Both the position numbers and the translations under genes were made by a program. A DNA stretch of 64,000 bases from Micromonospora sp. NBC_01796 (GTDB lineage Bacteria; Actinomycetota; Actinomycetes; Mycobacteriales; Micromonosporaceae), in contig NZ_CP109078.1 in assembly GCF_035917455.1 (NCBI RefSeq), forward strand, positions 5,006,001-5,070,000, in the 5' to 3' direction. Below the pieces are notes generated by a model that did not search any database, had not been told where the DNA came from, and saw only the letters and a list, made by a program, of their open reading frames with translations. Shown here piece after piece: positions 1 through 64,000 of this stretch (within the stretch, counting starts at the first letter, position 1; each line of letters starts with the position of its first letter).

Positions 1-1
1 C

Positions 2-109
2 CGGGTCGCCGCGTTCAAGCTCGGCGCGGTCGGCGGCGACACCTACCGGCGGTTCATCTCCCCGCTCGCCCAGCTACGCAACCAGTCCCCGGAGCTACGC
101 GACTGCTGA
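2..109 (+). CDS. C-terminal end of an unidentified protein (partial)
   Basis: An open frame runs from the window edge to TGA at 107-109 and gives the last 35 residues, ending in SPELRDC. A strong hairpin starts 9 bp after the stop, which supports this as a true gene end. The tail has no recognisable motif, so no function is assigned. Confidence 0.6.
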   Translation, partial: RVAAFKLGAVGGDTYRRFISPLAQLRNQSPELRDC

Positions 110-117
110 CCACGCAC

Positions 118-154
118 GCAGGGGTTCCCGGTCGGTGCGACCGGGGACCCCTGC
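118..154 (+). terminator. Intrinsic terminator-like hairpin after the partial gene
   Basis: A 17-bp stem (118-134 with 138-154) has a 3-nt loop and a single T-G wobble. It lies directly after the stop at 109 and ahead of the esterase gene. No clear U tract follows, as is common in high-GC actinobacteria. Confidence 0.75.
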
Positions 155-293
155 GGTGTCGCGGCGGCGGGAGGGGCACATGCCGGCGTAGGTGAATATG
201 TGACTGCCAACCATGTCATGGCGCCGTCATGCGGACGTAACGTTCCGGCAACTCGGGGGTGACTCAGTTCACAATTCATCGTCAGGAGACGCC

Positions 294-1751
294 GTGCGCC
301 GCCGCCCATCAGCGTTACTCACCCGGATCGTCCGCGCCGCCGCCGTACCCGTGCTCATCGCCGCGGCGGTCCTCACCGGAGCCGCGCCCGCCCAGGCCGC
401 CAGCCTCACCCAGGTCACCGGCTTCGGCAGCAACCCCGGCAACCTCGGCATGTACGCCTACCGCCCGGACGGCCTGCCGTCGAACGCGCCCCTGGTGGTC
501 GCGTTGCACGGCTGCACCCAGGACGCCAACGGCTACTACACCAACTCCGGTTGGAAGAAGTTCGCCGACCAGTGGAAGTTCGCCGTCATCTTCCCGCAGA
601 CCAGCGCGTCCAACGCGGCGAACGCCTGCTTCAACTGGTTCCTCACCGGGGACACCACCCGGGGCCAGGGTGAACCGGCCTCGATCAAGCAGATGGTCGA
701 CTACTCGGTGGCCAACTACGGGACCAACCCGGCCCGGGTCTACGTCACCGGCCTGTCCGCCGGTGGGGCGATGACCGCGGCGATGCTCGCCACCTACCCC
801 GACGTGTTCGCCGCCGGTTCGGTGGTCGCCGGGCTGCCGTACCGCTGCGCGACCTCGCAGACCAACGCGTACACCTGCATGTACTCGACGGTCAGCAAGA
901 CCCCGCAGCAGTGGGGCGACCTGGTCCGCGCCGGCTACTCCGGCTACACCGGCCCCCGCCCCCGGGTGTCGATCTGGCACGGTCGCTCCGACGCGGTCGT
1001 CGTACCGGCCAACGGCACCGAACTGCGCGACCAGTTCACCAACGTGGCGGGCGTCTCCCAGACCCCGACCAGCACCTCTACCCTGCCGGCCAACACCACC
1101 CTCGAGGTGTACGGAAACGACGCCGTACGGCTCTACCAGGTGGCGAGCATGGGCCACGGCACCCCGGTCGACCCGGGCTCCGGCGCGGACCAGTGCGGCA
1201 CCGCTGCGGCGTACTTCCTGGACACCATCTGCTCGGCGTACCGGGACGCGCTCTTCTTCGGCCTCGACGGCGGCTCCACCGATCCGGGCAACCCCGGTCA
1301 GCCGGGCGCGCCGGCCACCCCCACCGGCCTCGCCGTCACCGGCACCACCGCCAGCTCGGTCTCGCTGAACTGGGGCGCGGCGAGCGGGGCGAGCGGCTAC
1401 CACGTCTACCGCAACGGCAGCCGGGTGACCACGACCGCCGTGGGCAGCGCCGCCTACACCGACTCCGGTCTGACCGCCGGAACCACCTACTCGTACGCGG
1501 TCAGCGCGGTGAACTCCGCCGGCACCGAGAGCGCCCGTTCCGCCACGGTCTCCGCGACCACCACCGGTGGCACCACGCCCCCGGTCTGCGTCACCGCGAC
1601 CAACTACGCCCACGTGCAGGCCGGTCGCGCCTACCAGTCCGGCGGGTACGCGTACGCCAACGGCTCCGCCCAGCGGATGGGCCTCTACAACACCTTCTAC
1701 ACCTCGACCCTGAAGCAGACCGGCCCCAACTACTGGGTCATCGGCTGCTGA
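294..1751 (+). CDS. Secreted PHB depolymerase family esterase with fibronectin type III and C-terminal domains
   Basis: Predicted extracellular esterase of 485 aa acting on polyhydroxyalkanoate, feruloyl or similar esters. The GTG at 294 follows AGGAG (284-288) and opens a signal peptide: a basic start (VRRRPS), then a hydrophobic core ending AAPAQA. The alpha/beta hydrolase domain contains the lipase box GLSAGG. The apparent catalytic triad is Ser155, Asp233 (in GRSDAVV) and His288 (in MGHGTP). A Pro/Gly linker leads to one fibronectin type III module (roughly residues 343-430) and a short C-terminal domain with Cys near each end, of the kind seen on secreted actinobacterial esterases. That domain may bind polymer. 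The polymer specificity cannot be read from the sequence. An in-frame GTG/ATG further upstream (213) is less likely because it would bury the signal peptide. Confidence 0.88.
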   Translation: MRRRPSALLTRIVRAAAVPVLIAAAVLTGAAPAQAASLTQVTGFGSNPGNLGMYAYRPDGLPSNAPLVVALHGCTQDANGYYTNSGWKKFADQWKFAVIFPQTSASNAANACFNWFLTGDTTRGQGEPASIKQMVDYSVANYGTNPARVYVTGLSAGGAMTAAMLATYPDVFAAGSVVAGLPYRCATSQTNAYTCMYSTVSKTPQQWGDLVRAGYSGYTGPRPRVSIWHGRSDAVVVPANGTELRDQFTNVAGVSQTPTSTSTLPANTTLEVYGNDAVRLYQVASMGHGTPVDPGSGADQCGTAAAYFLDTICSAYRDALFFGLDGGSTDPGNPGQPGAPATPTGLAVTGTTASSVSLNWGAASGASGYHVYRNGSRVTTTAVGSAAYTDSGLTAGTTYSYAVSAVNSAGTESARSATVSATTTGGTTPPVCVTATNYAHVQAGRAYQSGGYAYANGSAQRMGLYNTFYTSTLKQTGPNYWVIGC

Positions 1752-1766
1752 ACCCCCGTCGGTCGG

Positions 1767-1802
1767 AAAGGGCTCCCCGTCATCGATGACGGGGAGCCCT
1801 TT
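1767..1802. terminator. Bidirectional terminator between convergent genes
   Basis: A perfect 36-bp palindrome (arms 1767-1784 and 1785-1802) is flanked by AAA on the left and TTT on the right. It can therefore act as an intrinsic terminator for both the esterase and the convergent epimerase gene. Confidence 0.9.
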
Positions 1803-1812
1803 CTCGTTGCCG

Positions 1813-2712
1813 TCAGTCGTCGAGGGCGGCGCGCAGGGCACCGGGAAGGTCCGGGTGCCGGTACGTGAACCCGGCTCGGGGCAGCACCCCCGGCAGCACC
1901 CGGGAACTGGTCAGCGCCTCGACCGCGAGCCCGCCGAGCAGGATCCGCAGGGCGAAGCCGGGAATCGGGAGGACCGCGGGCCGGTGCAGGGCGGCACCGA
2001 GTTCCCGGGTGAACTCGTTGTTGGTGACCGGCGCCGGACCCACCACGTTGACCGGTCCCGCGATGTCGTCACGGTCCAGCAGGAACTCCACCGCCCCCAG
2101 CCAGTCGGCCAGCGAGATCCACGGCATCCACTGCCGGCCGCCGGCCAGCGGGCCGCCGATGCCGAGCCGGAACGGCAGGAGCTGCGGCTTGAGGAAACCG
2201 GCCTCCCGGTGCAGGGCGTACCCGGTGCGCAGCCGGACCACGCGTACGCCGGCACTCTCCGCCGGCCCGGTCGCCGCCTCCCAGACCCGGCACATGTCGG
2301 CGAGGAAACCGTCGCCGGCCGGGGTCTCCTCGGTGACCGTCCGATCGCCGGTGTCGCCGTACCAGCCGATCGCGGAGGCGTTCACCAGGACCGCCGGCCG
2401 GTCGGTCGGGGGCAGGGCGGCGATCGTCTCGGCCAGCGTCCGGGTGGTGTCCACCCGACTGGTACGCAGCAGTTCGCGGTACCGGTCGGTCCACCGCTGG
2501 TCGCCGACTCCGGCGCCGGCCAGGTTGACCACCGCCCCGGTGCCGGCGAGTGCCGTCGGGTCGAGCTGTCCGGCCGCCGGATTCCACTGCACCTGACCGG
2601 GGTCGCGCGGGGGATGGCGTACGAGTTGGACGACCTCGTGGCCGCCGGCCCGGAGCCGTTCGATCAGCCGACTGCCGAGGAAGCCGGATGCACCGGCGGC
2701 AAGGATCCGCAT
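1813..2712 (-). CDS. TIGR01777 family NAD-dependent epimerase/dehydratase (YfcH-like)
   Basis: A 299-aa atypical short-chain dehydrogenase/reductase. It starts MRILAAGASGFLGS, so the NAD(P)-binding GxxGxxG loop sits right at the N-terminus. That is why the ATG at 2712 is preferred over a frame extension to 2808. The middle carries SAIGWYG, the position of the family's active-site-like Ser/Tyr. The C-terminal part (PVTNNEFTRELG, then RVLPG) is characteristic of the TIGR01777/DUF1731 family. The substrate is unknown even for the well-studied homologues. It is convergent with the esterase. Confidence 0.85.
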   Translation of the reverse strand: MRILAAGASGFLGSRLIERLRAGGHEVVQLVRHPPRDPGQVQWNPAAGQLDPTALAGTGAVVNLAGAGVGDQRWTDRYRELLRTSRVDTTRTLAETIAALPPTDRPAVLVNASAIGWYGDTGDRTVTEETPAGDGFLADMCRVWEAATGPAESAGVRVVRLRTGYALHREAGFLKPQLLPFRLGIGGPLAGGRQWMPWISLADWLGAVEFLLDRDDIAGPVNVVGPAPVTNNEFTRELGAALHRPAVLPIPGFALRILLGGLAVEALTSSRVLPGVLPRAGFTYRHPDLPGALRAALDD

Positions 2713-2790
2713 GCGTCCATCCTGGCAGAGCCCCCGACCGCCGCACGGCGGGCAGCCCGCAAACGGCCACCGGCAGCCTCCTGGAACGGG

Positions 2791-2826
2791 TCGGGGACCG
2801 CGGGGCATCCGCCCCGCGGTCCCCGA
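2791..2826 (-). terminator. Terminator of the sucB-lpd operon
   Basis: A perfect 16-bp stem (2791-2806 with 2811-2826) with a four-base loop lies 23 bp beyond the sucB stop in the direction of transcription. It separates the E2/E3 operon from the epimerase gene. Confidence 0.85.
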
Positions 2827-2848
2827 GGACCGTGCTGTGTGGTGCCGG

Positions 2849-4666
2849 TCAGGCCAGTTCGGCCTCGAAGTTGCCGGCCTCCAGCCGCTCCTTCACCGCG
2901 GTGAGGAAGCGGGCCGCGTCGGCGCCGTCGACCAGTCGGTGGTCGTAGGAGAGCGCCAGGTAGACCATCGACCGGGGCGCGATGACCTCGCCCAGGTTCG
3001 GGTCGTTGACCACGACGGCCCGCTTGACCACCGCGCCGGTGCCGAGGATGGCCGCCTGCGGTGCCGGCACGATCGGGGTGTCGAAGAGCGCCCCCCGGCT
3101 GCCGGTGTTGGTGATCGTGAAGGTGGCGCCGGAGATCTCGTCCGGGCTGATCTTGTTGGACCGGGTCCGCTCGGCGACGTCCGCGATCCGCCGGGCCAGG
3201 CCGGCGAGGTTGAGGTCACCGGCGTCCTTGATCACCGGTACGAGCAGGCCCTTCTCGGTGTCGACCGCGATGCCCAGGTTCTCGCCCGCCGGGTACGTGA
3301 TGGTGCCCGCGTCCAGGTCGATCGACGCGTTCACCACCGGGTACGTCTTCAGCGCCTCCACCGCGGCGAGCGCGAAGAAGGGGAGGAAGGAGAGCTTGAC
3401 GCCGTGCTTGGCCACGAAGTCGTTCTTGGCCTGCTGGCGCAACCGGGCGATCTTGGTGACGTCCACCTCGACCACGGTGGTGAGCTGCGCGGAACTCTGG
3501 AGCGACTCGAACATCCGCCGGGCGATGGTGGCCCGGGTCCGGGTGAGCTTCTCGGTCCGGCCCCGCAGCGGGCTCGGCTCGGCCTTCGCGGCGGCCGGCT
3601 TGGCAGCCGCCGGAGCGGCAGCAGCGGCCGGAGCCGGGCGGGCCGCCGCGGCACGGGCCTTCTCCGCCGCCTCCAGCACGTCCTGCTTGCGGATCCTGCC
3701 GCCCACACCGGTGCCGGTGACCGTCGACAGGTCGACGCCCTGGTCACTGGCGAGCCGGCGGACCAGCGGGGTGACGTAGCCGGCGACGTCCTCGCCGTTG
3801 GTCTGCGCGACCGGGGCGGGCGCCGGCCGGGCTGCCGGAGCCGCCTGCTCGGTCTGCACCGGCTTGGTGGACTGCTCGGCCTCGGCCACCGGGGCGGCGT
3901 ACGACGCACCGGAGACCTGGTCGGGCTGGGCCGCCGGGGCCTGCTCGGCCTTGGGCGCCGGAGCCGGTTCTGCCTTGGCGGGGGCCGGGGTCGGCTCCGG
4001 GGCCGGGGTCGCGGCCGGTGCGGCGCCTGCCGTACCGATCACGGCGAGGTCGGCGCCGACAGCGGCGGTCTCGTCCTCGGCGACCTTGATCTCCAGAAGC
4101 GTGCCGGCGGCCGGCGACGGGATCTCGGTGTCCACCTTGTCGGTGGAGACCTCGAGCAGCGGCTCGTCGGCCTCGACGGTGTCGCCGACGGCCTTGAGCC
4201 ACCGGGTGACCGTGCCCTCGGTGACGCTCTCGCCGAGAGCGGGCATCTTGAGTACGGTGCCGCCACCGGTGGCCGGGGCGGTCGCCGCCGGTGCGGGCTC
4301 GGCCGCGGCCGGCTCCGGTGCGGGGGCAGCCGCCTGCGGCTCCTCCGCGACCGGCTCGTCCTCGGCGGGTGCCTGCTGGGCGGGCGGGGCGGCCTCGGGA
4401 GCCGGGGCGCTGTCGCCGGCCGACTCGTCCTCACCGGAGATGACGGCGAGTTCGCTACCGACCTCGGCGGTCTCGTCCTCGCTCACCACGATCCGGCTCA
4501 GCACGCCGGCCGCGGGGGAGGGGATCTCGGTGTCGACCTTGTCGGTCGACACCTCGAGCAGCGGCTCGTCGACCTCGACCCGGTCGCCCTCCTGCTTCAG
4601 CCAGCGCGTGACGGTGCCCTCGGTGACGCTCTCGCCGAGCCGGGGCATGGTGACCGATACCGGCAT
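2849..4666 (-). CDS. sucB: 2-oxoacid dehydrogenase E2 subunit (dihydrolipoamide succinyl-/acetyltransferase)
   Basis: A 605-aa acyltransferase core of a 2-oxoacid dehydrogenase complex. It has two lipoyl domains (about residues 2-76 and 137-212; lipoylated Lys43 and Lys177 in STDKVD), each followed by an Ala/Pro-rich swinging linker. A peripheral subunit (E3)-binding domain follows at about 285-325 ([14 protein letters not shown]). The C-terminal catalytic domain has the HxxxD motif (His576, Asp580) in SYDHRLVDG. In actinobacteria this protein is usually annotated sucB, but it can serve as E2 for pyruvate dehydrogenase as well, and the sequence does not settle which. It lies 73 bp after lpd on the same strand, matching the E3-E2 order seen in related genomes. 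Confidence 0.95.
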
Positions 4667-4739
4667 CTCTCAAGACTCCTTCGTGGCCTTTGCGATGGTC
4701 ACCCGGTTGCCGCCGGGTGTCGCGGAAGATCTGGTGCTG

Positions 4740-6128
4740 TCAGGCGTGCGCGTGCAACGGCTTGCCGGCCAGGGCGAGGAACGCCTCGCCGAGGGCCTCG
4801 GTCTGGGTCGGGTGGGCGTGTACGAGCTGCGCCACGTCGGCCGGGTACGCCTCCCAGTTGAAGATCAACTGAGCCTCGCCGACCAACTCGCCGACCCGGG
4901 CGCCGACCATGTGTACGCCGACCACCGGCCCGTCCTCCACCCGTACCAGCTTGACGAAGCCGGCCGTCTTGAGGATCTGGCTCTTGCCGTTGCCGCCGAG
5001 GTTGTAGTTGTACGTCGACACCTTGTCGGCGCCGTACTTCTCCTTGGCCTTCGCCTCGGTGAGGCCGACGGAGGCAAGCTCGGGGTCGGAGTAGGTGACC
5101 CGCGGGATGCCGTTCTCGTCGATCACGGCGGGGTTCAGCCCGGCGATCTCCTCCGCGACGAAGATGCCCTGCTGGAAACCGCGGTGGGCGAGCTGGAGGC
5201 CGGGGACGATGTCACCGACGGCGAAGATGTTCGCCACCCCGGTACGCAGCCGCTCGTCGGTCAGCACGAAGCCCCGGTCGACCTTGACGCCCTGCTCCTC
5301 GTAACCGAGGTTGGCGGTGGTCGGGCCACGGCCGACCGCGACCAGCAGCAGCTCGGCCTCGAAGGTCTCGCCGCCCTCGATGGTCGCCTTGACCCCGGTC
5401 TCGGTCCGCTCGACCTTCTCGAACCGCTTGCCGGTCTTGAAGTTGATGCCGCGCTTGCGGAAGGCGCGCTCGAGGGCCTTCGAGGACTCCTCGTCCTCGG
5501 CGGCGACCAGTCGGGGCAGCGCCTCGATGATCGTCACGTCCACCCCGAACGAGCGCCACACGCTGGCGAACTCGACGCCGATGACGCCGCCGCCCAGGAC
5601 GATCGCGGAACTCGGCACCCGGTCGAGCACCAGGGCGTGGTCACTGGTGATCACCCGCTCGCCGTCGACCTCGAGGCCGGGCAGGCTGCGGGCGTACGAG
5701 CCGCTGGCCAGGATGATGTTGCGTCCGGTGTAGCGGCGGCCGTCCACCTCGACGGTGTCCGGGCCGACCAGCTTGCCGTGCCCCTCCACGACGGTGATCT
5801 TCGCGCTCTTGATCAGGCCCTGGAGGCCCTTGTAGAGGCGGGAGATGACCCCGTCCTTGTACGCGTTCACCCCGGACATGTCGACCCCGATCAGCTCGGC
5901 CTTGATGCCGAACTGCTCGGACTCGCGGGTCTGGTCGGCGATCTCCGCCGCGTGCAGCAGAGCCTTCGTGGGGATGCACCCGTTGTGCAGGCAGGTCCCA
6001 CCGAGCTTGCCCTTTTCGATCAGCGCGACCGACAGGTCCAGCTGCGCGGCGCGCAGCGCCGCCGCGTACCCCCCGCTGCCACCGCCGAGAATGACAACAT
6101 CGAAGGTTTCGCCGTTCGGCTCGCTCAC
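4740..6128 (-). CDS. lpdA: Dihydrolipoyl dehydrogenase (E3)
   Basis: A 462-aa flavoprotein that reoxidises dihydrolipoamide on E2 with NAD+. Visible are the FAD-binding GGGSGG (residues 15-20), the redox disulfide GGTCLHNGC (Cys46/Cys51), a second nucleotide-binding GGGVIGVEFA, the ATAVGD-type FAD motif (IFAVGDI), and the catalytic His439-Glu444 pair in HAHPTQTE at the dimer interface. The length is typical. It is first in a two-gene operon with sucB and divergent from the 108-aa protein at 6355. Confidence 0.96.
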   Translation of the reverse strand: MSEPNGETFDVVILGGGSGGYAAALRAAQLDLSVALIEKGKLGGTCLHNGCIPTKALLHAAEIADQTRESEQFGIKAELIGVDMSGVNAYKDGVISRLYKGLQGLIKSAKITVVEGHGKLVGPDTVEVDGRRYTGRNIILASGSYARSLPGLEVDGERVITSDHALVLDRVPSSAIVLGGGVIGVEFASVWRSFGVDVTIIEALPRLVAAEDEESSKALERAFRKRGINFKTGKRFEKVERTETGVKATIEGGETFEAELLLVAVGRGPTTANLGYEEQGVKVDRGFVLTDERLRTGVANIFAVGDIVPGLQLAHRGFQQGIFVAEEIAGLNPAVIDENGIPRVTYSDPELASVGLTEAKAKEKYGADKVSTYNYNLGGNGKSQILKTAGFVKLVRVEDGPVVGVHMVGARVGELVGEAQLIFNWEAYPADVAQLVHAHPTQTEALGEAFLALAGKPLHAHA

Positions 6129-6354
6129 AGTTAACTCCCAGGTCGCGTCGCTGCCACGAGGGCCATGCCAATGGAAACGGGCATTTCGTCCTCACCGACC
6201 GTTGCATTCCGGCCGGATACCTTCTACCTGGGCCATCTTGTCACTTGCAGTCCCGCGCCGCGTAACTGAGGTGCCCAAGGACACGTCCGTTCCACGTACT
6301 CTTTGCCCAACCACCGGACACGGCCGGCACGGGTGGGCGGGAGGAGAAGAGCGG

Positions 6355-6681
6355 GTGGCCTGGTTTAGGCGCCGCAAGCAGGGCGGCAACGCGGCAGGTG
6401 ATCGCGTTGCGAACCGCGGGGACGTGGAGCACCTGGAGCAGTTCGTCAAGTCGAGACGGGGTGTCGAGGCGTTCATCGAGCCGCGTACGACGGTGACCGA
6501 GACGACAGTGATGTTGATCGCGTCGGACGGGGAGTGGACCCGGCGCCGGATCGACAGCCCGGAGGGCGCCCGCCGGTTCGCCCACAAGATGGCGATCCCG
6601 ATCTACGACGTCCGACTGGTCGGCTACCCGCAGCGGATGCGCGACTTCAACGAACGCCGCAAGAGAAATGCGGGTGCCTGA
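6355..6681 (+). CDS. Conserved actinobacterial protein of unknown function
   Basis: A 108-aa protein starting at GTG 6355 behind GAGGAG (6341-6346). It begins with a very basic patch (WFRRRKQ), followed by a compact alpha/beta segment (VMLIASDGEWTRRRIDSP, then MAIPIYDVRLVGYPQRMRDF). There are no membrane segments and no catalytic motif. From memory, proteins of this type lie between lpd and pepA in several actinomycetes, but the function is unknown. It is convergent with pepA. Confidence 0.8.
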   Translation: MAWFRRRKQGGNAAGDRVANRGDVEHLEQFVKSRRGVEAFIEPRTTVTETTVMLIASDGEWTRRRIDSPEGARRFAHKMAIPIYDVRLVGYPQRMRDFNERRKRNAGA

Positions 6682-6700
6682 GCCGCATCGGAAGTGCGAC

Positions 6701-6728
6701 GACCCCCGGCCGAGCGTGGCCGGGGGTC
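6701..6728. terminator. Bidirectional terminator
   Basis: A perfect 11-bp stem (6701-6711 with 6718-6728) with a 6-nt loop sits between the convergent gene ending at 6681 and pepA ending at 6745. Confidence 0.85.
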
Positions 6729-6744
6729 GGTTCGCGTGTGGCGG

Positions 6745-8334
6745 TCAGTTGTTGGCGGCGATGTCCTCGACCAGGTGCAGCAGGGTCCGTACCGGGACCG
6801 CGGTCCCGCCCTTGGTCCAGTAACCGGTCGGCTCACCCGAGTGGTAACTCGGGCCGGCGATGTCGATGTGCGCCCAGTCGACCCCGTCGGTGACGAACTC
6901 GCGCAGGAAGACGCCGCCCTGCAGCATGTGACCGGCCCGGTCCATGCCCGCGTTGACCTGGGAGATGTCGGCGACGTCCGAGTCCATGCCCTTGCGTACG
7001 TCCTCCGGCAGCGGCATCGGCCAGGCCGGCTCGCCGACCGCGTCACCGGCGGTGCGTACCCGGGTGCACAGCTCCGGCGTACCCATCACCCCGGCGACCC
7101 GCTTGCCCAGCGCGACCACCTGGCCACCGGTCAGGGTGGAGGTCTCCAGCAGGTAGTCGCAGCCGTCCGCGCAGGCCCGGGCGATCGCGTCGGCCAGGAT
7201 CATCCGGCCCTCGGCGTCGGTGTTGAGCACCTCGACCCGCTTGCCGTCGAACATGGTGACCACGTCGCCGGGGCGGTAGCTGCTCGCCGACGGCATGTTC
7301 TCCGCCATCGGCAGGTACGCCTGGACCGACACGGCCGGCTTCAGCTCCGCGATGGCGAGCATGGTGGCGGCGACCGCCGCCGCGCCGGCCATGTCGGACT
7401 TCATCTCCCACATGCCCTGCGCCGGCTTGATCGAGACGCCACCGGTGTCGAAGGTGATGCCCTTGCCGACGAGCGCGATCCGCTTCCCGGCCCCGGCGGT
7501 GCCGGCCGGGGGCTGGTAGCTCAGCTTGACCAGCCGCGGCGGGGCGTCCGAGCCCTGCCCGACCGCGACGATGCCGCCGTAACCACCGTCCGCGAGGGCC
7601 TTCTCGTCCAGCACCTCGACGGTCAGCCCGGCCGCGTTGGCGGCGGCCACCACCGAGTCGGCGAACGACGGCGGGCGCAGCTCGTTCGGGGCGGTGTTCA
7701 CCCAGTCCCGGGTCCGGGCGACGGCGGCGGCGACCACGGTCGCGCGGGCGATCTCGGCGCGGGCGGTCGCGTCGGCGGCGTCCGGCACGTGCACCGAAAC
7801 CTCCACCACCGGGGTACGGCGGGTCGGCTGCGGGCGGGTCTTGTAACCGGTGAACCGGTAACCGCCGATGAGCGCGCCCTCGGCCACCGCGCGCAGCGCG
7901 GCCGGGGCGTCCTCGTCGTCCGGCACCGGCAGGCTCAGCGCCACCCGGTCCGCGCCGGCCAGGGCCCGGATCGCGGACCCCGCCGCCCGGCGCAGGATTT
8001 CCGGGGCGGGGGCGGCACCGGTCGGCTCGGCACCCAGGCCCACGGCCACGACCAGCGGTGCGGTCACCGTACCGAGCGTTGCGAGCTTGATCACCTCGCC
8101 CGGGGCGCCGGTCGCGCCGAGCAGGGCCAGGGTCTCGGTCAGGCGCCCGTCGAACGCGGCGGCGATGCTCTCCGCCCCGGTCGCCAGCAGCAGCGTGCCG
8201 GCGTACCCGCCGGGCCCCTCACCCCCGGTGTCCGCGGATCCGCTCTGGCTGTGCACGCCGATGACAAGAGCGTCGACGGGAAGCTCCGCGGGGTCGGTGT
8301 CGACCAGGCTGAGGGTGGTGCTGGGCGATGTCAC
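6745..8334 (-). CDS. pepA: Leucyl aminopeptidase (M17 family)
   Basis: A 529-aa cytosolic metallo-aminopeptidase that removes N-terminal residues from peptides. The C-terminal catalytic half carries the M17 signature NTDAEGRMILAD (about residues 369-380) and the metal ligands around GKGITFDTGG and KSDMAGAA. The N-terminal half is the usual macro-like regulatory domain. GTG at 8334 is the start. It is slightly longer than the about 500-aa average. It stands alone, convergent with the 6355 gene and divergent from gcvT. Confidence 0.95.
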   Translation of the reverse strand: MTSPSTTLSLVDTDPAELPVDALVIGVHSQSGSADTGGEGPGGYAGTLLLATGAESIAAAFDGRLTETLALLGATGAPGEVIKLATLGTVTAPLVVAVGLGAEPTGAAPAPEILRRAAGSAIRALAGADRVALSLPVPDDEDAPAALRAVAEGALIGGYRFTGYKTRPQPTRRTPVVEVSVHVPDAADATARAEIARATVVAAAVARTRDWVNTAPNELRPPSFADSVVAAANAAGLTVEVLDEKALADGGYGGIVAVGQGSDAPPRLVKLSYQPPAGTAGAGKRIALVGKGITFDTGGVSIKPAQGMWEMKSDMAGAAAVAATMLAIAELKPAVSVQAYLPMAENMPSASSYRPGDVVTMFDGKRVEVLNTDAEGRMILADAIARACADGCDYLLETSTLTGGQVVALGKRVAGVMGTPELCTRVRTAGDAVGEPAWPMPLPEDVRKGMDSDVADISQVNAGMDRAGHMLQGGVFLREFVTDGVDWAHIDIAGPSYHSGEPTGYWTKGGTAVPVRTLLHLVEDIAANN

Positions 8335-8410
8335 TCGGCGTCTCCGGACGGGCTTGGCCGGCCGCGTTGTGCGCGGTCCGGCGACGAAGGTCTCCGGCGA
8401 ACCTACCCGC

Positions 8411-8475
8411 CGGAGAGGTCGGCTGTCCCAGCGACTGTCGCCGAAGGGATCCCGCCGATGTTAATCACCAGGTCG
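8411..8475 (+). promoter_or_regulatory. Possible degenerate glycine riboswitch upstream of gcvT
   Basis: The order of elements resembles a glycine aptamer: GGAGAG (8412-8417), an imperfect hairpin (8418-8435), CGCCGAAGGG (8439-8448), then AATCACCAGGTC (8463-8474) where the family has AATCTCTCAGGC. It sits 45 bp before gcvT, a known target of this riboswitch class. The P1 closing stem does not pair and no P3 hairpin is visible, so it may be a remnant or a chance match. Confidence 0.2.
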
Positions 8476-8519
8476 AGCCCCGGTGAGCCAGGAGGGCGCC
8501 CCCCGGTAAGTTGCCAACC

Positions 8520-9662
8520 ATGACCGACCTGACCACGCCCGCCGCCGACGCGCTGCTCCGCTCACCCCTGCACGAGCGGCACGCCGCGCTGGGCGCCAAG
8601 TTCGCCGCCTTCGGCGGCTGGTCCATGCCGCTGGAGTACGCCGGCGGCGGGGTGCTCAAGGAGCACACCGCGGTCCGCGAGGCGGTCGGCGTGTTCGACG
8701 TCTCCCACCTGGGCAAGGCGCGGGTCACCGGTCCCGGTGCGGCCGACTTCGTCAACGCCTGCCTCAGCAACGACCTGGGCCGGATCGGCCCCGGCCGGGC
8801 CCAGTACACGCTCTGCTGCGACGAGGCCACCGGCGGCGTGGTGGACGACATCATCGCCTACCTCTACGGCGACGAGCACGTCTTCCTCATCCCGAACGCG
8901 GCCAACACCGCCGAGGTGGTCCGCCGCCTGCGCGCCGCCGCCCCCGCCGGGGTCACCGTCACCGACGAACACCGGGCGTACGCGGTCCTCGCGGTGCAGG
9001 GGCCGCGCTCGGCCGACCTGCTCGGCGCGCTCGGCCTGCCGACCGAACACGACTACATGAGCTTCTCCACCGCCACCCTCGCGGTCGGCGACGGCGAGCC
9101 GGTCGAACTGGTGGTGTGCCGGACCGGATACACCGGCGAACACGGGTACGAACTCGTCGTACCCGAGGCCGGGGCGACCGCGGTCTGGGACGCCCTGTTC
9201 GCCGCCGGTGAGCCGTACGGGCTGCGGGCCTGCGGGTTGGCCGCCCGGGACACGCTGCGTACCGAGATGGGCTACCCGCTGCACGGGCAGGACCTGTCGC
9301 TGGAGATCACCCCGGTCCAGGCCCGGTCCGGCTGGGCGGTCGGCTGGAACAAGCCCGCCTTCTGGGGCCGGGACGCGCTGCTGGCGGAGAAGGCGGCCGG
9401 ACCGCGCCGGCTGCTCTGGGGGCTCGCCGCACAGGACCGGGGCATCCCGCGTCCGGGGATGCGGGTCCTCGCCGGTGACGCCGGGGTCGGCACGGTCACC
9501 AGCGGCACGTTCTCCCCGACCAACAAGTCCGGGATCGGGCTCGCCCTGCTGGACACCGACGCCGGGCTCGCCGAGGGCGCGACCGTCGAGGTCGACGTAC
9601 GCGGCCGGCGCTCGGTGATGAAGGTGGTCCGGCCCCCGTTCGTGCAACCGTCCGTCCGCTGA
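8520..9662 (+). CDS. gcvT: Aminomethyltransferase, glycine cleavage system T-protein
   Basis: A 380-aa tetrahydrofolate-dependent enzyme that releases ammonia from the aminomethyl group carried by H-protein and forms methylene-THF. Characteristic T-protein segments are present: [13 protein letters not shown] near the N-terminus, [22 protein letters not shown], and the C-terminal [19 protein letters not shown] 8520 is chosen; a TTG at 8511 is in frame but has no better signal. The other glycine cleavage genes (gcvH, gcvP) are not in this window. Confidence 0.95.
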
Positions 9663-9700
9663 CCGCCGATCGGCGCGCCGGGGACCGGTCCGCCGATCGG
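9663..9700. repeat. Short direct repeat at a convergent junction
   Basis: CCGCCGATCGG occurs at 9663-9673 and again at 9690-9700 (27-bp period) inside the 53-bp spacer between gcvT and the convergent gene. It is one of several such duplications at gene ends in this window. Confidence 0.6.
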
Positions 9701-9714
9701 GACCACCGGACCGG
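9685..9714. terminator. Weak hairpin between convergent genes
   Basis: An 8-bp inverted repeat CCGGTCCG / CGGACCGG (9685-9692 with 9707-9714) has a 14-nt loop and lies between gcvT and the convergent DUF2314 gene. The stem is short and has no U run, so termination is only a possibility. Confidence 0.4.
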
Positions 9715-9715
9715 C

Positions 9716-10999
9716 TCAGCCGTTGCGGCCGGAGTCCAGTACGGCCTGGGTCCAGCCGCCCTCGACGACCGTGCCCCGGTCCAGTAGCGCCCAGTCGACG
9801 ACGTCGGCGGTCGCGATCACGACCGGGGCACCGATCCGGACCGCCGGGTCGGCTACCGCGTCGCAGGCGCTGGTGCCGTGGATCAGCTCCGGGCGGTGCC
9901 AGGAGTCGACGCCGGCCCAGACGTACTCGGGGCCCTCGGCGGTGACCAGGCCGTACTTGATCAGCAGTTGCAGGTCACCGGCGAGCGAGCCGCCGACGAA
10001 CCGGTCCCGTACCCCGGTCAGGCCGGCGCGGGCGGTGGCGACGGCCCGCGCCATCGCGTCGTCGCTGCGGTCGTAGCGGATGTCGGAGCGGGGAGCGCCG
10101 AACAGGGTGGTGCAGATGCCGGCGAAGTACCGGCTGGGCGGACCCTGGTGCCCGATCGGGGGGAGCAGGGTCAGGAACGAGTCGGCCTCGGGATCGGTGG
10201 CCGGGTCGAGTTCCAGCCGCAGGGCGGCCGGGCCGGCGGCGTCGGACTGGCGCGGATAGCCGTACGCGACCGCGATGTCGTGGTCGGTGACGGTGGTGAC
10301 CACCGGCAGTTGCACGAAGGCGGGCACCTCGATCCCGTTCAGCCCGTCGGTCCAGGTACGCAGCAGTCGCCGGGCGACCCCGGTCATCACCGCACCCCAG
10401 CCCCGGGTCAGGTGCCCCGGCACCTCCTGGGCCTGGAGTTCCAGCAGCCCGAACCGGCGCAGGCCCTTGGTGGTGAACCAGAGCCCGCCCTCGGCGGTCG
10501 AGTACGGCACCAGCACCCAGTCGACCAGCCGGACCCGGCCCTCGGCGTCGGGCAGCGACCGCAGCGCGGTGGCCGGTTCGAGGAACTGCAGGCCGAACAC
10601 GTCGACCAGGTCCCCGCCGACCGCGTCCGCCATCGCCGCGCCGACCGCCCGGGCCGCCCACTCGTGCGCCGGTGGCCAGCCCGGCCGGTAGCTCGCCTGG
10701 ATCACCACCAGGTTGTTGGCGGCGGCGAGCCGGGCGAGTTGTTCGTCGGTGGCGCCGAACGCGGTGAGCAGGTCCGGCGGCAGGTGCGGGAACTCCGACA
10801 CCGGCCGCAGGTCGACGGTCATCAGCGGGCTGTCCAGCATCTGCCGGGTGAGGTCGTGGACCAGTTCGGTGACCCGGTCGCCGAGTGCCGCCATGGCCTG
10901 GGCCGGGGTCACCTCGGGCGGGGTCGAGACCGGTACCAGGTAGGTCGCGGAGAGCGACTCCGGCACCGGCAGAGGCAGGAAATCGTCCGTAATGATCAT
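9716..10999 (-). CDS. DUF2314 domain-containing protein of unknown function
   Basis: A 427-aa soluble protein. The C-terminal about 80 residues (YVWAGVDSWHRPELIHGTSACD, ending DVVDWALLDRG and GGWTQ) fit the DUF2314 pattern: a Trp-containing strand, a Gly/Asn turn, a conserved DW, and GGxT near the end. The first about 330 residues have no domain I can name; they contain WPPAHEWAARAVGAAMADAVGG and a predicted mixed alpha/beta fold. There is no signal peptide. It stands alone, transcribed toward gcvT. The function is unknown. Confidence 0.75.
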   Translation of the reverse strand: MIITDDFLPLPVPESLSATYLVPVSTPPEVTPAQAMAALGDRVTELVHDLTRQMLDSPLMTVDLRPVSEFPHLPPDLLTAFGATDEQLARLAAANNLVVIQASYRPGWPPAHEWAARAVGAAMADAVGGDLVDVFGLQFLEPATALRSLPDAEGRVRLVDWVLVPYSTAEGGLWFTTKGLRRFGLLELQAQEVPGHLTRGWGAVMTGVARRLLRTWTDGLNGIEVPAFVQLPVVTTVTDHDIAVAYGYPRQSDAAGPAALRLELDPATDPEADSFLTLLPPIGHQGPPSRYFAGICTTLFGAPRSDIRYDRSDDAMARAVATARAGLTGVRDRFVGGSLAGDLQLLIKYGLVTAEGPEYVWAGVDSWHRPELIHGTSACDAVADPAVRIGAPVVIATADVVDWALLDRGTVVEGGWTQAVLDSGRNG

Positions 11000-11066
11000 G
11001 ACGTGCCCCGCTCGACGAAAAGTAGTGATTCTCTTTCGCGAACGCTACCGAAGATGTCCGGCCGGA

Positions 11067-11840
11067 TCAGCCGGTCAGCACCAGACCGAGGTAGACCAGC
11101 GTGGTGACCAGCTCGACCTGGGCACCGAGGACGTCACCGGTGATCCCACCGAACCGCCGTACGGTATGGCGCAGCACCACCAGCCCGCCGACCAGGGCGA
11201 GGCCGACCACGACCGGGCCCTGCCACGGGCGGCCCGGCACGGCCGCCACCGCCACACCCGCGACGGCGACGGTGGCCACCGCCAGCGGCACCCGCCCGAC
11301 GGTCCCGGCGACCAGCGCGCCCAGTCCCTCCGGCCGGGCGGCCGGCACACCCCGCCGGCAGGCCCAGGTCACCGCCAGCCGGCCGGCCGCGCTCGCGGTG
11401 ACCACGGTCGCCAGCAGGGCCGGCCAGCTCCGGTCCGGCAGCGCCGCGAGCACGCCGACCTGGATCAGGAGTACGAGCACGAGCGCCGCGACCCCGAACG
11501 GGCCCACGTCGGGCTTCTTCATGATCTCCAGCGCCGCCGGCCCGGACCGGTACGACCCGAGCGCGTCGACGGTGTCGGCGAGCCCGTCCAGGTGCAGTCC
11601 CCGGGTGAACAGGGCTCCGGCGGCGACCGTCACCGCCCCCGCGACCAGCTCCGGGGCACCGGCGGCGGTCGCCCCGAGCAGGATCGCGGCGAGCACCGTA
11701 CCGAGCAGTGCACCGGTGGCGGGGGCGAGCGTCATCGCCACCGCCGCCGTCTCCCGGTCCACCCTGCCCGTACGCAGCGGCAGGGTGGTGAACGTGGTCA
11801 GCGCCAGCCGGGCGCCGGCCGGAATCCTGCGTTCAGGCAC
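11067..11840 (-). CDS. cobS: Adenosylcobinamide-GDP ribazoletransferase (cobalamin synthase)
   Basis: A 257-aa polytopic membrane enzyme that joins alpha-ribazole to adenosylcobinamide-GDP, the last assembly step of coenzyme B12. The hallmark acidic motif GLHLDGLADTVDALGS is present, followed by KKPDVGPFG and several Ala/Val/Leu-rich membrane helices. The GTG at 11840 is preferred because it overlaps the TGA of the upstream cobUT gene by 8 bp (translational coupling). The long N-terminal extension upstream in this frame is only read-through of the cobUT 3' end. The substrate enzymes CobU and CobT are encoded by the overlapping neighbour. Confidence 0.93.
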   Translation of the reverse strand: MPERRIPAGARLALTTFTTLPLRTGRVDRETAAVAMTLAPATGALLGTVLAAILLGATAAGAPELVAGAVTVAAGALFTRGLHLDGLADTVDALGSYRSGPAALEIMKKPDVGPFGVAALVLVLLIQVGVLAALPDRSWPALLATVVTASAAGRLAVTWACRRGVPAARPEGLGALVAGTVGRVPLAVATVAVAGVAVAAVPGRPWQGPVVVGLALVGGLVVLRHTVRRFGGITGDVLGAQVELVTTLVYLGLVLTG

Positions 11841-13932
11841 CGCGCGAGGCGCCGTCGCCGGCCCGCGCGTCGAATCCCTCGGCCCGTGTTCCGGTGCCGC
11901 CCGCCTGCTCGCTGTCCGGACCGGTTCGGTCCTCGGCCCAGGCCCGGTTGTCCGGGTCGCCGGTGGGGGACCAGTCGGGTCGGGCGGGGCCGGGGCCCGC
12001 CGGCTCCGGCTCGTCGAACTCGCCGTCGTCGCCGGTCCCGTGCCGGCCGGGTTCGGCACCGAAGCGCTGTTCGTCACCGTCGGGGTGTTCGTCCCCGTCC
12101 GGTGATCCGTGCCGGCCCGGCTGCTCGCCGGTGGCCGGCGCCTCGTCCTCCGGTTCGGCCCAGCCGCTCGGTGCCAGGGACGGGTGCCCGCCCACCGACC
12201 CGGCCAGGGTCAGCGCCGTACGCAGCAGTGGCAGGGTGGCCAGCGCGGTCGCCCCCTCGCCCAGGTCGAGCTTCAGGTCGAGCAGCGGGGTCAGCCCGAG
12301 CACGTCGGCCGCGAGCCGGACCGCCGGATGTCCGCCGTGGTCCGGCAGCAGGCACCAGTGCCGGGACTGCCCGGCGAGATCACGGCTCACCATCCCGGCG
12401 GCCACGCCGACCGGACCGTCGAGCAGGACCGGCGTACGCCGGGCGGTCGCACCGAGCAGGATGCCGGCGGCGATCGCGACGTCGCCCCCGCCCAGCTCGG
12501 CCAGGATGTCCTTGGGTCCGCGCGGGCTGCGCCGGCTGCGGTGCAGGGCGTCGCGTACGGTCGCGCAGCGGATCATCCAGGCCGCGTCGTCCACCTGGCT
12601 GCCGGGGCTGATCACCCGTCCGAGTACGGCGGCCGGCTCGGCACCCGCGGTCGCGGCGAGCACGGCCGCGGTGGCGGCCTCGGTGCCGGCCCCGCAGGAG
12701 GCGAGCACGATCACCTCGACCCCGTCGTCCACCGCCTCCTCGGCCAGCCGCCAGCCGTAACGCAGGGCGGACTCGACGGCCTCGGCGGTCAGCGCCGGTC
12801 CGTCCTCGATCGGGGCGGCGGTCGGCGCGTCCACCACCTGGAGGCTCGCGCCGACCCCGGCGGCGAGCCGGGCGAGCGGGCCCCTGCCGGCGCGGGCCTG
12901 GTCGGCGCGCCGGCCGGACTCACCCGGTACGGTCCCGGCGGCGCTGCCACCGTCGTGGTCACCGTGCAGCAGGAGTACGCGTACCGACCGCCACGGGCGC
13001 GGGGTCGGGGTGCCCTGGGTGCCGGCGGCGAAGCCGACCACCCGTTCGAGGTTGCCGAGCCCGGCACCGGGCAGGTCGAGCGTGGCGAGCCGGTCGATCG
13101 CCTGCGGACCGGCGTACTCGTCCGGCATCGGCAGGTCCATCCCGGTCTGGATGACCAGTCCGGTGGCGACCATCGGGAGCATCATTGTCGGCGCGGACCA
13201 GGGCGAGCTGTCGGCCGGTTTCTCCGGTTCCGGCTCGGGCAGGTGCGGCGTGACCACGTCCGGCGAGGCGACCCGGTTCGACACGTCCGGCGCGGCGACC
13301 GGCTGTTCGGTGGCGATCTCGGTGCTGGCCGGTGCGCTCCGGGTCGGGCCGGACTGGCTGGGTACGACCACGTTCGGCTGGGCCGGGCCGGGCTTGAGCC
13401 AGGTGGGCTGCCCGGCGACCACCAGGACCACCGCGTCACAGACCTCGGCGACCACCTGGTTCGTGGTGCCGAGGGCGTCGGTGAACGCCCGCCCGATGGT
13501 GGTCGTCGGCACCAGGGAGAGCCCGACCTCCGGGCTCACCAGGACCAGCCGGGCGGTGCAGTCCCGGATCGCGGCGGCGAGTTCGGCGATCGTGACCCGG
13601 TCGTCGGCGGGCTGGTGAACCGGGTCGAGCAGTACGGTCACCCAGCCGCCGAGGTCGTCGACGAGCAGCGTCTCGTCCGGCCCGGAGCCGGCGATCAGCT
13701 CGGCCAGCCGGGACGGATCCTCGGCCGTCTCCTCGGTGGTCCAGCCGGTCGGCCGGCGCAGTTGGTGGGCCTCGATCCGGGCGGCCCACTCCGGGTCGTC
13801 CGGTTCGGCCTGCCGCGCGGTCGCGACATAACGGACAGCGGTCGTGTCGCGTACGAGCGACTCGGCGAACTCGGATTTGCCGGAGCGGATCCCGCCGAGC
13901 ACGAGAACCGTGTTCCAACCGTCAACGGACAT
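11833..13932 (-). CDS. Fused CobU-CobT: adenosylcobinamide kinase/guanylyltransferase plus DMB phosphoribosyltransferase
   Basis: A 699-aa fusion of two nucleotide-loop assembly activities. Residues 1-180 form CobU, with P-loop GGIRSGKS (13-20), which phosphorylates and guanylylates adenosylcobinamide. After a Pro/Ala-rich linker, residues about 255-575 are CobT-like and would make alpha-ribazole phosphate. LGEGATA near residue 557 holds the position of the CobT catalytic Glu, and CGAGTEAATAAV occupies the position of the GAGNTT-type loop. The last about 108 residues are an acidic, Gly/Asp/Pro-rich tail with no predicted fold, encoded just before cobS. Fused CobU-CobT proteins are known in actinobacteria; the tail looks like lineage-specific expansion. 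Confidence 0.88.
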   Translation of the reverse strand: MSVDGWNTVLVLGGIRSGKSEFAESLVRDTTAVRYVATARQAEPDDPEWAARIEAHQLRRPTGWTTEETAEDPSRLAELIAGSGPDETLLVDDLGGWVTVLLDPVHQPADDRVTIAELAAAIRDCTARLVLVSPEVGLSLVPTTTIGRAFTDALGTTNQVVAEVCDAVVLVVAGQPTWLKPGPAQPNVVVPSQSGPTRSAPASTEIATEQPVAAPDVSNRVASPDVVTPHLPEPEPEKPADSSPWSAPTMMLPMVATGLVIQTGMDLPMPDEYAGPQAIDRLATLDLPGAGLGNLERVVGFAAGTQGTPTPRPWRSVRVLLLHGDHDGGSAAGTVPGESGRRADQARAGRGPLARLAAGVGASLQVVDAPTAAPIEDGPALTAEAVESALRYGWRLAEEAVDDGVEVIVLASCGAGTEAATAAVLAATAGAEPAAVLGRVISPGSQVDDAAWMIRCATVRDALHRSRRSPRGPKDILAELGGGDVAIAAGILLGATARRTPVLLDGPVGVAAGMVSRDLAGQSRHWCLLPDHGGHPAVRLAADVLGLTPLLDLKLDLGEGATALATLPLLRTALTLAGSVGGHPSLAPSGWAEPEDEAPATGEQPGRHGSPDGDEHPDGDEQRFGAEPGRHGTGDDGEFDEPEPAGPGPARPDWSPTGDPDNRAWAEDRTGPDSEQAGGTGTRAEGFDARAGDGASRGA

Positions 13933-14302
13933 GTCCGTACCTTAGAGCGCCCAGCCGGGGATTCGCCTGGGAGGTCGGTCCACCATCGGCGACAACCACA
14001 CCCCGGCGGCGAGGTATCCCGGTTCGTGCCCTATCCGACCGGTCCGGCGGCGGTGCCGGTTGTGGTCGGGGCGCCGGACCGGTCCGGGCGCGACGCCCGC
14101 GGGCCCGCGCCGAACCCCCCACCCCGCCGATCTAGGGCAAATGCGTGCTTGTTGATCTCCATCCACCACCATATGCCCTAGATCGCGGGTGACCCGGCGG
14201 TGGTGGGGGTGGGGGGTGGGGCTGCTGCGGGCGATCGACGGTCGCCGCCGGACGGCTAGGCTGGCGGGGTCCGTCGGGGACATCGGTGAGGGGAGACGCA
14301 AG
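13933..14302. other. 370-bp intergenic region containing one palindromic element
   Basis: This divergent spacer separates cobUT (leftward) and the 66-aa gene (rightward). Apart from the inverted repeat at 14128-14185 and a G-rich run at 14200-14222, I see no coding potential or RNA gene. Promoters for both genes are expected here but none matches a consensus clearly. Confidence 0.6.
14128..14185. repeat. Palindromic element with CGATCTAGGGCA arms
   Basis: Perfect 12-bp arms CGATCTAGGGCA (14128-14139) and TGCCCTAGATCG (14174-14185) surround a 34-nt loop that is less GC-rich than its surroundings. The layout resembles the other long palindromes in this window (34921, 48012, 56209), though the arm sequence is different. 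Confidence 0.8.
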
Positions 14303-14503
14303 ATGCCGTGGAGCTGGCGGTACGAGGGCACGGACGGCCAGGCGGTGAGCGGGCCGGACGAGACGTTCGGCAGCCAAGCCGACGCCGAGTCCTGGATCGG
14401 CCAGGCCTGGCGTGAACTTTCCGCGTCCGGAGTGACCACGGTGATCCTGCTGGAGGACGAGCGGGTCGAGTACCGGATGAGCCTGCAACCGGTCGCCGAG
14501 TGA
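14303..14503 (+). CDS. Small conserved protein of unknown function
   Basis: A 66-aa protein starting MPWSWRYEG with GGGGAG (14290-14295) at a good distance. It has a predicted beta-alpha-beta layout: a strand with aromatic residues, the helix QADAESWIGQAWRELSAS, and the strand VTTVILLED. It has no Cys/His cluster and no membrane segment. Its stop overlaps the start of the M50 protease by 4 bp (GTGA), so the two are probably co-translated. The function is unknown. Confidence 0.75.
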   Translation: MPWSWRYEGTDGQAVSGPDETFGSQADAESWIGQAWRELSASGVTTVILLEDERVEYRMSLQPVAE

Positions 14504-15312
14504 GTCTGATGGGCTTCGAACACTCGGGCCGCGAACGGCTCGTACTCGGGGTGCCCAGGGAGGCGTTCCGGCCGAGCCCCATCTTCCTGGCCCTGGTCGC
14601 CCTCTTCGTGACCAGCGGCGTACTGAGCTGGAACCAGTTCGGTAACGTCCGGTTCGACGTGTTCCTCTTTGTCGTCTCCGGCTGGCTGGTCTCCCTCTGC
14701 CTGCACGAGTACGCCCACGCGATCGTCGCCTTCCGCGCCGGGGACCGGGGAGTGGCCCACCGCGGCTACCTCACCCTCAACCCGCTGAAGTACAGCCACC
14801 CGCTGCTGTCGATCGTCTTCCCGGTGGTGATCGTCCTGCTCGGCGGCATCGGCCTGCCCGGCGGGGCGGTCTGGGTCGACCACCACCAGATCCCCGGACG
14901 GCTGCGGCACACCCTGGTCAGCCTCGCCGGTCCGGCGACCAACGTCCTCTTCGCCCTGGTCCTGGTGCTCCCGTTCGCGTTCACCCTGGACATCGGCGCG
15001 CACCCGGAGTTCTGGGCCGGGGTCGCCCTGCTCGGCTTCCTCCAGCTCACCGCGAGCGTGCTCAACCTGCTGCCGGTGCCGGGGCTGGACGGCGGCAACA
15101 TGCTCTACCCGTGGCTCTCGCCGCAGTGGCGGCGCGGCTACGACCTGATGGCCCCGTACGGCTTCCTGCTGCTGTTCGCCCTGCTCTGGAACCCGCGGAT
15201 CAGCAACTGGTTCTTCTCGGTGGTGTTCACCGTCGGCGACTGGATCGGCCTGCCCAGCCCGCTCTACGCCGCCGGTTACGACCTGATCCGGTTCTGGCAG
15301 GACTGGATGTGA
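14500..15312 (+). CDS. Site-2 protease family (M50) membrane metalloprotease
   Basis: A 270-aa polytopic membrane protein. The zinc motif HEYAH (His69, Glu70, His73) lies in a membrane helix, and the third ligand is the Asp of NLLPVPGLDGGN in a later helix; this is the intramembrane S2P architecture. Six or so hydrophobic segments are visible, with no PDZ domain, placing it in the short rhomboid-like S2P class. Substrates may be anti-sigma factors or membrane peptides, but none is encoded nearby. GTG 14500 couples it to the preceding 66-aa gene; ATG 14509 is an alternative. Confidence 0.88.
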   Translation: MSLMGFEHSGRERLVLGVPREAFRPSPIFLALVALFVTSGVLSWNQFGNVRFDVFLFVVSGWLVSLCLHEYAHAIVAFRAGDRGVAHRGYLTLNPLKYSHPLLSIVFPVVIVLLGGIGLPGGAVWVDHHQIPGRLRHTLVSLAGPATNVLFALVLVLPFAFTLDIGAHPEFWAGVALLGFLQLTASVLNLLPVPGLDGGNMLYPWLSPQWRRGYDLMAPYGFLLLFALLWNPRISNWFFSVVFTVGDWIGLPSPLYAAGYDLIRFWQDWM

Positions 15313-15321
15313 CCCGTCCTG

Positions 15322-15349
15322 CCGTGACGGCGATGCGTCCGTGACGGCG
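15322..15349. repeat. Short direct repeat at a convergent junction
   Basis: CCGTGACGGCG occurs at 15322-15332 and 15339-15349 (17-bp period) just after the M50 gene stop and before the terminator hairpin. Confidence 0.6.
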
Positions 15350-15384
15350 TCCCGGCACCCGCCGCGAGAGCGGGTGCCGGGACG
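15348..15384. terminator. Bidirectional terminator
   Basis: A perfect 15-bp stem (15348-15362 with 15370-15384) with a 7-nt loop lies between the convergent M50 protease and aldo/keto reductase genes. Confidence 0.85.
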
Positions 15385-15390
15385 GCACGA

Positions 15391-16386
15391 CTACGGGCGG
15401 GCCGGGCTCTGCGTCTTGGCCGGGTCCCGTTCGGTGATCGGCGAAACGATCTCGTCGATCGCCTTGAGCAGGTCGGCGTCGAGCTTGACCCCGGCCGCCT
15501 TGACGTTGTCCGCGACCTGCTCCGGGCGGGTCGCGCCGACGATCGCCGACGACACGTTCGGGTTCTGGAGCACCCAGGCGACCGCGAGCTGGGCCAGGCT
15601 CAGCCCGGCCTGGTCGGCCAGCGGCTTGAGCTGCTGGACGGTGGACAGCACCTCGTCGGTCATGAACCGGGCGATGAACGACGCCCCGGACTTCTCGTCC
15701 GTGGCCCGGGAACCGGCCGGCGGCGGCTGGCCGGGCAGGTACTTGCCGGAGAGCACACCCTGGGCCATCGGGGAGAAGACGATCTGACCGATGCCGAGTT
15801 CCTCGCTGGCCGGCACCACCTCGCCCTCGATCACCCGCCACAGCATCGAGTACTGCGGCTGGTTGGAGACCAGGTGGATCTTCAACTGCCGGGCCAGCTC
15901 GTACGCCTCGCGGATCTGGTCCGCGCGCCACTCCGACACCCCGATGTAGAGGGCCTTGCCGGAGCGTACGACGTCGGCGAACGCCTCCATCGTCTCCTCG
16001 AGCGGGGTGGTGTAGTCGTACCGGTGGGCCTGGTACAGGTCGACGTAGTCGGTCTGCAACCGGCGCAGCGAGCCGTTGATCGACTCCATGATGTGCTTGC
16101 GGGACAGACCCCGGTCGTTCGGGCCGGGACCGGTGGGCCAGTAGACCTTGGTGAGGATCTCCAGACCCTCCCGGCGCTGGCCCTGCAGGGCGCGACCGAG
16201 CACCGACTCGGCGCGGGTGCCGGCGTAGACGTCGGCGGTGTCGAACGTGGTGATTCCGTGGTCCAGAGCGGCTTGGACGCAGGCCAGGGCGGCGTCCTCC
16301 TCGATCTGCGAGCCGTGGGTGATCCAGTTGCCGTACGAGATCTCGCTGACCTGGAGACCGGAACGGCCAAGGTGTCGGAAGTCCAT
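15391..16386 (-). CDS. Aldo/keto reductase (Kv-beta-like group)
   Basis: A 331-aa NADPH-dependent carbonyl reductase with a TIM-barrel fold. The catalytic tetrad is visible as Asp49, Tyr54 (FDTADVYAG), Lys80 (ILTKVYW) and His121 (YQAHRYD). The C-terminal cofactor motif SSAIVGATRPEQV is intact. MDFRHLGRSGLQVSE is a classic N-terminus of the Kv-beta/YajO-type family, so ATG 16386 is taken over a TTG two codons upstream. The physiological substrate is unknown. Confidence 0.92.
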   Translation of the reverse strand: MDFRHLGRSGLQVSEISYGNWITHGSQIEEDAALACVQAALDHGITTFDTADVYAGTRAESVLGRALQGQRREGLEILTKVYWPTGPGPNDRGLSRKHIMESINGSLRRLQTDYVDLYQAHRYDYTTPLEETMEAFADVVRSGKALYIGVSEWRADQIREAYELARQLKIHLVSNQPQYSMLWRVIEGEVVPASEELGIGQIVFSPMAQGVLSGKYLPGQPPPAGSRATDEKSGASFIARFMTDEVLSTVQQLKPLADQAGLSLAQLAVAWVLQNPNVSSAIVGATRPEQVADNVKAAGVKLDADLLKAIDEIVSPITERDPAKTQSPARP

Positions 16387-16448
16387 GCCCAAGACCCTAA
16401 CCTCTGCCGATATCGTTTCAATGATCGACTAGCCGGGCCGCCGACAGG

Positions 16449-19400
16449 TCAGAGCACCGGCTTGGTGTCCGCCAGCAGCCGGTCGATCTCGTCCATCACG
16501 TCGTTGCGGCTCGGGTGGACCGGGTCGATCAGCAACTCCCCACGCCGGTCGAGCGCGCCCCACTGGCCGTCCGGGGTGGCGATCAGGAACGCCACCGGGT
16601 GGATCACCATCGCCGGGTACGCCGGTGACACGATCACCCGACCGGTCCGGTCGACCACACCCTTGCGCCCGCCGAGGTCGACGATCGCGAGTCCCTCGTC
16701 GGTGAACCCCTCGACGTAGCGCCCGTCGGTCAGGGCGGTGGCGAACGCCGCGTACCGGGTCGGCAGGACCTCCCGACCGGTCTTGTCGACCGCACCCCAG
16801 CCCCCGCGCCGGATCGCGGCGATGCCCCGACGGAACGGCCGTACGTCGTCGCAGCCCTGCCCGATCACCACCTGGTTGTTCTTGTCGACCGCGATCCATC
16901 CGCCGGTACCGTCACGGGAGACCCAGGCCAGTCCGTCGGCGAACGACCCGACGCCGAGGTAACCGGCGTTCGCCCCGATGAGCAGCTCACCGGACTCGTC
17001 GATCAGCTCCCAGGCGCGGGCTTCCGGTCGGCGTACCCAGGCCACCCGGTCGTGGAACGGCTGGGCGTCGGCGTAGCTCGGCGCGATCGCGGACTCGCCC
17101 TCCGGTGTGGTGTAGCCCCACCGCTGCATCCGTTCACTGAACGTCGGCACCGGCGGCCGGTGCACCTGGAGGATCTCGTCCCTCTCCCGGGGGTACGGTC
17201 CCCAGCCCTGCTGCGCCACCTTGCTGAACACCGCGTCCAGCGCGAGTTCGGTACGGGCGATCAGGTCCGGATCCTCGACCTTGCGCAGCTCCAGCGCCTT
17301 CTCGAAGTGGTTGCACGCCTCGATGTACCGGCCCTGGTCGTAGCAGGAACGGCCGGCGTGCTCGTGCATGGTGGCGCGCAGCCGGTCCGGCAACTCCGAC
17401 GAGTTCGCCTCCTCGAACAGCCGGTCGGCCTCGGCGAAGTCGCCCCGCCACTGCAACACGTGCGCCAGCCGGGCCTGGGCGATGGCGATCCGCCGCAGCT
17501 CGCCGGTGGCCTCCGCGTGACCCAGGGCGAGCTTGCCGTCGGCGAGCGCCTTGCCCAGGTCGCCGAGGATCCGGGAGACGACCGCGCGCAGGCTGAGCAG
17601 CCGTGCCCGGGTCCGGTTGTCCTGCGCCGGATCGACCTTCTCGGTCAGCCGGTCCCGGATCGCCCGCAACTCGTCGGGATCCTCGACCAGCTCCCGCAGG
17701 GTCTCGTGGTGGAACCGCCACCGGTACGCCGAGAGCACCTGCTCCGGGTCCGGGGGCGGTGGTTCGGGCGTCTCCTCCTCGGCCGGAGTCTCGTCCGGTG
17801 TCCGCTCCTCCGGCGAGATGATCGGGGTGAGCATGGTCGGCGCCCGCAGTGCCGTGGCGGCACCCGCCGCCGGGCCCTCCGGTGCGGGCAGCACGGTGTC
17901 CGGGCTGGCCTCGGCAACCGGTGAGCCCGGGGGAGCGGTGGCGAGCGGTGGCCCGGAGACCGGCACCGGATCCTCCGGCAGCGGGCCCTCGGCCGGGTAC
18001 CCGTCGTCGGCCGGACCTTCCTCGTCGGTCGAGCCCTGCACCGGTGCCCCGGCGTCGCCCGCCGGCCCGGTCGGCGCATCGCCCGTTGCCTGCCCCGTCG
18101 ACGGTCCGACCGCCGCATGGTCCGAGGTGGACCCGTTGGCGCCCGGATCGGTCGGTGCCCCCTGTTCCCGCGCGTCGGTGCCGGCCGGGTCCGCCGATAC
18201 CGGGCGGGTCGTGCCGGCGATCGGACCGGCCGGTACGTCGGACGCGGCCCCGCCCGGCGTCACCGAAGCGGAATCGCCCGTTACCGCGTCGACGCGGATG
18301 CCGTCGGCGACCGCCGATTCCCCGGCCGGTCCGCCGACACCCGCCGCCGATCCGCCCGGAGCGTGGACGGCTGTTGCCGATTCACGGGGAGCGTGGACAC
18401 CTGTTGCCGACACACCGGGGGAGCCGCCATCCGTTTTCGGCTCGCGGTCGGGTGCCGTCGCCGTGCTGCCGGACGACGCCGTCGCAGTGCCGCCGGTGGA
18501 CGCTGCTGTCGCCGTGCCGCCGGTGGACGACGCGGTCTGTGTGGTGCCGGTGGCCGGAGCCGTCACTGCGGCGTCATCGGTCCGGGCAGGAGCGGGCGGC
18601 GGCCAGGGAGCAGGGGGTGTCGAGGGAGCGGGCGGCGTGCCGGTCGGCAGGGCAGCGGGGATCGCACCCGTGAGCGGGTCCGGCACCCGGTCGGGGTCGG
18701 TCGGTCGTGCGGCGTCGGGCAGACCGGTCGAGGTCGGCTCCGACGGCTGTGCCCCGACCACCGGGCCGGACTCCGGCACCGCAGGCCCGGCGGGCAGCGT
18801 GGCGGCGGCTTCGGCATCCCGGCCCGCGCTGGCATCCGGCACCGACCCCGGCGACACAAGCTCCGCCGATGCCGATGCCGATGCCGATGCCGATGCCGAT
18901 GCCGATGGCGATGGCGGCGCCGGTGCCGAAGGCGGTGTGGGCGGGGGCGGGGTCGGCGCCGGCACGGTGGCCGGTGGTGGGGCGGGGTCGAGCCGAACCA
19001 CGGGTGCGGGGGGCTCGACGGGTGCGGGCTCGACCGGAGCGGGTCGGGGTGGGGTCGGCGGTGGCGGCGCGGTGAGGAATTCCAGGCGCAGTCCGGCGGC
19101 CGGCGGGGCGGAGACCGGCGTACGCGGCAGGTCGTCGTGCTCCTCCGGCCCGCTCGGCGAAACGGGGTGGGCGGTCGCCTTGTCGTCGGCGGTCGTCGGC
19201 GGCCAGCCCGGAGTGGAGTCGCGGTCCTCGGCCGGGCCACCGGTGCGCTGCGACGGCACCGGTTGTTCAGCCGGTGCCGGCTCGGGAGCCTGGTGCTGCC
19301 GTTCGCGCTTGGGGGTGAACAGGTCGGCACCGCTCGGCAGCGGCTCGTTCACCACCGGCGGACCGGAGGTGGGCGCGGTCGCCCGGTCCGGTGTCCGGTA

Positions 19401-21323
19401 CGGCGGCACCGCCTCGGCGAGCGGCCAGCCCTGTCCGGGCGGCACCTGGCCGTGCCGTCCCTGCTCGACCGGCCGGTCGTGGGCAGAGCGCCCCTGCTCG
19501 ACCGGTCGCTCCTGACTCGGGCGGGTGTGCTCGGTCGGCCGGTCCTGGCTGGGCCGAATGTGTTCGGCGGGACGGTCGGGCCGGGTCGGCGTGCCGGGGC
19601 GGCCGGCGGTCGGGCCGGCTTCGGTCATCGGCGGGCGACCGGTACCGGGGTCGGACGACCGGTAACCGTCGCGCGTCGGCGGCTGGTCCTGGCGTACGGC
19701 GGGACCACGGTCGGGGGACCAGCCGTTGTCCGGACCCGGTCCGGCCCACCGGTCGTGCGGCGGTACGGGTTCCTGCTCCGGACGGCCGGTGTTCGGCGGT
19801 TGCCGGCGCGGTGGTTCGGCACCGGGCGGGTAACCCTGCTCGCCCCGGCTCGGCCGCTCGGCCGGGCCGTCGCTCCGGCCCGGCCGGGCTATGCCACCGG
19901 GACCGATCGGGACCTGGGCGTCAGGTGCGGACCAGCCCCTCGGCTGGGTGCGGCCCGGTCCCTCGGAGTTGTCGAACCGGCGGTCGGCCGACGACGGGCG
20001 GCGGCCGGGCAGGGCCTGGGTTTCCTCCGGCGCGGAGTCCGGTCGCCAACCGCCGGACCGGTCGTACGGCGCAACCGGACCCGGCCCACTCCATGTCGCT
20101 TCCGGACCCTGCCCGCTCCACGCCGCTTCCGAACCCGGCCGGTACGGCTGGCGCTCCCGCGCCTCCCGGTCCCGCTCGTACGTCTCGGAGTCGTACCCGC
20201 CGGGGCGGCCCCGATCCTGCTGGTAGCGCTGGTCGGGTCGGTCGGTCGCCCGGTACTCGCCGTGCCCCGAGCCGCCCGGTCCACCGCGCCCGGGACCGCC
20301 CGCCCCACCACGATTCTGCCCACCGGGGTAGGCGGGACCGGTCGGATGGGCGGGACTGACCGGGTGGGCGGGACTGACCGGGTGCGCCGGACTGACCGGA
20401 CGAGCCGAACCGACCGGGTGGGCGGGACTGACCGGGTGCGCGGGGCTGACCGGGTGCGCGGGGCTGACCGGATGAGTGGAGCCGACCGGGTGGGCCGGGC
20501 TGACCGGGTGGGTGGGTCCGACCGGGCGCGCGGGTCCGACCGGACGAGCCGGCGGAAGGGGCCCGCCCCAGTGCTCGGCCCGGTCGGGTGCGGGCGGCGT
20601 CGTCCCCCACCCGTCCTGGGCCGGGCGCCGGCTGTCCGTGGTCGGATACTGCCCCCGCTCGCCCGCCTGGCCGTACCCGGACGGCTGGCCCTGCCCGCGA
20701 TCGCCGCCCTGGCCCGGCTGCCGGTCGTGCCGCGAAGAGGACGTGTCGTGCCGCGAGGACGAGGGGTCGTGCCGGGAAGAGGACGAGTCAGGCCGTGAGG
20801 ACGAGTCGTGCCGGGAAGAGGACGAGTCGTGCCATGCGGAGGGGGCGTGGTCCGACTGTCGGCCGTGCCCGGACGGTGAGCCGTGGTCCGAGGGCGGGCC
20901 GTGCCGGGAGGGCTGGCCGTGGTCCGGGTGTTGGCCGTGCCTCGAAGGTGGACCGTTCTCGGGCTGCTGACCGTACCGGGAGGGTGGGGTGTCGGAGGTG
21001 GAGGTCGGGCGGTGACCCTGGGAGACGTGCCCGGACGACTGTCCGTGGCCCGAGGCCGGACCACGACCCGCCTGTTGGCCGGAGAAATGGGACGGGTTCG
21101 AGTCGTCGGGGTGCGACGATGGTCCGTCGGACGGGTAGACCCCGGCCCGGCCGGAGACGACCGAGGCGCGGCCACTGGCCGCTGGGCGTTGCGGTGTTCG
21201 CTTCGGTCCGGGGTCGCCCGGATACCGCTGGCCGGGGAAGGCGGCCTGCCACTCGGTGGTCGGTTCACCCATCCAGGAGGGCTCGGGCGGGTCTCCCCAC
21301 CGGTCCCGGTAGCGATCCGTCAT
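16449..21323 (-). CDS. Giant low-complexity protein with TPR-like and WG-repeat C-terminus
   Basis: A 1624-aa protein. Residues 1 to about 1190 are intrinsically disordered: Gly/Ser/His/Arg-rich at first, with repeated SSSRHD units (DNA 20745-20835), then about a dozen hexapeptides like AHPVSP (20340-20550), then Pro/Glu/Ala/Thr-rich sequence with a Ser-Ala run (18865-18906). Residues about 1193-1370 are helical and TPR-like (helices around ARLAHVLQWRGDFAEADRLF and EACNHFEKALELRK). Residues about 1400-1600 contain at least four WG repeats (GGWIAVDKNNQVVI, GGWGAVDKTGREVL, KGVVDRTGRVIV, GQWGALDRRGELLI). There is no signal peptide or membrane helix. WG-repeat proteins are usually binding scaffolds; the role here is unknown. 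It is divergent from an ABC exporter operon. Confidence 0.85.
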   Translation of the reverse strand: MTDRYRDRWGDPPEPSWMGEPTTEWQAAFPGQRYPGDPGPKRTPQRPAASGRASVVSGRAGVYPSDGPSSHPDDSNPSHFSGQQAGRGPASGHGQSSGHVSQGHRPTSTSDTPPSRYGQQPENGPPSRHGQHPDHGQPSRHGPPSDHGSPSGHGRQSDHAPSAWHDSSSSRHDSSSRPDSSSSRHDPSSSRHDTSSSRHDRQPGQGGDRGQGQPSGYGQAGERGQYPTTDSRRPAQDGWGTTPPAPDRAEHWGGPLPPARPVGPARPVGPTHPVSPAHPVGSTHPVSPAHPVSPAHPVSPAHPVGSARPVSPAHPVSPAHPVSPAHPTGPAYPGGQNRGGAGGPGRGGPGGSGHGEYRATDRPDQRYQQDRGRPGGYDSETYERDREARERQPYRPGSEAAWSGQGPEATWSGPGPVAPYDRSGGWRPDSAPEETQALPGRRPSSADRRFDNSEGPGRTQPRGWSAPDAQVPIGPGGIARPGRSDGPAERPSRGEQGYPPGAEPPRRQPPNTGRPEQEPVPPHDRWAGPGPDNGWSPDRGPAVRQDQPPTRDGYRSSDPGTGRPPMTEAGPTAGRPGTPTRPDRPAEHIRPSQDRPTEHTRPSQERPVEQGRSAHDRPVEQGRHGQVPPGQGWPLAEAVPPYRTPDRATAPTSGPPVVNEPLPSGADLFTPKRERQHQAPEPAPAEQPVPSQRTGGPAEDRDSTPGWPPTTADDKATAHPVSPSGPEEHDDLPRTPVSAPPAAGLRLEFLTAPPPPTPPRPAPVEPAPVEPPAPVVRLDPAPPPATVPAPTPPPPTPPSAPAPPSPSASASASASASASAELVSPGSVPDASAGRDAEAAATLPAGPAVPESGPVVGAQPSEPTSTGLPDAARPTDPDRVPDPLTGAIPAALPTGTPPAPSTPPAPWPPPAPARTDDAAVTAPATGTTQTASSTGGTATAASTGGTATASSGSTATAPDREPKTDGGSPGVSATGVHAPRESATAVHAPGGSAAGVGGPAGESAVADGIRVDAVTGDSASVTPGGAASDVPAGPIAGTTRPVSADPAGTDAREQGAPTDPGANGSTSDHAAVGPSTGQATGDAPTGPAGDAGAPVQGSTDEEGPADDGYPAEGPLPEDPVPVSGPPLATAPPGSPVAEASPDTVLPAPEGPAAGAATALRAPTMLTPIISPEERTPDETPAEEETPEPPPPDPEQVLSAYRWRFHHETLRELVEDPDELRAIRDRLTEKVDPAQDNRTRARLLSLRAVVSRILGDLGKALADGKLALGHAEATGELRRIAIAQARLAHVLQWRGDFAEADRLFEEANSSELPDRLRATMHEHAGRSCYDQGRYIEACNHFEKALELRKVEDPDLIARTELALDAVFSKVAQQGWGPYPRERDEILQVHRPPVPTFSERMQRWGYTTPEGESAIAPSYADAQPFHDRVAWVRRPEARAWELIDESGELLIGANAGYLGVGSFADGLAWVSRDGTGGWIAVDKNNQVVIGQGCDDVRPFRRGIAAIRRGGWGAVDKTGREVLPTRYAAFATALTDGRYVEGFTDEGLAIVDLGGRKGVVDRTGRVIVSPAYPAMVIHPVAFLIATPDGQWGALDRRGELLIDPVHPSRNDVMDEIDRLLADTKPVL
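18865..18906. repeat. Hexanucleotide microsatellite (GCCGAT)7
   Basis: Seven perfect GCCGAT units in tandem encode a Ser-Ala dipeptide run on the minus strand inside the giant WG-repeat protein. The number of units could vary by slippage without breaking the frame. Confidence 0.9.
20340..20550. repeat. 18-bp coding tandem repeats (AHPVSP-like units)
   Basis: About 11-12 imperfect 18-bp units, of the type GGGACTGACCGGGTGGGC on the plus strand, encode variants of AHPVSP, AHPVGS and ARPVGP in the minus-strand giant protein. Substitutions between units mostly keep Pro-Val spacing. Confidence 0.85.
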
Positions 21324-21487
21324 GATCCGACCCCGTTCCGGCGGGGGGCGCGGCGCGGCCGTTGGAACGGCTCGCGGCGCTCAATCACGGCGGTGTCACC
21401 TCGTCGGAAATTCTCACTGGGCAGCCGGGGGCGCCGGGTAAAGTCGCCCGGCTCGCTGCAGCGTGGTCGCGGAAGGAGGGTAACGGC

Positions 21488-22342
21488 GTGGGCTCGGTCA
21501 CCGCCACTGCGGCACCACCGATCAGTAGAAACATCATGTCCTTGTTCCGGACATTTACTGCGATAACAGGATCAGGGTACCGTCGTTATTCGACGTACCG
21601 ACAGGCGACGTTCGCCGGAGCCTTCACCAACACCGTCTTCGGCTTCCTCCGGTGCTACGTACTGCTCGCCGTGGCCACCGGGGTCGGCGGCCCGGCGGCC
21701 GGTTACGACCCGGCGCAACTGGCCACCTTCGTCTGGGTCGGGCAGGGAATGCTCGCCGTGGTGGGACTCTGGGAACGGACCGACCTGGCTGATCGGATCC
21801 GGACCGGGGACATCGCCACCGACCTGCTCCGGCCGGTCCACCCGGTGGTCAGCTACCTCGCCACCGACCTCGGACGGGCGGCGTACGCGATGCTGACCCG
21901 GTTCGTCCCGCCGGTGCTCACCGGCCCGATCTTCTTCGACGTCTACCTCCCGAACCGCTGGTACACCACCCCGCTCTTCCTGGTCTCGACGTTCGTCGCC
22001 GTGGTCCTCTCGTTCTGCTGCCGTTACCTGGTCAACGCGACCGCCTACTGGCTGCAGGACGTACGCGGGCCGATGGTGCTCTGGACCCTCGCCTCCGGCG
22101 TACTCGCCGGTCTCTACTTCCCGCTGCGTTTCCTGCCGGAGTGGATCAGCGTGCCGCTGTGGCTGGCCACCCCGTTCCCGAGCCTGATGCAGACCTCGCT
22201 CGACGTGGTGGTCGAACGCGACCGTCCGGCGGTGCAGGTCGGCCTGGTCGGCGTACAGGTGGTCTGGGTCGGGGTGCTCCTGTTCGCCTGCCGTGCGGTG
22301 CAGCGGCGGGCCGAGCGGCGACTGGTGGTGCAGGGTGGCTGA
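21488..22342 (+). CDS. ABC-2 type exporter permease (first subunit)
   Basis: A 284-aa integral membrane protein with about six hydrophobic segments, resembling the COG4587-type permease of uncharacterised ABC exporters (ABC2_membrane_6). GTG 21488 is chosen because GGAGGG (21475-21480) lies 7 bp upstream. The segment RIRTGDIATDLLRPVHP between helices is typical of these permeases. It is the first gene of a three-gene operon with overlapping ends (8 bp to the next). The substrate is not identifiable. Confidence 0.87.
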   Translation: MGSVTATAAPPISRNIMSLFRTFTAITGSGYRRYSTYRQATFAGAFTNTVFGFLRCYVLLAVATGVGGPAAGYDPAQLATFVWVGQGMLAVVGLWERTDLADRIRTGDIATDLLRPVHPVVSYLATDLGRAAYAMLTRFVPPVLTGPIFFDVYLPNRWYTTPLFLVSTFVAVVLSFCCRYLVNATAYWLQDVRGPMVLWTLASGVLAGLYFPLRFLPEWISVPLWLATPFPSLMQTSLDVVVERDRPAVQVGLVGVQVVWVGVLLFACRAVQRRAERRLVVQGG

Positions 22343-23156
22343 ACGGGAAAACCCGGCCGGACCGGGCGCGGGTTACCTGGCCCTGCTGCGCGGGCAGGCG
22401 CGGTCGCAGGCGTCGTACCGGACCTCGTTCGCCATCGACCTGGTCAGCAACGTCGGCGCCACCGTCTTCGACGTGGTCACGGTGCTGGTGCTGTTCCAGG
22501 TGACCCGGATCCTCGGCGGTTTCGACGTACGCGAGGCGATGGTGATGGTGGGGCTGTCCGCCTGTTCCTTCGCCACCGCCGACCTGGCCGTGGGCAACAT
22601 CGAACGGGTCCAGCAGTACGTCCGGACCGGGCTGATGGACGCGGTCCTGGTACGCCCGCTCGGCGCCCTGCCGCAACTGCTGCTGATGGACCTGCCGCTG
22701 CGCAAGCTGTCCCGGGCGGCGTTCGGGCTCGCCGTGCTGGTCGTGGCGCTGGCCGCGGCCGACATCGACTGGACTCCGGGGCGGGTCGTGCTGGTGGTGG
22801 TCGCCCCGCTGGCCGGGACCGTCTTCTTCGCCTCGATCTTCGTCGCCTCGGCCACCCTGGCGTTCTGGTGGATCGACTCGGGCCAGGTCGGCAACGCGTT
22901 CACCTACGGTGGTCGGGACTTCACCTCGTACCCGATCACCGTCTACGGCGGATGGTTCCGCGCGATTTTCGCGTACGGCCTGGGTTTTGCCTTCGTGGCC
23001 TACCACCCGGCGCTGGCGCTGCTGGGCCGGGCCGACCCGCTGGGCCTGCCGGGCTGGGTCGGTTGGGCCGCGCCGGGCGTCGCGGGGCTGGCCGCCGTCG
23101 GCGCCGCCGCCGCGTGGCGCGGCGGCATCAGACACTACCGGAGTACGGGGTCCTGA
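22335..23156 (+). CDS. ABC-2 type exporter permease (second subunit)
   Basis: A 273-aa membrane protein with about six membrane segments and the matching loop YVRTGLMDAVLVRPLGALPQLL, the COG3694-type partner of the preceding permease. GTG 22335 overlaps the upstream gene by 8 bp, and the stop shares one base with the ATPase ATG (TGATG). The two permeases would form the heterodimeric channel. Confidence 0.87.
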   Translation: MAERENPAGPGAGYLALLRGQARSQASYRTSFAIDLVSNVGATVFDVVTVLVLFQVTRILGGFDVREAMVMVGLSACSFATADLAVGNIERVQQYVRTGLMDAVLVRPLGALPQLLLMDLPLRKLSRAAFGLAVLVVALAAADIDWTPGRVVLVVVAPLAGTVFFASIFVASATLAFWWIDSGQVGNAFTYGGRDFTSYPITVYGGWFRAIFAYGLGFAFVAYHPALALLGRADPLGLPGWVGWAAPGVAGLAAVGAAAAWRGGIRHYRSTGS

Positions 23157-24184
23157 TGAGCGACGTCATCGAAGCGCGCGGACTGCGCAAGGAGTTCACG
23201 GTACGGGTGAAGACCGGCCGGTTGCGCCGGACGAAAAAGGTCGTCGCCGCGGTCGACGGGGTGGACCTGGTGGTGGCCCGGGGCGAGATGATCGGCTACA
23301 TCGGACCGAACGGGGCCGGCAAGTCGACCACCCTGAAGATGCTCACCGGTGTGCTGATGCCCTCGGGTGGCGACGTACGCGTCTGCGGGCTGACCCCGGT
23401 GGCGCAGCGGACCCGGCTGGCGATGCGCATCGGGGTGGTGTTCGGCCAGCGTTCCCAGCTCTGGTGGGATCTGCCGCTGCGGGACTCGTTCGACCTGCTG
23501 CGGCACATCTACCGGGTGCCATCCGCCGAGCACGCCGCCCGGCTGCGCCGCTGCCGGTCCCGGCTCGACCTGGAAGAGTTCCTCGACACCCCGGTCCGGC
23601 AACTCTCCCTGGGGCAGCGGATGCGCGGTGAGCTGACCGCCGCGCTGCTGCACGGGCCGGAGGTGCTCTTCCTGGACGAGCCGACCATCGGCCTGGACCT
23701 GGTGAGCAAGCAGGCGGTCCGGGAGTTCCTGGGTGACCTGGGCCGGGCCGGGGACACGACCCTGGTGCTCACCACCCACGACCTGGCCGACATCGAACGC
23801 CTCTGCCGCCGGCTGGTGGTGATCGATCACGGTCAGGTGGTGCACGACGGCGACATAGAGGCGCTGCACGCCCGGTACGGTTCGCGCCGCCTGGTCGTGG
23901 TCGACCTGGACGAACCGCTGGCCGATCCGCCGGTCCTGCCCGGTGCGCCGGTGCGGCGGATCGAGGCGGACGGTCGGCGGCTGGTCTTCGAGTTGGAGTC
24001 GGCGACCGCGGGGGAGGTGGTGGCCCGGCTGGCCGGGCTTACCACCCTGCGCGACATCGCGATCGTCGAGCCGGACATCGAGGACGTGGTCCGTCGCCTC
24101 TACCAGACCCCCGCGCCGCCCGGTGTCATCCCACTCCAGGCGCCGGAATCGGTTACCCGTGCCGATCTCACGGGTGCTCCATGA
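23156..24184 (+). CDS. ABC exporter ATP-binding protein
   Basis: A 342-aa nucleotide-binding subunit energising the two upstream permeases. Walker A GPNGAGKS (residues 50-57), Q-loop FGQRSQLWWDLP, signature LSLGQRMRGEL, Walker B VLFLDEP and the switch His in LVLTTHDLADIE are all intact. About 90 C-terminal residues after the ATPase domain form the usual COG4586-type accessory domain. The last codons and stop lie inside an 18-bp direct repeat shared with the convergent regulator gene. Confidence 0.93.
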   Translation: MSDVIEARGLRKEFTVRVKTGRLRRTKKVVAAVDGVDLVVARGEMIGYIGPNGAGKSTTLKMLTGVLMPSGGDVRVCGLTPVAQRTRLAMRIGVVFGQRSQLWWDLPLRDSFDLLRHIYRVPSAEHAARLRRCRSRLDLEEFLDTPVRQLSLGQRMRGELTAALLHGPEVLFLDEPTIGLDLVSKQAVREFLGDLGRAGDTTLVLTTHDLADIERLCRRLVVIDHGQVVHDGDIEALHARYGSRRLVVVDLDEPLADPPVLPGAPVRRIEADGRRLVFELESATAGEVVARLAGLTTLRDIAIVEPDIEDVVRRLYQTPAPPGVIPLQAPESVTRADLTGAP

Positions 24185-24207
24185 GCCCGCTCACGGGTGC
24201 TCCATGA
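24167..24207. repeat. 18-bp direct repeat across two convergent stop codons
   Basis: CTCACGGGTGCTCCATGA is found at 24167-24184 and again at 24190-24207 (23-bp period). The first copy contains the ATPase stop codon, and the second contains the stop codon and last codons of the minus-strand cupin regulator. The spacer between the two genes is only 6 bp. Confidence 0.9.
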
Positions 24208-24754
24208 CGAGCACGGCGAAGGTGCCCGGGGCGAGCGCCTCGTAGCGGTGCGGTACGTCGCCGGGAAAGGCGGCGTAGTCGCCCGGTTCGAGTTCCACCG
24301 GCGCCGAGGCGGGTCCGGTACGCAGCCGTCCGGCGCCCACCACCAGGTGTTCCATGCTGCCGGGGATGTGCGCGGTCGCCTCGCGTACGGCACCGGGTTC
24401 GAGGGTGAGCAGGTAGATGTCGCGCCGGGCGTGGGTCGAGCCGGCGGCGAGCAGGGTGCCGGTGAAGTCGGCCTGTTCCGAGCGGATGCCGCTGCCGTAA
24501 CCGGCCCGGACCACCCGTACGGCCGGGGCGGGTTCCTCGACCAGCCGGCTGAACGGCACCTCCAGTGCGACGCCGAGCGCCCAGACCGTTTCCACGCTGG
24601 GGTTGCCGGTCCCGGCTTCGAGCTGGGAGAGCGTCGACTTGGCGATGCCGGCCCGGCGGGCCAGTTCGGTGAGCGAGATCCCGGCGCGTTCCCGTTCCCG
24701 GCGCAGGGCGGCGGCGATGGTGGCCACGGGCGAGCTGGGTTGGGACGGTGGCAT
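24191..24754 (-). CDS. XRE-family regulator with C-terminal cupin domain
   Basis: A 187-aa transcription factor. An N-terminal helix-turn-helix (RERERAGISLTELARRAGIAKSTLSQLEAG, residues about 15-45) is followed by a small cupin sensor domain (SMEHLVVGAGRLRTGP ... LEPGDYAAFPGDVPHRYEAL). ATG 24754 is preferred (GGAGC upstream); ATG 24808 would add a tail overlapping the azl promoter. It is divergent from azlCD across 65 bp with two inverted repeats, so it probably controls azlCD and itself. The ligand is unknown, possibly an amino acid. Confidence 0.9.
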   Translation of the reverse strand: MPPSQPSSPVATIAAALRRERERAGISLTELARRAGIAKSTLSQLEAGTGNPSVETVWALGVALEVPFSRLVEEPAPAVRVVRAGYGSGIRSEQADFTGTLLAAGSTHARRDIYLLTLEPGAVREATAHIPGSMEHLVVGAGRLRTGPASAPVELEPGDYAAFPGDVPHRYEALAPGTFAVLVMEHP

Positions 24755-24775
24755 GTTCGCTCCATCGGTCAGGCT

Positions 24776-24819
24776 GTTCGGTTTGACGAACGCGGGCACG
24801 GCGTTCATTATTCTGAACC
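24776..24819 (+). promoter_or_regulatory. azlCD promoter with two operator-like inverted repeats
   Basis: TTGACG (24783-24788) and CATTAT (24806-24811) are 17 bp apart and end 8 bp before the azlC ATG, so the mRNA is probably leaderless. GTTCG-N6-CGAAC (24776-24791) covers the -35 box. GTTC-N8-GAAC (24803-24818) covers the -10 box and transcription start. Both are plausible sites for the divergent cupin regulator. Confidence 0.55.
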
Positions 24820-25506
24820 ATGCGTACGGTAGACCGAACAACCGACCGCGCACTGCTGCGTGACATCGGCGCGCTCAGCGTGGCGATCATCGCGGTCGGC
24901 GCCTCCTTCGGCGCGATCGCGCTCGCCGCCGGGCTGCCGGTCTGGGCCGTGATCACCATGTCCACGGTGCTCTACGCGGGCGGGGCCCAGTTCATGGCCG
25001 TCGGGCTGGTCGCCGCCGGCAACCCGCTCGCCGCCGTACTCGCCGGACTCCTGCTCAACGCCCGGCACCTGCCGTTCGGGCTCACCCTCGGCGACACCCT
25101 CGGTACGAGTTGGCGGTCCCGAATCGTCGGCGCCCACCTGATGACCGACGAGACCACCGCGTTCGCCCTCGCCCGGCCCGAGGGTGCCGAACGACGACGG
25201 GCGTACTGGCTGGCCGGGGTGCTGCTCTTCCTCGCCTGGAACGCCGGCACCGTGCTCGGTGTGCTGCTCGGTGGGATCGCCGGCGACCCGAACCGGCTCG
25301 GCCTGGACGCCGCCTTCCCGGCCGGTCTGCTCGCCCTGCTGCTGCCCGTTCTGCGGGACCCGGACACCCGTCGGGTGGCGGTGGTCGGGGCGCTGGCCGC
25401 CGTGCTGCTCACCCCGGTCCTGCCGGCCGGTCTGCCGGTACTGCTGGCCCTGGGCGGGCTCGGCGTACTCGCCCTGCCCCGACGCAAGCCGGTACGGCCA
25501 TGCTGA
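24820..25506 (+). CDS. azlC: AzlC family branched-chain amino acid exporter, large subunit
   Basis: A 228-aa membrane protein with the AzlC signature near the N-terminus (GASFGAIALAAGLPVW ... STVLYAGGAQFMAVGL) followed by LNARHLPFGLTL and helices rich in Leu/Ala/Val. With AzlD it forms a two-component efflux pump for branched-chain or related amino acids. It overlaps azlD by 7 bp. It is preceded by a probable leaderless promoter and a divergent XRE-cupin regulator. Confidence 0.92.
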   Translation: MRTVDRTTDRALLRDIGALSVAIIAVGASFGAIALAAGLPVWAVITMSTVLYAGGAQFMAVGLVAAGNPLAAVLAGLLLNARHLPFGLTLGDTLGTSWRSRIVGAHLMTDETTAFALARPEGAERRRAYWLAGVLLFLAWNAGTVLGVLLGGIAGDPNRLGLDAAFPAGLLALLLPVLRDPDTRRVAVVGALAAVLLTPVLPAGLPVLLALGGLGVLALPRRKPVRPC

Positions 25507-25808
25507 TCGCGGTGATCCTGGCCCTGGCCGTCGGCACGTACGCGTTCCGGCTCTCCGGGGTGGTGCTGCGGGAACGGGCCGACCTGCCGGACTGGCTGGC
25601 CCGGCTGCTCCCGATCGCCGCCGCCACCATGCTCGCCGCACTGGCCGCCACGGCGGCGCTCACCGAGGGCGGTGCCTTCGCCGGCATCGCCCGCCCGGCC
25701 GGCGTACTGGTCGGCCTGGCACTCGCCGTACGCCGGGCACCGTTCGTACTGGTGGTGGTCGCCGCGGCCGGCACCACCGCCGTACTCCGCCTGCTCGGCG
25801 TCGCCTGA
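25500..25808 (+). CDS. azlD: AzlD family branched-chain amino acid exporter, small subunit
   Basis: A 102-aa membrane protein with four hydrophobic segments. The family pattern is visible as VGTYAFRLSG, then LARLLPIAAATMLAALA. ATG 25500 lies inside the end of azlC, so the subunits are translationally coupled. Confidence 0.9.
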   Translation: MLIAVILALAVGTYAFRLSGVVLRERADLPDWLARLLPIAAATMLAALAATAALTEGGAFAGIARPAGVLVGLALAVRRAPFVLVVVAAAGTTAVLRLLGVA

Positions 25809-25812
25809 GTTC

Positions 25813-25851
25813 CTGCCCGGTGTCGCCCGAGGCTCTGCCCGGCGTCGCCCG
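25813..25851. repeat. 17-bp direct repeat at a convergent junction
   Basis: CTGCCCGGTGTCGCCCG (25813-25829) recurs with one mismatch at 25835-25851 (22-bp period). It fills most of the 62-bp spacer between azlD and the convergent DUF3043 gene. Confidence 0.8.
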
Positions 25852-25870
25852 GTCGGGGGGAGCGCGGGGT

Positions 25871-26485
25871 TTAGATCTTGTCGCCGATCTTGACGCGGGG
25901 AGTGGGTGCGCGCATCCGGCGGAACGTGATCGAACGCATGATCGCGTAGAGGTAGAGCGAACCCATCCGCAGCTCGGACTTGGGGAACCGCTCGGTGACC
26001 AGCTTCTTGATCCGCCGGGAGATCAGGATCGAGTCGATCACCAGACCGATGGCGAGCGCACCCCAGAGCAGGTTCGAGATCAGCCGTACGGGATCCGGCA
26101 TCGCGGCCGACGAACCGATCAGCACGATCAGGGCACCACCGAAGAACCAGGTGCCGATCGTACGGCGGGAGTCGACCACGTCACGGGCCAGCACCCGCTC
26201 CGGTCCCCGGTCACGGGGTCCACCCTCGCGACGGAACTCGGCCGCCGCCTCGGCCCGTGCGGCCCGACGACGCTCCCGCGCCTCCTGCTTGTTCGCCGGT
26301 GGGCGGGTCTCCACGGCGCCCGCTCGACGCCCCGCACTCGGGCGCTTCGGCGTCTCCTTGCCGAGCTCCTTCTTGCTGGGGGTGTAGCCCCTGGGGCGGG
26401 CGGCATCGGTCGACTCCTCGGGCGTCACCGCGGTGACGTTCTCCTCGACGAGGTCGGTGGGCTTACGGCGAAACAACGACGGCAC
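25871..26485 (-). CDS. DUF3043 domain membrane protein
   Basis: A 204-aa protein. The N-terminal half is highly charged (SLFRRKPTDL, then KKELGKETPKRPSAGRR and a long Arg/Ala helix KQEARERRRAARAEAAAEFRR). Two membrane helices follow (TWFFGGALIVLIGSSAAM and LLWGALAIGLVIDSILI), then a short cytosolic tail ending KIGDKI. This matches the actinobacterial DUF3043 family, whose function is unknown. GTG 26485 is chosen because homologues begin with (M/V)PSLFRRK; the frame continues 12 codons upstream into a terminator hairpin. Confidence 0.85.
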   Translation of the reverse strand: MPSLFRRKPTDLVEENVTAVTPEESTDAARPRGYTPSKKELGKETPKRPSAGRRAGAVETRPPANKQEARERRRAARAEAAAEFRREGGPRDRGPERVLARDVVDSRRTIGTWFFGGALIVLIGSSAAMPDPVRLISNLLWGALAIGLVIDSILISRRIKKLVTERFPKSELRMGSLYLYAIMRSITFRRMRAPTPRVKIGDKI

Positions 26486-26504
26486 GGATGAAGGGTAGCG
26501 GGCG

Positions 26505-26544
26505 GCTGACGCCTCCCACACATCACGGTGCGGGAGGCGTCAGC
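26505..26544 (-). terminator. murA: Terminator of murA
   Basis: A perfect 13-bp stem (26505-26517 with 26532-26544) with a 14-nt loop lies 20 bp after the murA stop and just upstream of the DUF3043 start. Confidence 0.8.
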
Positions 26545-26563
26545 GGCTACGCCGTATGTGCTG

Positions 26564-27919
26564 CTACGGGCGTTCTACGTGGGCACCGAGGGCGGAGAGC
26601 TTCGCCTCGAAGTCCTCGTACCCGCGGTTGATCAGGTCGACGCCGTACACCCGGGAGGTGCCCTCGGCGGCCAGTGCGGCGATCAGGTGGCTGAACCCGG
26701 CCCGCAGGTCCGGGATGACCAGGTCGGCCGCGTGCAGCTTGCTCGGGCCGGCGATGACCGCGGAGTGCTTGAAGTTGCGCCGGCCGAACCGGCACGGGGT
26801 GCCGCCCAGGCAGTCGCGGTAGACCTGGATGGTGGCGCCCATCTTGTTCAGCGCCTCGGTGTAGCCCAGGCGCTGCTCGTACACGGTCTCGTGCACGATC
26901 GACAGGCCCCGGGCCTGGGTCAGGGCGACCACCAGGGGCTGCTGCCAGTCGGTCATGAAGCCGGGGTGGACGTCGGTCTCCAGCGCCACCGCCTGCAACT
27001 CGCCGCCCGGGTGCCAGAACCGGATGCCGCCCTCCTGGCCCGGCGAGCCCAGCTTCGGCGGGCGGGCGTCGGTGACCTCGTACGCGCCGCCGACCGACCG
27101 GAACACGTTCAGGAACGTCATCATGTCGACCTGCTCGGCACCGAGCACCTCGACGTCGCCGCCGGTGGCCAGTGCCGCCGCCGCCCAGCTCGCCGCCTCG
27201 ATCCGGTCCGGGATCGGCCGGTGGGTGTAACCCTGGAGCCGGGGTACGCCCTGGATCTCGATCACCCGGTCGGTGTGCACCTTGATGATCGCGCCCATTT
27301 TCTGCAGGATCGCGATCAGGTCGACGATCTCCGGCTCCACCGCCGCGTTGCGCAGCTCGGTGACGCCCTCGGCCATCACGGCGGTCAGCAGCACCTGCTC
27401 GGTCGCACCCACACTCGGGTACGGCAGCTCGAACTTGGTGCCGTGCAGGCCGCTCGGCGCGGTGAGGTGCATGCCCTCCGGCGCCTTGTCGACGACCGCG
27501 CCGAACTGCCGCAGCGCCTGGATGTGGAAGTCGATCGGCCGGGGGCCGATGTGGCAGCCACCCAGGTCGGGGATGAACGCGTGCCCGAGCCGGTGCAGCA
27601 GGGGCCCGCAGAACAGGATCGGGATCCGGCTCGATCCGGCGTGCACGTTGATCTCGTCGGTGGTGGCGCTCTCCACGTTCGCCGGGTCGAAGATCAGCTC
27701 GCCGTCCTCGGCGCCGTCACTGACCCGGACTCCGTGCAGTTCAAGCAGACCTTTGACGATCTCGACGTCGCGGATACGCGGGACGTCGAACAGGCGGCTC
27801 GGGGTGTCGCCGAGCAGGGCGGCGACCATCGCCTTCGAAACAAGATTCTTGGCGCCGCGGACCCGGATCTTCCCCGACAACGGGGTACCTCCGTGCACGA
27901 CCAGTACGTCGTCGGTCAA
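26564..27919 (-). CDS. murA: UDP-N-acetylglucosamine 1-carboxyvinyltransferase
   Basis: The first committed step of peptidoglycan synthesis: transfer of enolpyruvate from PEP to UDP-GlcNAc. The protein is 451 aa from a TTG at 27919 placed 5 bp after GGAGG. The N-terminal GAKN (Lys24-Asn25) and the catalytic Cys122 loop GGCHIGPRPID are intact, so fosfomycin sensitivity at the enzyme level is expected. The frame stays open 52 codons upstream, but homologues start near VLVVHGG. It is monocistronic, closed by its own hairpin. Confidence 0.93.
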   Translation of the reverse strand: MTDDVLVVHGGTPLSGKIRVRGAKNLVSKAMVAALLGDTPSRLFDVPRIRDVEIVKGLLELHGVRVSDGAEDGELIFDPANVESATTDEINVHAGSSRIPILFCGPLLHRLGHAFIPDLGGCHIGPRPIDFHIQALRQFGAVVDKAPEGMHLTAPSGLHGTKFELPYPSVGATEQVLLTAVMAEGVTELRNAAVEPEIVDLIAILQKMGAIIKVHTDRVIEIQGVPRLQGYTHRPIPDRIEAASWAAAALATGGDVEVLGAEQVDMMTFLNVFRSVGGAYEVTDARPPKLGSPGQEGGIRFWHPGGELQAVALETDVHPGFMTDWQQPLVVALTQARGLSIVHETVYEQRLGYTEALNKMGATIQVYRDCLGGTPCRFGRRNFKHSAVIAGPSKLHAADLVIPDLRAGFSHLIAALAAEGTSRVYGVDLINRGYEDFEAKLSALGAHVERP

Positions 27920-28152
27920 CGCAACCTCCAGCGGAATAGATGCTGCCGGGTAAGGGGTGCGGGGCGGCTGAGCGTCACTCACGGCCGTAGCCCGTAGGGC
28001 GCAGCCGCGGGGATACGGCTGGCTCTGTGTCGCCTGGGCAGCATAGCGCTCCGTGACCGAAATGGCGTTGGTCACCCCGACCTAGATGGCACGAAATCGG
28101 GACGTCACTGCCTATCGGTACGGCGGCCATTACTGCAAGTAATTGGATCTGC

Positions 28153-29322
28153 TCACGGAAGGGCGAGCATCTGGTCCAGTGCCACCTTGGCGTGGTGCGC
28201 GGTGTCCGGATCCACCGTGATCTGGTTGACAACCCGGCCGGCGACCAGCTCCTCCAGCGCCCACACCAGGTGCGGCAGGTCGATCCGGTTCATCGTCGAG
28301 CAGTAGCAGACCGCCCGGTCGAGGAACATGATCTGCTTGTCCGGGTGGGCGTTGGCGAGCCGGCGTACCAGGTTCAGTTCGGTGCCGACCGCCCAGGCCG
28401 AGCCGGCCGGCGCGGCCTCGATGGTCTTGATGATGTACTCGGTGGAACCGACGTAGTCGGCCGCCGTCACCACGTCGTAACGGCATTCCGGGTGCACCAG
28501 CACGTTTACCCCGGGGACCCGGGTCCGAACCTCGTTCACACTCTCCAGAGTGAACCGGCCGTGCACCGAGCAGTGCCCGCGCCAGAGGATCATCTTGGCC
28601 TCGCGCAACTGCTCCGCGGTGAGCCCACCGCCCGGCTTGTGCGGGTCGTAGAGCACGCAGTCGGCCGGGTCCAGACCCATCTCCAGCACCGCGGTGTTGC
28701 GACCCAGGTGCTGGTCGGGCAGGAACAGCACCCGTTCCCCGCGCTCGAACGCCCACCGCAGCGCCCGTTCGGCGTTCGACGAGGTGCAGACCACACCGCC
28801 GTTGCGGCCGACGAAGCCCTTGATGTCCGCGGACGAGTTCATGTACGTCACCGGCACCGTCGAACCCGCGACGCCCAGCTCCTCCAGCACCTCCCACGCC
28901 GTCTCGACCTGGGGCAGCGCGGCCATGTCCGCCATCGAACAGCCGGCGGCCAGGTCGGGCAGGATCACCTGCTGCCTGTCGGTGGTGAGGATGTCGGCGC
29001 TCTCGGCCATGAAGTGCACACCGCAGAAGAGGATGTACTCCGCGTCCGGCCGGGCCGCGGCCTCGCGGGCGAGCTTGAACGAGTCGCCGGTCACATCGGC
29101 GAACTGGATCACCTCGTCGCGCTGGTAGTGGTGGCCGAGCACGAACACCCGCTGGCCGAGTTTGGCCTTCGCCGCGGTCGCGCGGGCGACCAGGTTCGGG
29201 TCACTCGCCGGGGGAAGCTCCCCCGGACAGTCCACGCCACGCTCGCTGTCCGGGTCGGTTCCGCGACCCAGCAGGAGCAGGGCGGTAGCGGTGTTGGACG
29301 GCTCTACCCAGGTCGAAGTCAC
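28153..29322 (-). CDS. nadA: Quinolinate synthase A
   Basis: A 389-aa 4Fe-4S enzyme that condenses iminoaspartate with dihydroxyacetone phosphate to quinolinate for NAD synthesis. Substrate residues lie in GHHYQRDEV and MNSSADIKGF. Candidate cluster cysteines lie in LFCGVHFM, GGVVCTSSNA and AVCYCSTMNR. GTG 29322 (VTSTWVEPSN) fits remembered homologues; ATG 29331 three codons earlier is an equal alternative, and both have a Shine-Dalgarno sequence placed too close. nadB and nadC are not beside it. Its Fe-S demand fits the erpA gene in the same region. Confidence 0.94.
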   Translation of the reverse strand: MTSTWVEPSNTATALLLLGRGTDPDSERGVDCPGELPPASDPNLVARATAAKAKLGQRVFVLGHHYQRDEVIQFADVTGDSFKLAREAAARPDAEYILFCGVHFMAESADILTTDRQQVILPDLAAGCSMADMAALPQVETAWEVLEELGVAGSTVPVTYMNSSADIKGFVGRNGGVVCTSSNAERALRWAFERGERVLFLPDQHLGRNTAVLEMGLDPADCVLYDPHKPGGGLTAEQLREAKMILWRGHCSVHGRFTLESVNEVRTRVPGVNVLVHPECRYDVVTAADYVGSTEYIIKTIEAAPAGSAWAVGTELNLVRRLANAHPDKQIMFLDRAVCYCSTMNRIDLPHLVWALEELVAGRVVNQITVDPDTAHHAKVALDQMLALP

Positions 29323-29389
29323 GCCCTCCATGCTCCCACAGCGCGGGGCGCCCGCAGCGCCTGCCGATGTGGGCTGCCACACTGCCGTG

Positions 29390-30544
29390 ATGCGGGTTCT
29401 GATCTGTCCAGACAAATTCGCCGGCACCCTCTCCGCCCCCGAGGTGGCCGCCGCGGTGATCGCCGGCTGGCACGACACCGCCCCCGGGGACCAGGCCATC
29501 GCCCGACCGCTGGCCGACGGCGGTCCGGGCTTCGTCGAGGTGCTCGCCAACGCGGTCGCCGGCCGCCGGCTGGCGGTGCCGACCGTCGATCCGCTCGGTC
29601 GCCCGGCGCAGGGCGAGATCCTCGTCACCGACCCGGACGCCGCCGGTGGCGTACCCACCGCGTACGTCGAGAGCGCGCAGGCCTGCGGCCTGCACCTGCT
29701 CACCGAGGACGAACGCGACCCGAAGACCACCACCTCGTACGGGCTCGGGCTGCTGATCGCCGCCGCGGTCGAGTCCGGGGCCCGTCGGGTGGTGATCGGG
29801 CTCGGTGGCTCGGCCACCAACGACGCCGGTGCGGGCCTGCTCGCCGCCCTCGGCGCCGCCCCGATCGACGAGCTCGGCCACGCCCTCCCGTACGGGGGTG
29901 CCGCGCTGGGCACCGCCTCGGCGCTGGCCGGCGCACCCCGCCTGCGGGAGGTGGAACTGGTCGCGGCGACGGACGTGGACAACCCGCTGACCGGCCTGCA
30001 CGGCGCCTCGAACGTGTACGGACCACAGAAGGGCGCCTCCCGCGAGGACGTGTTCCTGCTCGACTCCGCCCTGGAGGTGTTCGCCGGAGTGCTGGAGCGG
30101 GAGTTGCCGACCTGCCCGCCGGACCTGGCCACCCTGCCCGGTGCCGGTGCGGCCGGTGGGCTCGGGGCGGCGATCCTCGCCCTGGGCGGTCGGTGCGAGT
30201 CGGGGATCGCCCTGGTCACCGACATGATCGGGTTGGCCGCCGCGCTGGACGAGGCGGATCTGGTGATCACCGGCGAGGGGTCGTTCGACCACCAGTCCCT
30301 GCGCGGGAAGGTGGTCGCCGGCATCGCCGGAGCGGCCCGGGACCGGGGACTGCCCTGCGTCGTGCTCGCCGGCCGGGTCAGCACCGGGCGCCGGGAGGCG
30401 GCGGCGGCCGGGGTGACCGAGGCGTACAGCCTGGTGGACCACTTCGGTGGCGAGGAACACGGTGGGGTCGAACAGGCGATGACCCGCCCGGCCGAGGGGC
30501 TGCGCGCGGTCAGCGCCCGCCTCGCCGGCCAGTGGAGCCGCTGA
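29390..30544 (+). CDS. Glycerate kinase (GckA/GlxK family)
   Basis: A 384-aa kinase phosphorylating D-glycerate. Family features: the N-terminal PDKFAGTLSAPEVA, the ADGGPGF loop, GLGGSATNDAGAG (nucleotide/substrate loop), TDVDNPLTG and GPQKGAS, and VITGEGSFDHQSLRGKVV in the C-terminal half. ATG 29390 is chosen; the upstream open frame is the antisense of nadA. It is divergent from nadA and closed by a strong hairpin. Confidence 0.92.
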   Translation: MRVLICPDKFAGTLSAPEVAAAVIAGWHDTAPGDQAIARPLADGGPGFVEVLANAVAGRRLAVPTVDPLGRPAQGEILVTDPDAAGGVPTAYVESAQACGLHLLTEDERDPKTTTSYGLGLLIAAAVESGARRVVIGLGGSATNDAGAGLLAALGAAPIDELGHALPYGGAALGTASALAGAPRLREVELVAATDVDNPLTGLHGASNVYGPQKGASREDVFLLDSALEVFAGVLERELPTCPPDLATLPGAGAAGGLGAAILALGGRCESGIALVTDMIGLAAALDEADLVITGEGSFDHQSLRGKVVAGIAGAARDRGLPCVVLAGRVSTGRREAAAAGVTEAYSLVDHFGGEEHGGVEQAMTRPAEGLRAVSARLAGQWSR

Positions 30545-30559
30545 CCGCCCGGTCCGTCC

Positions 30560-30581
30560 CGTAGTGAGTCTCGTAGTAAGT
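30560..30581. repeat. Short direct repeat after the glycerate kinase gene
   Basis: CGTAGTGAGT (30560-30569) and CGTAGTAAGT (30572-30581), with a 12-bp period and one mismatch, lie between the kinase stop and the terminator. Confidence 0.45.
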
Positions 30582-30582
30582 A

Positions 30583-30616
30583 AGGAAGGGCCCCTCGTCG
30601 TCGAGGGGCCCTTCCT
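30583..30616. terminator. Bidirectional terminator
   Basis: A perfect 15-bp stem (30583-30597 with 30602-30616) with a 4-nt loop lies between the convergent glycerate kinase and MFS transporter genes. Confidence 0.9.
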
Positions 30617-30628
30617 CTCCACCGAACC

Positions 30629-32176
30629 TCAGCCGGCGCGGCCGATGCGTTCCAGTTCCGTACGGCTGTAGTCGGCCGGAACGTGGTCCATCCCGCTGCG
30701 GTCGACCGGGGTGCCCCGGTGCCGACCCCGCCGGTCGAGTACGCCGATCGCCGCGATCAGCAGCCCGAACACGGCGATCCCGCTGACCAGCCCGATCGCC
30801 GGGTAGAACGAGTCCGGTACGTGCCCCGGTGCCGGTGCGTCGCTGGCCAGGATCGCGGTGACCCCGGCCAGGGCGATCGCGCCGCCGATCTGGAACGAGG
30901 TCTGTACCAGCCCGGAGGCGAGACCCTGTTCCTCGTCGGCCACCCCGGAGGTGCCCTGGATGTTCAGGGTCGGGAAGGCCAGCGCGAACCCGGCGCCGAG
31001 CAGCAGCATCGTGGGCAGGATCACGCCGACGTAGTTGGCCTGCCCGTCGATCCGCAGGAACAGCAGGTACGCGGCCAGGAAGGCGACAAAACCGCCGGCC
31101 ACCACCGGGGCGGTGCCGAACCGGTTGACCAGTCCACCGACCCGGGGCCCACCGAAGGCGACGATCAACCCGGCCGGCAGGAACGCCAGCGCCATCGACA
31201 GCGGCGACCAGCCGAGCACCACCTGGACGTAGAGCGTGCCGATGAACTGGAACCCGATGTAGGAACCGGTCACCGCGAGCGCGCCCAGGTTGGCCCGTAC
31301 CAGGGTCCGGTTGCGCAGGATGCCGAGGCGTACCAGCGGGTGGGCGACCCGGCGCTCGATCGACACGAACGCCACGACCAGCGCCGCCACCAGGGCGAAG
31401 GACCCGAGCGTACGGGCCGACAGCCAGCCGGCATTCGGCGCTTCGACCACGGCGTACACCAGGAGCAGTAGCGCCGCGGTGGAGGTGGCCGCGCCGCCGA
31501 GGTCGTAGCCGGCACCGGCCGGGCGCTCGGTGCGGTGACGCGGGATGAGCTTGATCCCGGCGATCAGGATGACCAGCGCGATCGGTGCCGGGAGCAGGAA
31601 GGTCATCCGCCACCCGGCCTCGGTCAGCAGCCCGCCGAGGATGAGGCCCATGGAGAAGCCGCTGGCCCCGCAGGCGGTGTAGAAGCTGAGCGCCCGGTTG
31701 CGGGCCGGGCCCTCGTGGAACGTGGTGGTGATGATCGACAGGCCGGCCGGGGCGGTGAAGGCGGCGGCGACGCCCTTGACGAACCGGGTGCCGATCAGCA
31801 GGTTCGGGTCGTCGACCAGGCCGCCGAGCAGGGATGCGAGGGCGAAGACGCCGATCGCCCAGAGGAAGACCCGGCGCCGGCCGAGCAGGTCCGCGGCCCG
31901 CCCGCCGAGCAGCAGCAGGCCGCCGTAGCCGAGCACGTAGCCGCTGACGATCCACTGCAGGGCCGAGTTGGAGAGCCCGAGGTCGGCCTGGATCGAGGGC
32001 AGTGCCACGCCGACCATCGAGACGTCGAGTCCGTCGAGGAAGAGCGCGCCACAGAGTACGAGCAGGGTGCCGTACAGGCGGGCGGTCATGTGCGGCCCGC
32101 CGGTGGGGTTGTCAGGGGCGGATGCCCTTGATGGTGGCTCGCTGTCGGATTCGGTCGGAGTTGTGGGAAGTGCCAT
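30629..32176 (-). CDS. MFS drug-type efflux transporter (DHA2-like, 14 TM)
   Basis: A 515-aa polytopic proton-driven exporter. LFLDGLDVSMVGVALPSIQADLG is the motif seen at the start of DHA2 transporters, followed by GYGGLLLLGGRAADLLGRRRVFL (motif A) and about 14 membrane segments. ATG 32176 is taken; ATG 32089 (MTARLYG) is the alternative and would remove an about 29-residue hydrophilic leader. It is divergent from a MarR gene across 88 bp containing a strong dyad, so it is probably MarR-repressed and induced by its substrate, which cannot be inferred. Confidence 0.9.
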   Translation of the reverse strand: MALPTTPTESDSEPPSRASAPDNPTGGPHMTARLYGTLLVLCGALFLDGLDVSMVGVALPSIQADLGLSNSALQWIVSGYVLGYGGLLLLGGRAADLLGRRRVFLWAIGVFALASLLGGLVDDPNLLIGTRFVKGVAAAFTAPAGLSIITTTFHEGPARNRALSFYTACGASGFSMGLILGGLLTEAGWRMTFLLPAPIALVILIAGIKLIPRHRTERPAGAGYDLGGAATSTAALLLLVYAVVEAPNAGWLSARTLGSFALVAALVVAFVSIERRVAHPLVRLGILRNRTLVRANLGALAVTGSYIGFQFIGTLYVQVVLGWSPLSMALAFLPAGLIVAFGGPRVGGLVNRFGTAPVVAGGFVAFLAAYLLFLRIDGQANYVGVILPTMLLLGAGFALAFPTLNIQGTSGVADEEQGLASGLVQTSFQIGGAIALAGVTAILASDAPAPGHVPDSFYPAIGLVSGIAVFGLLIAAIGVLDRRGRHRGTPVDRSGMDHVPADYSRTELERIGRAG

Positions 32177-32190
32177 GACCAGCAACTTAC

Positions 32191-32217
32191 TTGCGTCTGC
32201 ATCTAATGCACAAGCAA
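32191..32217. promoter_or_regulatory. MarR-type operator in the MFS/MarR divergent spacer
   Basis: A 27-bp dyad TTGC-N3-TGCAT-N3-ATGCA-N3-GCAA is perfectly symmetric at all 18 paired positions. It begins 15 bp upstream of the MFS ATG. The left TTGC also pairs with GCAA at 32182-32185, giving a second, offset half-site. Confidence 0.7.
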
Positions 32218-32264
32218 TAAGTGTATGAACACATTTTGCTTGAGCATCTGGTAGGATCGCGGAC

Positions 32265-32660
32265 GTGTCCGAAGACGACCGGCTAGTAACCGAATGGCGC
32301 CAGCTCGCCAGCAGGTACGCGGCGGCTTCGTGCGCGCTCGAACGCGAGCTGCACGATCGACACGGCCTCGGCATGAGCGAGTTCGAGGTGATCGACCGGC
32401 TCGCCACCGCCGAGGCGGCCAAACTGCGCATGCAGGAGCTGGCCGAACTGGTACACCTGAGTCAGAGCGCGTTGAGCCGGGCGGTCGCCCGGCTGGAGCG
32501 CGACGGGCTGGTCTGCCGGGCGCTCTGCGAGCAGGACCGGCGCGGAGTCTTCGTCACGCTCACCGACACCGGTCGGCAGCGTCAGGAAGAGGCCCGGCCC
32601 ACGCAGCGGGCGGTGCTGGAAGCGAGCCTCGGCGCGGCGGCAGTGCCGTCAGCCGGGTGA
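32265..32660 (+). CDS. MarR family transcriptional regulator
   Basis: A 131-aa winged helix-turn-helix protein. The recognition region MQELAELVHLSQSALSRAVARLERDGLVCR and the wing DRRGVFVTLTDTGRQ are clear. GTG 32265 is the start. The C-terminal dimerisation helix is somewhat short and ends in an Ala/Pro tail. It is divergent from the MFS gene and probably represses both through the dyad at 32191. Confidence 0.92.
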   Translation: MSEDDRLVTEWRQLASRYAAASCALERELHDRHGLGMSEFEVIDRLATAEAAKLRMQELAELVHLSQSALSRAVARLERDGLVCRALCEQDRRGVFVTLTDTGRQRQEEARPTQRAVLEASLGAAAVPSAG

Positions 32661-32771
32661 CCCGCACCTCATCGACCTACAATTAGATCTGAACCACATT
32701 GGGAATGGCCGGTCAGAGGGCTAGCGTTGGCCAGTACGGACCCAAGACACCGTCGCAGGGGAGACTTTCAC

Positions 32772-33149
32772 GTGACCACGCCAGTGCAGACCGAGTCGAC
32801 TGAGTCGACCGAGGCAAAGGCCCCAAGCAGCATCGCCCTCACCGACATCGCGGCGCAGAAGGTCAAGGCCCTGATCGAGCAGGAAGGCCGCGACGACCTG
32901 CGGCTGCGGGTCGCCGTCCAGCCGGGTGGCTGCTCCGGCCTGCGTTACCAGCTCTTCTTCGACGAGCGCTCGCTCGACGGCGACGTCGTCAACGACTTCG
33001 GCGGTGTCGAGGTGGTTGTCGACCGGATGAGCGTTCCGTACCTCACCGGCGCGACGATCGACTTCGCCGACCGGATCGACGCCCAGGGCTTCACCATCGA
33101 CAACCCGAACGCGCAGAACTCCTGCGCCTGCGGCGACTCGTTCCACTAG
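32772..33149 (+). CDS. erpA: Iron-sulfur cluster insertion protein (A-type carrier)
   Basis: A 125-aa A-type carrier that hands Fe-S clusters to apoproteins. The three ligand cysteines are Cys54 (GGCSG) and Cys118/Cys120 (NSCACG), all intact. GTG 32772 follows GGGGAGA; the in-frame ATG at 32727 would add 15 unconserved residues. Potential clients nearby include NadA and the Rieske protein QcrA. A very long hairpin follows the gene. Confidence 0.93.
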   Translation: MTTPVQTESTESTEAKAPSSIALTDIAAQKVKALIEQEGRDDLRLRVAVQPGGCSGLRYQLFFDERSLDGDVVNDFGGVEVVVDRMSVPYLTGATIDFADRIDAQGFTIDNPNAQNSCACGDSFH

Positions 33150-33199
33150 AGCCGACCGCTCGGCGGCGCGCCTCACCCGGCGCGTCCCACGAACCACCG

Positions 33200-33288
33200 G
33201 CGGGGCCTTCCGTGCCGCCTGCGCTGTCCAGCCCGACGTACGTCACACGTCGGGGCGGACAGTGCAGGTGGCGGGAGGCCCCGCTTTT
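33200..33288 (+). terminator. Very long hairpin after erpA ending in TTTT
   Basis: A stem of about 38 bp (33200-33239 with 33247-33284) with a 7-nt loop is followed by TTTT (33285-33288). Arm differences are one T-G and two G-T positions, a 2-nt bulge and one unpaired site, so pairing is kept in plus-strand RNA. It is far longer than a normal terminator. It should stop erpA transcription and may also act as a structured RNA. Confidence 0.8.
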
Positions 33289-33427
33289 GTCGTACCCGAA
33301 GGATTTTTCTCCTCCCGTGCCGACTCGTGACCCGGCGGTGGCCGCTAACCGACGGACCGGCGACGATCCGGTGGCCGGGCCGGTAGGCTGACTCGGCTGT
33401 ACAACCGACACCGACCCGAGGGCCGAC

Positions 33428-34405
33428 ATGAAGATCGCCGTTACTGGCTCGATCGCCACCGATCACCTGATGCACTTCCCGGGCAGGTTCGCCGACCAGC
33501 TCCTCGCCGACCAGCTCGACAAGGTGTCACTCTCCTTCCTCGTCGACGACCTCGTGCTGCGCAGGGGTGGGGTGGCGGCCAACATCGCCTTCGGCATGGC
33601 CCAGCTCGGACTCCGGCCGATCCTGCTCGGCGCGGTCGGTGCCGACTTCGCCGACTACCGGTCCTGGTTGGAGCGGCACGGCGTCGACTGCGACTCGGTC
33701 CACGTCAGCGAGGTCGCGCACACCGCGCGCTTCGTCTGCACCACCGACCTCGACATGTGCCAGATCGCCTCCTTCTACGCCGGGGCGATGAGCGAGGCCC
33801 GCAACATCGAGCTGGCCCCGGTCGCCGACCGGGTCGGCGGCCTCGACCTCGTCCTGGTCAGCGCGAACGACCCGGCCGCGATGCTCCGCCACTCCGCCGA
33901 GTGCCGGGAACGCGGCTACGCCTTCGCCGCCGACCCGTCCCAGCAACTCGCCCGGATGGACGGCAGCGACGTGGTCGGCCTGATCGACGGCGCCGAATAC
34001 CTCATGACCAACGAGTACGAGAAGTCCCTGCTGCAGAGCAAGGCCGGGCTGACCGACGCCCAGCTCCTGGAGCGGGTCAAGGTACGGGTCACCACCCTGG
34101 GCAAGGACGGGGTCGAGATCGCCGGCCGCGACTTCGCGACGTTCCGGGTACCGATCGCCCGCGAGATCGAGGCGACCGACCCGACCGGTGTCGGCGACGG
34201 CTTCCGGGCCGGCTTCCTCGCCGCCCTCTCCTGGGGACTGGGTCTGGAACGGGCCGCCCAGGTCGGCTCGCTGATCGCCACCCACGTGCTGGAAACCGTC
34301 GGCCCGCAGGAGTACGAGGTCCGCAGCGACCTGTTCATCAAGCGGATGGCCGAGTCGTACGGGGGCGAGGCGGCCGAGGACATCCGGCCGTACCTGAACG
34401 CCTGA
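33428..34405 (+). CDS. PfkB family carbohydrate (or nucleoside) kinase
   Basis: A 325-aa ribokinase-fold kinase. It begins KIAVTGSIATDHLMHFPG, has the RRGGVAANIAFGMAQLG substrate loop and the PfkB signature 2 DPTGVGDGFRAGF with the catalytic Asp. The overall pattern is near adenosine-kinase-like members of the family found beside cytochrome oxidase genes in actinomycetes. The substrate is not certain. The start of the next gene lies 4 bp after its stop. Confidence 0.88.
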   Translation: MKIAVTGSIATDHLMHFPGRFADQLLADQLDKVSLSFLVDDLVLRRGGVAANIAFGMAQLGLRPILLGAVGADFADYRSWLERHGVDCDSVHVSEVAHTARFVCTTDLDMCQIASFYAGAMSEARNIELAPVADRVGGLDLVLVSANDPAAMLRHSAECRERGYAFAADPSQQLARMDGSDVVGLIDGAEYLMTNEYEKSLLQSKAGLTDAQLLERVKVRVTTLGKDGVEIAGRDFATFRVPIAREIEATDPTGVGDGFRAGFLAALSWGLGLERAAQVGSLIATHVLETVGPQEYEVRSDLFIKRMAESYGGEAAEDIRPYLNA

Positions 34406-34409
34406 GCGG

Positions 34410-34925
34410 ATGCCCGTACCCGTGAACGGCCACCTGGTCGCGTTCGCCGGGCTGCCCGGGGTGGGCAAGAGCACCCTGGCGGCCCGGCTCGGGGCGGCAC
34501 TGAATGCCCCGGTCCTGCCCGTCGACCCGATCGAGCGGGTGCTCGCCGAGCACGGCATCCCCGCCGGCCACCTCTCCTACCTCAGCGTCGCCGCCCTGGC
34601 CGAGGTCCAACTCGGCCTCGGGCTGCCGGTGATCGTCGACGCGGTCAACCCGGTGGCCTCGGCCCGTGGCCTCTGGCACGACCTGGCCGAGCGGGCCGGG
34701 GTCCCGCTGCGGGTGATCGAGGTCTGTTGCGCCGACGAGGCCGAACACCGCCGCCGGGTCGAAGAGCGCCCCGCCGCCCCCCTAGTCCCCACCTGGGAGC
34801 AGACCCTGCTCCGCCGCGCCGAGTACGAGCCCTACATAGGCCCCCGCCTGATAGTCGACACCTCCATCCCCGGCGACCCCCTCCCCGCCATCCTCACCTA
34901 CCTCCAGCCCGCCTCCCTTCGTTGA
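34410..34925 (+). CDS. AAA-type small kinase / P-loop ATPase
   Basis: A 171-aa P-loop protein with Walker A GLPGVGKST (residues 14-22), a DAVNP segment in place of Walker B, and Arg-rich lid residues (EHRRRVEERP). It resembles the zeta-toxin/gluconate kinase-like AAA_33 group that phosphorylates small molecules. The substrate is unknown. The stop codon TGA (34923-34925) is formed by the first bases of a palindromic repeat, so the present C-terminus may have been set by that insertion. It lies 4 bp after the PfkB gene. Confidence 0.82.
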   Translation: MPVPVNGHLVAFAGLPGVGKSTLAARLGAALNAPVLPVDPIERVLAEHGIPAGHLSYLSVAALAEVQLGLGLPVIVDAVNPVASARGLWHDLAERAGVPLRVIEVCCADEAEHRRRVEERPAAPLVPTWEQTLLRRAEYEPYIGPRLIVDTSIPGDPLPAILTYLQPASLR

Positions 34926-34981
34926 TCATGAAGTTAGCGACGGATTTTTCGCGCTCAGACGTCGCTAACTTCATGATCAAC
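34921..34981. repeat. Palindromic element, copy 1 (GTTGATCATGAAGTTAGCGA family)
   Basis: Perfect 22-bp arms (34921-34942 and 34960-34981) surround a 17-nt loop. The left arm contains the stop of the plus-strand AAA gene. The right arm and loop encode the last eight residues (VDHEVSDV) and stop of the minus-strand SnoaL gene. The same arms recur at 48012-48076. Confidence 0.95.
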
Positions 34982-35803
34982 GGCTTTGGGGAGGGGGAGG
35001 GAGAGGTGTTGGTGGGTTAGGAGCCAGTGGCCGTTGCGGCGTTGGAAGACTCTGGTGCCGCGGGACCAGGTGTCGATGGCGGGGGCGTTGGGGGGCTCTA
35101 TGCGTACGTGGTTGAGGCCCCAGGCGACGGCCAGGTCGTCGCGTACGAGGATCTTCAGGTCGGGGACCGTCCAGGTGACGGCCGTGTCGGGCGGGGCGGC
35201 GTCGAGGTTGCGCTTGCAGAGTTCGCGTACGGCGTCGATGCCCAGGTAGCGCAGCGGCTCCTCGTGCTCGTACGAGACCACGTCGTCGGCGATCGCGGCC
35301 ATCATCCCGTCCAGGTCCCTCGCGGCGGTGTCGGCGAACCACCGCTCGTGCAGCTCCCGAACCTCCCGCTCGGCATCGAGATCATCGCGGGCGGGGCTGT
35401 CCGACGGGCCGTCCAGCGGGAACGAGTGGTGCTCGTGGGCGATCACCCAACGGCCGTCCTCCCGGCGCAGGCCGAAGGTCAGCCGGAGCCGGTTGGCCGG
35501 ATTCGCGGCGAGATCCTGTTCGGTCCCGCAGCGCAGCAGGGCGTACGCGAAGGCAACGTCCTCGCCGGCAGTCACCTCCAACGACTCGATCTCGAACGAA
35601 GCGCCCCCGCGCTGCCACTCGAAGAAGGGCGGCCACGTATCCCGGTAGGCGTCGAGCCCGCGCACCCCCTCGTACGGTGGCGGCACGTCGAACATCACGA
35701 CGTCCTTGGCGTGATCGGCGAGCACCCCGCTCAGGTCGCCGCCGTGCACCGCCTCGGCCCAGTGTTCGATCAGGGCGCGGATCTGCTCTTCGTTGGTCGA
35801 CAT
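34955..35803 (-). CDS. Tandem SnoaL-like (NTF2-fold) protein
   Basis: A 282-aa protein with two NTF2-like/SnoaL domains (about residues 5-130 and 140-270). Domain 1: EQIRALIEHWAEAVHGGDLSG ... DVVMFDVPPPYEGV. Domain 2: REVRELHERWFADTAARDLDGMMAAIADDVVSYE. Single-domain relatives are small ketosteroid-isomerase-like enzymes or binding proteins; the function here is unknown. ATG 35803 is chosen over a TTG four codons upstream. The C-terminal VDHEVSDV is encoded by a palindromic repeat, so it is not an ancestral part of the fold. Confidence 0.82.
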   Translation of the reverse strand: MSTNEEQIRALIEHWAEAVHGGDLSGVLADHAKDVVMFDVPPPYEGVRGLDAYRDTWPPFFEWQRGGASFEIESLEVTAGEDVAFAYALLRCGTEQDLAANPANRLRLTFGLRREDGRWVIAHEHHSFPLDGPSDSPARDDLDAEREVRELHERWFADTAARDLDGMMAAIADDVVSYEHEEPLRYLGIDAVRELCKRNLDAAPPDTAVTWTVPDLKILVRDDLAVAWGLNHVRIEPPNAPAIDTWSRGTRVFQRRNGHWLLTHQHLSLPLPKAVDHEVSDV

Positions 35804-35951
35804 GGGTAAGCCCAATCCCTCCGGCTTGATTACGTCCGTCAGGGACTACAACCCGCGCCAACCCGAAAACTCATCGCCGCATTCGCTCCCGGGTCTCGGG
35901 CACACCGATCTGCGGCTGCTCAGCCCTGTCAAACAGCGCCAGCAACAGGGT

Positions 35952-36164
35952 TCAGCAGCCGAGGATCCGGCCGGTGGTGGCGAGGAAGGCGGCCCACGCG
36001 GAGCGGTCGAAGACGAGTACGGGGCCGGACGGGTCCTTGCTGTCGCGTACGGCAACCGACCCACCGGCCGATGCGGGTTGGAACGCGCACTCGACACAGG
36101 CGCCGTTGTTGGTGCTGCGGCTGCTCTTGACCCAGTGGGCGCGGCTCAGGTCGGGGGTGGACAC
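35952..36164 (-). CDS. DUF397 domain-containing protein
   Basis: A 70-aa protein with the DUF397 pattern: WVKSSRSTNNGACVECAF near the start, VAVRDSKDPSGPVLVFDRSAWAAFL near the end. DUF397 proteins in actinomycetes nearly always sit beside an XRE/DUF5753 regulator, as here (21 bp downstream of it). The pair is thought to form a regulatory or toxin-antitoxin-like module controlling development or antibiotic genes. Confidence 0.93.
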   Translation of the reverse strand: MSTPDLSRAHWVKSSRSTNNGACVECAFQPASAGGSVAVRDSKDPSGPVLVFDRSAWAAFLATTGRILGC

Positions 36165-36185
36165 GAGGGGCCTCCGGGGTGGTGG

Positions 36186-37073
36186 CTAGGCCAGATTGGC
36201 CAACTCCCGGATCATCGCGCGTGAATCGGCGGGGGAGAGGGCGACCTGGCGCAGGTTGTCTGCCACCATGCTATAAGTCCTTACGCTGTCCGGATCCTGC
36301 ACGTACATTGCCCCGTCGAGCAGCTCGGTGTAGGCGATTGGCCGCACGCGACCGAACTCCAGCACGCAGAAACTGCCGATCGCGCCGGCCGCGTGTGGGC
36401 CATCCTCGGGGCGGATCACCTGGACCGTGACGTTCGGCAGCTCGGACATGGTGACCAGGTGGGCGAGCTGGGCCCGGCGGGTCTCGTCGCCGTTGACCCG
36501 CAGGCGCAGTGCCGCCTCGCCGATCACCGCGTGCAGGGTCAGCGGCTCGTCCTCGGTCAACCGCCGGGCGCGGGTCTGGCGGAACGAGACGAAGCGCTCG
36601 GCGTGGTCGGGTCGGACGAAGCCGGTGCCGATGGTCAGCGCCTGGGCGTACTCCTCGGTCTGCAACAGTCCGGGGATCACCATGGATTCGAACACGAACG
36701 CACCCTCGGCCAGACCTTCGAGCCCGACGTAGGTCTTGAACCAGTCCGGCATCACGTTCGCCCACGGCGCCCACCAGGTCTTGGCGTCGGAGCGGGTGGC
36801 CAGCGAGGTGAGGCGTTCGATCGCCGCCTGGTCGGCGCCGCAGGCCCGCAGCACGGTCGCGATGTCGTCGGGAAACTGCTGGTAGCGACCGCTCTCCATG
36901 TGGCCGAGCTTCGGCTTGCCGATCCCGGTGGCGGTGGCCAGCTCGCTCAGGGACATCGGTACGTCGCGCCGGTAGCGGCTCAGCTCGGCACCGATCAGCC
37001 AGCGCAGCGCGGAAGGGTCGGTACGTGCGACCACGGGAGCCTCGCCTCCATGAGAATCGATACGAAGCATCAT
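36186..37073 (-). CDS. XRE regulator with C-terminal DUF5753 domain
   Basis: A 295-aa protein. An N-terminal helix-turn-helix (SLSELATATGIGKPKLGHMESGRYQQFPDD, residues about 40-70) is followed by a DUF5753 domain marked by FESMVIPGLLQTEEYAQAL and VIGEAALRL. ATG 37073 (ATG ATG) lies 8 bp after GGAAGGG; a TTG at 37097 is the alternative. It is paired with DUF397 downstream and divergent from a 107-aa gene, with a perfect 12-bp palindrome between them. Confidence 0.92.
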   Translation of the reverse strand: MMLRIDSHGGEAPVVARTDPSALRWLIGAELSRYRRDVPMSLSELATATGIGKPKLGHMESGRYQQFPDDIATVLRACGADQAAIERLTSLATRSDAKTWWAPWANVMPDWFKTYVGLEGLAEGAFVFESMVIPGLLQTEEYAQALTIGTGFVRPDHAERFVSFRQTRARRLTEDEPLTLHAVIGEAALRLRVNGDETRRAQLAHLVTMSELPNVTVQVIRPEDGPHAAGAIGSFCVLEFGRVRPIAYTELLDGAMYVQDPDSVRTYSMVADNLRQVALSPADSRAMIRELANLA

Positions 37074-37106
37074 GCCGGTAGCCCTTCCGTTACGCAAGGG
37101 AGTCGA

Positions 37107-37118
37107 CTATACGTATAG
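37107..37118. promoter_or_regulatory. Perfect palindrome CTATACGTATAG in the XRE divergent promoter region
   Basis: A 12-bp AT-rich perfect palindrome in a roughly 70% GC region sits 34 bp from the XRE start and 27 bp from the divergent 107-aa gene. It is a likely operator and/or overlaps a -10 element (TATACG/TATAGC). Confidence 0.5.
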
Positions 37119-37144
37119 CAACACAAGATGCGTAGGAGGTTGAG

Positions 37145-37468
37145 ATGGACGACGTCATGCCCGTACCGGTCGACACCCCGCTCGGCACGCCCGAGGAGTT
37201 CCACCAGCTCTTGCTCGAACTGGCCACCGACTACGCGCCCCGGCGCTTCGCCATCTGCGAGGAGCACGGCGATCGGATCGACGGCCGGGTGTTCGCCTGG
37301 GGCATGGCGTTCGAGGACCACGCCTGGCTCTGCGCCGACGACAGCAGCCTCGTCGGGAAGTTCGCCACCGCCGAGAACGCCGTCCGGGTCCTCTCCCGTG
37401 GCGGCCGGCGGCTGCACCTGAGCTGGATCGACGCAATCTCGGCCGGGTACCGGACCGACTCCGACTGA
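37145..37468 (+). CDS. Small protein of unknown function divergent from the XRE/DUF397 pair
   Basis: A 107-aa protein with a strong AGGAGG (37134-37139) 5 bp before ATG. It is acidic and soluble, with CEEHGDRIDGRVFAWGMAFEDHAWLCADDSS in the middle. Similar short genes accompany XRE/DUF397 pairs in some actinomycetes, but I cannot name a family. The stop lies in the first unit of a 24-bp tandem duplication. Confidence 0.75.
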   Translation: MDDVMPVPVDTPLGTPEEFHQLLLELATDYAPRRFAICEEHGDRIDGRVFAWGMAFEDHAWLCADDSSLVGKFATAENAVRVLSRGGRRLHLSWIDAISAGYRTDSD

Positions 37469-37497
37469 CGGGACCGGACCGACTCCGACTGACGGGA
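37450..37497. repeat. Perfect 24-bp tandem duplication over a stop codon
   Basis: Two identical 24-bp units (37450-37473 and 37474-37497) begin CCGGACCGACTCCGACTGAC. The first contains the TGA of the 107-aa gene, and the second abuts the stop codon of the convergent TusA gene at 37498. Confidence 0.92.
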
Positions 37498-37746
37498 TTA
37501 GTGCAGGCGGCGGAGGTCGTAGGCGGGGGAGTCGTCGACCGAACCGGCGGCGACGAACTCCTGGCCGCGCATCCGGCACCAGGCGGGAAAGTCGATCGCG
37601 GCGGCCGGATCGTCGGCGAGGACCCGCAGGACCGCACCGACCGGCAGCTCGGGCAGGCGGCGGGCGGCGGCGATCACCGGCAGCGGGCAGCGCTGCCCGA
37701 GACAGTCCAGCACCTCGACGGGATCGGAAGAGGCGGCGGCGGTCAC
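37498..37746 (-). CDS. TusA/SirA-like sulfur carrier
   Basis: An 82-aa protein with the TusA signature LDCLGQRCPLPV (Cys20 of the CPxP motif is the persulfide carrier). GTG 37746 overlaps the stop of the upstream cysteine desulfurase by 4 bp, so the carrier is coupled to its likely sulfur donor. The final acceptor (tRNA thiolation, molybdopterin or Fe-S chemistry) is not evident. Confidence 0.9.
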   Translation of the reverse strand: MTAAASSDPVEVLDCLGQRCPLPVIAAARRLPELPVGAVLRVLADDPAAAIDFPAWCRMRGQEFVAAGSVDDSPAYDLRRLH

Positions 37747-38915
37747 AGGCCCACCACCCCGGCCTCGGCCCGCAGGTCGGCGACGACCGTCGGCAGTTCG
37801 GCCAGGAACCGGTCCACCTCGGCGGCGGTGCTCTCCCGGTGCAGCGAGATCCGTACGTTGCCGTGTGACAACACTCCCATCGCCGCCAGCACGTGCGACG
37901 GTTCCAGCGTCGAGGAGGTGCAGGACGAGCCGGAGGAGACCGCGAACCCGCGCCGGTCCAGCGCGTGCAGCAGCGCCTCGCCGTCGACGTACAGGCAGGA
38001 GAAGGTGACCAGGTGCGGGAGCCGGTGGTCAGGGTCGCCGACCACCTCGACGTCCGGGACCGTCGCGGCGACGGTCGCCCGGATCCGGTCGACCAGGGCC
38101 GACAACCGGGCCGCCTCCGCGACCGCGTCGGTGGTCACCGCCCGCAGCGCCGCCGCCGCGGCCACGATCGCCGGCAGGTTCAACACCCCCGGCGTACGCC
38201 CGGCCTCCCGCTCGTCCTCCGGATAGGGCGACAGCCAGCGGGTGCCCTTGCGGACCACCAGCAGCCCGACGCCGGGCGGCCCGCCCCACTTGTGCGCGCT
38301 GGCCGACAGGACCGACCAGCCCTCCGGCAGCGCAACCCGGCCGAGCGACTGGGCCGCGTCGACGTAGAGCGGGACCCCGGCGGTGGCGCAGACCTCGGCC
38401 GCCTCGGTCACGGGCTGTAACGTACCGACCTCGTGGCTGGCACTGATCAGTGCGGCGAACGCCACACCGGGCGCGGTCACCGCCGCCGACCAGGCCGCCG
38501 GGTCGATCCGGCCCAGCCGGTCCACGGGTACGGAGACAGCCGAACCGCCGGCCGCCACGTGCCGCCCGGCCGCGTGCAGGACCGCGGAGTGTTCGATCGC
38601 CGAGTGCACCAGCGTGTTGCCCGCCCGGCGGCGCCCGGCCAACCCGCCGAGCACGGCGGCGTGCGCCGCGGTCGTACCGCTGGCGGTGAAGGAGAGCTCG
38701 TCCGGGCGTACCCCCAGGATCTGTGCGGTCGCGGCCCGCGCCGCGTCGAGCAGTTGGCGTGCCCGGCGGGCCTGCGTGTACAGCTTGGCCGGGTCGGCCC
38801 AGCCGTCGGTGAGGGCGGCGAGCAGGGCCTGGCGGGCCACCGGATGCAGTGGTGCGGCGGTGGCCGTGTCGAAGTAGACCGGCGTTACGCTCTCCGGCGG
38901 CGCTACGGGGTTCAC
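37743..38915 (-). CDS. Cysteine desulfurase (NifS/IscS-like)
   Basis: A 390-aa PLP enzyme that releases sulfur from cysteine as a persulfide. The PLP site is visible as Asp186 (YVDAAQS) and the Schiff-base Lys209 (SASAHKWGG). The catalytic Cys loop is SSGSSCTSS (about residue 337). GTG 38915 is the best start (VNPVAPPESVTPVYFD); the frame is open for 59 more codons but without homologous sequence. It forms a coupled operon with the TusA-like gene. Confidence 0.9.
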   Translation of the reverse strand: MNPVAPPESVTPVYFDTATAAPLHPVARQALLAALTDGWADPAKLYTQARRARQLLDAARAATAQILGVRPDELSFTASGTTAAHAAVLGGLAGRRRAGNTLVHSAIEHSAVLHAAGRHVAAGGSAVSVPVDRLGRIDPAAWSAAVTAPGVAFAALISASHEVGTLQPVTEAAEVCATAGVPLYVDAAQSLGRVALPEGWSVLSASAHKWGGPPGVGLLVVRKGTRWLSPYPEDEREAGRTPGVLNLPAIVAAAAALRAVTTDAVAEAARLSALVDRIRATVAATVPDVEVVGDPDHRLPHLVTFSCLYVDGEALLHALDRRGFAVSSGSSCTSSTLEPSHVLAAMGVLSHGNVRISLHRESTAAEVDRFLAELPTVVADLRAEAGVVGL

Positions 38916-39082
38916 ACTGTGAACGGTAACCCGGCTCGGATCGAGCAAGATCCCCATTGGGGGACAGAGTGACCCCAGAGCCGTTCGGCCCGGCATGGTC
39001 GAGTAATCTGCGACCGTCGGTGACGCCTTTGCTGTTGGTACGGAAAACAGACACCAGCGGCGCGCTAGGGAGGCAGGACCAG

Positions 39083-40027
39083 GTGGTCGCAAGGGGTTCA
39101 GATGTACGGCCCACGGCCGGAAGGCGCAGCCAACGGCGTAATGCCGTCCGGCTCGCCGGGCTCGGTGTCGGTGGCGCGGCGCTGCTGACCCTGCTCACCG
39201 GCTGTGACGTCGGCGGGGCGGTCAGCGGCTTCGGTTGGCCGCAGGGCGGAATCACTCCGCAGTCGCACCGGATGTACGACCTTTGGATCGCGTCCGCGAT
39301 CGCCGCGCTCGCGGTCGGCGTATTCGTGTGGGGCCTGATCTTCTGGTGCATCATCCGTTACCGCAAGCGCGGTGACTCGCTGCCCGTACAGACCCGGTTC
39401 AACATGCCGATGGAGTTCCTTTACACCATCGCGCCGGTTCTCATCGTGGCGGTGCTCTTCTACTACACCGCGATCATCCAGACCGACGTCGACCGGACGT
39501 CGAAGAACCCGGATGTGACCGTCGAGGTAGTCGCGTTCAAGTGGAACTGGCAGTTCAATTACCGCGACGGTGTCGGAGCCGACGCCAACACGGTCGCCTC
39601 CACGCTCGGCACCACCGAGGTGATCCCGATCCTGGTGCTGCCGACCGACCGGTCGATCCGGTTCGAGGAGACCAGCAAGGACGTCATCCACTCGTTCTGG
39701 GTGCCCGAGCTGCTCTTCAAGCGGGACGTCTTCCCGGGCAACGTGCGCAACGTCTTCGAGGTCACCCGGTTGACCACCGAGGGCGCGTACGTCGGCCGCT
39801 GCGCCGAGCTCTGCGGCACGTACCACTCGATGATGAACTTCGAGCTGCGCGTGGTCTCGCCGACCGAGTACGACCAGTTCCTGGCGGCGAAGAAGGCCGG
39901 TCAGTCGACGCAGGACGCGCTGAGCGCGATCGGCGAGGACCCGCTGGCCACCACGACCGAGCCGTTCAAGACCCGGCGTGACCAGAACAACTTCAACAAG
40001 ACCAACGCTACCGGCGTGGGAAGCTGA
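39083..40027 (+). CDS. ctaC: Cytochrome c oxidase subunit II
   Basis: A 314-aa aa3-type oxidase subunit that receives electrons through its CuA centre. GTG 39083 follows AGGCAGGA. The N-terminal signal ends in the lipobox LLTGC (Cys41), so it is a lipoprotein anchored before two membrane helices. The soluble cupredoxin domain carries CuA ligands in VIHSFWVPE and CAELCGTYHSMM. Subunit I (ctaD) does not follow, although ctaC and ctaD are often adjacent. Confidence 0.95.
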   Translation: MVARGSDVRPTAGRRSQRRNAVRLAGLGVGGAALLTLLTGCDVGGAVSGFGWPQGGITPQSHRMYDLWIASAIAALAVGVFVWGLIFWCIIRYRKRGDSLPVQTRFNMPMEFLYTIAPVLIVAVLFYYTAIIQTDVDRTSKNPDVTVEVVAFKWNWQFNYRDGVGADANTVASTLGTTEVIPILVLPTDRSIRFEETSKDVIHSFWVPELLFKRDVFPGNVRNVFEVTRLTTEGAYVGRCAELCGTYHSMMNFELRVVSPTEYDQFLAAKKAGQSTQDALSAIGEDPLATTTEPFKTRRDQNNFNKTNATGVGS

Positions 40028-40035
40028 GGACGGGC

Positions 40036-40461
40036 ATGAAGTCTGAGTGGCGCCTCTTCGGCATCCTCGCGGTCTTTCTGTTCATCGTGACCTTCGTGTA
40101 CGCGGGTTGGACCGATGGTCAGATGGGCCACGTCGACTGGATCGGCAGCACCGCCCTGGCGCTGTCCACCCTGCTCCTGTTGATGTGCGGTGGCTTCTTC
40201 TGGTTCGTCTCCCGGCGGATCGACCCTCGCCCGGAGGACCGGCCGGACGCGGAGATCGCGGACGGCGCCGGGGAGATCGGCTTCTTCAGCCCCGGCAGCT
40301 ACTGGCCGTTCGGCCTGGCCGTCTCGGCCAGCATCGCCGGCCTCGGCCTGGTGTTCTGGCTCTGGTGGCTGATCGGCGTCGGCCTGCTCGCGGTCATCTT
40401 CTCCGCCTGCGGCCTGCTCTTCGAGTACTACTCCGGCACCCGGCGCACCGCCGAGCACTGA
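40036..40461 (+). CDS. ctaF: Actinobacterial cytochrome c oxidase subunit IV
   Basis: A 141-aa membrane protein with four hydrophobic helices and the actinobacterial signature DGAGEIGFFSPGSYWPF in the middle loop. It lies 8 bp after ctaC and stabilises the oxidase in the bc1-aa3 supercomplex. A strong terminator follows. Confidence 0.93.
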   Translation: MKSEWRLFGILAVFLFIVTFVYAGWTDGQMGHVDWIGSTALALSTLLLLMCGGFFWFVSRRIDPRPEDRPDAEIADGAGEIGFFSPGSYWPFGLAVSASIAGLGLVFWLWWLIGVGLLAVIFSACGLLFEYYSGTRRTAEH

Positions 40462-40494
40462 GCCGGTAGCCGGCAACACCGGCAACACACATCG

Positions 40495-40532
40495 AGCCGT
40501 CGACCGGGATCCGTCCCGGTCGACGGCTTTTT
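40495..40532 (+). terminator. Terminator of ctaCF
   Basis: A perfect 15-bp stem (40495-40509 with 40514-40528) with a 4-nt loop is followed by a T run (40528-40532). Confidence 0.93.
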
Positions 40533-40570
40533 GGCATGGTCTCCGAGATGCGGCATGGTCCCCGAGATGC
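40533..40570. repeat. 19-bp tandem repeat at a convergent junction
   Basis: GGCATGGTCTCCGAGATGC (40533-40551) is followed directly by the same sequence with one mismatch (40552-40570). It lies exactly between the terminators of ctaF and of the convergent trpD. Confidence 0.9.
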
Positions 40571-40572
40571 GG

Positions 40573-40606
40573 ACCGGGCTGTACGCAGAGGTGCGTACAG
40601 CCCGGT
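40573..40606 (-). terminator. trpD: Terminator of trpD
   Basis: A perfect 15-bp stem (40573-40587 with 40592-40606) with a 4-nt loop lies 51 bp beyond the trpD stop. Confidence 0.88.
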
Positions 40607-40657
40607 GAAAGCGCTGGTAGAGCCCCTAACGGCCGGTGCGGGCCCTCGGGGTAGGGG

Positions 40658-41722
40658 TCAGGCTTCCTCGGACGCCTTGGCGGCCGTGGCGACCTCGATC
40701 CAACGGTCGAGGGTACGGGCGGCGGCGCCGGAGTCGATCGACTCCTCGGCGACCCGCAGCCCCTCGCGCAACGACGTCATCAGGTCGCCGCCCAGCCCAC
40801 CGGCGGCAGCCAGGGCCGCTGCCGTGTTGACCAGCACCGCGTCCCGGACCGGGCCGTGCTCACCGGCGAGCAGCCGGCGGGCCGCGTCGGCGTTGAAGGT
40901 CGCGTCCCCGCCCCGCAGGTCACCCGGGGCGGAGCGGGGCAGCCCGAGGTCGGTCGAGTCGAGCACGGTCTCGGTCACCCGGCCGTCGGCGGCGACCCAC
41001 ACCCGGGTCGGCGCGGCGGTGCTGAACTCGTCCAGCCCATCCTCACCGCGCATGACCAGCACCGAGTCGCCACGGCCGGCGAACACGCCGGCCATCACCG
41101 GGGCCATCCGCAGGTCGAAGCAGCCGACCGCGGCGGCGGTGGGGCGGCCCGGGTTGGTCAGCGGACCGAGGAAGTTGAAGGCGGTCGGCACGCCGAGTTC
41201 ACGGCGCGGAACCGAGGCGTGTCGAAAGCCGGGGTGGAACCGGGCGGCGAAACAGAAGCCGATCCCGACCTCGGTGACGCAGCGTGCCACCCCGGCCGGG
41301 CTGAGGTCGAGCGGGATGCCGAGGAATTCGAGCAGGTCGGCGGCACCGCACGAGGAGGAGGCGGCCCGGTTGCCGTGCTTGACCACGCGTACGCCGGCCC
41401 CGGCCACCACCATCGCGGTCATGGTCGAGATGTTGACCGTGTGCGCCCGGTCGCCGCCGGTGCCGACCACGTCGACCGCGCCGGCCCGGATCTCGTCCGG
41501 CAGGTCCACCGGCACCGCGCTGGTGAGCATCGCCTCAACCAGACCGGCCAGCTCGGCGGTGGTCTCACCCTTGGCCCGCAGCGCCATCGCGAACCCGGCG
41601 ATCTGGACCGGGGTGGCCGACCCGGACATGATCTCGCCCATCGCCCAGGCCGTGTCGGCGGTGGACAGTTCCTCGGCGCGCAGCAGCGCGGCGAGCAGGT
41701 TCGACCAGGTCCGTTCGCCCAC
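40658..41722 (-). CDS. trpD: Anthranilate phosphoribosyltransferase
   Basis: A 354-aa tryptophan pathway enzyme that transfers phosphoribose from PRPP to anthranilate. The PRPP motif [16 protein letters not shown] and the anthranilate-site [18 protein letters not shown] are intact. GTG 41722 is the start. No other trp gene is near; trpD beside the cytochrome genes is a known actinobacterial arrangement. Confidence 0.95.
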
Positions 41723-41814
41723 GGTGGGCCTCCCGAGCGGGGGTTGGGATACGGGCTGTGGCGCAGGTTCCCCAGTGGGCTCGACCGCGTCGGGCGCGGT
41801 CGGCCGGTCCAGCG

Positions 41815-42225
41815 TCAGGCCGCGCTGCTCGCCCCGCTCGCGCGTACGCGCAGCAGGTCGGCGACGGTCCGGCCGGTGGTCACCGGGTCGAGCGGGTGCA
41901 CCAGGGTCGCGTCGACCTGGGCGTACGCGGCCAGCCAGCGGTCCGCCGCGCGGGCGATCACCACACAGGTGGGCGGCGAGTCCTCACGGTCGTCCTTGAT
42001 CTGCCGGGCGATGCCGATGCCGCCGGCCGGGGTCGCCTCACCGTCGAGCAGCATCAGGTCGATCTCGTAGGTGTCGACCAGCCGGACGCACTCCGCGTAG
42101 GTGGAGGCGTCGACGAACTCGACCGAGAGGTCACTGGCCGGACGGGTGCCCACGGCGGAGCGCATCCGGTCCCGGACCTGCGGGTCGTCGCTGTACAGCA
42201 GGACGGTGTAAAGACGTTCGGTCAT
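41815..42225 (-). CDS. Receiver-like stand-alone protein
   Basis: A 136-aa response-regulator-like fold without an output domain. The acidic pair (YSDDPQV) and candidate phospho-Asp (LMLLDGE) are present, but the conserved Lys before Pro is replaced (VHPLDP), so normal phosphorylation signalling is doubtful. ATG 42225 ([14 protein letters not shown]) is chosen; the 141-codon upstream extension is low-complexity antisense sequence. It lies 92 bp before trpD on the same strand, with ctaG upstream. Confidence 0.75.
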
Positions 42226-42412
42226 CGGTCCCAGGGCTCCCAGGTCGTAGCTGCCCGCTGATCGTACCGGTCGCCGCCGGGGGGGCCGGTTCCACCCGTG
42301 GACCGGGGCCGGGGCCGCCCGGATGGCGGGACCGGGCGATCGACGTCCCGCCCCGCCCGCGACTCGCGGCCGGTCCGGTGCCACCTCCGGCCGGTCGGGC
42401 CGGGGTACGGAC

Positions 42413-43549
42413 TCAGCCGGCCGCCCCGCCGGACACGCTCGAAGCCGAGGCACTGCCGGACGGGGTCGGGACGCTGCCGGACGGGGTCGGGACGCTGCCG
42501 GACGGGGTCGGGGCGCTGCCGGACGGGGGCGGGACGGGCGGGTCGGCATCGTCGGGGCCGACGGGGTCGAGCGTGGCGCTGGAGGAGGCCCCAGCGGCGG
42601 AGACGGTGGCAGCGGCGAGGTCGCGGGCCTCCTGGCGGTCGAGCTCACGGTCGACCCGGCGGGCCTCCCGCTCCGACTGGCGCATCCACTGGAGCACCAG
42701 AACCGCGATCATTGTCACGCTGACGAACTCGCCACCGGCCCACAGGATGCCCCCGGCGACCTTCTGGTCGGCCCACGGGTCGGACCAGTCGAGGGCGAGC
42801 GAGGGGTACCAGTCGCCGCCGAAGAGGGTGGAACTCTGCATCACGGTGAGCCCCAGCACGGTGTGGAACGGCACCGAGAGCAGCATCAGCAGCGCCCGCC
42901 CCGGGTACGGCCAGCGTCCCGGCAGCGGGTCCAGCCCGACCAGCGGCCAGAAGAACAGGCAGCCGGTGAGGATGAAGTGGGCGTGGATCAGCTCGTGCGC
43001 CCACGCGTGTTCGAGCGTGAAGCGGTAGAGGTCCGTGAAATAGAGCACGAACGGGTTCACCACGAACAGGCCGAAGGCGAACAGCGGAAAGGCGAGCACC
43101 CGGGCCACCCGGCTGTGCACCACCGCGAGCAGTCGGCGACGCGGCGCGCCGGTGAGCGTACGCAGAGCGAGGGTCATCGGCGCGCCGAGCGCGAGGAAGA
43201 TCGGCGCGACCATGGACAGGACCATGTGCTGGACCATGTGTACGGACAGCAGCGACGTGTCGTACGCGTGCAGTCCGCTGACCGTCACCGCCGCTATCGA
43301 GCCGAGTCCGGGGCCGATGAACAGCACCGTCCGGGAGACCGGCCAGTGGTCGCCACGTACCCGCAGCCGGTGCACCCCGTACAGGTAGAGGCCGGTGGCG
43401 AGCACCAGGCCGACCGCCAACCAGCTGTCCAGCCTGGTCTGGGTGAAGATCGCGGAGACGGTGAACGGGGGCGGACCGGAAACCTCGGCCGACGCCAGGG
43501 TCGGCGTCAAGGTCGAGGTGAGGGTGTGAATCGGATCGACGCGCAGCAC
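42413..43549 (-). CDS. ctaG: Cytochrome c oxidase assembly protein, CtaG (caa3) family
   Basis: A 378-aa membrane protein with about seven helices and the caa3-CtaG pattern: [21 protein letters not shown] and [23 protein letters not shown]. The His residues may bind copper for CuB insertion. GTG 43549 is the best available start, though no Shine-Dalgarno sequence is visible. The C-terminal about 45 residues are Pro/Ser/Gly repeats of SGSVPTP from 21-bp DNA units. It is divergent from ctaE. Confidence 0.85.
42453..42536. repeat. ctaG: Four 21-bp tandem units in the ctaG 3' end
   Basis: Units at 42453-42473, 42474-42494, 42495-42515 and 42516-42536 are of the type CTGCCGGACGGGGTCGGGAC plus one base. 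The first two are identical, the third has one change, and the fourth is more degenerate. They encode a Ser-Gly-Ser-Val-Pro-Thr-Pro repeat. Confidence 0.9.
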
Positions 43550-43658
43550 GTTTTTCAGGCTAGGCCAGTCGAAGCGGGCAAGGTTAGCTACCCCGGAACT
43601 CGTGCCGGTTTTGCCACCCCGAGGATCGCGGGTGCTGATCGGGGGCAATAATGACCGC

Positions 43659-44258
43659 GTGACAGCGGCCCCAGCCATTGACAAGAGCCGGATCCACTCT
43701 CTGACGCGTCCGAACATGGTCAGCGTCGGGACGATCGTGTGGCTCTCCAGCGAACTGATGTTCTTCGCGGCGCTCTTCGCGATGTACTTCTCGATCCGTG
43801 CGGCTGCGCCGGATCAGTGGGAGAAGCACACCGAGGTGCTCAAGGTCCCGTACGCGACGACGTTCACGGTGATCCTGGTGTTGTCCTCGGTCACCTGCCA
43901 GCTCGGCGTCTTCGCCGCGGAGCGGGGTGACGTGCACGCGCTGCGGCGCTGGTTCACGCTCACCTTCGTGATGGGCCTGATCTTCGTGCTTGGTCAGCTC
44001 AACGAGTACCGCAGCCTGGTACACGAGGGCGTCAAGATCAACGCAGACGGCTACGGATCGATGTTCTATCTGACCACCGGCTTCCACGGCCTGCACGTCA
44101 CCGGTGGTCTGATCGCGTTCATCATCTTCATGATGCGCACCACCATGGGTCGGTTCACCCCGGCTCAGGCCACCTCGGCGATCGTCGTGTCGTACTACTG
44201 GCACTTCGTCGACGTTGTGTGGATTGCGCTGTACGGCATGATCTACTGGCTTCAGTGA
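43659..44258 (+). CDS. ctaE: Cytochrome c oxidase subunit III
   Basis: A 199-aa membrane protein with five helices. Typical segments: [41 protein letters not shown] and [19 protein letters not shown] 43659 ([20 protein letters not shown]) fits homologues; the longer open frame starts inside the ctaG promoter region. It leads the ctaE-qcrCAB unit. Confidence 0.95.
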
Positions 44259-44332
44259 TCATGGCGCCGTCACCTTGCGCGCCGCCGCCCCGTCCCTGAG
44301 AAAAGGTCGAGACACCGTTAAGGACACAGGCC

Positions 44333-45241
44333 ATGACTTCTGACACCCCCAGCGCGCGAACCGGCGCGGCCGGCTCCGATGCGGGCGGCCCCGGGACGCG
44401 GGCCAGCCGGGGCGATCGCCAACGCGGCATCTTCGCGCGGCTGCGCAGCGGCCGGTCCGCGCCGCGCAGCCGGGGCCGCCGGCGGCTGGGCGCCGCCGTG
44501 CGCCTGGTGGCCGCCCTGATCCTGGCCGGCGGTGCCTACACCGTGTTCGCGCCGGGCCTGCAGGCGCAGGACACCCCGCAGCTTTCCAGTGCGGCCCAGG
44601 AGGGCAAGGCGCTGTTCGACGTCAGCTGCGTCTCCTGCCACGGCCGCAACGCCCAGGGCATCGAGGGCCGGGGTCCGAGCCTGATCGGCGTCGGCTCCGC
44701 CTCGGTCGAGTTCCAGGTGGGATCCGGGCGCATGCCGCTGGGCCGCCAGGAGGCTCAGGCCGAGCGCAAGCCCCCGGTCTTCAACGAGGACCAGACCACC
44801 CAGCTCGGCCAGTACGTCCAGGAACTCGGCGGCGGGCCGCAGGTGCCCGAGCGCGAGAACCTGAGGGAAGGTGGCGACGTCGCCGAGGGCGGCGAGCTCT
44901 ACCGGATCAACTGCGCCGCCTGCCACGGCTTCGGCGGCGGCGGTGGTGCGCTCTCCTCGGGCAAGTTCGCGCCGAACCTGAAGCCGGCCACCGACCGGCA
45001 GCTCTACGCCGCGATGCTCACCGGCCCGCAGAACATGCCGGTCTTCGGGGACAACCAGATCCGCCCGGAGGAGAAGGCCGACATCATCGCCTTCGTCCAG
45101 GAGACGCTGAAGCACGAGCAGGACCCGGGTGGCTTCTTCAACCTCGGCCGGTTCGGCCCGTCCACCGAGGGTCTGGCCATCTTCCTGGTCGGCATCGTCG
45201 CGCTGGTCTTCACCAGTCTCTGGATTGCGGGGAAGTCATGA
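44333..45241 (+). CDS. qcrC: Cytochrome bc1 complex dihaem cytochrome c subunit
   Basis: A 302-aa membrane-anchored protein with two haem c sites, CVSCH (Cys99, Cys102, His103) and CAACH (Cys194, Cys197, His198), which replaces a soluble cytochrome c and passes electrons directly to CtaC. It has one N-terminal and one C-terminal membrane helix. The first about 50 residues form an unusually long basic cytosolic leader (Arg-rich). It overlaps qcrA by 4 bp. Confidence 0.96.
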   Translation: MTSDTPSARTGAAGSDAGGPGTRASRGDRQRGIFARLRSGRSAPRSRGRRRLGAAVRLVAALILAGGAYTVFAPGLQAQDTPQLSSAAQEGKALFDVSCVSCHGRNAQGIEGRGPSLIGVGSASVEFQVGSGRMPLGRQEAQAERKPPVFNEDQTTQLGQYVQELGGGPQVPERENLREGGDVAEGGELYRINCAACHGFGGGGGALSSGKFAPNLKPATDRQLYAAMLTGPQNMPVFGDNQIRPEEKADIIAFVQETLKHEQDPGGFFNLGRFGPSTEGLAIFLVGIVALVFTSLWIAGKS

Positions 45242-46326
45242 GCACCGGCACGTCTATGCACGGGGCCCCGGAGCAGGACGAGCTCGACCTGCACGACCCC
45301 CGGCTGTCGCACTTCGAGGTCATGAAGGAGGGCGCGCGGCGGGACGGCATCGAGATCGTCCACTACGAGCCGCCGTTCCCCGTCCTCGGCACCAAGGCCG
45401 AGCGTCGGCTGACCCGTACAATTTCGTTGTTCTTCCTGCTCACCGGCCTGGCCGCGACCGCCTTCCTGGCGATCTACATCTGGTGGCCGTGGGAGTACAA
45501 GCCGGGTTCCGGTGACGACAAGGTCTTCACCCCGCTGCTCGGCCTGACCCTCGGCCTGGCGCTGCTCGGCGTCGGCTTCGGCATCCTGGCCTGGGGCAAG
45601 AAGCTGCTGCCCAAGGAGGTCTCGATCCAGGGCCGGCACGACGGCGGATCGGACCCGACGGACCGGAAGATCGCCGGCAGCACGATCGTCTACATGGCCG
45701 AGGAACTCGGCTTCAAGCGCCGGCCGCTGCTCGGGTTCGCCGCACTGGCCGGGCTCGCCCCGGTCGGTCTGGTCGCCGCGGCGCCGCTGGTCGGTGGTCT
45801 GATCCAGCAGCCGCACAAGAACAACCAGATGTTCACCACCGGCTGGGCACCCCACGACGGCAAGAAGGTCCGGCTGACCCGCGAGGACGGCACGCCGCTG
45901 CGTCCCGAGGACGTCAGCGCCGGTGGCCAGCTCACCGTCTTCCCGGGCATCGAGGACGGTGTCAGCAACAAGCACGCCGACTCCCCGACGCTCCTGATCC
46001 ATCTGCGCGAGGACGACGCCCGTCGGGCCGAGGCGGCCAACAACAGCGCGAACCACGAGAACTTCATGTGGGGCAACTACATCGCGTTCTCGAAGATCTG
46101 CACCCACGCCGGCTGTCCCGCGAGCCTCTACGAGCAGCAGACCAACCGGCTGCTCTGCCCGTGTCACCAGTCGCAGTTCCTGATCACCAGCAATGCCCGA
46201 CCGGTGTTCGGGCCCGCCAGCCGCCGCCTGCCTCAGCTGCCGATCGAGGTGGACGAGGAAGGCTTCTTCGTGGCGAAGTCCGACTTCACCGAGACCGTCG
46301 GGCCAGACTTCTGGGAGCGGCCGTGA
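45238..46326 (+). CDS. qcrA: Cytochrome bc1 complex Rieske iron-sulfur subunit
   Basis: A 362-aa protein with three N-terminal membrane helices, as in actinobacterial Rieske proteins, and a C-terminal 2Fe-2S domain. Ligands are Cys288/His290 (CTHAGC) and Cys307/His310 (CPCHQSQF), with the structural disulfide Cys293-Cys309 available. It overlaps qcrC and qcrB by 4 bp each. Confidence 0.96.
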   Translation: MSTGTSMHGAPEQDELDLHDPRLSHFEVMKEGARRDGIEIVHYEPPFPVLGTKAERRLTRTISLFFLLTGLAATAFLAIYIWWPWEYKPGSGDDKVFTPLLGLTLGLALLGVGFGILAWGKKLLPKEVSIQGRHDGGSDPTDRKIAGSTIVYMAEELGFKRRPLLGFAALAGLAPVGLVAAAPLVGGLIQQPHKNNQMFTTGWAPHDGKKVRLTREDGTPLRPEDVSAGGQLTVFPGIEDGVSNKHADSPTLLIHLREDDARRAEAANNSANHENFMWGNYIAFSKICTHAGCPASLYEQQTNRLLCPCHQSQFLITSNARPVFGPASRRLPQLPIEVDEEGFFVAKSDFTETVGPDFWERP

Positions 46327-47939
46327 AGCGCCGAAAGTTCGACGTAGCAGCGGTACCGGGCAAGGCTGCCGGCGAGGTCGACGACCGGCTGCAGGTGGCC
46401 ACCCCGTTGCGGGCGCTGCTGAACAAGGTCTTCCCGGACCACTGGTCGTTCCTGCTGGGTGAGATCGCGCTCTTCTCGTTCGTCGTGCTGCTGCTGACCG
46501 GTGTCTTCCTGACCTTCTTCTTCGAGCCCGCGATGACCGAGGTCACGTACAACGGCAGTTACGCGCCGCTGCGCGGGGCGCACATGTCGGCCGCGTACGC
46601 CTCCAGCCTGGACCTCTCGTTCGATGTCCGCGGTGGCCTCATCATGCGGCAGATGCACCACTGGGCCGCCCTGATGTTCATGGCGTCGATCGTCGTGCAC
46701 ATGATGCGGATCTTCTTCACCGGCGCGTTCCGCAAGCCGCGTGAGCTGAACTGGATCATCGGTACGCTGCTGTTCTGGATCGGCTTCCTCGCCGGCTTCA
46801 GCGGCTACTCCCTCCCGGACGACGGCCTCTCCGGCACCGGCCTGCGGATCGCCTCGGCGATCATGCTCTCCATCCCGGTGATCGGCTCCTGGGTGACCTC
46901 GTCGATCTTCGGTGGCGAGTTCCCCGGTGACATCATCATCAGCCGGTTCTACATCGCCCACGTGCTGCTGATCCCCGGCCTGCTGCTGGCGCTGATCAGC
47001 GCCCACCTCGGCCTGGTCTTCAAGCAGAAGCACACCCAGTGGCCCGGCCCCGGCCGGACCAACAGCAACGTGGTCGGGGAGCGCATGTTCCCCCGCTACG
47101 CGCTGAAGCAGGGCGGCTTCTTCATGATCGTCTTCGGCGTGATCGCGCTGCTCGGCGGTCTGTTCCAGATCAACCCGATCTGGCTGTTCGGCCCGTACGA
47201 GGCCTGGGTGGTCTCCTCGGCCAGCCAGCCCGACTGGTACGTGATGTTCCTCGACGGCTCGACCCGGTTGATGCCGTCCTGGCAGATCAACATCCCGATC
47301 GGTGACGGGTACGTCATCCCGCCGCTGTTCTGGCCAACGGTCGTGCTGCCGGGCATCCTGACCATGTTGCCGATCTTCTACCCGTTCATCGAAGCGCGGT
47401 TGAACAAGGACAACAAGATCCACAACCTGTTGCAGCGCCCCCGGGACAACCCCAGCCGTACCGCTCTCGGTGCGATGGCCGTCTCGTTCTACCTGGTGCT
47501 GACCCTCTCGGGGGCCAACGACGTCATCGCCGACAAGTTCTTCATCAGCCTGAACGCGATGACCTGGGCCGGCCGGATCGGTCTGATCCTGGTGCCGCCG
47601 CTTGCGTACTACGTCACCTACCGGCTCTGCCTGGGTCTCCAGCAGCACGACCGCGAGGTACTGGTGCACGGCGTCGAGACCGGCATCATCCGCCGGCTGC
47701 CGGACGGGCGCTTCATGGAGGTGCACCAGCCGCTGGCCGACACCGACGAGCACGGCCACGGCGGGCTCGAGTACGTCGGCTGGGTGGTCCCGAAGAAGAT
47801 GAACCGGCTCGGTGCACTCGGACCGGCCATCAAGGGCTTCTTCTACCCGATCGAGAAGCCGGTCGAAGCCCCGGTCTCACCCGGTCACCCCCCGGTAGAA
47901 CCCCTGGACCGCGAGGAAATCACCAGCACCAAGCACTAA
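46323..47939 (+). CDS. qcrB: Cytochrome bc1 complex cytochrome b subunit
   Basis: A 538-aa menaquinol-oxidising subunit with eight or more membrane helices. Haem b ligands lie in MHHWAALMFMASIVVHMM and in YIAHVLLIPGLLLALISAHLG. The Qo-site region carries PDW in SQPDWYVMFLDG in place of the PEWY of many other bacteria. GTG 46323 overlaps qcrA. The C-terminal about 120 residues extend beyond the core, as in other actinobacteria. A 13-bp hairpin and a long palindrome follow. Confidence 0.95.
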   Translation: MKRRKFDVAAVPGKAAGEVDDRLQVATPLRALLNKVFPDHWSFLLGEIALFSFVVLLLTGVFLTFFFEPAMTEVTYNGSYAPLRGAHMSAAYASSLDLSFDVRGGLIMRQMHHWAALMFMASIVVHMMRIFFTGAFRKPRELNWIIGTLLFWIGFLAGFSGYSLPDDGLSGTGLRIASAIMLSIPVIGSWVTSSIFGGEFPGDIIISRFYIAHVLLIPGLLLALISAHLGLVFKQKHTQWPGPGRTNSNVVGERMFPRYALKQGGFFMIVFGVIALLGGLFQINPIWLFGPYEAWVVSSASQPDWYVMFLDGSTRLMPSWQINIPIGDGYVIPPLFWPTVVLPGILTMLPIFYPFIEARLNKDNKIHNLLQRPRDNPSRTALGAMAVSFYLVLTLSGANDVIADKFFISLNAMTWAGRIGLILVPPLAYYVTYRLCLGLQQHDREVLVHGVETGIIRRLPDGRFMEVHQPLADTDEHGHGGLEYVGWVVPKKMNRLGALGPAIKGFFYPIEKPVEAPVSPGHPPVEPLDREEITSTKH

Positions 47940-47959
47940 CCCCCGCACCCCAGCACCAA

Positions 47960-47992
47960 CGTGGCGCCCGCCAAACCCCGGCGGGCGCCACG
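47960..47992 (+). terminator. Terminator of the qcrCAB operon
   Basis: A perfect 13-bp stem (47960-47972 with 47980-47992) with a 7-nt loop starts 21 bp after the qcrB stop. Confidence 0.85.
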
Positions 47993-48011
47993 CCCATATC
48001 CCCGCCCCGCT

Positions 48012-48076
48012 GCGTTGATCATGAAGTTAGCGACGTCCCGAAGCCTTCGGGACGTCGCTAACTTCATGATCAACGC
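48012..48076. repeat. Palindromic element, copy 2 (GTTGATCATGAAGTTAGCGA family)
   Basis: A 65-bp near-perfect palindrome: 32-bp arms (48012-48043 and 48045-48076) with a single central base. The outer 21 bp of each arm, inside a flanking GC/CG, match the element at 34921-34981, while the inner parts differ and here also pair. It lies between the qcrB terminator and the DUF4142 gene. Confidence 0.95.
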
Positions 48077-48162
48077 GTTTTGGCGGGTGGCGGGGAATGG
48101 CTGCGTGTGTGGGCTGGGATGGGGTAAGCGGGTGCTGTCCAACGATGCGAGGGGGGAAGCAC

Positions 48163-48852
48163 ATGTTGGCTGTCAAACGCTTGGGGATAGGTGCCGGTCT
48201 GGCGATGCTCGGGTTGGCGCTGGTGAGCCTGGCGCCGGCTACCGCCGCACATGGCGCTGCCGCGCCTTCCCAGCAGGATTCGCAGTATCTGCAGGCGATT
48301 CACCAGGCCAATCTGGCCGAGATCGCGACCGGGAACCTGGCCCGACAGAACGGTACGAACAAGCAGGTCCAGGATCTCGGGTCGAAATTCGTGATGGATC
48401 ACGCCCAGTTGGACAAGCAGGTGCAGAGCACCGCCTCGTCCACCGGGGTGACCCTGCCGGATTCACCGACACCGGACCAGCAGGCGGTCCTGAGCCAGTT
48501 GCAGGGGACCAGCGGTGCCGCGTTCGACACCCAGTGGATCTCGGCGGAGCTGACCGCGCACCTGAAGAACATCCAGGCGACGCAGACCGAGCTGGCACAG
48601 GGCTCGGATCCGGCGGTGAAGAAGGTGGCCCAGGCCGCCCTGCCGAAGCTCCAGATGCACTTCGACGAGTTGCTGTCACTGGCCCGGAAGTTGGGCGTAC
48701 CGGTGCCGGCCAACCCGTCCGTGGGGCCGACCCCGAACCCGAGCGCACCGAGCCCGGGTCGATCGTCGGGTACGCCGAGCCCGAGCCCGAGCAGCACCGG
48801 CAGCCAGTCCGGTCCGGGATCGACGCTCTCGCCCAACCCCGGCACCAGCTGA
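48163..48852 (+). CDS. Exported DUF4142 family protein
   Basis: A 229-aa protein with a signal peptide (KRLGIGAGLAMLGLALVSLAPATAAHG), a helical DUF4142 domain (DSQYLQAIHQANLAEIATGNLA ... FVMDHAQLDKQVQ) related to ferritin-like bundles, and a Pro/Ser/Gly-rich C-terminal tail of about 45 residues. ATG 48163 has GGGGGGAAG upstream. The function is unknown; it is expected outside the membrane. Confidence 0.87.
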   Translation: MLAVKRLGIGAGLAMLGLALVSLAPATAAHGAAAPSQQDSQYLQAIHQANLAEIATGNLARQNGTNKQVQDLGSKFVMDHAQLDKQVQSTASSTGVTLPDSPTPDQQAVLSQLQGTSGAAFDTQWISAELTAHLKNIQATQTELAQGSDPAVKKVAQAALPKLQMHFDELLSLARKLGVPVPANPSVGPTPNPSAPSPGRSSGTPSPSPSSTGSQSGPGSTLSPNPGTS

Positions 48853-48882
48853 TCCCTGGCTGACCTCCAGGGGAGCGGAAAT

Positions 48883-48920
48883 CACGTCGCCCGCCAGCGA
48901 ACGAGCTGGCGGGCAACGTG
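48883..48920. terminator. Bidirectional terminator
   Basis: A perfect 10-bp inner stem (48889-48898 with 48905-48914) is extended by an outer CACGT/ACGTG pair (48883-48887 with 48916-48920). It lies between the convergent DUF4142 and RAM-domain genes. Confidence 0.8.
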
Positions 48921-48961
48921 TCGGTGCACGGGCCGCAGCCGGGACCGGCCGCAGGGGCGGG

Positions 48962-49249
48962 TCAGTCCGCGTCGGCGAGGCCGATGGCGAACGCCTCCTC
49001 CAGGTCGTGCTGGGAGTAGGCCCGGAAGGCGATGTGCGACTCGGTGTTCATGACGCCGGGGACCTTCGAGATCCGGCCGGCGATGACCTCGGCGATCTCT
49101 TCGAACTCGCGTACCCGCACCACCGCGATCAGGTCGACGTTGCCGGCGACGGAGTAGACCTCGCTGACCCCCGGCTGGGCGGCCAGCGCCTCGGCCACCT
49201 CGGGAATCGAGTCGGTCGCGCAGTCGATGAGGACGATCGCGGTGATCAC
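48962..49249 (-). CDS. Stand-alone Lrp/AsnC ligand-binding (RAM) domain protein
   Basis: A 95-aa protein that is only the amino-acid-binding RAM domain (VLIDCATDSIPEVAEALAAQPGVSEVYSVAGNVDLIAVVRVREFEEIAEV), without a helix-turn-helix. GTG 49249 is the start. Such proteins form oligomers and may act as amino-acid sensors or partners of full-length Lrp regulators. The partner is not in this window. Confidence 0.9.
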   Translation of the reverse strand: MITAIVLIDCATDSIPEVAEALAAQPGVSEVYSVAGNVDLIAVVRVREFEEIAEVIAGRISKVPGVMNTESHIAFRAYSQHDLEEAFAIGLADAD

Positions 49250-49277
49250 CGTCGGGCTCCTTTCGTGGACCTGCCGC

Positions 49278-50141
49278 TCATGCTAGAGGGTCACCGACGG
49301 TCACGGTCAGGTCGTGGCCGACCCGGATCACGTTCTCCAGCCGCTCATCCTCGGCCACGACGCCACCGGGCCAGACCACGGATCGGTGCACCGTGCCGCG
49401 TACCCGCGCGCCGGCGCCGATCACCGCGCGGTCGTGGGCGCCGGTCACGGTCGCGGTGGGATCTACCAGGCTGCCGTCCCCGGCGGCGTGCAGGTTCGCC
49501 GCCAGGTAGTCGGCGGGGGTGCCGGTGTCCAGGTACGTGCCGGAGTACGGCACCACCGTCAGGTCACCGGCCGCCTCCGCCGGCCGCCACACCGCCCGTA
49601 CGAGTTCGGCCGGCTCGACCGGCAGGTCCCGTACGTAGCGCCAGGGCAGCAGCGAGAAGCCGGCGAACCGGTGACCGCTGAAGCCGTACGGCTCCGAGGG
49701 GTCCGGCAGGGGCTGGCCGAGCAGGCGTACCGTCCGGCCGTCCCAGTCGGCGAGCAGCGCGGCGATGTCCGGCCCCGGTGCCGCCTGCGGGTCGGCCAGG
49801 TAACTGTCGGCGTTCCCGGCCAGTACGCCCCGCCCGTCGATCCAGTCGCGCAGGTTCGCCACCCCACCGGCGGTGCCGAGCGGGGAACCGGGCTCGACCG
49901 AGAGATGGGCCCGCGCGCCGACCTGCCGGACCACCTGTTCGCCGAGGTAGCAGGCGTTGACCGCGACCCGCTCGGTGCCGGTGAAGCCGAGCGCCGCCAC
50001 CCGGTCCAGCGCCCGCTCCAGCAGCGGTACGTTGCCCACCGGGCACAGGGCCTTCGGGACCCGCTCGGTCAGTGGCCGCAGCCGGGTGCCCTCACCGGCG
50101 GCCAGGATGATCGCGCAGATGCCGTCGGGCGGAGCGGTCAT
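49278..50141 (-). CDS. Sugar-nucleotide pyrophosphorylase family nucleotidyltransferase
   Basis: A 287-aa GT-A-like nucleotidyltransferase. The signature AIILAAGEGTRLRPLTERVPKALCPVGNVPLL (residues about 10-41) and the GNADSYL metal/substrate region are clear. The C-terminal part ends in a short left-handed beta-helix-like segment (GAHDRAVIGAGARVRGTVHRSVVWPGG). The sugar is not assignable. ATG 50141 overlaps the Nudix gene stop by 4 bp. Confidence 0.87.
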   Translation of the reverse strand: MTAPPDGICAIILAAGEGTRLRPLTERVPKALCPVGNVPLLERALDRVAALGFTGTERVAVNACYLGEQVVRQVGARAHLSVEPGSPLGTAGGVANLRDWIDGRGVLAGNADSYLADPQAAPGPDIAALLADWDGRTVRLLGQPLPDPSEPYGFSGHRFAGFSLLPWRYVRDLPVEPAELVRAVWRPAEAAGDLTVVPYSGTYLDTGTPADYLAANLHAAGDGSLVDPTATVTGAHDRAVIGAGARVRGTVHRSVVWPGGVVAEDERLENVIRVGHDLTVTVGDPLA

Positions 50142-50827
50142 GCCGCCGGTCCGGGAGCGGTCCGTCCCGGCTCGTCGGCGCCCGGTTCGTCGGCCGCCGC
50201 TGCGCCCGGCGCAGACGGGGTGGATCCGGGCCCTGCCGCATCACCCGCCACGCCGGGTGATCCGGGTGCTGCCACATCACCCGGCGTGGCCGATGCCGGC
50301 GTTGCGGGTGGGCCCACGAAGGTGTCGGCCAGCGGGCCGATGCCGTAGCGGCCGAGCAGCCTCGCGGTCGACGTGGTCAGCCGGGGCAGGTTGTCCAGCG
50401 GGTGCCAGGCCGCCTCGTAGACCTCGCCGCCGTCCACCACCAACGGGGTGGTAGCCGCCGGCACCGACGCCTCGAAGACACAGTCGACCCAGCCCTTGAG
50501 GTGGATCACCGCGTTGGGGGTGGCCGGGCGCAACTGCTCCGGCGCCAACAGAACCCCGGACTCCTCGTGCAACTCGCGGGCCGCGCCGACGACCGGCTCC
50601 TCGTGGCGCTGGAGCAGCCCGGCCGGCAGGCCCCAGCCCTTGTCGCCGGGCGGCTGACGCAGCAGCAGCAGACGTCCGGGCGGCGGGGCGTCCTCGTCGT
50701 AGAGCAGGGTGACCGCGCCGACGATGTACTTCGGTACGACCAGTCGCACCAGTTTCCGCCGTACCGGGTGGGGGAGTCGGTAGAAGGTGCGGTAGAACAT
50801 GGCCCTGGGCGCTCGACGGGTGGTCAC
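50138..50827 (-). CDS. Nudix hydrolase
   Basis: A 229-aa protein. The Nudix box GLLQRHEEPVVGAARELHEESGV (about residues 70-92) contains the REL-HEE core with metal-binding Glu residues. The first 40 residues are basic and hydrophobic (RTFYRLPHPVRRKLVRLVVPKY). The last about 55 are a disordered Ala/Pro/Gly tail. The substrate nucleotide is unknown. It is coupled to the nucleotidyltransferase gene, which hints at a nucleotide-sugar role. Confidence 0.88.
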   Translation of the reverse strand: MTTRRAPRAMFYRTFYRLPHPVRRKLVRLVVPKYIVGAVTLLYDEDAPPPGRLLLLRQPPGDKGWGLPAGLLQRHEEPVVGAARELHEESGVLLAPEQLRPATPNAVIHLKGWVDCVFEASVPAATTPLVVDGGEVYEAAWHPLDNLPRLTTSTARLLGRYGIGPLADTFVGPPATPASATPGDVAAPGSPGVAGDAAGPGSTPSAPGAAAADEPGADEPGRTAPGPAA

Positions 50828-50880
50828 TGAACCAGGCTAGAGGTCGGTGGCACGGTTGCGGGCAGCCGGGGCATGAGGCG

Positions 50881-52671
50881 TCACTCGGGTTGGTCGACCT
50901 GGGCGATCAGCCGGTCGACCACCATGTCCGGCTCGATCGTCCGGTCGACGACCGCGACCAGCAGGGTTTCGAGGTCGGGATAGCCGAGCTCCTCGGAGAG
51001 CCGGCGCAGGGGCAGGTCGTTGGCCAGGCCCCGATCGTGCTTGCGCAGGGTCAGCCCGATGGTCGCCCGGCCCAGGCGTACCTTGTCCGAGATCGAGATC
51101 CCCGGCTCCTGGTGCTCGGCGAAGAACCGGTTGATCTGCATCTGGGCGTGCGGGGACTTGACGAAGTCCAACCACTCCCGGCGCGGGCCGGACGGCTCGG
51201 TGGCCACGTCCCACTCGCCGTGCCCGTCAGCCTCGGTGAAGATCTCGACCACGTCGCCCTCGTCGAGCGGGGAGGAGAGCGGCACCAACCGTCCGTTGAT
51301 CTTCGCGGCGAGACAGTGGTCGCCCTTGTGGATGCTCAGCTCGTACGCCAGGTCGACCGGGGTGGAACCGGCCGGCAGTACGACCTGCCGCCCCTCGGTG
51401 AAGACCTGGATCTGGCTCTCGGCGAGGTCGCCGCGCAGCGACTTGAGGAACTGCGCCGAGTCGGAGGTCTCCTGCTCCCAGTCGAGGACCCGGCGCAGCC
51501 AGTCCAACTGGTCGGTGTTGGAGCCGCCGGCGGTGCCCGACTGGGGGAACCGGAACTCGGCGGCGATGCCGTACTCGGCGGACTGGTGCATGGCCTTGGT
51601 ACGGATCAGCACCTCGACGGTGCGTTCCTCCGGACCGATCACGGTGGTGTGCAACGAGCGGTAGAGGTTGTTCTTCGGTGAGGCGATGAAGTCCTTGAAC
51701 CGGCCGGCGACCGGTCGCCACATCCCGTGGATGGCGCCCAGCGCGGCGTAACAGTCGGTGTCCGGGCCGTCGACCACGATCGCGATCCGGGGCAGGTCGA
51801 ACGGGACCGAGTGCTCCCCGGCGACGGTGTCCTTCCAGATCGAGTAGAAGTGCCGGGGGCGGGCCTCGACCATGCTGACCACCCGGTGCCGTCGCAGCAC
51901 CGTCCGGGCCCGACCGACCACGTCCTGCAGGTAGTTGGCCCACCGTGGACGGTTGTTGACGTGTTCCTCGATCCGGGAGTACTGCTCGGGCTCCAGGTGC
52001 ATCAGCACCACGTCGTCGAGCTCCCGTTTGAGCGCCTGGATGCCGAGCCGGTCACAGAGCGGGACCAGCACCTCCAGGGTGCCCCGGGCGATCCGGGCCC
52101 GGGAGGCGGGCGAGCGGACTCCGAGCGTACGCATGTTGTGCAGCCGGTCGGCCAGCTTGATGATGAGCACCCGGACGTCCTTGCCGGCCGCGATGATCAT
52201 CTTTCGGATGGTCTCCGCCTCGGCGGCCTTGCCGTAGAACGCCTTGTCGAACTTGGTCACCCCGTCGACCAGGTGCGCCACCTCGGGACCGAAGTCGTCG
52301 GTCAGCGCCTGGAGGGTGTACCGGGTGTCCTCCACTGTGTCGTGCAGCAGCGCGGCGACCAGGGTGGTGGTGTCCATCCCCAGGTCGGCGCAGATCTGCG
52401 CGACCGCCAGCGGATGGGTGATGTACGGCTCGCCGCTCTTGCGGAACTGCCCCCGGTGCATGTTCTCCGCGATGGTGTAACCCCGGCGCAGGACAACGGT
52501 GTCGGCACTCGGATGGATGCCACGGTGGCTGCGCGCCAACTGGGTCACCGGGTCGTCTTCCGCGGGCGCCCAGGACAGCAGCGAGCGCAGGCGTCTGGTC
52601 AGCGGTAACTCACCAGCTCGGGTCGTCGGGGCGCCTCCGAGAGCGGCGCCGTGTCCGGCGTCGACGTCCAC
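50881..52671 (-). CDS. Rel/SpoT family (p)ppGpp synthetase/hydrolase lacking an ACT domain
   Basis: A 596-aa alarmone enzyme. The HD hydrolase domain has HDTVEDT and LADRLHNMRTL. The synthetase domain has GRFKDFIASPKNNLYRSLHTTV (RxKD form) and EVLIRTKAMHQSAEYGIAAEF. A TGS domain follows (VFTEGRQVVLPAGSTPVDLAYELSIH). It ends after a helical stretch, without the C-terminal ACT/RRM of full-length Rel (about 750-800 aa). GTG 52671 has AGGAGG nine bases upstream. It is probably a second, shorter Rsh beside the main RelA elsewhere in the genome. Confidence 0.9.
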   Translation of the reverse strand: MDVDAGHGAALGGAPTTRAGELPLTRRLRSLLSWAPAEDDPVTQLARSHRGIHPSADTVVLRRGYTIAENMHRGQFRKSGEPYITHPLAVAQICADLGMDTTTLVAALLHDTVEDTRYTLQALTDDFGPEVAHLVDGVTKFDKAFYGKAAEAETIRKMIIAAGKDVRVLIIKLADRLHNMRTLGVRSPASRARIARGTLEVLVPLCDRLGIQALKRELDDVVLMHLEPEQYSRIEEHVNNRPRWANYLQDVVGRARTVLRRHRVVSMVEARPRHFYSIWKDTVAGEHSVPFDLPRIAIVVDGPDTDCYAALGAIHGMWRPVAGRFKDFIASPKNNLYRSLHTTVIGPEERTVEVLIRTKAMHQSAEYGIAAEFRFPQSGTAGGSNTDQLDWLRRVLDWEQETSDSAQFLKSLRGDLAESQIQVFTEGRQVVLPAGSTPVDLAYELSIHKGDHCLAAKINGRLVPLSSPLDEGDVVEIFTEADGHGEWDVATEPSGPRREWLDFVKSPHAQMQINRFFAEHQEPGISISDKVRLGRATIGLTLRKHDRGLANDLPLRRLSEELGYPDLETLLVAVVDRTIEPDMVVDRLIAQVDQPE

Positions 52672-52800
52672 GCGGAGACACCTCCTCACCCGGCTCCCAC
52701 ACGGACCGGCGCGGTCGTACGGGAGCAGCCCGATTAATCGGGCAGGACTGCACTTCCTTAACAGCCTAGTTGGGTTGACGTAGTCCGATCGGTCAGTTGC

Positions 52801-54636
52801 TCATAGGCGTTCGGTCGAGAGTTGGGCGGAGGAGGCCGACTCGGCCTTCGCGAGCAGGTCCCGGAACCGTGCCGCGCCGCGTACCGGTGATGCCCAGCCG
52901 GCGGAAACCTCGACCAGTCGGGTCTCCGGTCGCTCCAACCAGGCCAGTATCCGCTCGGTCTCCTCGGCCGAGGCGTTCGGTATCGGCCCGTGTCCGGGCA
53001 GGACCGTCTCGGCGGTCGCCCGGACCAGGTCGAGCACCGGCCGGGGATGCACCCCCGGCGCGGCGGTCCCCGCGCCGGCCAGCCGCCCGTGCCGGACCAC
53101 CACCAGCTCCCAGCCGCCCGTGTCCGTGCGCCGGGCCGCCGACAGCTCCCCGATCCGGGTCAGCCCGGTCAGCCGCTGCATCCGCAGCGTGGCCCGGAGC
53201 ACCGCGACCAGGCGGCCCCGTACGGTCGCCGCCTCCTCGTAGCGGTGGTCGACGGCCAGCGCCTCGATCCGGGCCAGCAACGCGTCGACCACCACCTGCG
53301 GATCCTCCCGGGTGGCGATCCGCAGCGGGATGGTCGCGGTGCGCTCGTACTCCTGCGGGGTTATCCGGTGCTCGCAGGGCGCCGCGCACCGACCCAGCTC
53401 GGCCAGCGCGCAGGCCGGCGTGGTGGTCCGGGCGGAGAGCTTGTGCGTGCACTGGCGCAGCGGGACCGCGTCGTGGATGCCGGCGGCGGCCAGCTCCGCG
53501 CCGCGCCGGGAGGTGAACGGACCCAGGTAGGCGTCGTCGTCGGGCGCGAGCTGCCGGACCACGGACAACCGGGGGTACGCCTCCGTGGTCAGCTTGAGCC
53601 ACACCTTCCGCTCGGGGAACTTCGACCGCCGGTTGTACGGCGGCGCGTGTGCCGCGATCAGCCGCAGCTCGCGGACCTCGGCCTCCAGCGCGTGCGCGCA
53701 CTCGACCGCCTCCACCCGCTCGGCCGCGGCGAGCATCTCCGACATCCGGGCCCGCTTCTCCGCGGCGGTGAAGTAGCTGCGTACCCGGGTGGCGATGTCA
53801 ACCGAGGTGCCGACGTAGAGCGGTCGGTCGTCGGCGGCCCGGAAGATGTAGACCCCCGGCACCTTCGGCAGCCCGTCGGCGAGGTAACGCTTGCGCCGCT
53901 GGGTCGGGGTGACCGCGCGGGCGAACTCGATCGTGTCGCCGAGGGTGTGCACCCCGTGCCCGCCCAGCCGGGCGATCAACCCGTGCAGCACGTCGACCGT
54001 GGCCAGCGCGTCGTCCAACGCCCGGTGACTCGGCTGCCTGGGCGTACGGAAGTAGGCGGCCAGGGTGCCCAGCTTGCGGTTGGGCACCTCGTCGCGGGTG
54101 AGCACCCGACGGGCCAGCGCGGCGGTGTCCAGCACCCGGGGGTTCGGCCAGGTGTGCCCGAGCTGGGCGCAGGCGGCCTTGAGGAAACCCACGTCGTACG
54201 GGGCGTTGTGGGCCACCAGGACCGCGCCCCTGATGAACTCCAGGAAACTCGGCAGGACCTCCGCGATCCGGGGCGCCGGCAGCAGCATCGCCTGGGTGAT
54301 CCCGGTCAGCACGGTGATGAACGGTGGGATCGGCTGGTCCGGGTTGACCAGCGTGGCCAGCGTCCCCAGCTCGGTGCCGCCGCGCACCTTGACCGCCCCG
54401 ATCTCGGTGATGCCGCCGCCGTCCGGGGCGCCACCGGTCGTCTCCAGGTCGACCACCACGAACGTGGTCTGGAACAGCGGCAGCTCGTCCGGCGCCCCGG
54501 TGCCGGTCAGCAGGCCGTCCAGGGTGCCCTGGACGTATCCGGGGCGGGCCGCCTCGGTGGCGGGCCGGGCGGTTTCGGTGCCGGTCCGGGGTCGGGGTGG
54601 CCCGGAACGGGGCACCGGGGGATGGGGTTGCGCCAT
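52801..54636 (-). CDS. DEDDh exonuclease fused to a UvrC-like GIY-YIG nuclease
   Basis: A 611-aa protein. Residues about 55-215 are a DnaQ-type DEDDh exonuclease (VVDLETTG, HNAPYDVGFL, SHRALDDALATVD). Residues about 255-335 are a GIY-YIG domain (GVYIFRAADDRPLYVGTS ... RVRSYF). A UvrC-like middle region follows, with a four-Cys pattern (CTHKL ... CALAELGRCAAPC) and a UvrB-contact-like helix (RYEEAATVRGRL). The RNase H-like and HhH parts of true UvrC are absent. The fusion is known in actinobacteria (Cho/UvrC-related) and suggests DNA repair. Confidence 0.9.
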   Translation of the reverse strand: MAQPHPPVPRSGPPRPRTGTETARPATEAARPGYVQGTLDGLLTGTGAPDELPLFQTTFVVVDLETTGGAPDGGGITEIGAVKVRGGTELGTLATLVNPDQPIPPFITVLTGITQAMLLPAPRIAEVLPSFLEFIRGAVLVAHNAPYDVGFLKAACAQLGHTWPNPRVLDTAALARRVLTRDEVPNRKLGTLAAYFRTPRQPSHRALDDALATVDVLHGLIARLGGHGVHTLGDTIEFARAVTPTQRRKRYLADGLPKVPGVYIFRAADDRPLYVGTSVDIATRVRSYFTAAEKRARMSEMLAAAERVEAVECAHALEAEVRELRLIAAHAPPYNRRSKFPERKVWLKLTTEAYPRLSVVRQLAPDDDAYLGPFTSRRGAELAAAGIHDAVPLRQCTHKLSARTTTPACALAELGRCAAPCEHRITPQEYERTATIPLRIATREDPQVVVDALLARIEALAVDHRYEEAATVRGRLVAVLRATLRMQRLTGLTRIGELSAARRTDTGGWELVVVRHGRLAGAGTAAPGVHPRPVLDLVRATAETVLPGHGPIPNASAEETERILAWLERPETRLVEVSAGWASPVRGAARFRDLLAKAESASSAQLSTERL

Positions 54637-54762
54637 TCGGGCAGGTTAGGGCTTGGGTACGACACGGACGCACCATCCGTACCGCTGGTAACAGCCGATC
54701 TACCAGAAGAGATCATCTGAGTCATCGGGCACTCCCGACGCCGACGGTGGGAGACTTGGCAC

Positions 54763-56163
54763 ATGCCCCTCACCGAACCGACCGACGACCGCCTCCCCGA
54801 ACCGGGGGCGCACGCCGTGCCGGCCGTCGACGGGGATGGTGAGCAGGACGAGGTCCTGGAACTCGAACCGGAGCCCGTACTGCCCGAACCGGTCCGGCAA
54901 CGGATCGTCGCGCTGACCGCCGTCGCCCTGCCCGGACTGCCGAACGAGGAACTGCCCGTACCGCTGCGCCGGGTGGCGAAGTTCGCGCCCAACCGGCGGG
55001 CCCGGCTCGGCGCACCGATGATCGCCACCCAACTCGCCAGCGACCCCCTGTTCCGCCAGCGGATCACCAAACGGGTACTCACCGACGCGGGTGAACTCGG
55101 CGCGGCGGTGATCGCGGGGACCGCCCCGGCGGCGGCCGACCCGGTCGAGGTCGCCGCCCTCGCCTACCTGGTCCGCCCGCGCGGCTGGCGGGAACTGGTC
55201 GAGGCGGCCGGGGTCGCGGTACGGGCCGAGGCGGACAGCGCGGTCGTCGCCGAACTCGTCCGCGAGGCCGAGCAGCGGGCCAGCCGGGCCGAGCACGACC
55301 GTGCCGTGGCCCGGGTCGAGGCCGACAAGCTCCGCGACGAGGTCGCCCGGGTACGCGAGGAACTGGGTCAGCTCCGCGAGGAGTCCCGGGTGCTGGCCCG
55401 GTCGCTGCGCGAGTCCCAGGCCAAGGAGCGCAAGGCCACCGAGATGCTGGCCACCGAGAAGGGTCGGGCGGCCCGGCTGGGCGCCGACCACGACGCCGAA
55501 CTGCGCCGCCTGCGTGCCCGGCTGGCCGAGGCCGAGGCGGTGGTAGGGGCGACCCGGCAGACCGCCAAGGAGGCCCGCTCGGTCGACGACGCCCGGCTCT
55601 GGCTGCTGCTGGAGACGATCGGCCAGGCCGCCGTCGGGCTGCGCCGGGAACTGGCGCTCGACCCGGCCGACCGGATGCCGGCCGACTACGTCGCGGACGC
55701 GTTCGCCGACCGTCCGGCGTCGGCCACCTCCGCCCGCGCGCTGGACACCGACGACCCGGCCCGGCTCGACGAACTGCTCGCCATGCCGAGGGTGCACCTG
55801 GTGGCCGACGGCTACAACGTGACCAAGCGGGGCTTCGGCGAGATGTCGCTGGAGCAGCAGCGTAAGCGCCTGATCACCGGGCTCGGCGGGTTGGCGGCGC
55901 AGACCGGGGCCGAGGTGACCGTGGTCTTCGACGGCGCCGAACGGATGCACGGGCTGCCGCCCGCACCGCGCGGCGTACGGGTCCTCTTCTCCCGCAAGGG
56001 CGAAACCGCGGACGACCTGATCCGCCGGCTGGTACGCGCCGAGCCCGCCGGCCGCCCGGTGGTGGTGGTCTCCTCCGACCGCGAGGTAGCCGACGGGGTA
56101 CGCCGCCACGGCGCCTACCCCCTCGGCGCCGACTCCCTCCTCCGCCGCCTCTCCCGCTCCTGA
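54763..56163 (+). CDS. NYN domain (YacP-like PIN-type ribonuclease) with long coiled coil
   Basis: A 466-aa protein. After an acidic N-terminus, residues about 60-160 are helical. Residues about 170-265 form a strongly charged coiled coil (AEHDRAVARVEADKLRDEVARVREELGQLREE). The C-terminal 150 residues are a NYN nuclease fold with acidic active-site residues (LVADGYNVTKRGF, VVFDGAE, ETADDLIRRLV, VVSSDREV). The role is probably RNA processing or decay; the substrate is unknown. Confidence 0.88.
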   Translation: MPLTEPTDDRLPEPGAHAVPAVDGDGEQDEVLELEPEPVLPEPVRQRIVALTAVALPGLPNEELPVPLRRVAKFAPNRRARLGAPMIATQLASDPLFRQRITKRVLTDAGELGAAVIAGTAPAAADPVEVAALAYLVRPRGWRELVEAAGVAVRAEADSAVVAELVREAEQRASRAEHDRAVARVEADKLRDEVARVREELGQLREESRVLARSLRESQAKERKATEMLATEKGRAARLGADHDAELRRLRARLAEAEAVVGATRQTAKEARSVDDARLWLLLETIGQAAVGLRRELALDPADRMPADYVADAFADRPASATSARALDTDDPARLDELLAMPRVHLVADGYNVTKRGFGEMSLEQQRKRLITGLGGLAAQTGAEVTVVFDGAERMHGLPPAPRGVRVLFSRKGETADDLIRRLVRAEPAGRPVVVVSSDREVADGVRRHGAYPLGADSLLRRLSRS

Positions 56164-56208
56164 CCCACCCACACCGCGCCGCGCTGCGCGCCGGCTGGAA
56201 GCGCGCTA

Positions 56209-56260
56209 ATACAGAGAACGAGTGGTTATTCGTCCCCGGATAGCCACTCGTTCTCTGTAT
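56209..56260. repeat. Palindromic element with ATACAGAGAACGAGTGG arms
   Basis: 21-bp arms (56209-56229 and 56240-56260) have one T-G wobble and a 10-nt loop. It is markedly AT-richer than its surroundings. It lies 45 bp after the NYN gene stop and may act as its terminator. Confidence 0.88.
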
Positions 56261-56388
56261 CAGGGCCAGTGGTCGGATTGGGGTGGGAGGAGGCGGTCGG
56301 GCGGTTTGTCGTACCCCTGACTTAGCGTCGATGTGACTGACGGTGGTTGGGGCGCGACAGGGCTTCGGCCGTACCGCGAGGAGGAGCG

Positions 56389-56619
56389 ATGCTCATCGAC
56401 TGCGACAGTTGCACGGTGCGTGGCCCGGCCTGTTCCGATTGCCTGGTCAGCGCACTGATCGACCAGCCGGCCGCCGAGGCCGGGCTGAACGCGGAGGAGC
56501 ACCTGGCGATCGAGGTGTTCACCCGGGCCGGGTTCGAGGTGTCGGTGCTGTCCGGGCCGGCACCCGCCGCACTGCCGATGGTCCGCCCCCGTCGCCCCCG
56601 GCGCCGCCACGTCGCCTGA
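56389..56619 (+). CDS. Small Cys-rich actinobacterial protein
   Basis: A 76-aa protein with a strong GAGGAG before ATG 56389. It begins MLIDCDSCTVRGPACSDCLV: four Cys in C-x2-C-x6-C-x2-C spacing suggest a zinc or Fe-S site. An acidic helix (EEHLAIEVFTRAGF) and a very basic tail (RPRRPRRRH) follow. Similar short proteins are common in actinobacteria beside NYN and protease genes, but the function is unknown. Confidence 0.83.
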   Translation: MLIDCDSCTVRGPACSDCLVSALIDQPAAEAGLNAEEHLAIEVFTRAGFEVSVLSGPAPAALPMVRPRRPRRRHVA

Positions 56620-56671
56620 GTTCCCGGCTTAGGATGAGCCGGCGCACGGGCAAACGGGAGGAGCGACACGG

Positions 56672-57931
56672 ATGACGCCTCGGGGGTGGGCGGTCGTGAC
56701 GCTCGTCGGGCTGGTGGTGCTGCTGATCGCCAGCTCCGCCCTGCTGGTGCCGTGGCACCGCCCACCGGCGCCCCGCGCCGACCAACTCGCCGCCCTGCGC
56801 GAACTCCCGGCGGCCGACGTCGCCCGCAGCCGGGCCTTCCACGCCGCGTTGCGCCCCGGCTCGTACGGCGCACTCCTCGTCGGCCTGCTGATCGCCCTGG
56901 TGCTCGGCCTGACCCCGCTCGGCGGCAAACTCGTCGACCTGGTCAGCCGCCCGTTCGGGGACCACTGGATCGCCCAGGCGGTGTTCGGCGGCCTGGCCGT
57001 GGTGCTCGTCGCCGACCTGGTCACCCTCCCGTTCGCGGCCTGGCGCCACGCGGTGGTGGACCGCTACGGGCTGTCCACCCAGAGCTGGGGCGGCTGGGGT
57101 CTGGACCTGCTCAAGTCGTACGCGGTCAGTGCCGTGATCGGCGCGGTCGCGCTGTTCGGCTTCTACGCCGTGACCCGGTTCGCCCCGCGCTGGTGGTGGG
57201 CGCTCGGCGCGGCCGGTGCCGCCGTACTCGTGGTGCTGCTGTCGTTCGTCCTGCCGGTGCTGGTCGAGCCGGTCTTCAACCGGTTCACCCCGATGGAGGC
57301 CGGGCCGCTGCGTACCGAGCTGATGGCGTTGGCCGAACGGGACCGGGTGCCGGTACGGGACGTCCTGGTCGCCGACGCGTCCCGCCGGACCCGCGCGGTC
57401 AACGCGTACGTCTCCGGGTTCGGCCCGACCCGCCGGATCGTCGTCTACGACACCCTGCTGCGCGAGGCGACCCCGGACGAGGTGACCAGCGTGGTGGCGC
57501 ACGAACTCGGCCACGCCAAGGACCAGGACGTCCTCGCCGGTACGCTCACCGGCGCACTCGGGGCCGCCGCCGCCGTGACCGCGCTCTACCTGCTCGGGTT
57601 CTGGGGCGGGCTGCTCCGGGCGGCCGGTGTCGACTCGATCGCCCAACCGCGCGCGTTCGCCCTCCTGTTCGCCGTCGTCGCGGTGGTCGGCCTGGTCAGC
57701 ACCCCGGCCCAGGCGCTGCTGTCCCGGCGGGTCGAGGCACGGGCCGACGCGCACGCCCTCGACCTGACCGGGGACCCGACCACCTTCGAGGCGATGCAGC
57801 GGCGGCTCGCCACGGTGAACCTCGCCGACCCCGACCCGCCCCGCTGGGAGTACCTCTACTCCGCCTCCCACCCGTCGACCGTGGAACGGATGGCCGCCGC
57901 CCGCGCGTACGCCCGGAACGAGGGCCGGTGA
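56672..57931 (+). CDS. M48 family (Ste24-like) membrane metalloprotease
   Basis: A 419-aa polytopic zinc protease. HELGH (His277, Glu278, His281) sits between membrane helices, and the third ligand is the Glu in VEARADAHALD. The N-terminal half has four membrane segments of the M48 N-domain. The C-terminal SASHPSTVERMAAARAY is the conserved family end. Bacterial homologues cleave unfolded membrane proteins. It overlaps pimB by 4 bp. Confidence 0.92.
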   Translation: MTPRGWAVVTLVGLVVLLIASSALLVPWHRPPAPRADQLAALRELPAADVARSRAFHAALRPGSYGALLVGLLIALVLGLTPLGGKLVDLVSRPFGDHWIAQAVFGGLAVVLVADLVTLPFAAWRHAVVDRYGLSTQSWGGWGLDLLKSYAVSAVIGAVALFGFYAVTRFAPRWWWALGAAGAAVLVVLLSFVLPVLVEPVFNRFTPMEAGPLRTELMALAERDRVPVRDVLVADASRRTRAVNAYVSGFGPTRRIVVYDTLLREATPDEVTSVVAHELGHAKDQDVLAGTLTGALGAAAAVTALYLLGFWGGLLRAAGVDSIAQPRAFALLFAVVAVVGLVSTPAQALLSRRVEARADAHALDLTGDPTTFEAMQRRLATVNLADPDPPRWEYLYSASHPSTVERMAAARAYARNEGR

Positions 57932-59061
57932 GCCGGACGCTCGTGATCACGAACGACTTCCCACCCCGGGCCGGGGGGATCCAGTCGTTCGTGCACAACC
58001 TCGCCGTACGCCAACCGGCCGGCTCGATAGTGGTCTACGCCTCCACCCATCCCGGCGCGGAGAAGTTCGACGCCGAGCAGCCGTTCGAGGTGGTCCGCGA
58101 GTCGACCGGGATGCTGCTGCCGACCCCCTCGGTCGCCCGGCGGGCAGCCCGACTCGCCGTCGAGTACGGCTGCGACACCCTCTGGTTCGGTGCCGCCGCC
58201 CCGCTCGGACTCCTCGCACCCGGTCTGCGCCGCCGGGCCGGGATCGAACGGGCGGTCGCCCTGACCCACGGCCACGAGATCGGGTGGGCCGCGCTCCCCG
58301 GTGCCCGCGCCACCCTGCGCCGGATCGGCCGGGGACTGGACGTCACGACCTACCTGGGGGAGTACACCCGGGTCCGGCTCGACCGGGTCCTGCACGACGT
58401 CACCGAGCTGCGCCGGCTCGCGCCCGGTGTCGACGTCGACCTGCACCACCCCGACATCGACGCGACCGGGCTGCGGGCCCGCTACGGACTCACCGACCGG
58501 CCGGTGGTCGTCTGCGTGTCCCGGCTGGTGCCGCGCAAGGGCCAGGACGCGCTGATCCGGGCACTGCCGCAGATCAGGCGCCGGGTGCGGGACACCGCCC
58601 TGCTGATCGTCGGCGGCGGGCCGTACCGGTCGACGTTGGAGAAACTCGTACGCGAGCACGACCTGACCGCGGACGTGACCTTCACCGGCAACGTGGAGTG
58701 GCAGGACCTGCCGGCGCACTACGCGGCCGGTGACGTGTTCGCGATGCCGTGCCGGACCCGCAACCACGGTCTGGACGTCGAGGGCCTCGGGATGGTCTTC
58801 CTCGAAGCCTCCGCGACCGGCCTGCCCGTGGTCGTCGGGGATTCCGGCGGCGCCCCCGACGCGGTACGCGACGGCGAGACCGGCTACCTGGTCGACGGCC
58901 GGAACGTGGCACAGCTCGCCGACCGGGTCGCGACCCTGCTCGCGGATCCGGCGTCGGCCCGGCGGATGGGCGCCGCCGGCCGGGCCTGGGTGGAACGGGA
59001 GTGGCGCTGGGAGTTGCAGGCCGACCGGCTGACCAACCTCCTCCACCCCGACAGCCGCTAG
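57928..59061 (+). CDS. pimB: GDP-mannose-dependent mannosyltransferase PimB'-like
   Basis: A 377-aa GT4 family enzyme that probably adds the second mannose to phosphatidylinositol mannoside at the inner membrane face. It begins with TLVITNDFPPRAGGIQSF and continues with ESTGMLLPTPSVARRA, WFGAAAPLGLLAPGLR and THGHEIGW, closely following mycobacterial PimB'. The C-terminal donor domain has CVSRLVPRKGQDALI and CRTRNHGLDVEGLGMVFLEA. GTG 57928 overlaps the M48 gene stop. Confidence 0.9.
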   Translation: MSRTLVITNDFPPRAGGIQSFVHNLAVRQPAGSIVVYASTHPGAEKFDAEQPFEVVRESTGMLLPTPSVARRAARLAVEYGCDTLWFGAAAPLGLLAPGLRRRAGIERAVALTHGHEIGWAALPGARATLRRIGRGLDVTTYLGEYTRVRLDRVLHDVTELRRLAPGVDVDLHHPDIDATGLRARYGLTDRPVVVCVSRLVPRKGQDALIRALPQIRRRVRDTALLIVGGGPYRSTLEKLVREHDLTADVTFTGNVEWQDLPAHYAAGDVFAMPCRTRNHGLDVEGLGMVFLEASATGLPVVVGDSGGAPDAVRDGETGYLVDGRNVAQLADRVATLLADPASARRMGAAGRAWVEREWRWELQADRLTNLLHPDSR

Positions 59062-59076
59062 TTCCGATGTCGCGGA

Positions 59077-59103
59077 GAGTTTGGCCCATAGCGAGCCGAA
59101 CTC
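59077..59103. terminator. Terminator-like hairpin between convergent genes
   Basis: A 9-bp stem with one T-G wobble (59077-59085 with 59095-59103) and a 9-nt loop lies between pimB and the convergent GGDEF-EAL gene. Confidence 0.6.
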
Positions 59104-59122
59104 TTCCTGATCACGGAAGCGG

Positions 59123-60907
59123 CTAGCTCCGGTGGCCGAGGCGGTCGTGGATCCGGACGGCCGGCTCGGGGCGGCCGAAGTGCCAGCCCTGGGCGGCGTC
59201 GCAGCCGAGTTCGCGCAGCCGGGCGGCCTGCCCGGCGGTCTCCACGCCCTCGGCGGTGACGGTGAGGTTGAGGGCGTGCGCGAGGGAGACCAGGGTGGCC
59301 AGGATGCGTTCGTCGGTGTGGCTCGCCGGGTCGTCGTCGGCCGCCTGCAGCCCGGCCACGAACGAGCCGGCCACCTTCAGCTCGCAGACCGGCAGCGAGC
59401 GCAGGTAGGCGAGATTGGAGTAGCCGGTGCCGAAGTCGTCGATGGCGATCCGGACGCCCAGTTCGGCGAGGGACCGCAGCGCCTGCACCGGCTCGCCGGT
59501 GGTGGTCATCAACGCGCTCTCGGTGATTTCGAGCTGGAGCTTGTGCGGTGGCAGGCCGGTCCGGTCGAGCAGCGCGCGTACCTCGTCCGCCAGACCGGCC
59601 ACGTGCACCTGGCGGACCGCCAGGTTGACGCTGATGAACGGCGCGTCCGGGCTGATCGTCAACCAGCGCCGGGCCTCCCGGCAGGCCTCGTTCAGGACCC
59701 AGTCGCCGAGCCGGACGATCAGCCCGGTCTCCTCGGCCAGCCCGATGAAACTGTCCGGGTTCAGTACGCCCAGCGTCGGGTGCCGCCAGCGGACCAGCGC
59801 CTCCACCCCCAGCACCTCGTCGCGGGTCAGCGACACCAGCGGCTGGTAGTCCAGGTAGAACTCGCCCCGGTCCAGTGCACCCGGCATCGCCGCCGACAGG
59901 GCGTGCCGGTTCAGCTCAAGCTCGTTGCGTTCGGCGTCGAACAACGCCCAGCGTCCCCGGCCGGACGCCTTCGCCCAGTGCAGGGTCACGTCGGCGGCCC
60001 GCATCACGTCGTCCGGGGTGGTGCCGGTGACCGGGCGCTCGACCACACCGACGCTCGCCGAGATGGTCAGCTCGTGCCCGTCGACCACGGACGGTTCACC
60101 GATCGCCGCCAGGGCGGCGTCCGCGACCTTGAGGGCGTCGTCGGTACAGGTGGTGTCCTCGACCAGGATGACGAACTCGTCGCCGCCGAGCCGCGCCACG
60201 AGGTGGTCGCCGACCTGCCCCCGCAGCCGTTCCGCCACCGAGACCAGCAACTGGTCGCCGACCGGATGCCCGAGGGTGTCGTTGACGACCTTGAACCGGT
60301 CCAGGTCGATGAAGCAGACGCCGATCCGTCTGTCGCCCGCGTCCGGTCGGCGTACGGCCGCGCCGAGCCGTTCGGTGAACAGGGCGCGGTTGGGCAGGTT
60401 GGTCAGCGGATCATGGGTGGCCTGGTGGCGGAACCGCGCCTCGCTCTCCCGCAGCGCCCGCTCCGCCTGCTCCCGGGCGACCATGCCGGCGCGCCGGATC
60501 GACTCCTGCTCGTCGAGCGTACGGTCGTGCATCGCCCGGCTGTACCCGGTGGCGACGGTGGCCAGCAGCCGGGCCATCCGGTCCTGGGCGTCCTCCTGGC
60601 AGAGGCCGAGATCGCGCAGCAGGCGCAGTTGGATGACCTCGATGGTCCGGCCGAGTCCCTCCGCCGACGCCACGTGCGCGGCGACCAGGGCGGCACCGAC
60701 CCGGTGCCCGGTACGCAGGTCGAACGGCTCCGACTGCAACGCGTCGGCCAACTCGCCGGTCAACCGTTGCAGGAGTTCTTCGAGCTGGGTCTGCGTCATC
60801 GGCAGGTAACTGGTGCCGGTGACCGCCTTGGCCCAGGCCCGGGCGAAGGTGGGCAGGCCCGGCCGGGCGGCGGTCAGCACCGACCGGTCGCCGAAATCGT
60901 CATCCAC
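59123..60907 (-). CDS. Tandem GGDEF-EAL c-di-GMP protein without membrane segments
   Basis: A 594-aa protein: an N-terminal helical region of about 165 residues, an intact GGDEF site (RLGGDEFVIL, about residue 239), and an EAL domain (GVEALVRWRHP, about 370) with NLAV, ESAL, DDFGTGYSNL, AEGVET and AAQGWHFGRP all present. The usual LKID motif reads LKVA (ELKVAGSFV), removing an Asp near the active site, so phosphodiesterase activity may be weakened. GTG 60907 overlaps the methyltransferase gene by 8 bp. Confidence 0.9.
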   Translation of the reverse strand: MDDDFGDRSVLTAARPGLPTFARAWAKAVTGTSYLPMTQTQLEELLQRLTGELADALQSEPFDLRTGHRVGAALVAAHVASAEGLGRTIEVIQLRLLRDLGLCQEDAQDRMARLLATVATGYSRAMHDRTLDEQESIRRAGMVAREQAERALRESEARFRHQATHDPLTNLPNRALFTERLGAAVRRPDAGDRRIGVCFIDLDRFKVVNDTLGHPVGDQLLVSVAERLRGQVGDHLVARLGGDEFVILVEDTTCTDDALKVADAALAAIGEPSVVDGHELTISASVGVVERPVTGTTPDDVMRAADVTLHWAKASGRGRWALFDAERNELELNRHALSAAMPGALDRGEFYLDYQPLVSLTRDEVLGVEALVRWRHPTLGVLNPDSFIGLAEETGLIVRLGDWVLNEACREARRWLTISPDAPFISVNLAVRQVHVAGLADEVRALLDRTGLPPHKLQLEITESALMTTTGEPVQALRSLAELGVRIAIDDFGTGYSNLAYLRSLPVCELKVAGSFVAGLQAADDDPASHTDERILATLVSLAHALNLTVTAEGVETAGQAARLRELGCDAAQGWHFGRPEPAVRIHDRLGHRS

Positions 60908-61709
60908 CGTGCCGTCCCACGCCGCCCATGAACACTGCCCGTTCGGCGTCGTCGAGGCTGTCGAACGCGTCGGGTCGCCACTGCGGCACCCAGACCACAC
61001 CGGGGTCGACGAGGTCGAAACCGTCGAAGAGTCCGGTGAGTTCCCGCCGGCTGCGAACCGTCAGCGGATTGTCCGTACGTTGGTAGACACGCTCGGCGTC
61101 CTCGCGCTCGTCGTCGGTCCGGCCGTCGTCGCTGGCCTGGGAGAGCACGAGGTAACTGCCGGGGGCGAGGCTGCGCCGGATGGTGGACAGGATGCCACGG
61201 GGGTCGTCCGAGTCCGGGATGAAGTGCAGCACCGCGACCACCATGACGGCCACCGGTTCGTCGAAGTTCAGCAGCTTGCGTACGTCCGGATGGCTCAGGA
61301 TCTCCGCCGGCTGGCGCAGGTCGCCCCAGAGCGCGGTCGCCTGCTCGTTGCCGCTGAGGATCTCCCGGCTGTGCGCCACCGCGACCGGGTCCACGTCGAC
61401 GTAGACGACCCGGGTGTCGGGGGCGGCCTGCTGGGCGATCTCGTGCACGTTGCCGACCGTCGGGATGCCCGAGCCGATGTCGAGGAACTGCCGGATACCG
61501 GCGTCGATGAGGTAGTGCACCGCCCGGCGGAGAAAGGCCCGGTTCGCCTGGGCCATCAGGGGCGCCTCCGGAACGGACGCGATCATCGCCTGGGCCGCCC
61601 GCCGGTCCGCCGCGAAATTGTGCGAGCCGCCCAGATAGTAGTCGTACATGCGGGCCACGCTGGGTCGTTCGATGTCGATGCTCTGCGGTGCCCAGTCCGG
61701 CCTTTGCAT
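60900..61709 (-). CDS. SAM-dependent methyltransferase (DUF574 family)
   Basis: A 269-aa protein. RPSVARMYDYYLGGSHNFAADR is the hallmark start of the actinobacterial DUF574/Methyltransf_19 family. The SAM-binding loop is FLDIGSGIPT, followed by VYVDVDPVAVAHS. Substrates are unknown. It is translationally coupled to the GGDEF-EAL gene, so it may belong to a signalling unit. Confidence 0.9.
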   Translation of the reverse strand: MQRPDWAPQSIDIERPSVARMYDYYLGGSHNFAADRRAAQAMIASVPEAPLMAQANRAFLRRAVHYLIDAGIRQFLDIGSGIPTVGNVHEIAQQAAPDTRVVYVDVDPVAVAHSREILSGNEQATALWGDLRQPAEILSHPDVRKLLNFDEPVAVMVVAVLHFIPDSDDPRGILSTIRRSLAPGSYLVLSQASDDGRTDDEREDAERVYQRTDNPLTVRSRRELTGLFDGFDLVDPGVVWVPQWRPDAFDSLDDAERAVFMGGVGRHGG

Positions 61710-61972
61710 GCCTACCTGCCCCTACGCTGAGAACGCACGAAATACTGCCCCTCGGGTGGTTCCCCGGCTATTCTGCCCGTCGTCCGTCCAGCTATCCAGA
61801 CCGCGCCGGATCGTCACCCGGATCAATGACGGCAGTCACCATCGCACGGCTCCGATCCGACATGGACACGGGGTCCGCCCCATCCGCCCGGCGGGCCGGC
61901 GCTGGTGGGACGTGGCCCACCCGGAGTGGGACGCCGTGGTCAACCGTCGCGGCGCGTGGCACTCTGGGGATC

Positions 61973-62566
61973 GTGCAGGACTCCGCGCTGACCGGCTCGT
62001 TCGTGGTCGTGGCCGTACTGGTCGCCGCGACCGCCTTCGGGCTGTGGCGCCGCCGACGTGACGGTCGGCTGCGCCCCGTGCCGGCCCGACCGGCACCTGC
62101 GGAGGGGCGAACGGCGGTAGCGGAGGGGCGAACGGTGTCAGTGCGGGGTCAGTCGGAGCAGCCGCAGGACCGGCCGGCCGACGATCCCGGTGCGCCGGGG
62201 ATGGTGGTGGAACCCGCCCTGCTGGCCGCGCTCGGCGTACTGCCGGGGACGCCCGCGACGCTGTTGCAGTTCTCGTCGGCGTTCTGCGCGCCCTGCCGGG
62301 CCACCCGGCGGGTGCTCGGTGAGGTCACCGGGCTGCTCGACGGCGTACGGCATGTCGAGGTCGACGCGGAGAGCCAGCTCGCCGCGGTCCGGGCACTGAA
62401 CATCTGGCGTACGCCGACGGTGCTGGTGGTCGACGGGGCCGGCCGGATCGTCCAGCGGGCCACCGGTGTGCCGGGCAAGGCGCAGGTGATCGCCGCGTTG
62501 GCGCCCCTGCTCGCCGCTTCCGGTGACACCGCCGGTGGGCGGGACCGGGAAGGCGCCGGCCGGTGA
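61973..62566 (+). CDS. Membrane-anchored thioredoxin family protein
   Basis: A 197-aa protein with one N-terminal membrane helix (FVVVAVLVAATAFGLW), a roughly 55-residue Arg/Pro linker and a thioredoxin fold with active site FCAPCRA (CxxC) and IWRTPTVLVVDG (cis-Pro loop). GTG 61973 follows TGGGGA; the long upstream frame is rejected. Its stop overlaps the start of a Cys-containing leader peptide by 4 bp, ahead of a DUF4395 gene. Confidence 0.87.
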   Translation: MQDSALTGSFVVVAVLVAATAFGLWRRRRDGRLRPVPARPAPAEGRTAVAEGRTVSVRGQSEQPQDRPADDPGAPGMVVEPALLAALGVLPGTPATLLQFSSAFCAPCRATRRVLGEVTGLLDGVRHVEVDAESQLAAVRALNIWRTPTVLVVDGAGRIVQRATGVPGKAQVIAALAPLLAASGDTAGGRDREGAGR

Positions 62567-62634
62567 CCGCCCGCCTGCTCACCCGGCGCCGCATCGTCGA
62601 CCACGGCCGCCTCTGCACCAGCCTCTGTCGCTGA
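62563..62634 (+). CDS. Putative Cys-containing leader peptide (attenuator)
   Basis: A 23-codon ORF from GTG 62563 (GTGA overlap with the thioredoxin stop) to TGA 62634. Basic residues (LLTRRR) are followed by an end reading LCTSLCR, as in the actinobacterial leader peptides found before sulfur genes. Both Leu-Cys codon pairs lie in a CCTCTG context that can pair with the DUF4395 Shine-Dalgarno sequence. Stalling on Cys codons could free that site. Confidence 0.7.
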   Translation: MTARLLTRRRIVDHGRLCTSLCR

Positions 62635-62722
62635 GCCCGGACCCCGTTCGTCCCGGCTCACCGGCGGCCGTCAGCGCGCCGCCTCTTCCCCCGACACGCG
62701 TCGCCCTCTTCCCCGACAGAGG
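62610..62722 (+). promoter_or_regulatory. Candidate cysteine-responsive translation attenuator of the DUF4395 gene
   Basis: Four CCTCT motifs (62610, 62622, 62682, 62705) are each complementary to the AGAGG Shine-Dalgarno sequence at 62718-62722. The nearest forms a hairpin CCTCT-N8-AGAGG that would hide the site. The first two lie within the leader peptide's Leu-Cys codons, so ribosome position could control which partner is free. Confidence 0.5.
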
Positions 62723-62728
62723 TAAACC

Positions 62729-63169
62729 ATGCTGCTCGACCCTCGCGGTCCCCGGTTCGCCGCGGCCGTCACCACCGTGGTCCTGATCATCGTCCTGCTC
62801 ACCGGCTCCGGCTGGCTGGCGCTGGCCCAGGCCGCCGTTTTCGCCATCACCGCCGCGGTTCCGCGCCGGGGTCCGTACGGGCTGCTGTTCCGGGCCCTCG
62901 TGGCGCGTCGGCTGAGCCCGCCGACGGAGCTGGAACCGGCCGCCCCGGTGCGGTTCGCCCAGGTTGTCGGGCTGGTCTTCACACTGGTCGCGGCGGCAGG
63001 TTACCTCGGCGGCGCGGACGGCGTGGGTCTGGTCGCGGCGGCCCTGGCGCTCGCGGCGGCGTTTCTCAACTCGGCGTTCGGGCTCTGCCTGGGGTGCGAG
63101 GCCTACCTGGCGTTCCGCCGGCTGAGCGGCCGGGCGATCCCGGCCCGGGTGCCGGTCGACGCGTCCTGA
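62729..63169 (+). CDS. DUF4395 domain membrane protein
   Basis: A 146-aa protein with four membrane helices and the DUF4395 pattern, including LLDPRGPRFAAAVT at the start and FLNSAFGLCLGCEAYLAF near the end. The two Cys in CLGC face a helix end and may exchange electrons with the upstream thioredoxin protein. Genes of this family are often found beside thioredoxins or rhodaneses. AGAGG lies 6 bp upstream of ATG. Confidence 0.9.
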   Translation: MLLDPRGPRFAAAVTTVVLIIVLLTGSGWLALAQAAVFAITAAVPRRGPYGLLFRALVARRLSPPTELEPAAPVRFAQVVGLVFTLVAAAGYLGGADGVGLVAAALALAAAFLNSAFGLCLGCEAYLAFRRLSGRAIPARVPVDAS

Positions 63170-63246
63170 CCCCGGTCAGCCGGCCTCGCCACGGGTACGG
63201 GCCGACACGGTGTACGCACACCGGGCCGGCCCGAACCGCAGAGCGG

Positions 63247-63915
63247 TCAGAACTTCGGCGCGTCGGGGGCTTCCAGCAGCCCCAGCCGCAGGGCGGTCAT
63301 CAGGGCCTGAGCCCGGTTGGCCGCGCCGAGCTTCTCGTAGAGCTTCGAGATGTGGGTCTTGGCCGTCGACTCGCTGACGAAGAGCTGCTTGGCGATGCCG
63401 GCCACGCTCATCCCGTCGGCGAGCAGGCGGAGCACCTGCCCCTCACGGGGGGAGAGTTGCGGACCGGACGGGGCCAGCCGGCGCTTCATCGCCTCGGCGA
63501 GGTCGGCGGCGGTGAACGCGCTCGGCGACGACGCGGCGTGCCGGGCGGCGGCGACCACCTCGTCGGCCGGGGCGGTCTTCGGTACGAAGGCGCTGGCCCC
63601 CGCCTCGAGTGCCCCGAACAACTGGTCGTCGCCCGCGTACATGGTGAGGACGACGATGCCCATGGTGGCGCTGGACTTGCGCAGGGCGCGGGTGGCCTCC
63701 AGGCCGCTGCCGTCGGGGAGGCGAAGGTCCATGATCACGACGTCGGGCTGGAGGGCACCCGCCTGGCGGACCCCCTCCGCCGCCGTCGCGGCCTCACCGA
63801 CGACCTCGAACTGACGGTCCCGTTCGAACGCGTGGCGCAGGCCCTTGCGGATCAGGTCGTGATCGTCGACAAGAAGGACCTTGGTGCGGCCAGCCGGCGT
63901 GGGGCTCGTGGTCAT
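63247..63915 (-). CDS. NarL/LuxR family response regulator
   Basis: A 222-aa two-component regulator. The receiver domain has VDDHD (16-20), the phospho-Asp63 in VIMDLRLPD and the Lys in FVPKTA. The output domain is a LuxR helix-turn-helix (LSPREGQVLRLLADGMSVAGIAKQLFVSESTAKTHISKLYEKL). The cognate kinase is not in the window; it may lie beyond the right edge. It converges on the DUF4395 gene. Confidence 0.93.
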   Translation of the reverse strand: MTTSPTPAGRTKVLLVDDHDLIRKGLRHAFERDRQFEVVGEAATAAEGVRQAGALQPDVVIMDLRLPDGSGLEATRALRKSSATMGIVVLTMYAGDDQLFGALEAGASAFVPKTAPADEVVAAARHAASSPSAFTAADLAEAMKRRLAPSGPQLSPREGQVLRLLADGMSVAGIAKQLFVSESTAKTHISKLYEKLGAANRAQALMTALRLGLLEAPDAPKF

Positions 63916-64000
63916 GCTCGGGTTACTCCCCTTCTGATGCGGTGACGCTATCGCGCACGTTATCTCGTCGGGGCGTGGTTCCGAGCACCACTGCCACCGT

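Follow-up and report, generated by a model that had tools for sequence, protein, structure and literature searches.

An invariant UGU codon in a conserved cysteine leader: a probable translational attenuator inside a thioredoxin–DUF4395 operon of Micromonospora

Cysteine-responsive leaders are known from mycobacteria, through the 2020 attenuator work of Canestrari et al. as it is summarised in PMC9094748 and PMC13091356. According to the available descriptions, leaders of the Ms5788A family consist of a short Cys-codon ORF in front of a sulfur or thiol gene, with an RNA structure that hides the downstream ribosome site and that stalling would open; they are leaderless first ORFs and carry a poly-Cys run. 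Cys uORFs before cysA2 are predicted in the accessible part of PMC4633059, and in the accessible part of the S. lividans attenuator list (PMC8079986) none of the entries is called Cys-dependent. We here describe a leader that shares the short Cys ORF and, by prediction, the hidden ribosome site with the Ms5788A family as so described, but differs from it in lying within an operon on the stop codon of a thioredoxin gene, in having two separated Cys codons rather than a run, and in using its Leu-Cys-Arg codons themselves as the predicted anti-Shine–Dalgarno (anti-SD) sequence.

The leader lies in the window, by which we mean the whole stretch of 64,000 nucleotides that was analysed, taken from the 8.56-Mb single-contig genome of Micromonospora sp. 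NBC_01796; all coordinates are window positions. On the plus strand it is preceded by a thioredoxin-like gene (61976–62566, an ORF call in which the start codon is assumed, the longest ORF beginning at 61688) and followed by a DUF4395 gene of 146 aa (62729–63169; PF14340, E 2.3e-41). The upstream protein scores 23.4 bits against Pfam Thioredoxin (PF00085), marginally short of the cut-off of 23.5, and matches TIGR01068 below cut-off (E 2.9e-6). The leader ORF itself (62563–62634, plus strand), identified by ORF calling, by its relatives and by its kinship with NCBIfam families, encodes the 23-codon peptide VTARLLTRRRIVDHGRLCTSLCR from GTG at 62563 to TGA at 62634. As the original prediction had stated, it starts on the thioredoxin stop, the sequence GTGA giving a 4-nt overlap with the TGA at 62564–62566; 94 nt separate its own stop from DUF4395. 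Counting codons from a conserved Asp (D) as anchor, its first Cys codon is a TGC at D+5 (62614–62616), placed by the sequence and by alignment with relatives, and its last is a TGT at D+9 (62626–62628). A search of 61700–63300 against Rfam returned no match at E up to 1, and a Pfam search of the leader peptides likewise returned none. A response-regulator-like gene with a helix-turn-helix tail (63247–63915, minus strand) is convergent with DUF4395.

DUF4395 matches were found in 132 of 200 searched genomes of the organism's own family, and our locus set consists of the best 107 DUF4395 places of that search (30 + 77), weaker places being left out. By the pattern LT[RK]RRxVDxxRxxxxLC, a leader of the form LTRRRxVDHGRLxxSLC, or a near form of it, stands upstream of DUF4395 in 32 of these 107 loci, and no leader was found by pattern in the other 75; among the leaderless loci many have a thioredoxin gene abutting or overlapping DUF4395, and in some the gap is longer and contains nothing that can be recognised as a leader. 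In all three examined genomes of the genus the leader has two Cys and ends LCTSLCR; most of the others are either the single-Cys LTRRRxVDHGRLAASLC or the three-Cys LTKRRAIDLCRVAxCLC. Thioredoxin lies upstream in 28 of the 32 leader loci, and in 24 of the 28 an in-frame leader start lies across the thioredoxin stop, the overlap being 4 or 1 nt, which speaks for coupling from thioredoxin; four loci (g12) have the leader with no thioredoxin found. As judged from this comparison, the 23-codon ORF is a conserved leader, and its conservation together with the stop overlap supports the earlier proposal of a Cys leader internal to an operon. Against an attenuator stand the 75 loci without a leader by pattern and two unusual leader ends: in L008 the customary stop is missing and the frame closes just 2 nt short of DUF4395, and the leader of L028 reads beyond the DUF4395 start. 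In three loci (L009, L010 and L012, all g32) the start on the thioredoxin stop survives with a frame that lacks the Cys motif, which looks like the remnant of a leader. In many relatives, a sequence that resembles the response-regulator-like gene and ends in PDAPKF can be seen by eye adjoining DUF4395.

Of 21 aligned leader peptides, 20 match NF042933, the model of the Ms5788A family Cys-rich leader (best E 4.6e-15), and 15 match NF042934 (cis_reg_atten; best E 2.8e-10), matches being counted at E up to 10 and not at the family cut-off; some DUF4395 leaders also share with the Ms5788A family, in its available descriptions, the peptide core LTKRRAVDLCRVAxCLC. The orthologous leaders at this locus thus show kinship with NF042933. 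The window peptide reaches 14.1 bits against that model (E 0.027), the cut-off being 45 bits, a shortfall that counts against an attenuator; another leader of the same genome scores 61.4 bits. Unlike the leaders that match NF042934 (cut-off 27 bits), it gives no match to this model at E up to 1, having HG in place of L-x after VD, and none of the 24 matches in a search of the whole genome with NF042934 (E up to 10) falls at its place. The window leader is therefore kin of the known actinobacterial Cys leaders of NF042933 and NF042934 by position and sequence, and not a scored member of either family. NF042934 is itself widespread, being detected at E up to 0.001 in 50 of 60 genomes of the class and above cut-off in 45. 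A strict VD pattern run over the own genome found the window copy alone, and profile searches, used instead, revealed additional leaders of the same kind. The ORFs that follow them encode rhodanese, sulfite/nitrite reductase, solute-binding protein, luciferase-like monooxygenase, M14 peptidase and acyl-CoA-dehydrogenase-like domains, and one has no Pfam match. One profile match (L118, E 0.013) was excluded since it lacks the appearance of a leader that begins at a nearby start. Three of the leaders (L126, L121 and L116) lie within about 30 kb of one another (G000:C1, 7.04–7.07 Mb), near the M14 peptidase and the luciferase-like monooxygenase.

The original prediction drew attention to four CCTCT motifs and a single AGAGG, two of the former lying in Leu-Cys codon pairs, and proposed that they form duplicated anti-SD sites. 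The motifs are indeed present within 62563–62740, CCTCT at 62610, 62622, 62682 and 62705 and AGAGG at 62718 only; four CCTCT in 169 nt compare with 0.42 expected, none of 5000 dinucleotide shuffles reached four, and each of the copies at 62610 and 62622 spans a Leu-Cys codon pair. The latter of these belongs to a longer element, CCTCTGTCG (62622–62630), formed by the Leu-Cys-Arg codons, which is the exact 9-nt complement of the DUF4395 ribosome site CGACAGAGG (62714–62722). A complement of this length was equalled by 8 of 20000 shuffles of 62635–62728, and the same one is kept by L007 and L008, both congeners. A working role for the duplicate copies, on the other hand, is not supported. L007 has CGA CTC TGC instead of CCTCT at the place of the first leader copy, and the two spacer copies originate from a 22-nt direct repeat (62675–62696 and 62697–62718, 77% alike) that is found in the window alone and is missing in both congeners. 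In the predicted free ensemble the ribosome site pairs with 62621–62630 at probabilities of 0.85–0.99, as against about 0.01 for the nearest spacer copy at 62705. What stands of the proposal is an anti-SD in the last Leu-Cys codons, and on this model the anti-SD is likely the single 9-nt element at 62622–62630.

Complements that are matched but differ in sequence occur in L037 (CTGTGTCG with CGACACAG) and in the own-genome leader L126 (CCTGTCGA with TCGACAGG), which speaks for selection on the pairing. Across the class, the leader tail and the SD region share a longest complement of 4.91 nt, against 4.52 nt for swapped partners, and none of 200 swaps attained the former value; this test covers those 81 of the 90 class loci in which a downstream start could be called by a simple SD rule. 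One recurrent pair combines CCTGA at the leader stop with TCAGG in the SD, which co-occur (11 loci with both, 15 with the leader motif only, 5 with the SD motif only and 50 with neither; Fisher 9e-4). CTGTC and GACAG, tried as another general leader/SD pair, were rejected for want of association (counts 1, 29, 3 and 48). The DUF4395 set taken by itself shows a weak excess, 30 of 300 partner swaps equalling its complement length and 13 of 300 its energy, which counts against an attenuator. At L120, before the sulfite/nitrite reductase gene, the spacer sequence CCGTTGTCT is by eye an exact complement of the ribosome-site sequence AGACAACGG, an anti-SD separate from the leader.

The effect of a stalled ribosome was modelled by masking the last Cys codon. 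With folding computed without co-transcriptional order, the mask raises the unpaired probability of the SD window from 0.19 to 0.53 in the window. AGAGG itself, however, changes from a mean of 0.01 to 0.20 and stays mostly paired, because the spacer copy at 62705–62709 then takes it in a predicted fallback hairpin (62705–62722), a result unfavourable to an attenuator. Over 31 DUF4395 loci the accessibility of the SD window is 0.375 unmasked and 0.464 with the same mask (p 4e-5 when compared with a control mask placed 5′), and over 79 class loci it is 0.370 and 0.416 (p 0.017). The sign of the effect, which had been left open in the original prediction, is thereby set in the model: a stall at the last Cys codon makes the ribosome site more accessible. 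Set beside known translational attenuators, the locus has the short Cys-codon ORF just before a sulfur- or thiol-linked gene and, as an in silico structure, the pairing of leader and ribosome site; in place of a run of adjacent Cys codons it has the two at D+5 and D+9.

We consider it probable that the locus is a cysteine-responsive translational attenuator inside the thioredoxin–DUF4395 operon. As the overlap suggests, ribosomes that finish thioredoxin would restart on the leader GTG. When cysteine is plentiful, the ribosome would translate through the terminal UGU Cys codon and be released at the stop close behind it, whereupon the leader sequence CCUCUGUCG is predicted to pair with the ribosome site and shut DUF4395. 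When Cys-tRNA is short, the ribosome would stall with UGU in its A site, the anti-SD would be covered and DUF4395 would be translated. As in the trpL and leuL attenuators, charged tRNA would be sensed by leader codons; unlike in these, the predicted readout is translational and does not involve a terminator, the peptide is conserved outside the sensing codon, and there is often just one Cys codon.

The UGU spelling of the last Cys codon may mark the sensing codon. This codon is TGT in all 32 DUF4395 leaders, against 19 TGC and one TGT at other Cys codons up to 12 codons upstream in the same leaders, and 184 TGC and 14 TGT in the DUF4395 genes. For the class, a set of 90 NF042934 matches was used (30 + 60 loci, other listed matches being left out). 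In 119 distinct leaders, which as relatives are not independent events, D+9 is TGT with a single exception, a TGA stop, so that all 118 leaders with a Cys codon at this position have UGU, as against 97 UGC and 19 UGU at their other Cys codons (Fisher 6e-47). Three class matches without the anchor (L164, L153 and L154) fall outside the 119; all three have TGT, which in L153 and L154, whose loci are clipped at a contig end, stands at D+9. The exceptional leader, L218 of genome G256, has its UGA stop precisely at the UGU place and a Cys codon at D+5. TGT makes up 22 of 132 Cys codons in ORFs of the window and 18 of 158 in ORFs of the class loci, and T occupies the third base of the remaining leader codons at frequencies of 0.01–0.21. 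A separate DNA scan of named genomes that allowed either TGC or TGT gave TGT at D+9 in 80 of 80 rows (80 of at least 118 stretches), with TGC prevailing at D+2 (79 against 1) and D+7 (75 against 5); the rows represent 51 distinct 63-mers, two of them common to the 119 leaders. Ms4527A-type leaders of the own family have UGU at D+9 in 27 of 27 anchored cases, and likewise in L382, which the anchor pattern missed, and seven other own-genome leaders, two of them also in the sets above, all have TGT. Since synonymous codons elsewhere in the leaders are well mixed, this uniformity is not explained by common ancestry alone. A search by anticodon-loop pattern, which could miss a second gene with another loop, found a single tRNA-Cys in the genome, with anticodon gca. 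With GCA as the sole tRNA-Cys anticodon, UGU would be decoded by wobble. Most simply, cysteine would be sensed at D+9, and the UGU spelling would make this position the slowest or the most charge-sensitive. The rule, one synonymous base fixed across leaders, appears from these alignments to be the new element here; our literature search, whose coverage did not include the central 2020 paper, returned no report in the texts available to it of such a rule or of DUF4395 with thioredoxin.

The preference for attenuation by codon hunger has to be weighed against other readings. A real though lesser possibility is that the leader is a cysteine-dependent nascent-chain arrest peptide, in which conserved Arg, Asp and Arg residues within the exit tunnel would arrest the ribosome once UGU occupies the A site; a lack of cysteine would then not be enough by itself, and the anti-SD switch would be the same. 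These residues, R(D−4), D and R(D+3), would lie at distances of 12, 8 and 5 residues from the P site; TnaC depends on residues at similar distances, and the likeness to TnaC-type arrest leaders is seen here in the sequence alone. R(D−4) is kept in 119 of 119 leaders with five different codons and R(D+3) in 114 of 119, whereas the conservation of D is not independent evidence because D anchors the alignment. In addition, D+9 is the sole Cys codon in 59 of the 119, which is thin for a plain hungry-codon sensor; yet many others hold 2 to 7 Cys codons, and common descent could keep the residues without function.

It is unlikely that RNA pairing, and not decoding, is what fixes the third base of UGU. 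In the three congeners this codon is indeed part of the predicted pairing with the ribosome site, and the third base (U3) has mean pairing probabilities of 0.73 and 0.57 in the DUF4395 and class sets, but pairing of U3 with the SD window exceeds a probability of 0.5 in just 6 of 31 DUF4395 loci and 5 of 79 class loci. Such pairing in a minority of loci is not a general cause of UGU, although pairing elsewhere could occur; moreover, leader CTGTC and SD GACAG do not co-occur, and the codons flanking UGU vary. We regard as equally doubtful that the leader is a plain coupling cistron, ferrying ribosomes from thioredoxin to DUF4395 without sensing cysteine. The frequent start on the thioredoxin stop would suit it, as would the L008 leader that nearly reaches DUF4395 and the leaderless relatives in which thioredoxin often abuts DUF4395, but it fits poorly with the length of the spacer in the window, with the conservation of the peptide and of a final Cys codon that is spelled UGU, and with the occurrence of the same leader type before unrelated operons. 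That the leader is a functional small protein whose ribosome-site complement is accidental is very improbable, since the favourable observation, that outside D+9 the amino acids are conserved while synonymous codons change freely, is outweighed by the rarity of the 9-nt complement among shuffles, by its retention in three congeners and by a fixed wobble base that protein function does not demand.

A cysteine-responsive attenuator at this locus would bring a known cysteine-sensing device into the middle of a thioredoxin–DUF4395 operon and tie DUF4395 to cysteine or thiol homeostasis. The larger point is the UGU rule, in which one synonymous base is fixed across many actinomycete families in leaders whose remaining Cys codons are mostly UGC; it would name the sensing codon, allows a one-base test and lets leaders with a single Cys codon be recognised. 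A bolder and tentative extension is that, throughout the class, an R-x3-D-x2-R nascent chain holds the ribosome when the wobble-read UGU nine codons past the Asp enters the A site, so that Cys leaders would be codon-specific arrest leaders and not plain hungry-codon sensors. If this is true, the speed of UGU decoding would set sulfur-gene expression across the class, tuned by tRNA-Cys charging and perhaps, as general knowledge would suggest, by a sulfur-containing modification of the anticodon loop, and the fixed U would represent a regulatory code written at one synonymous base.
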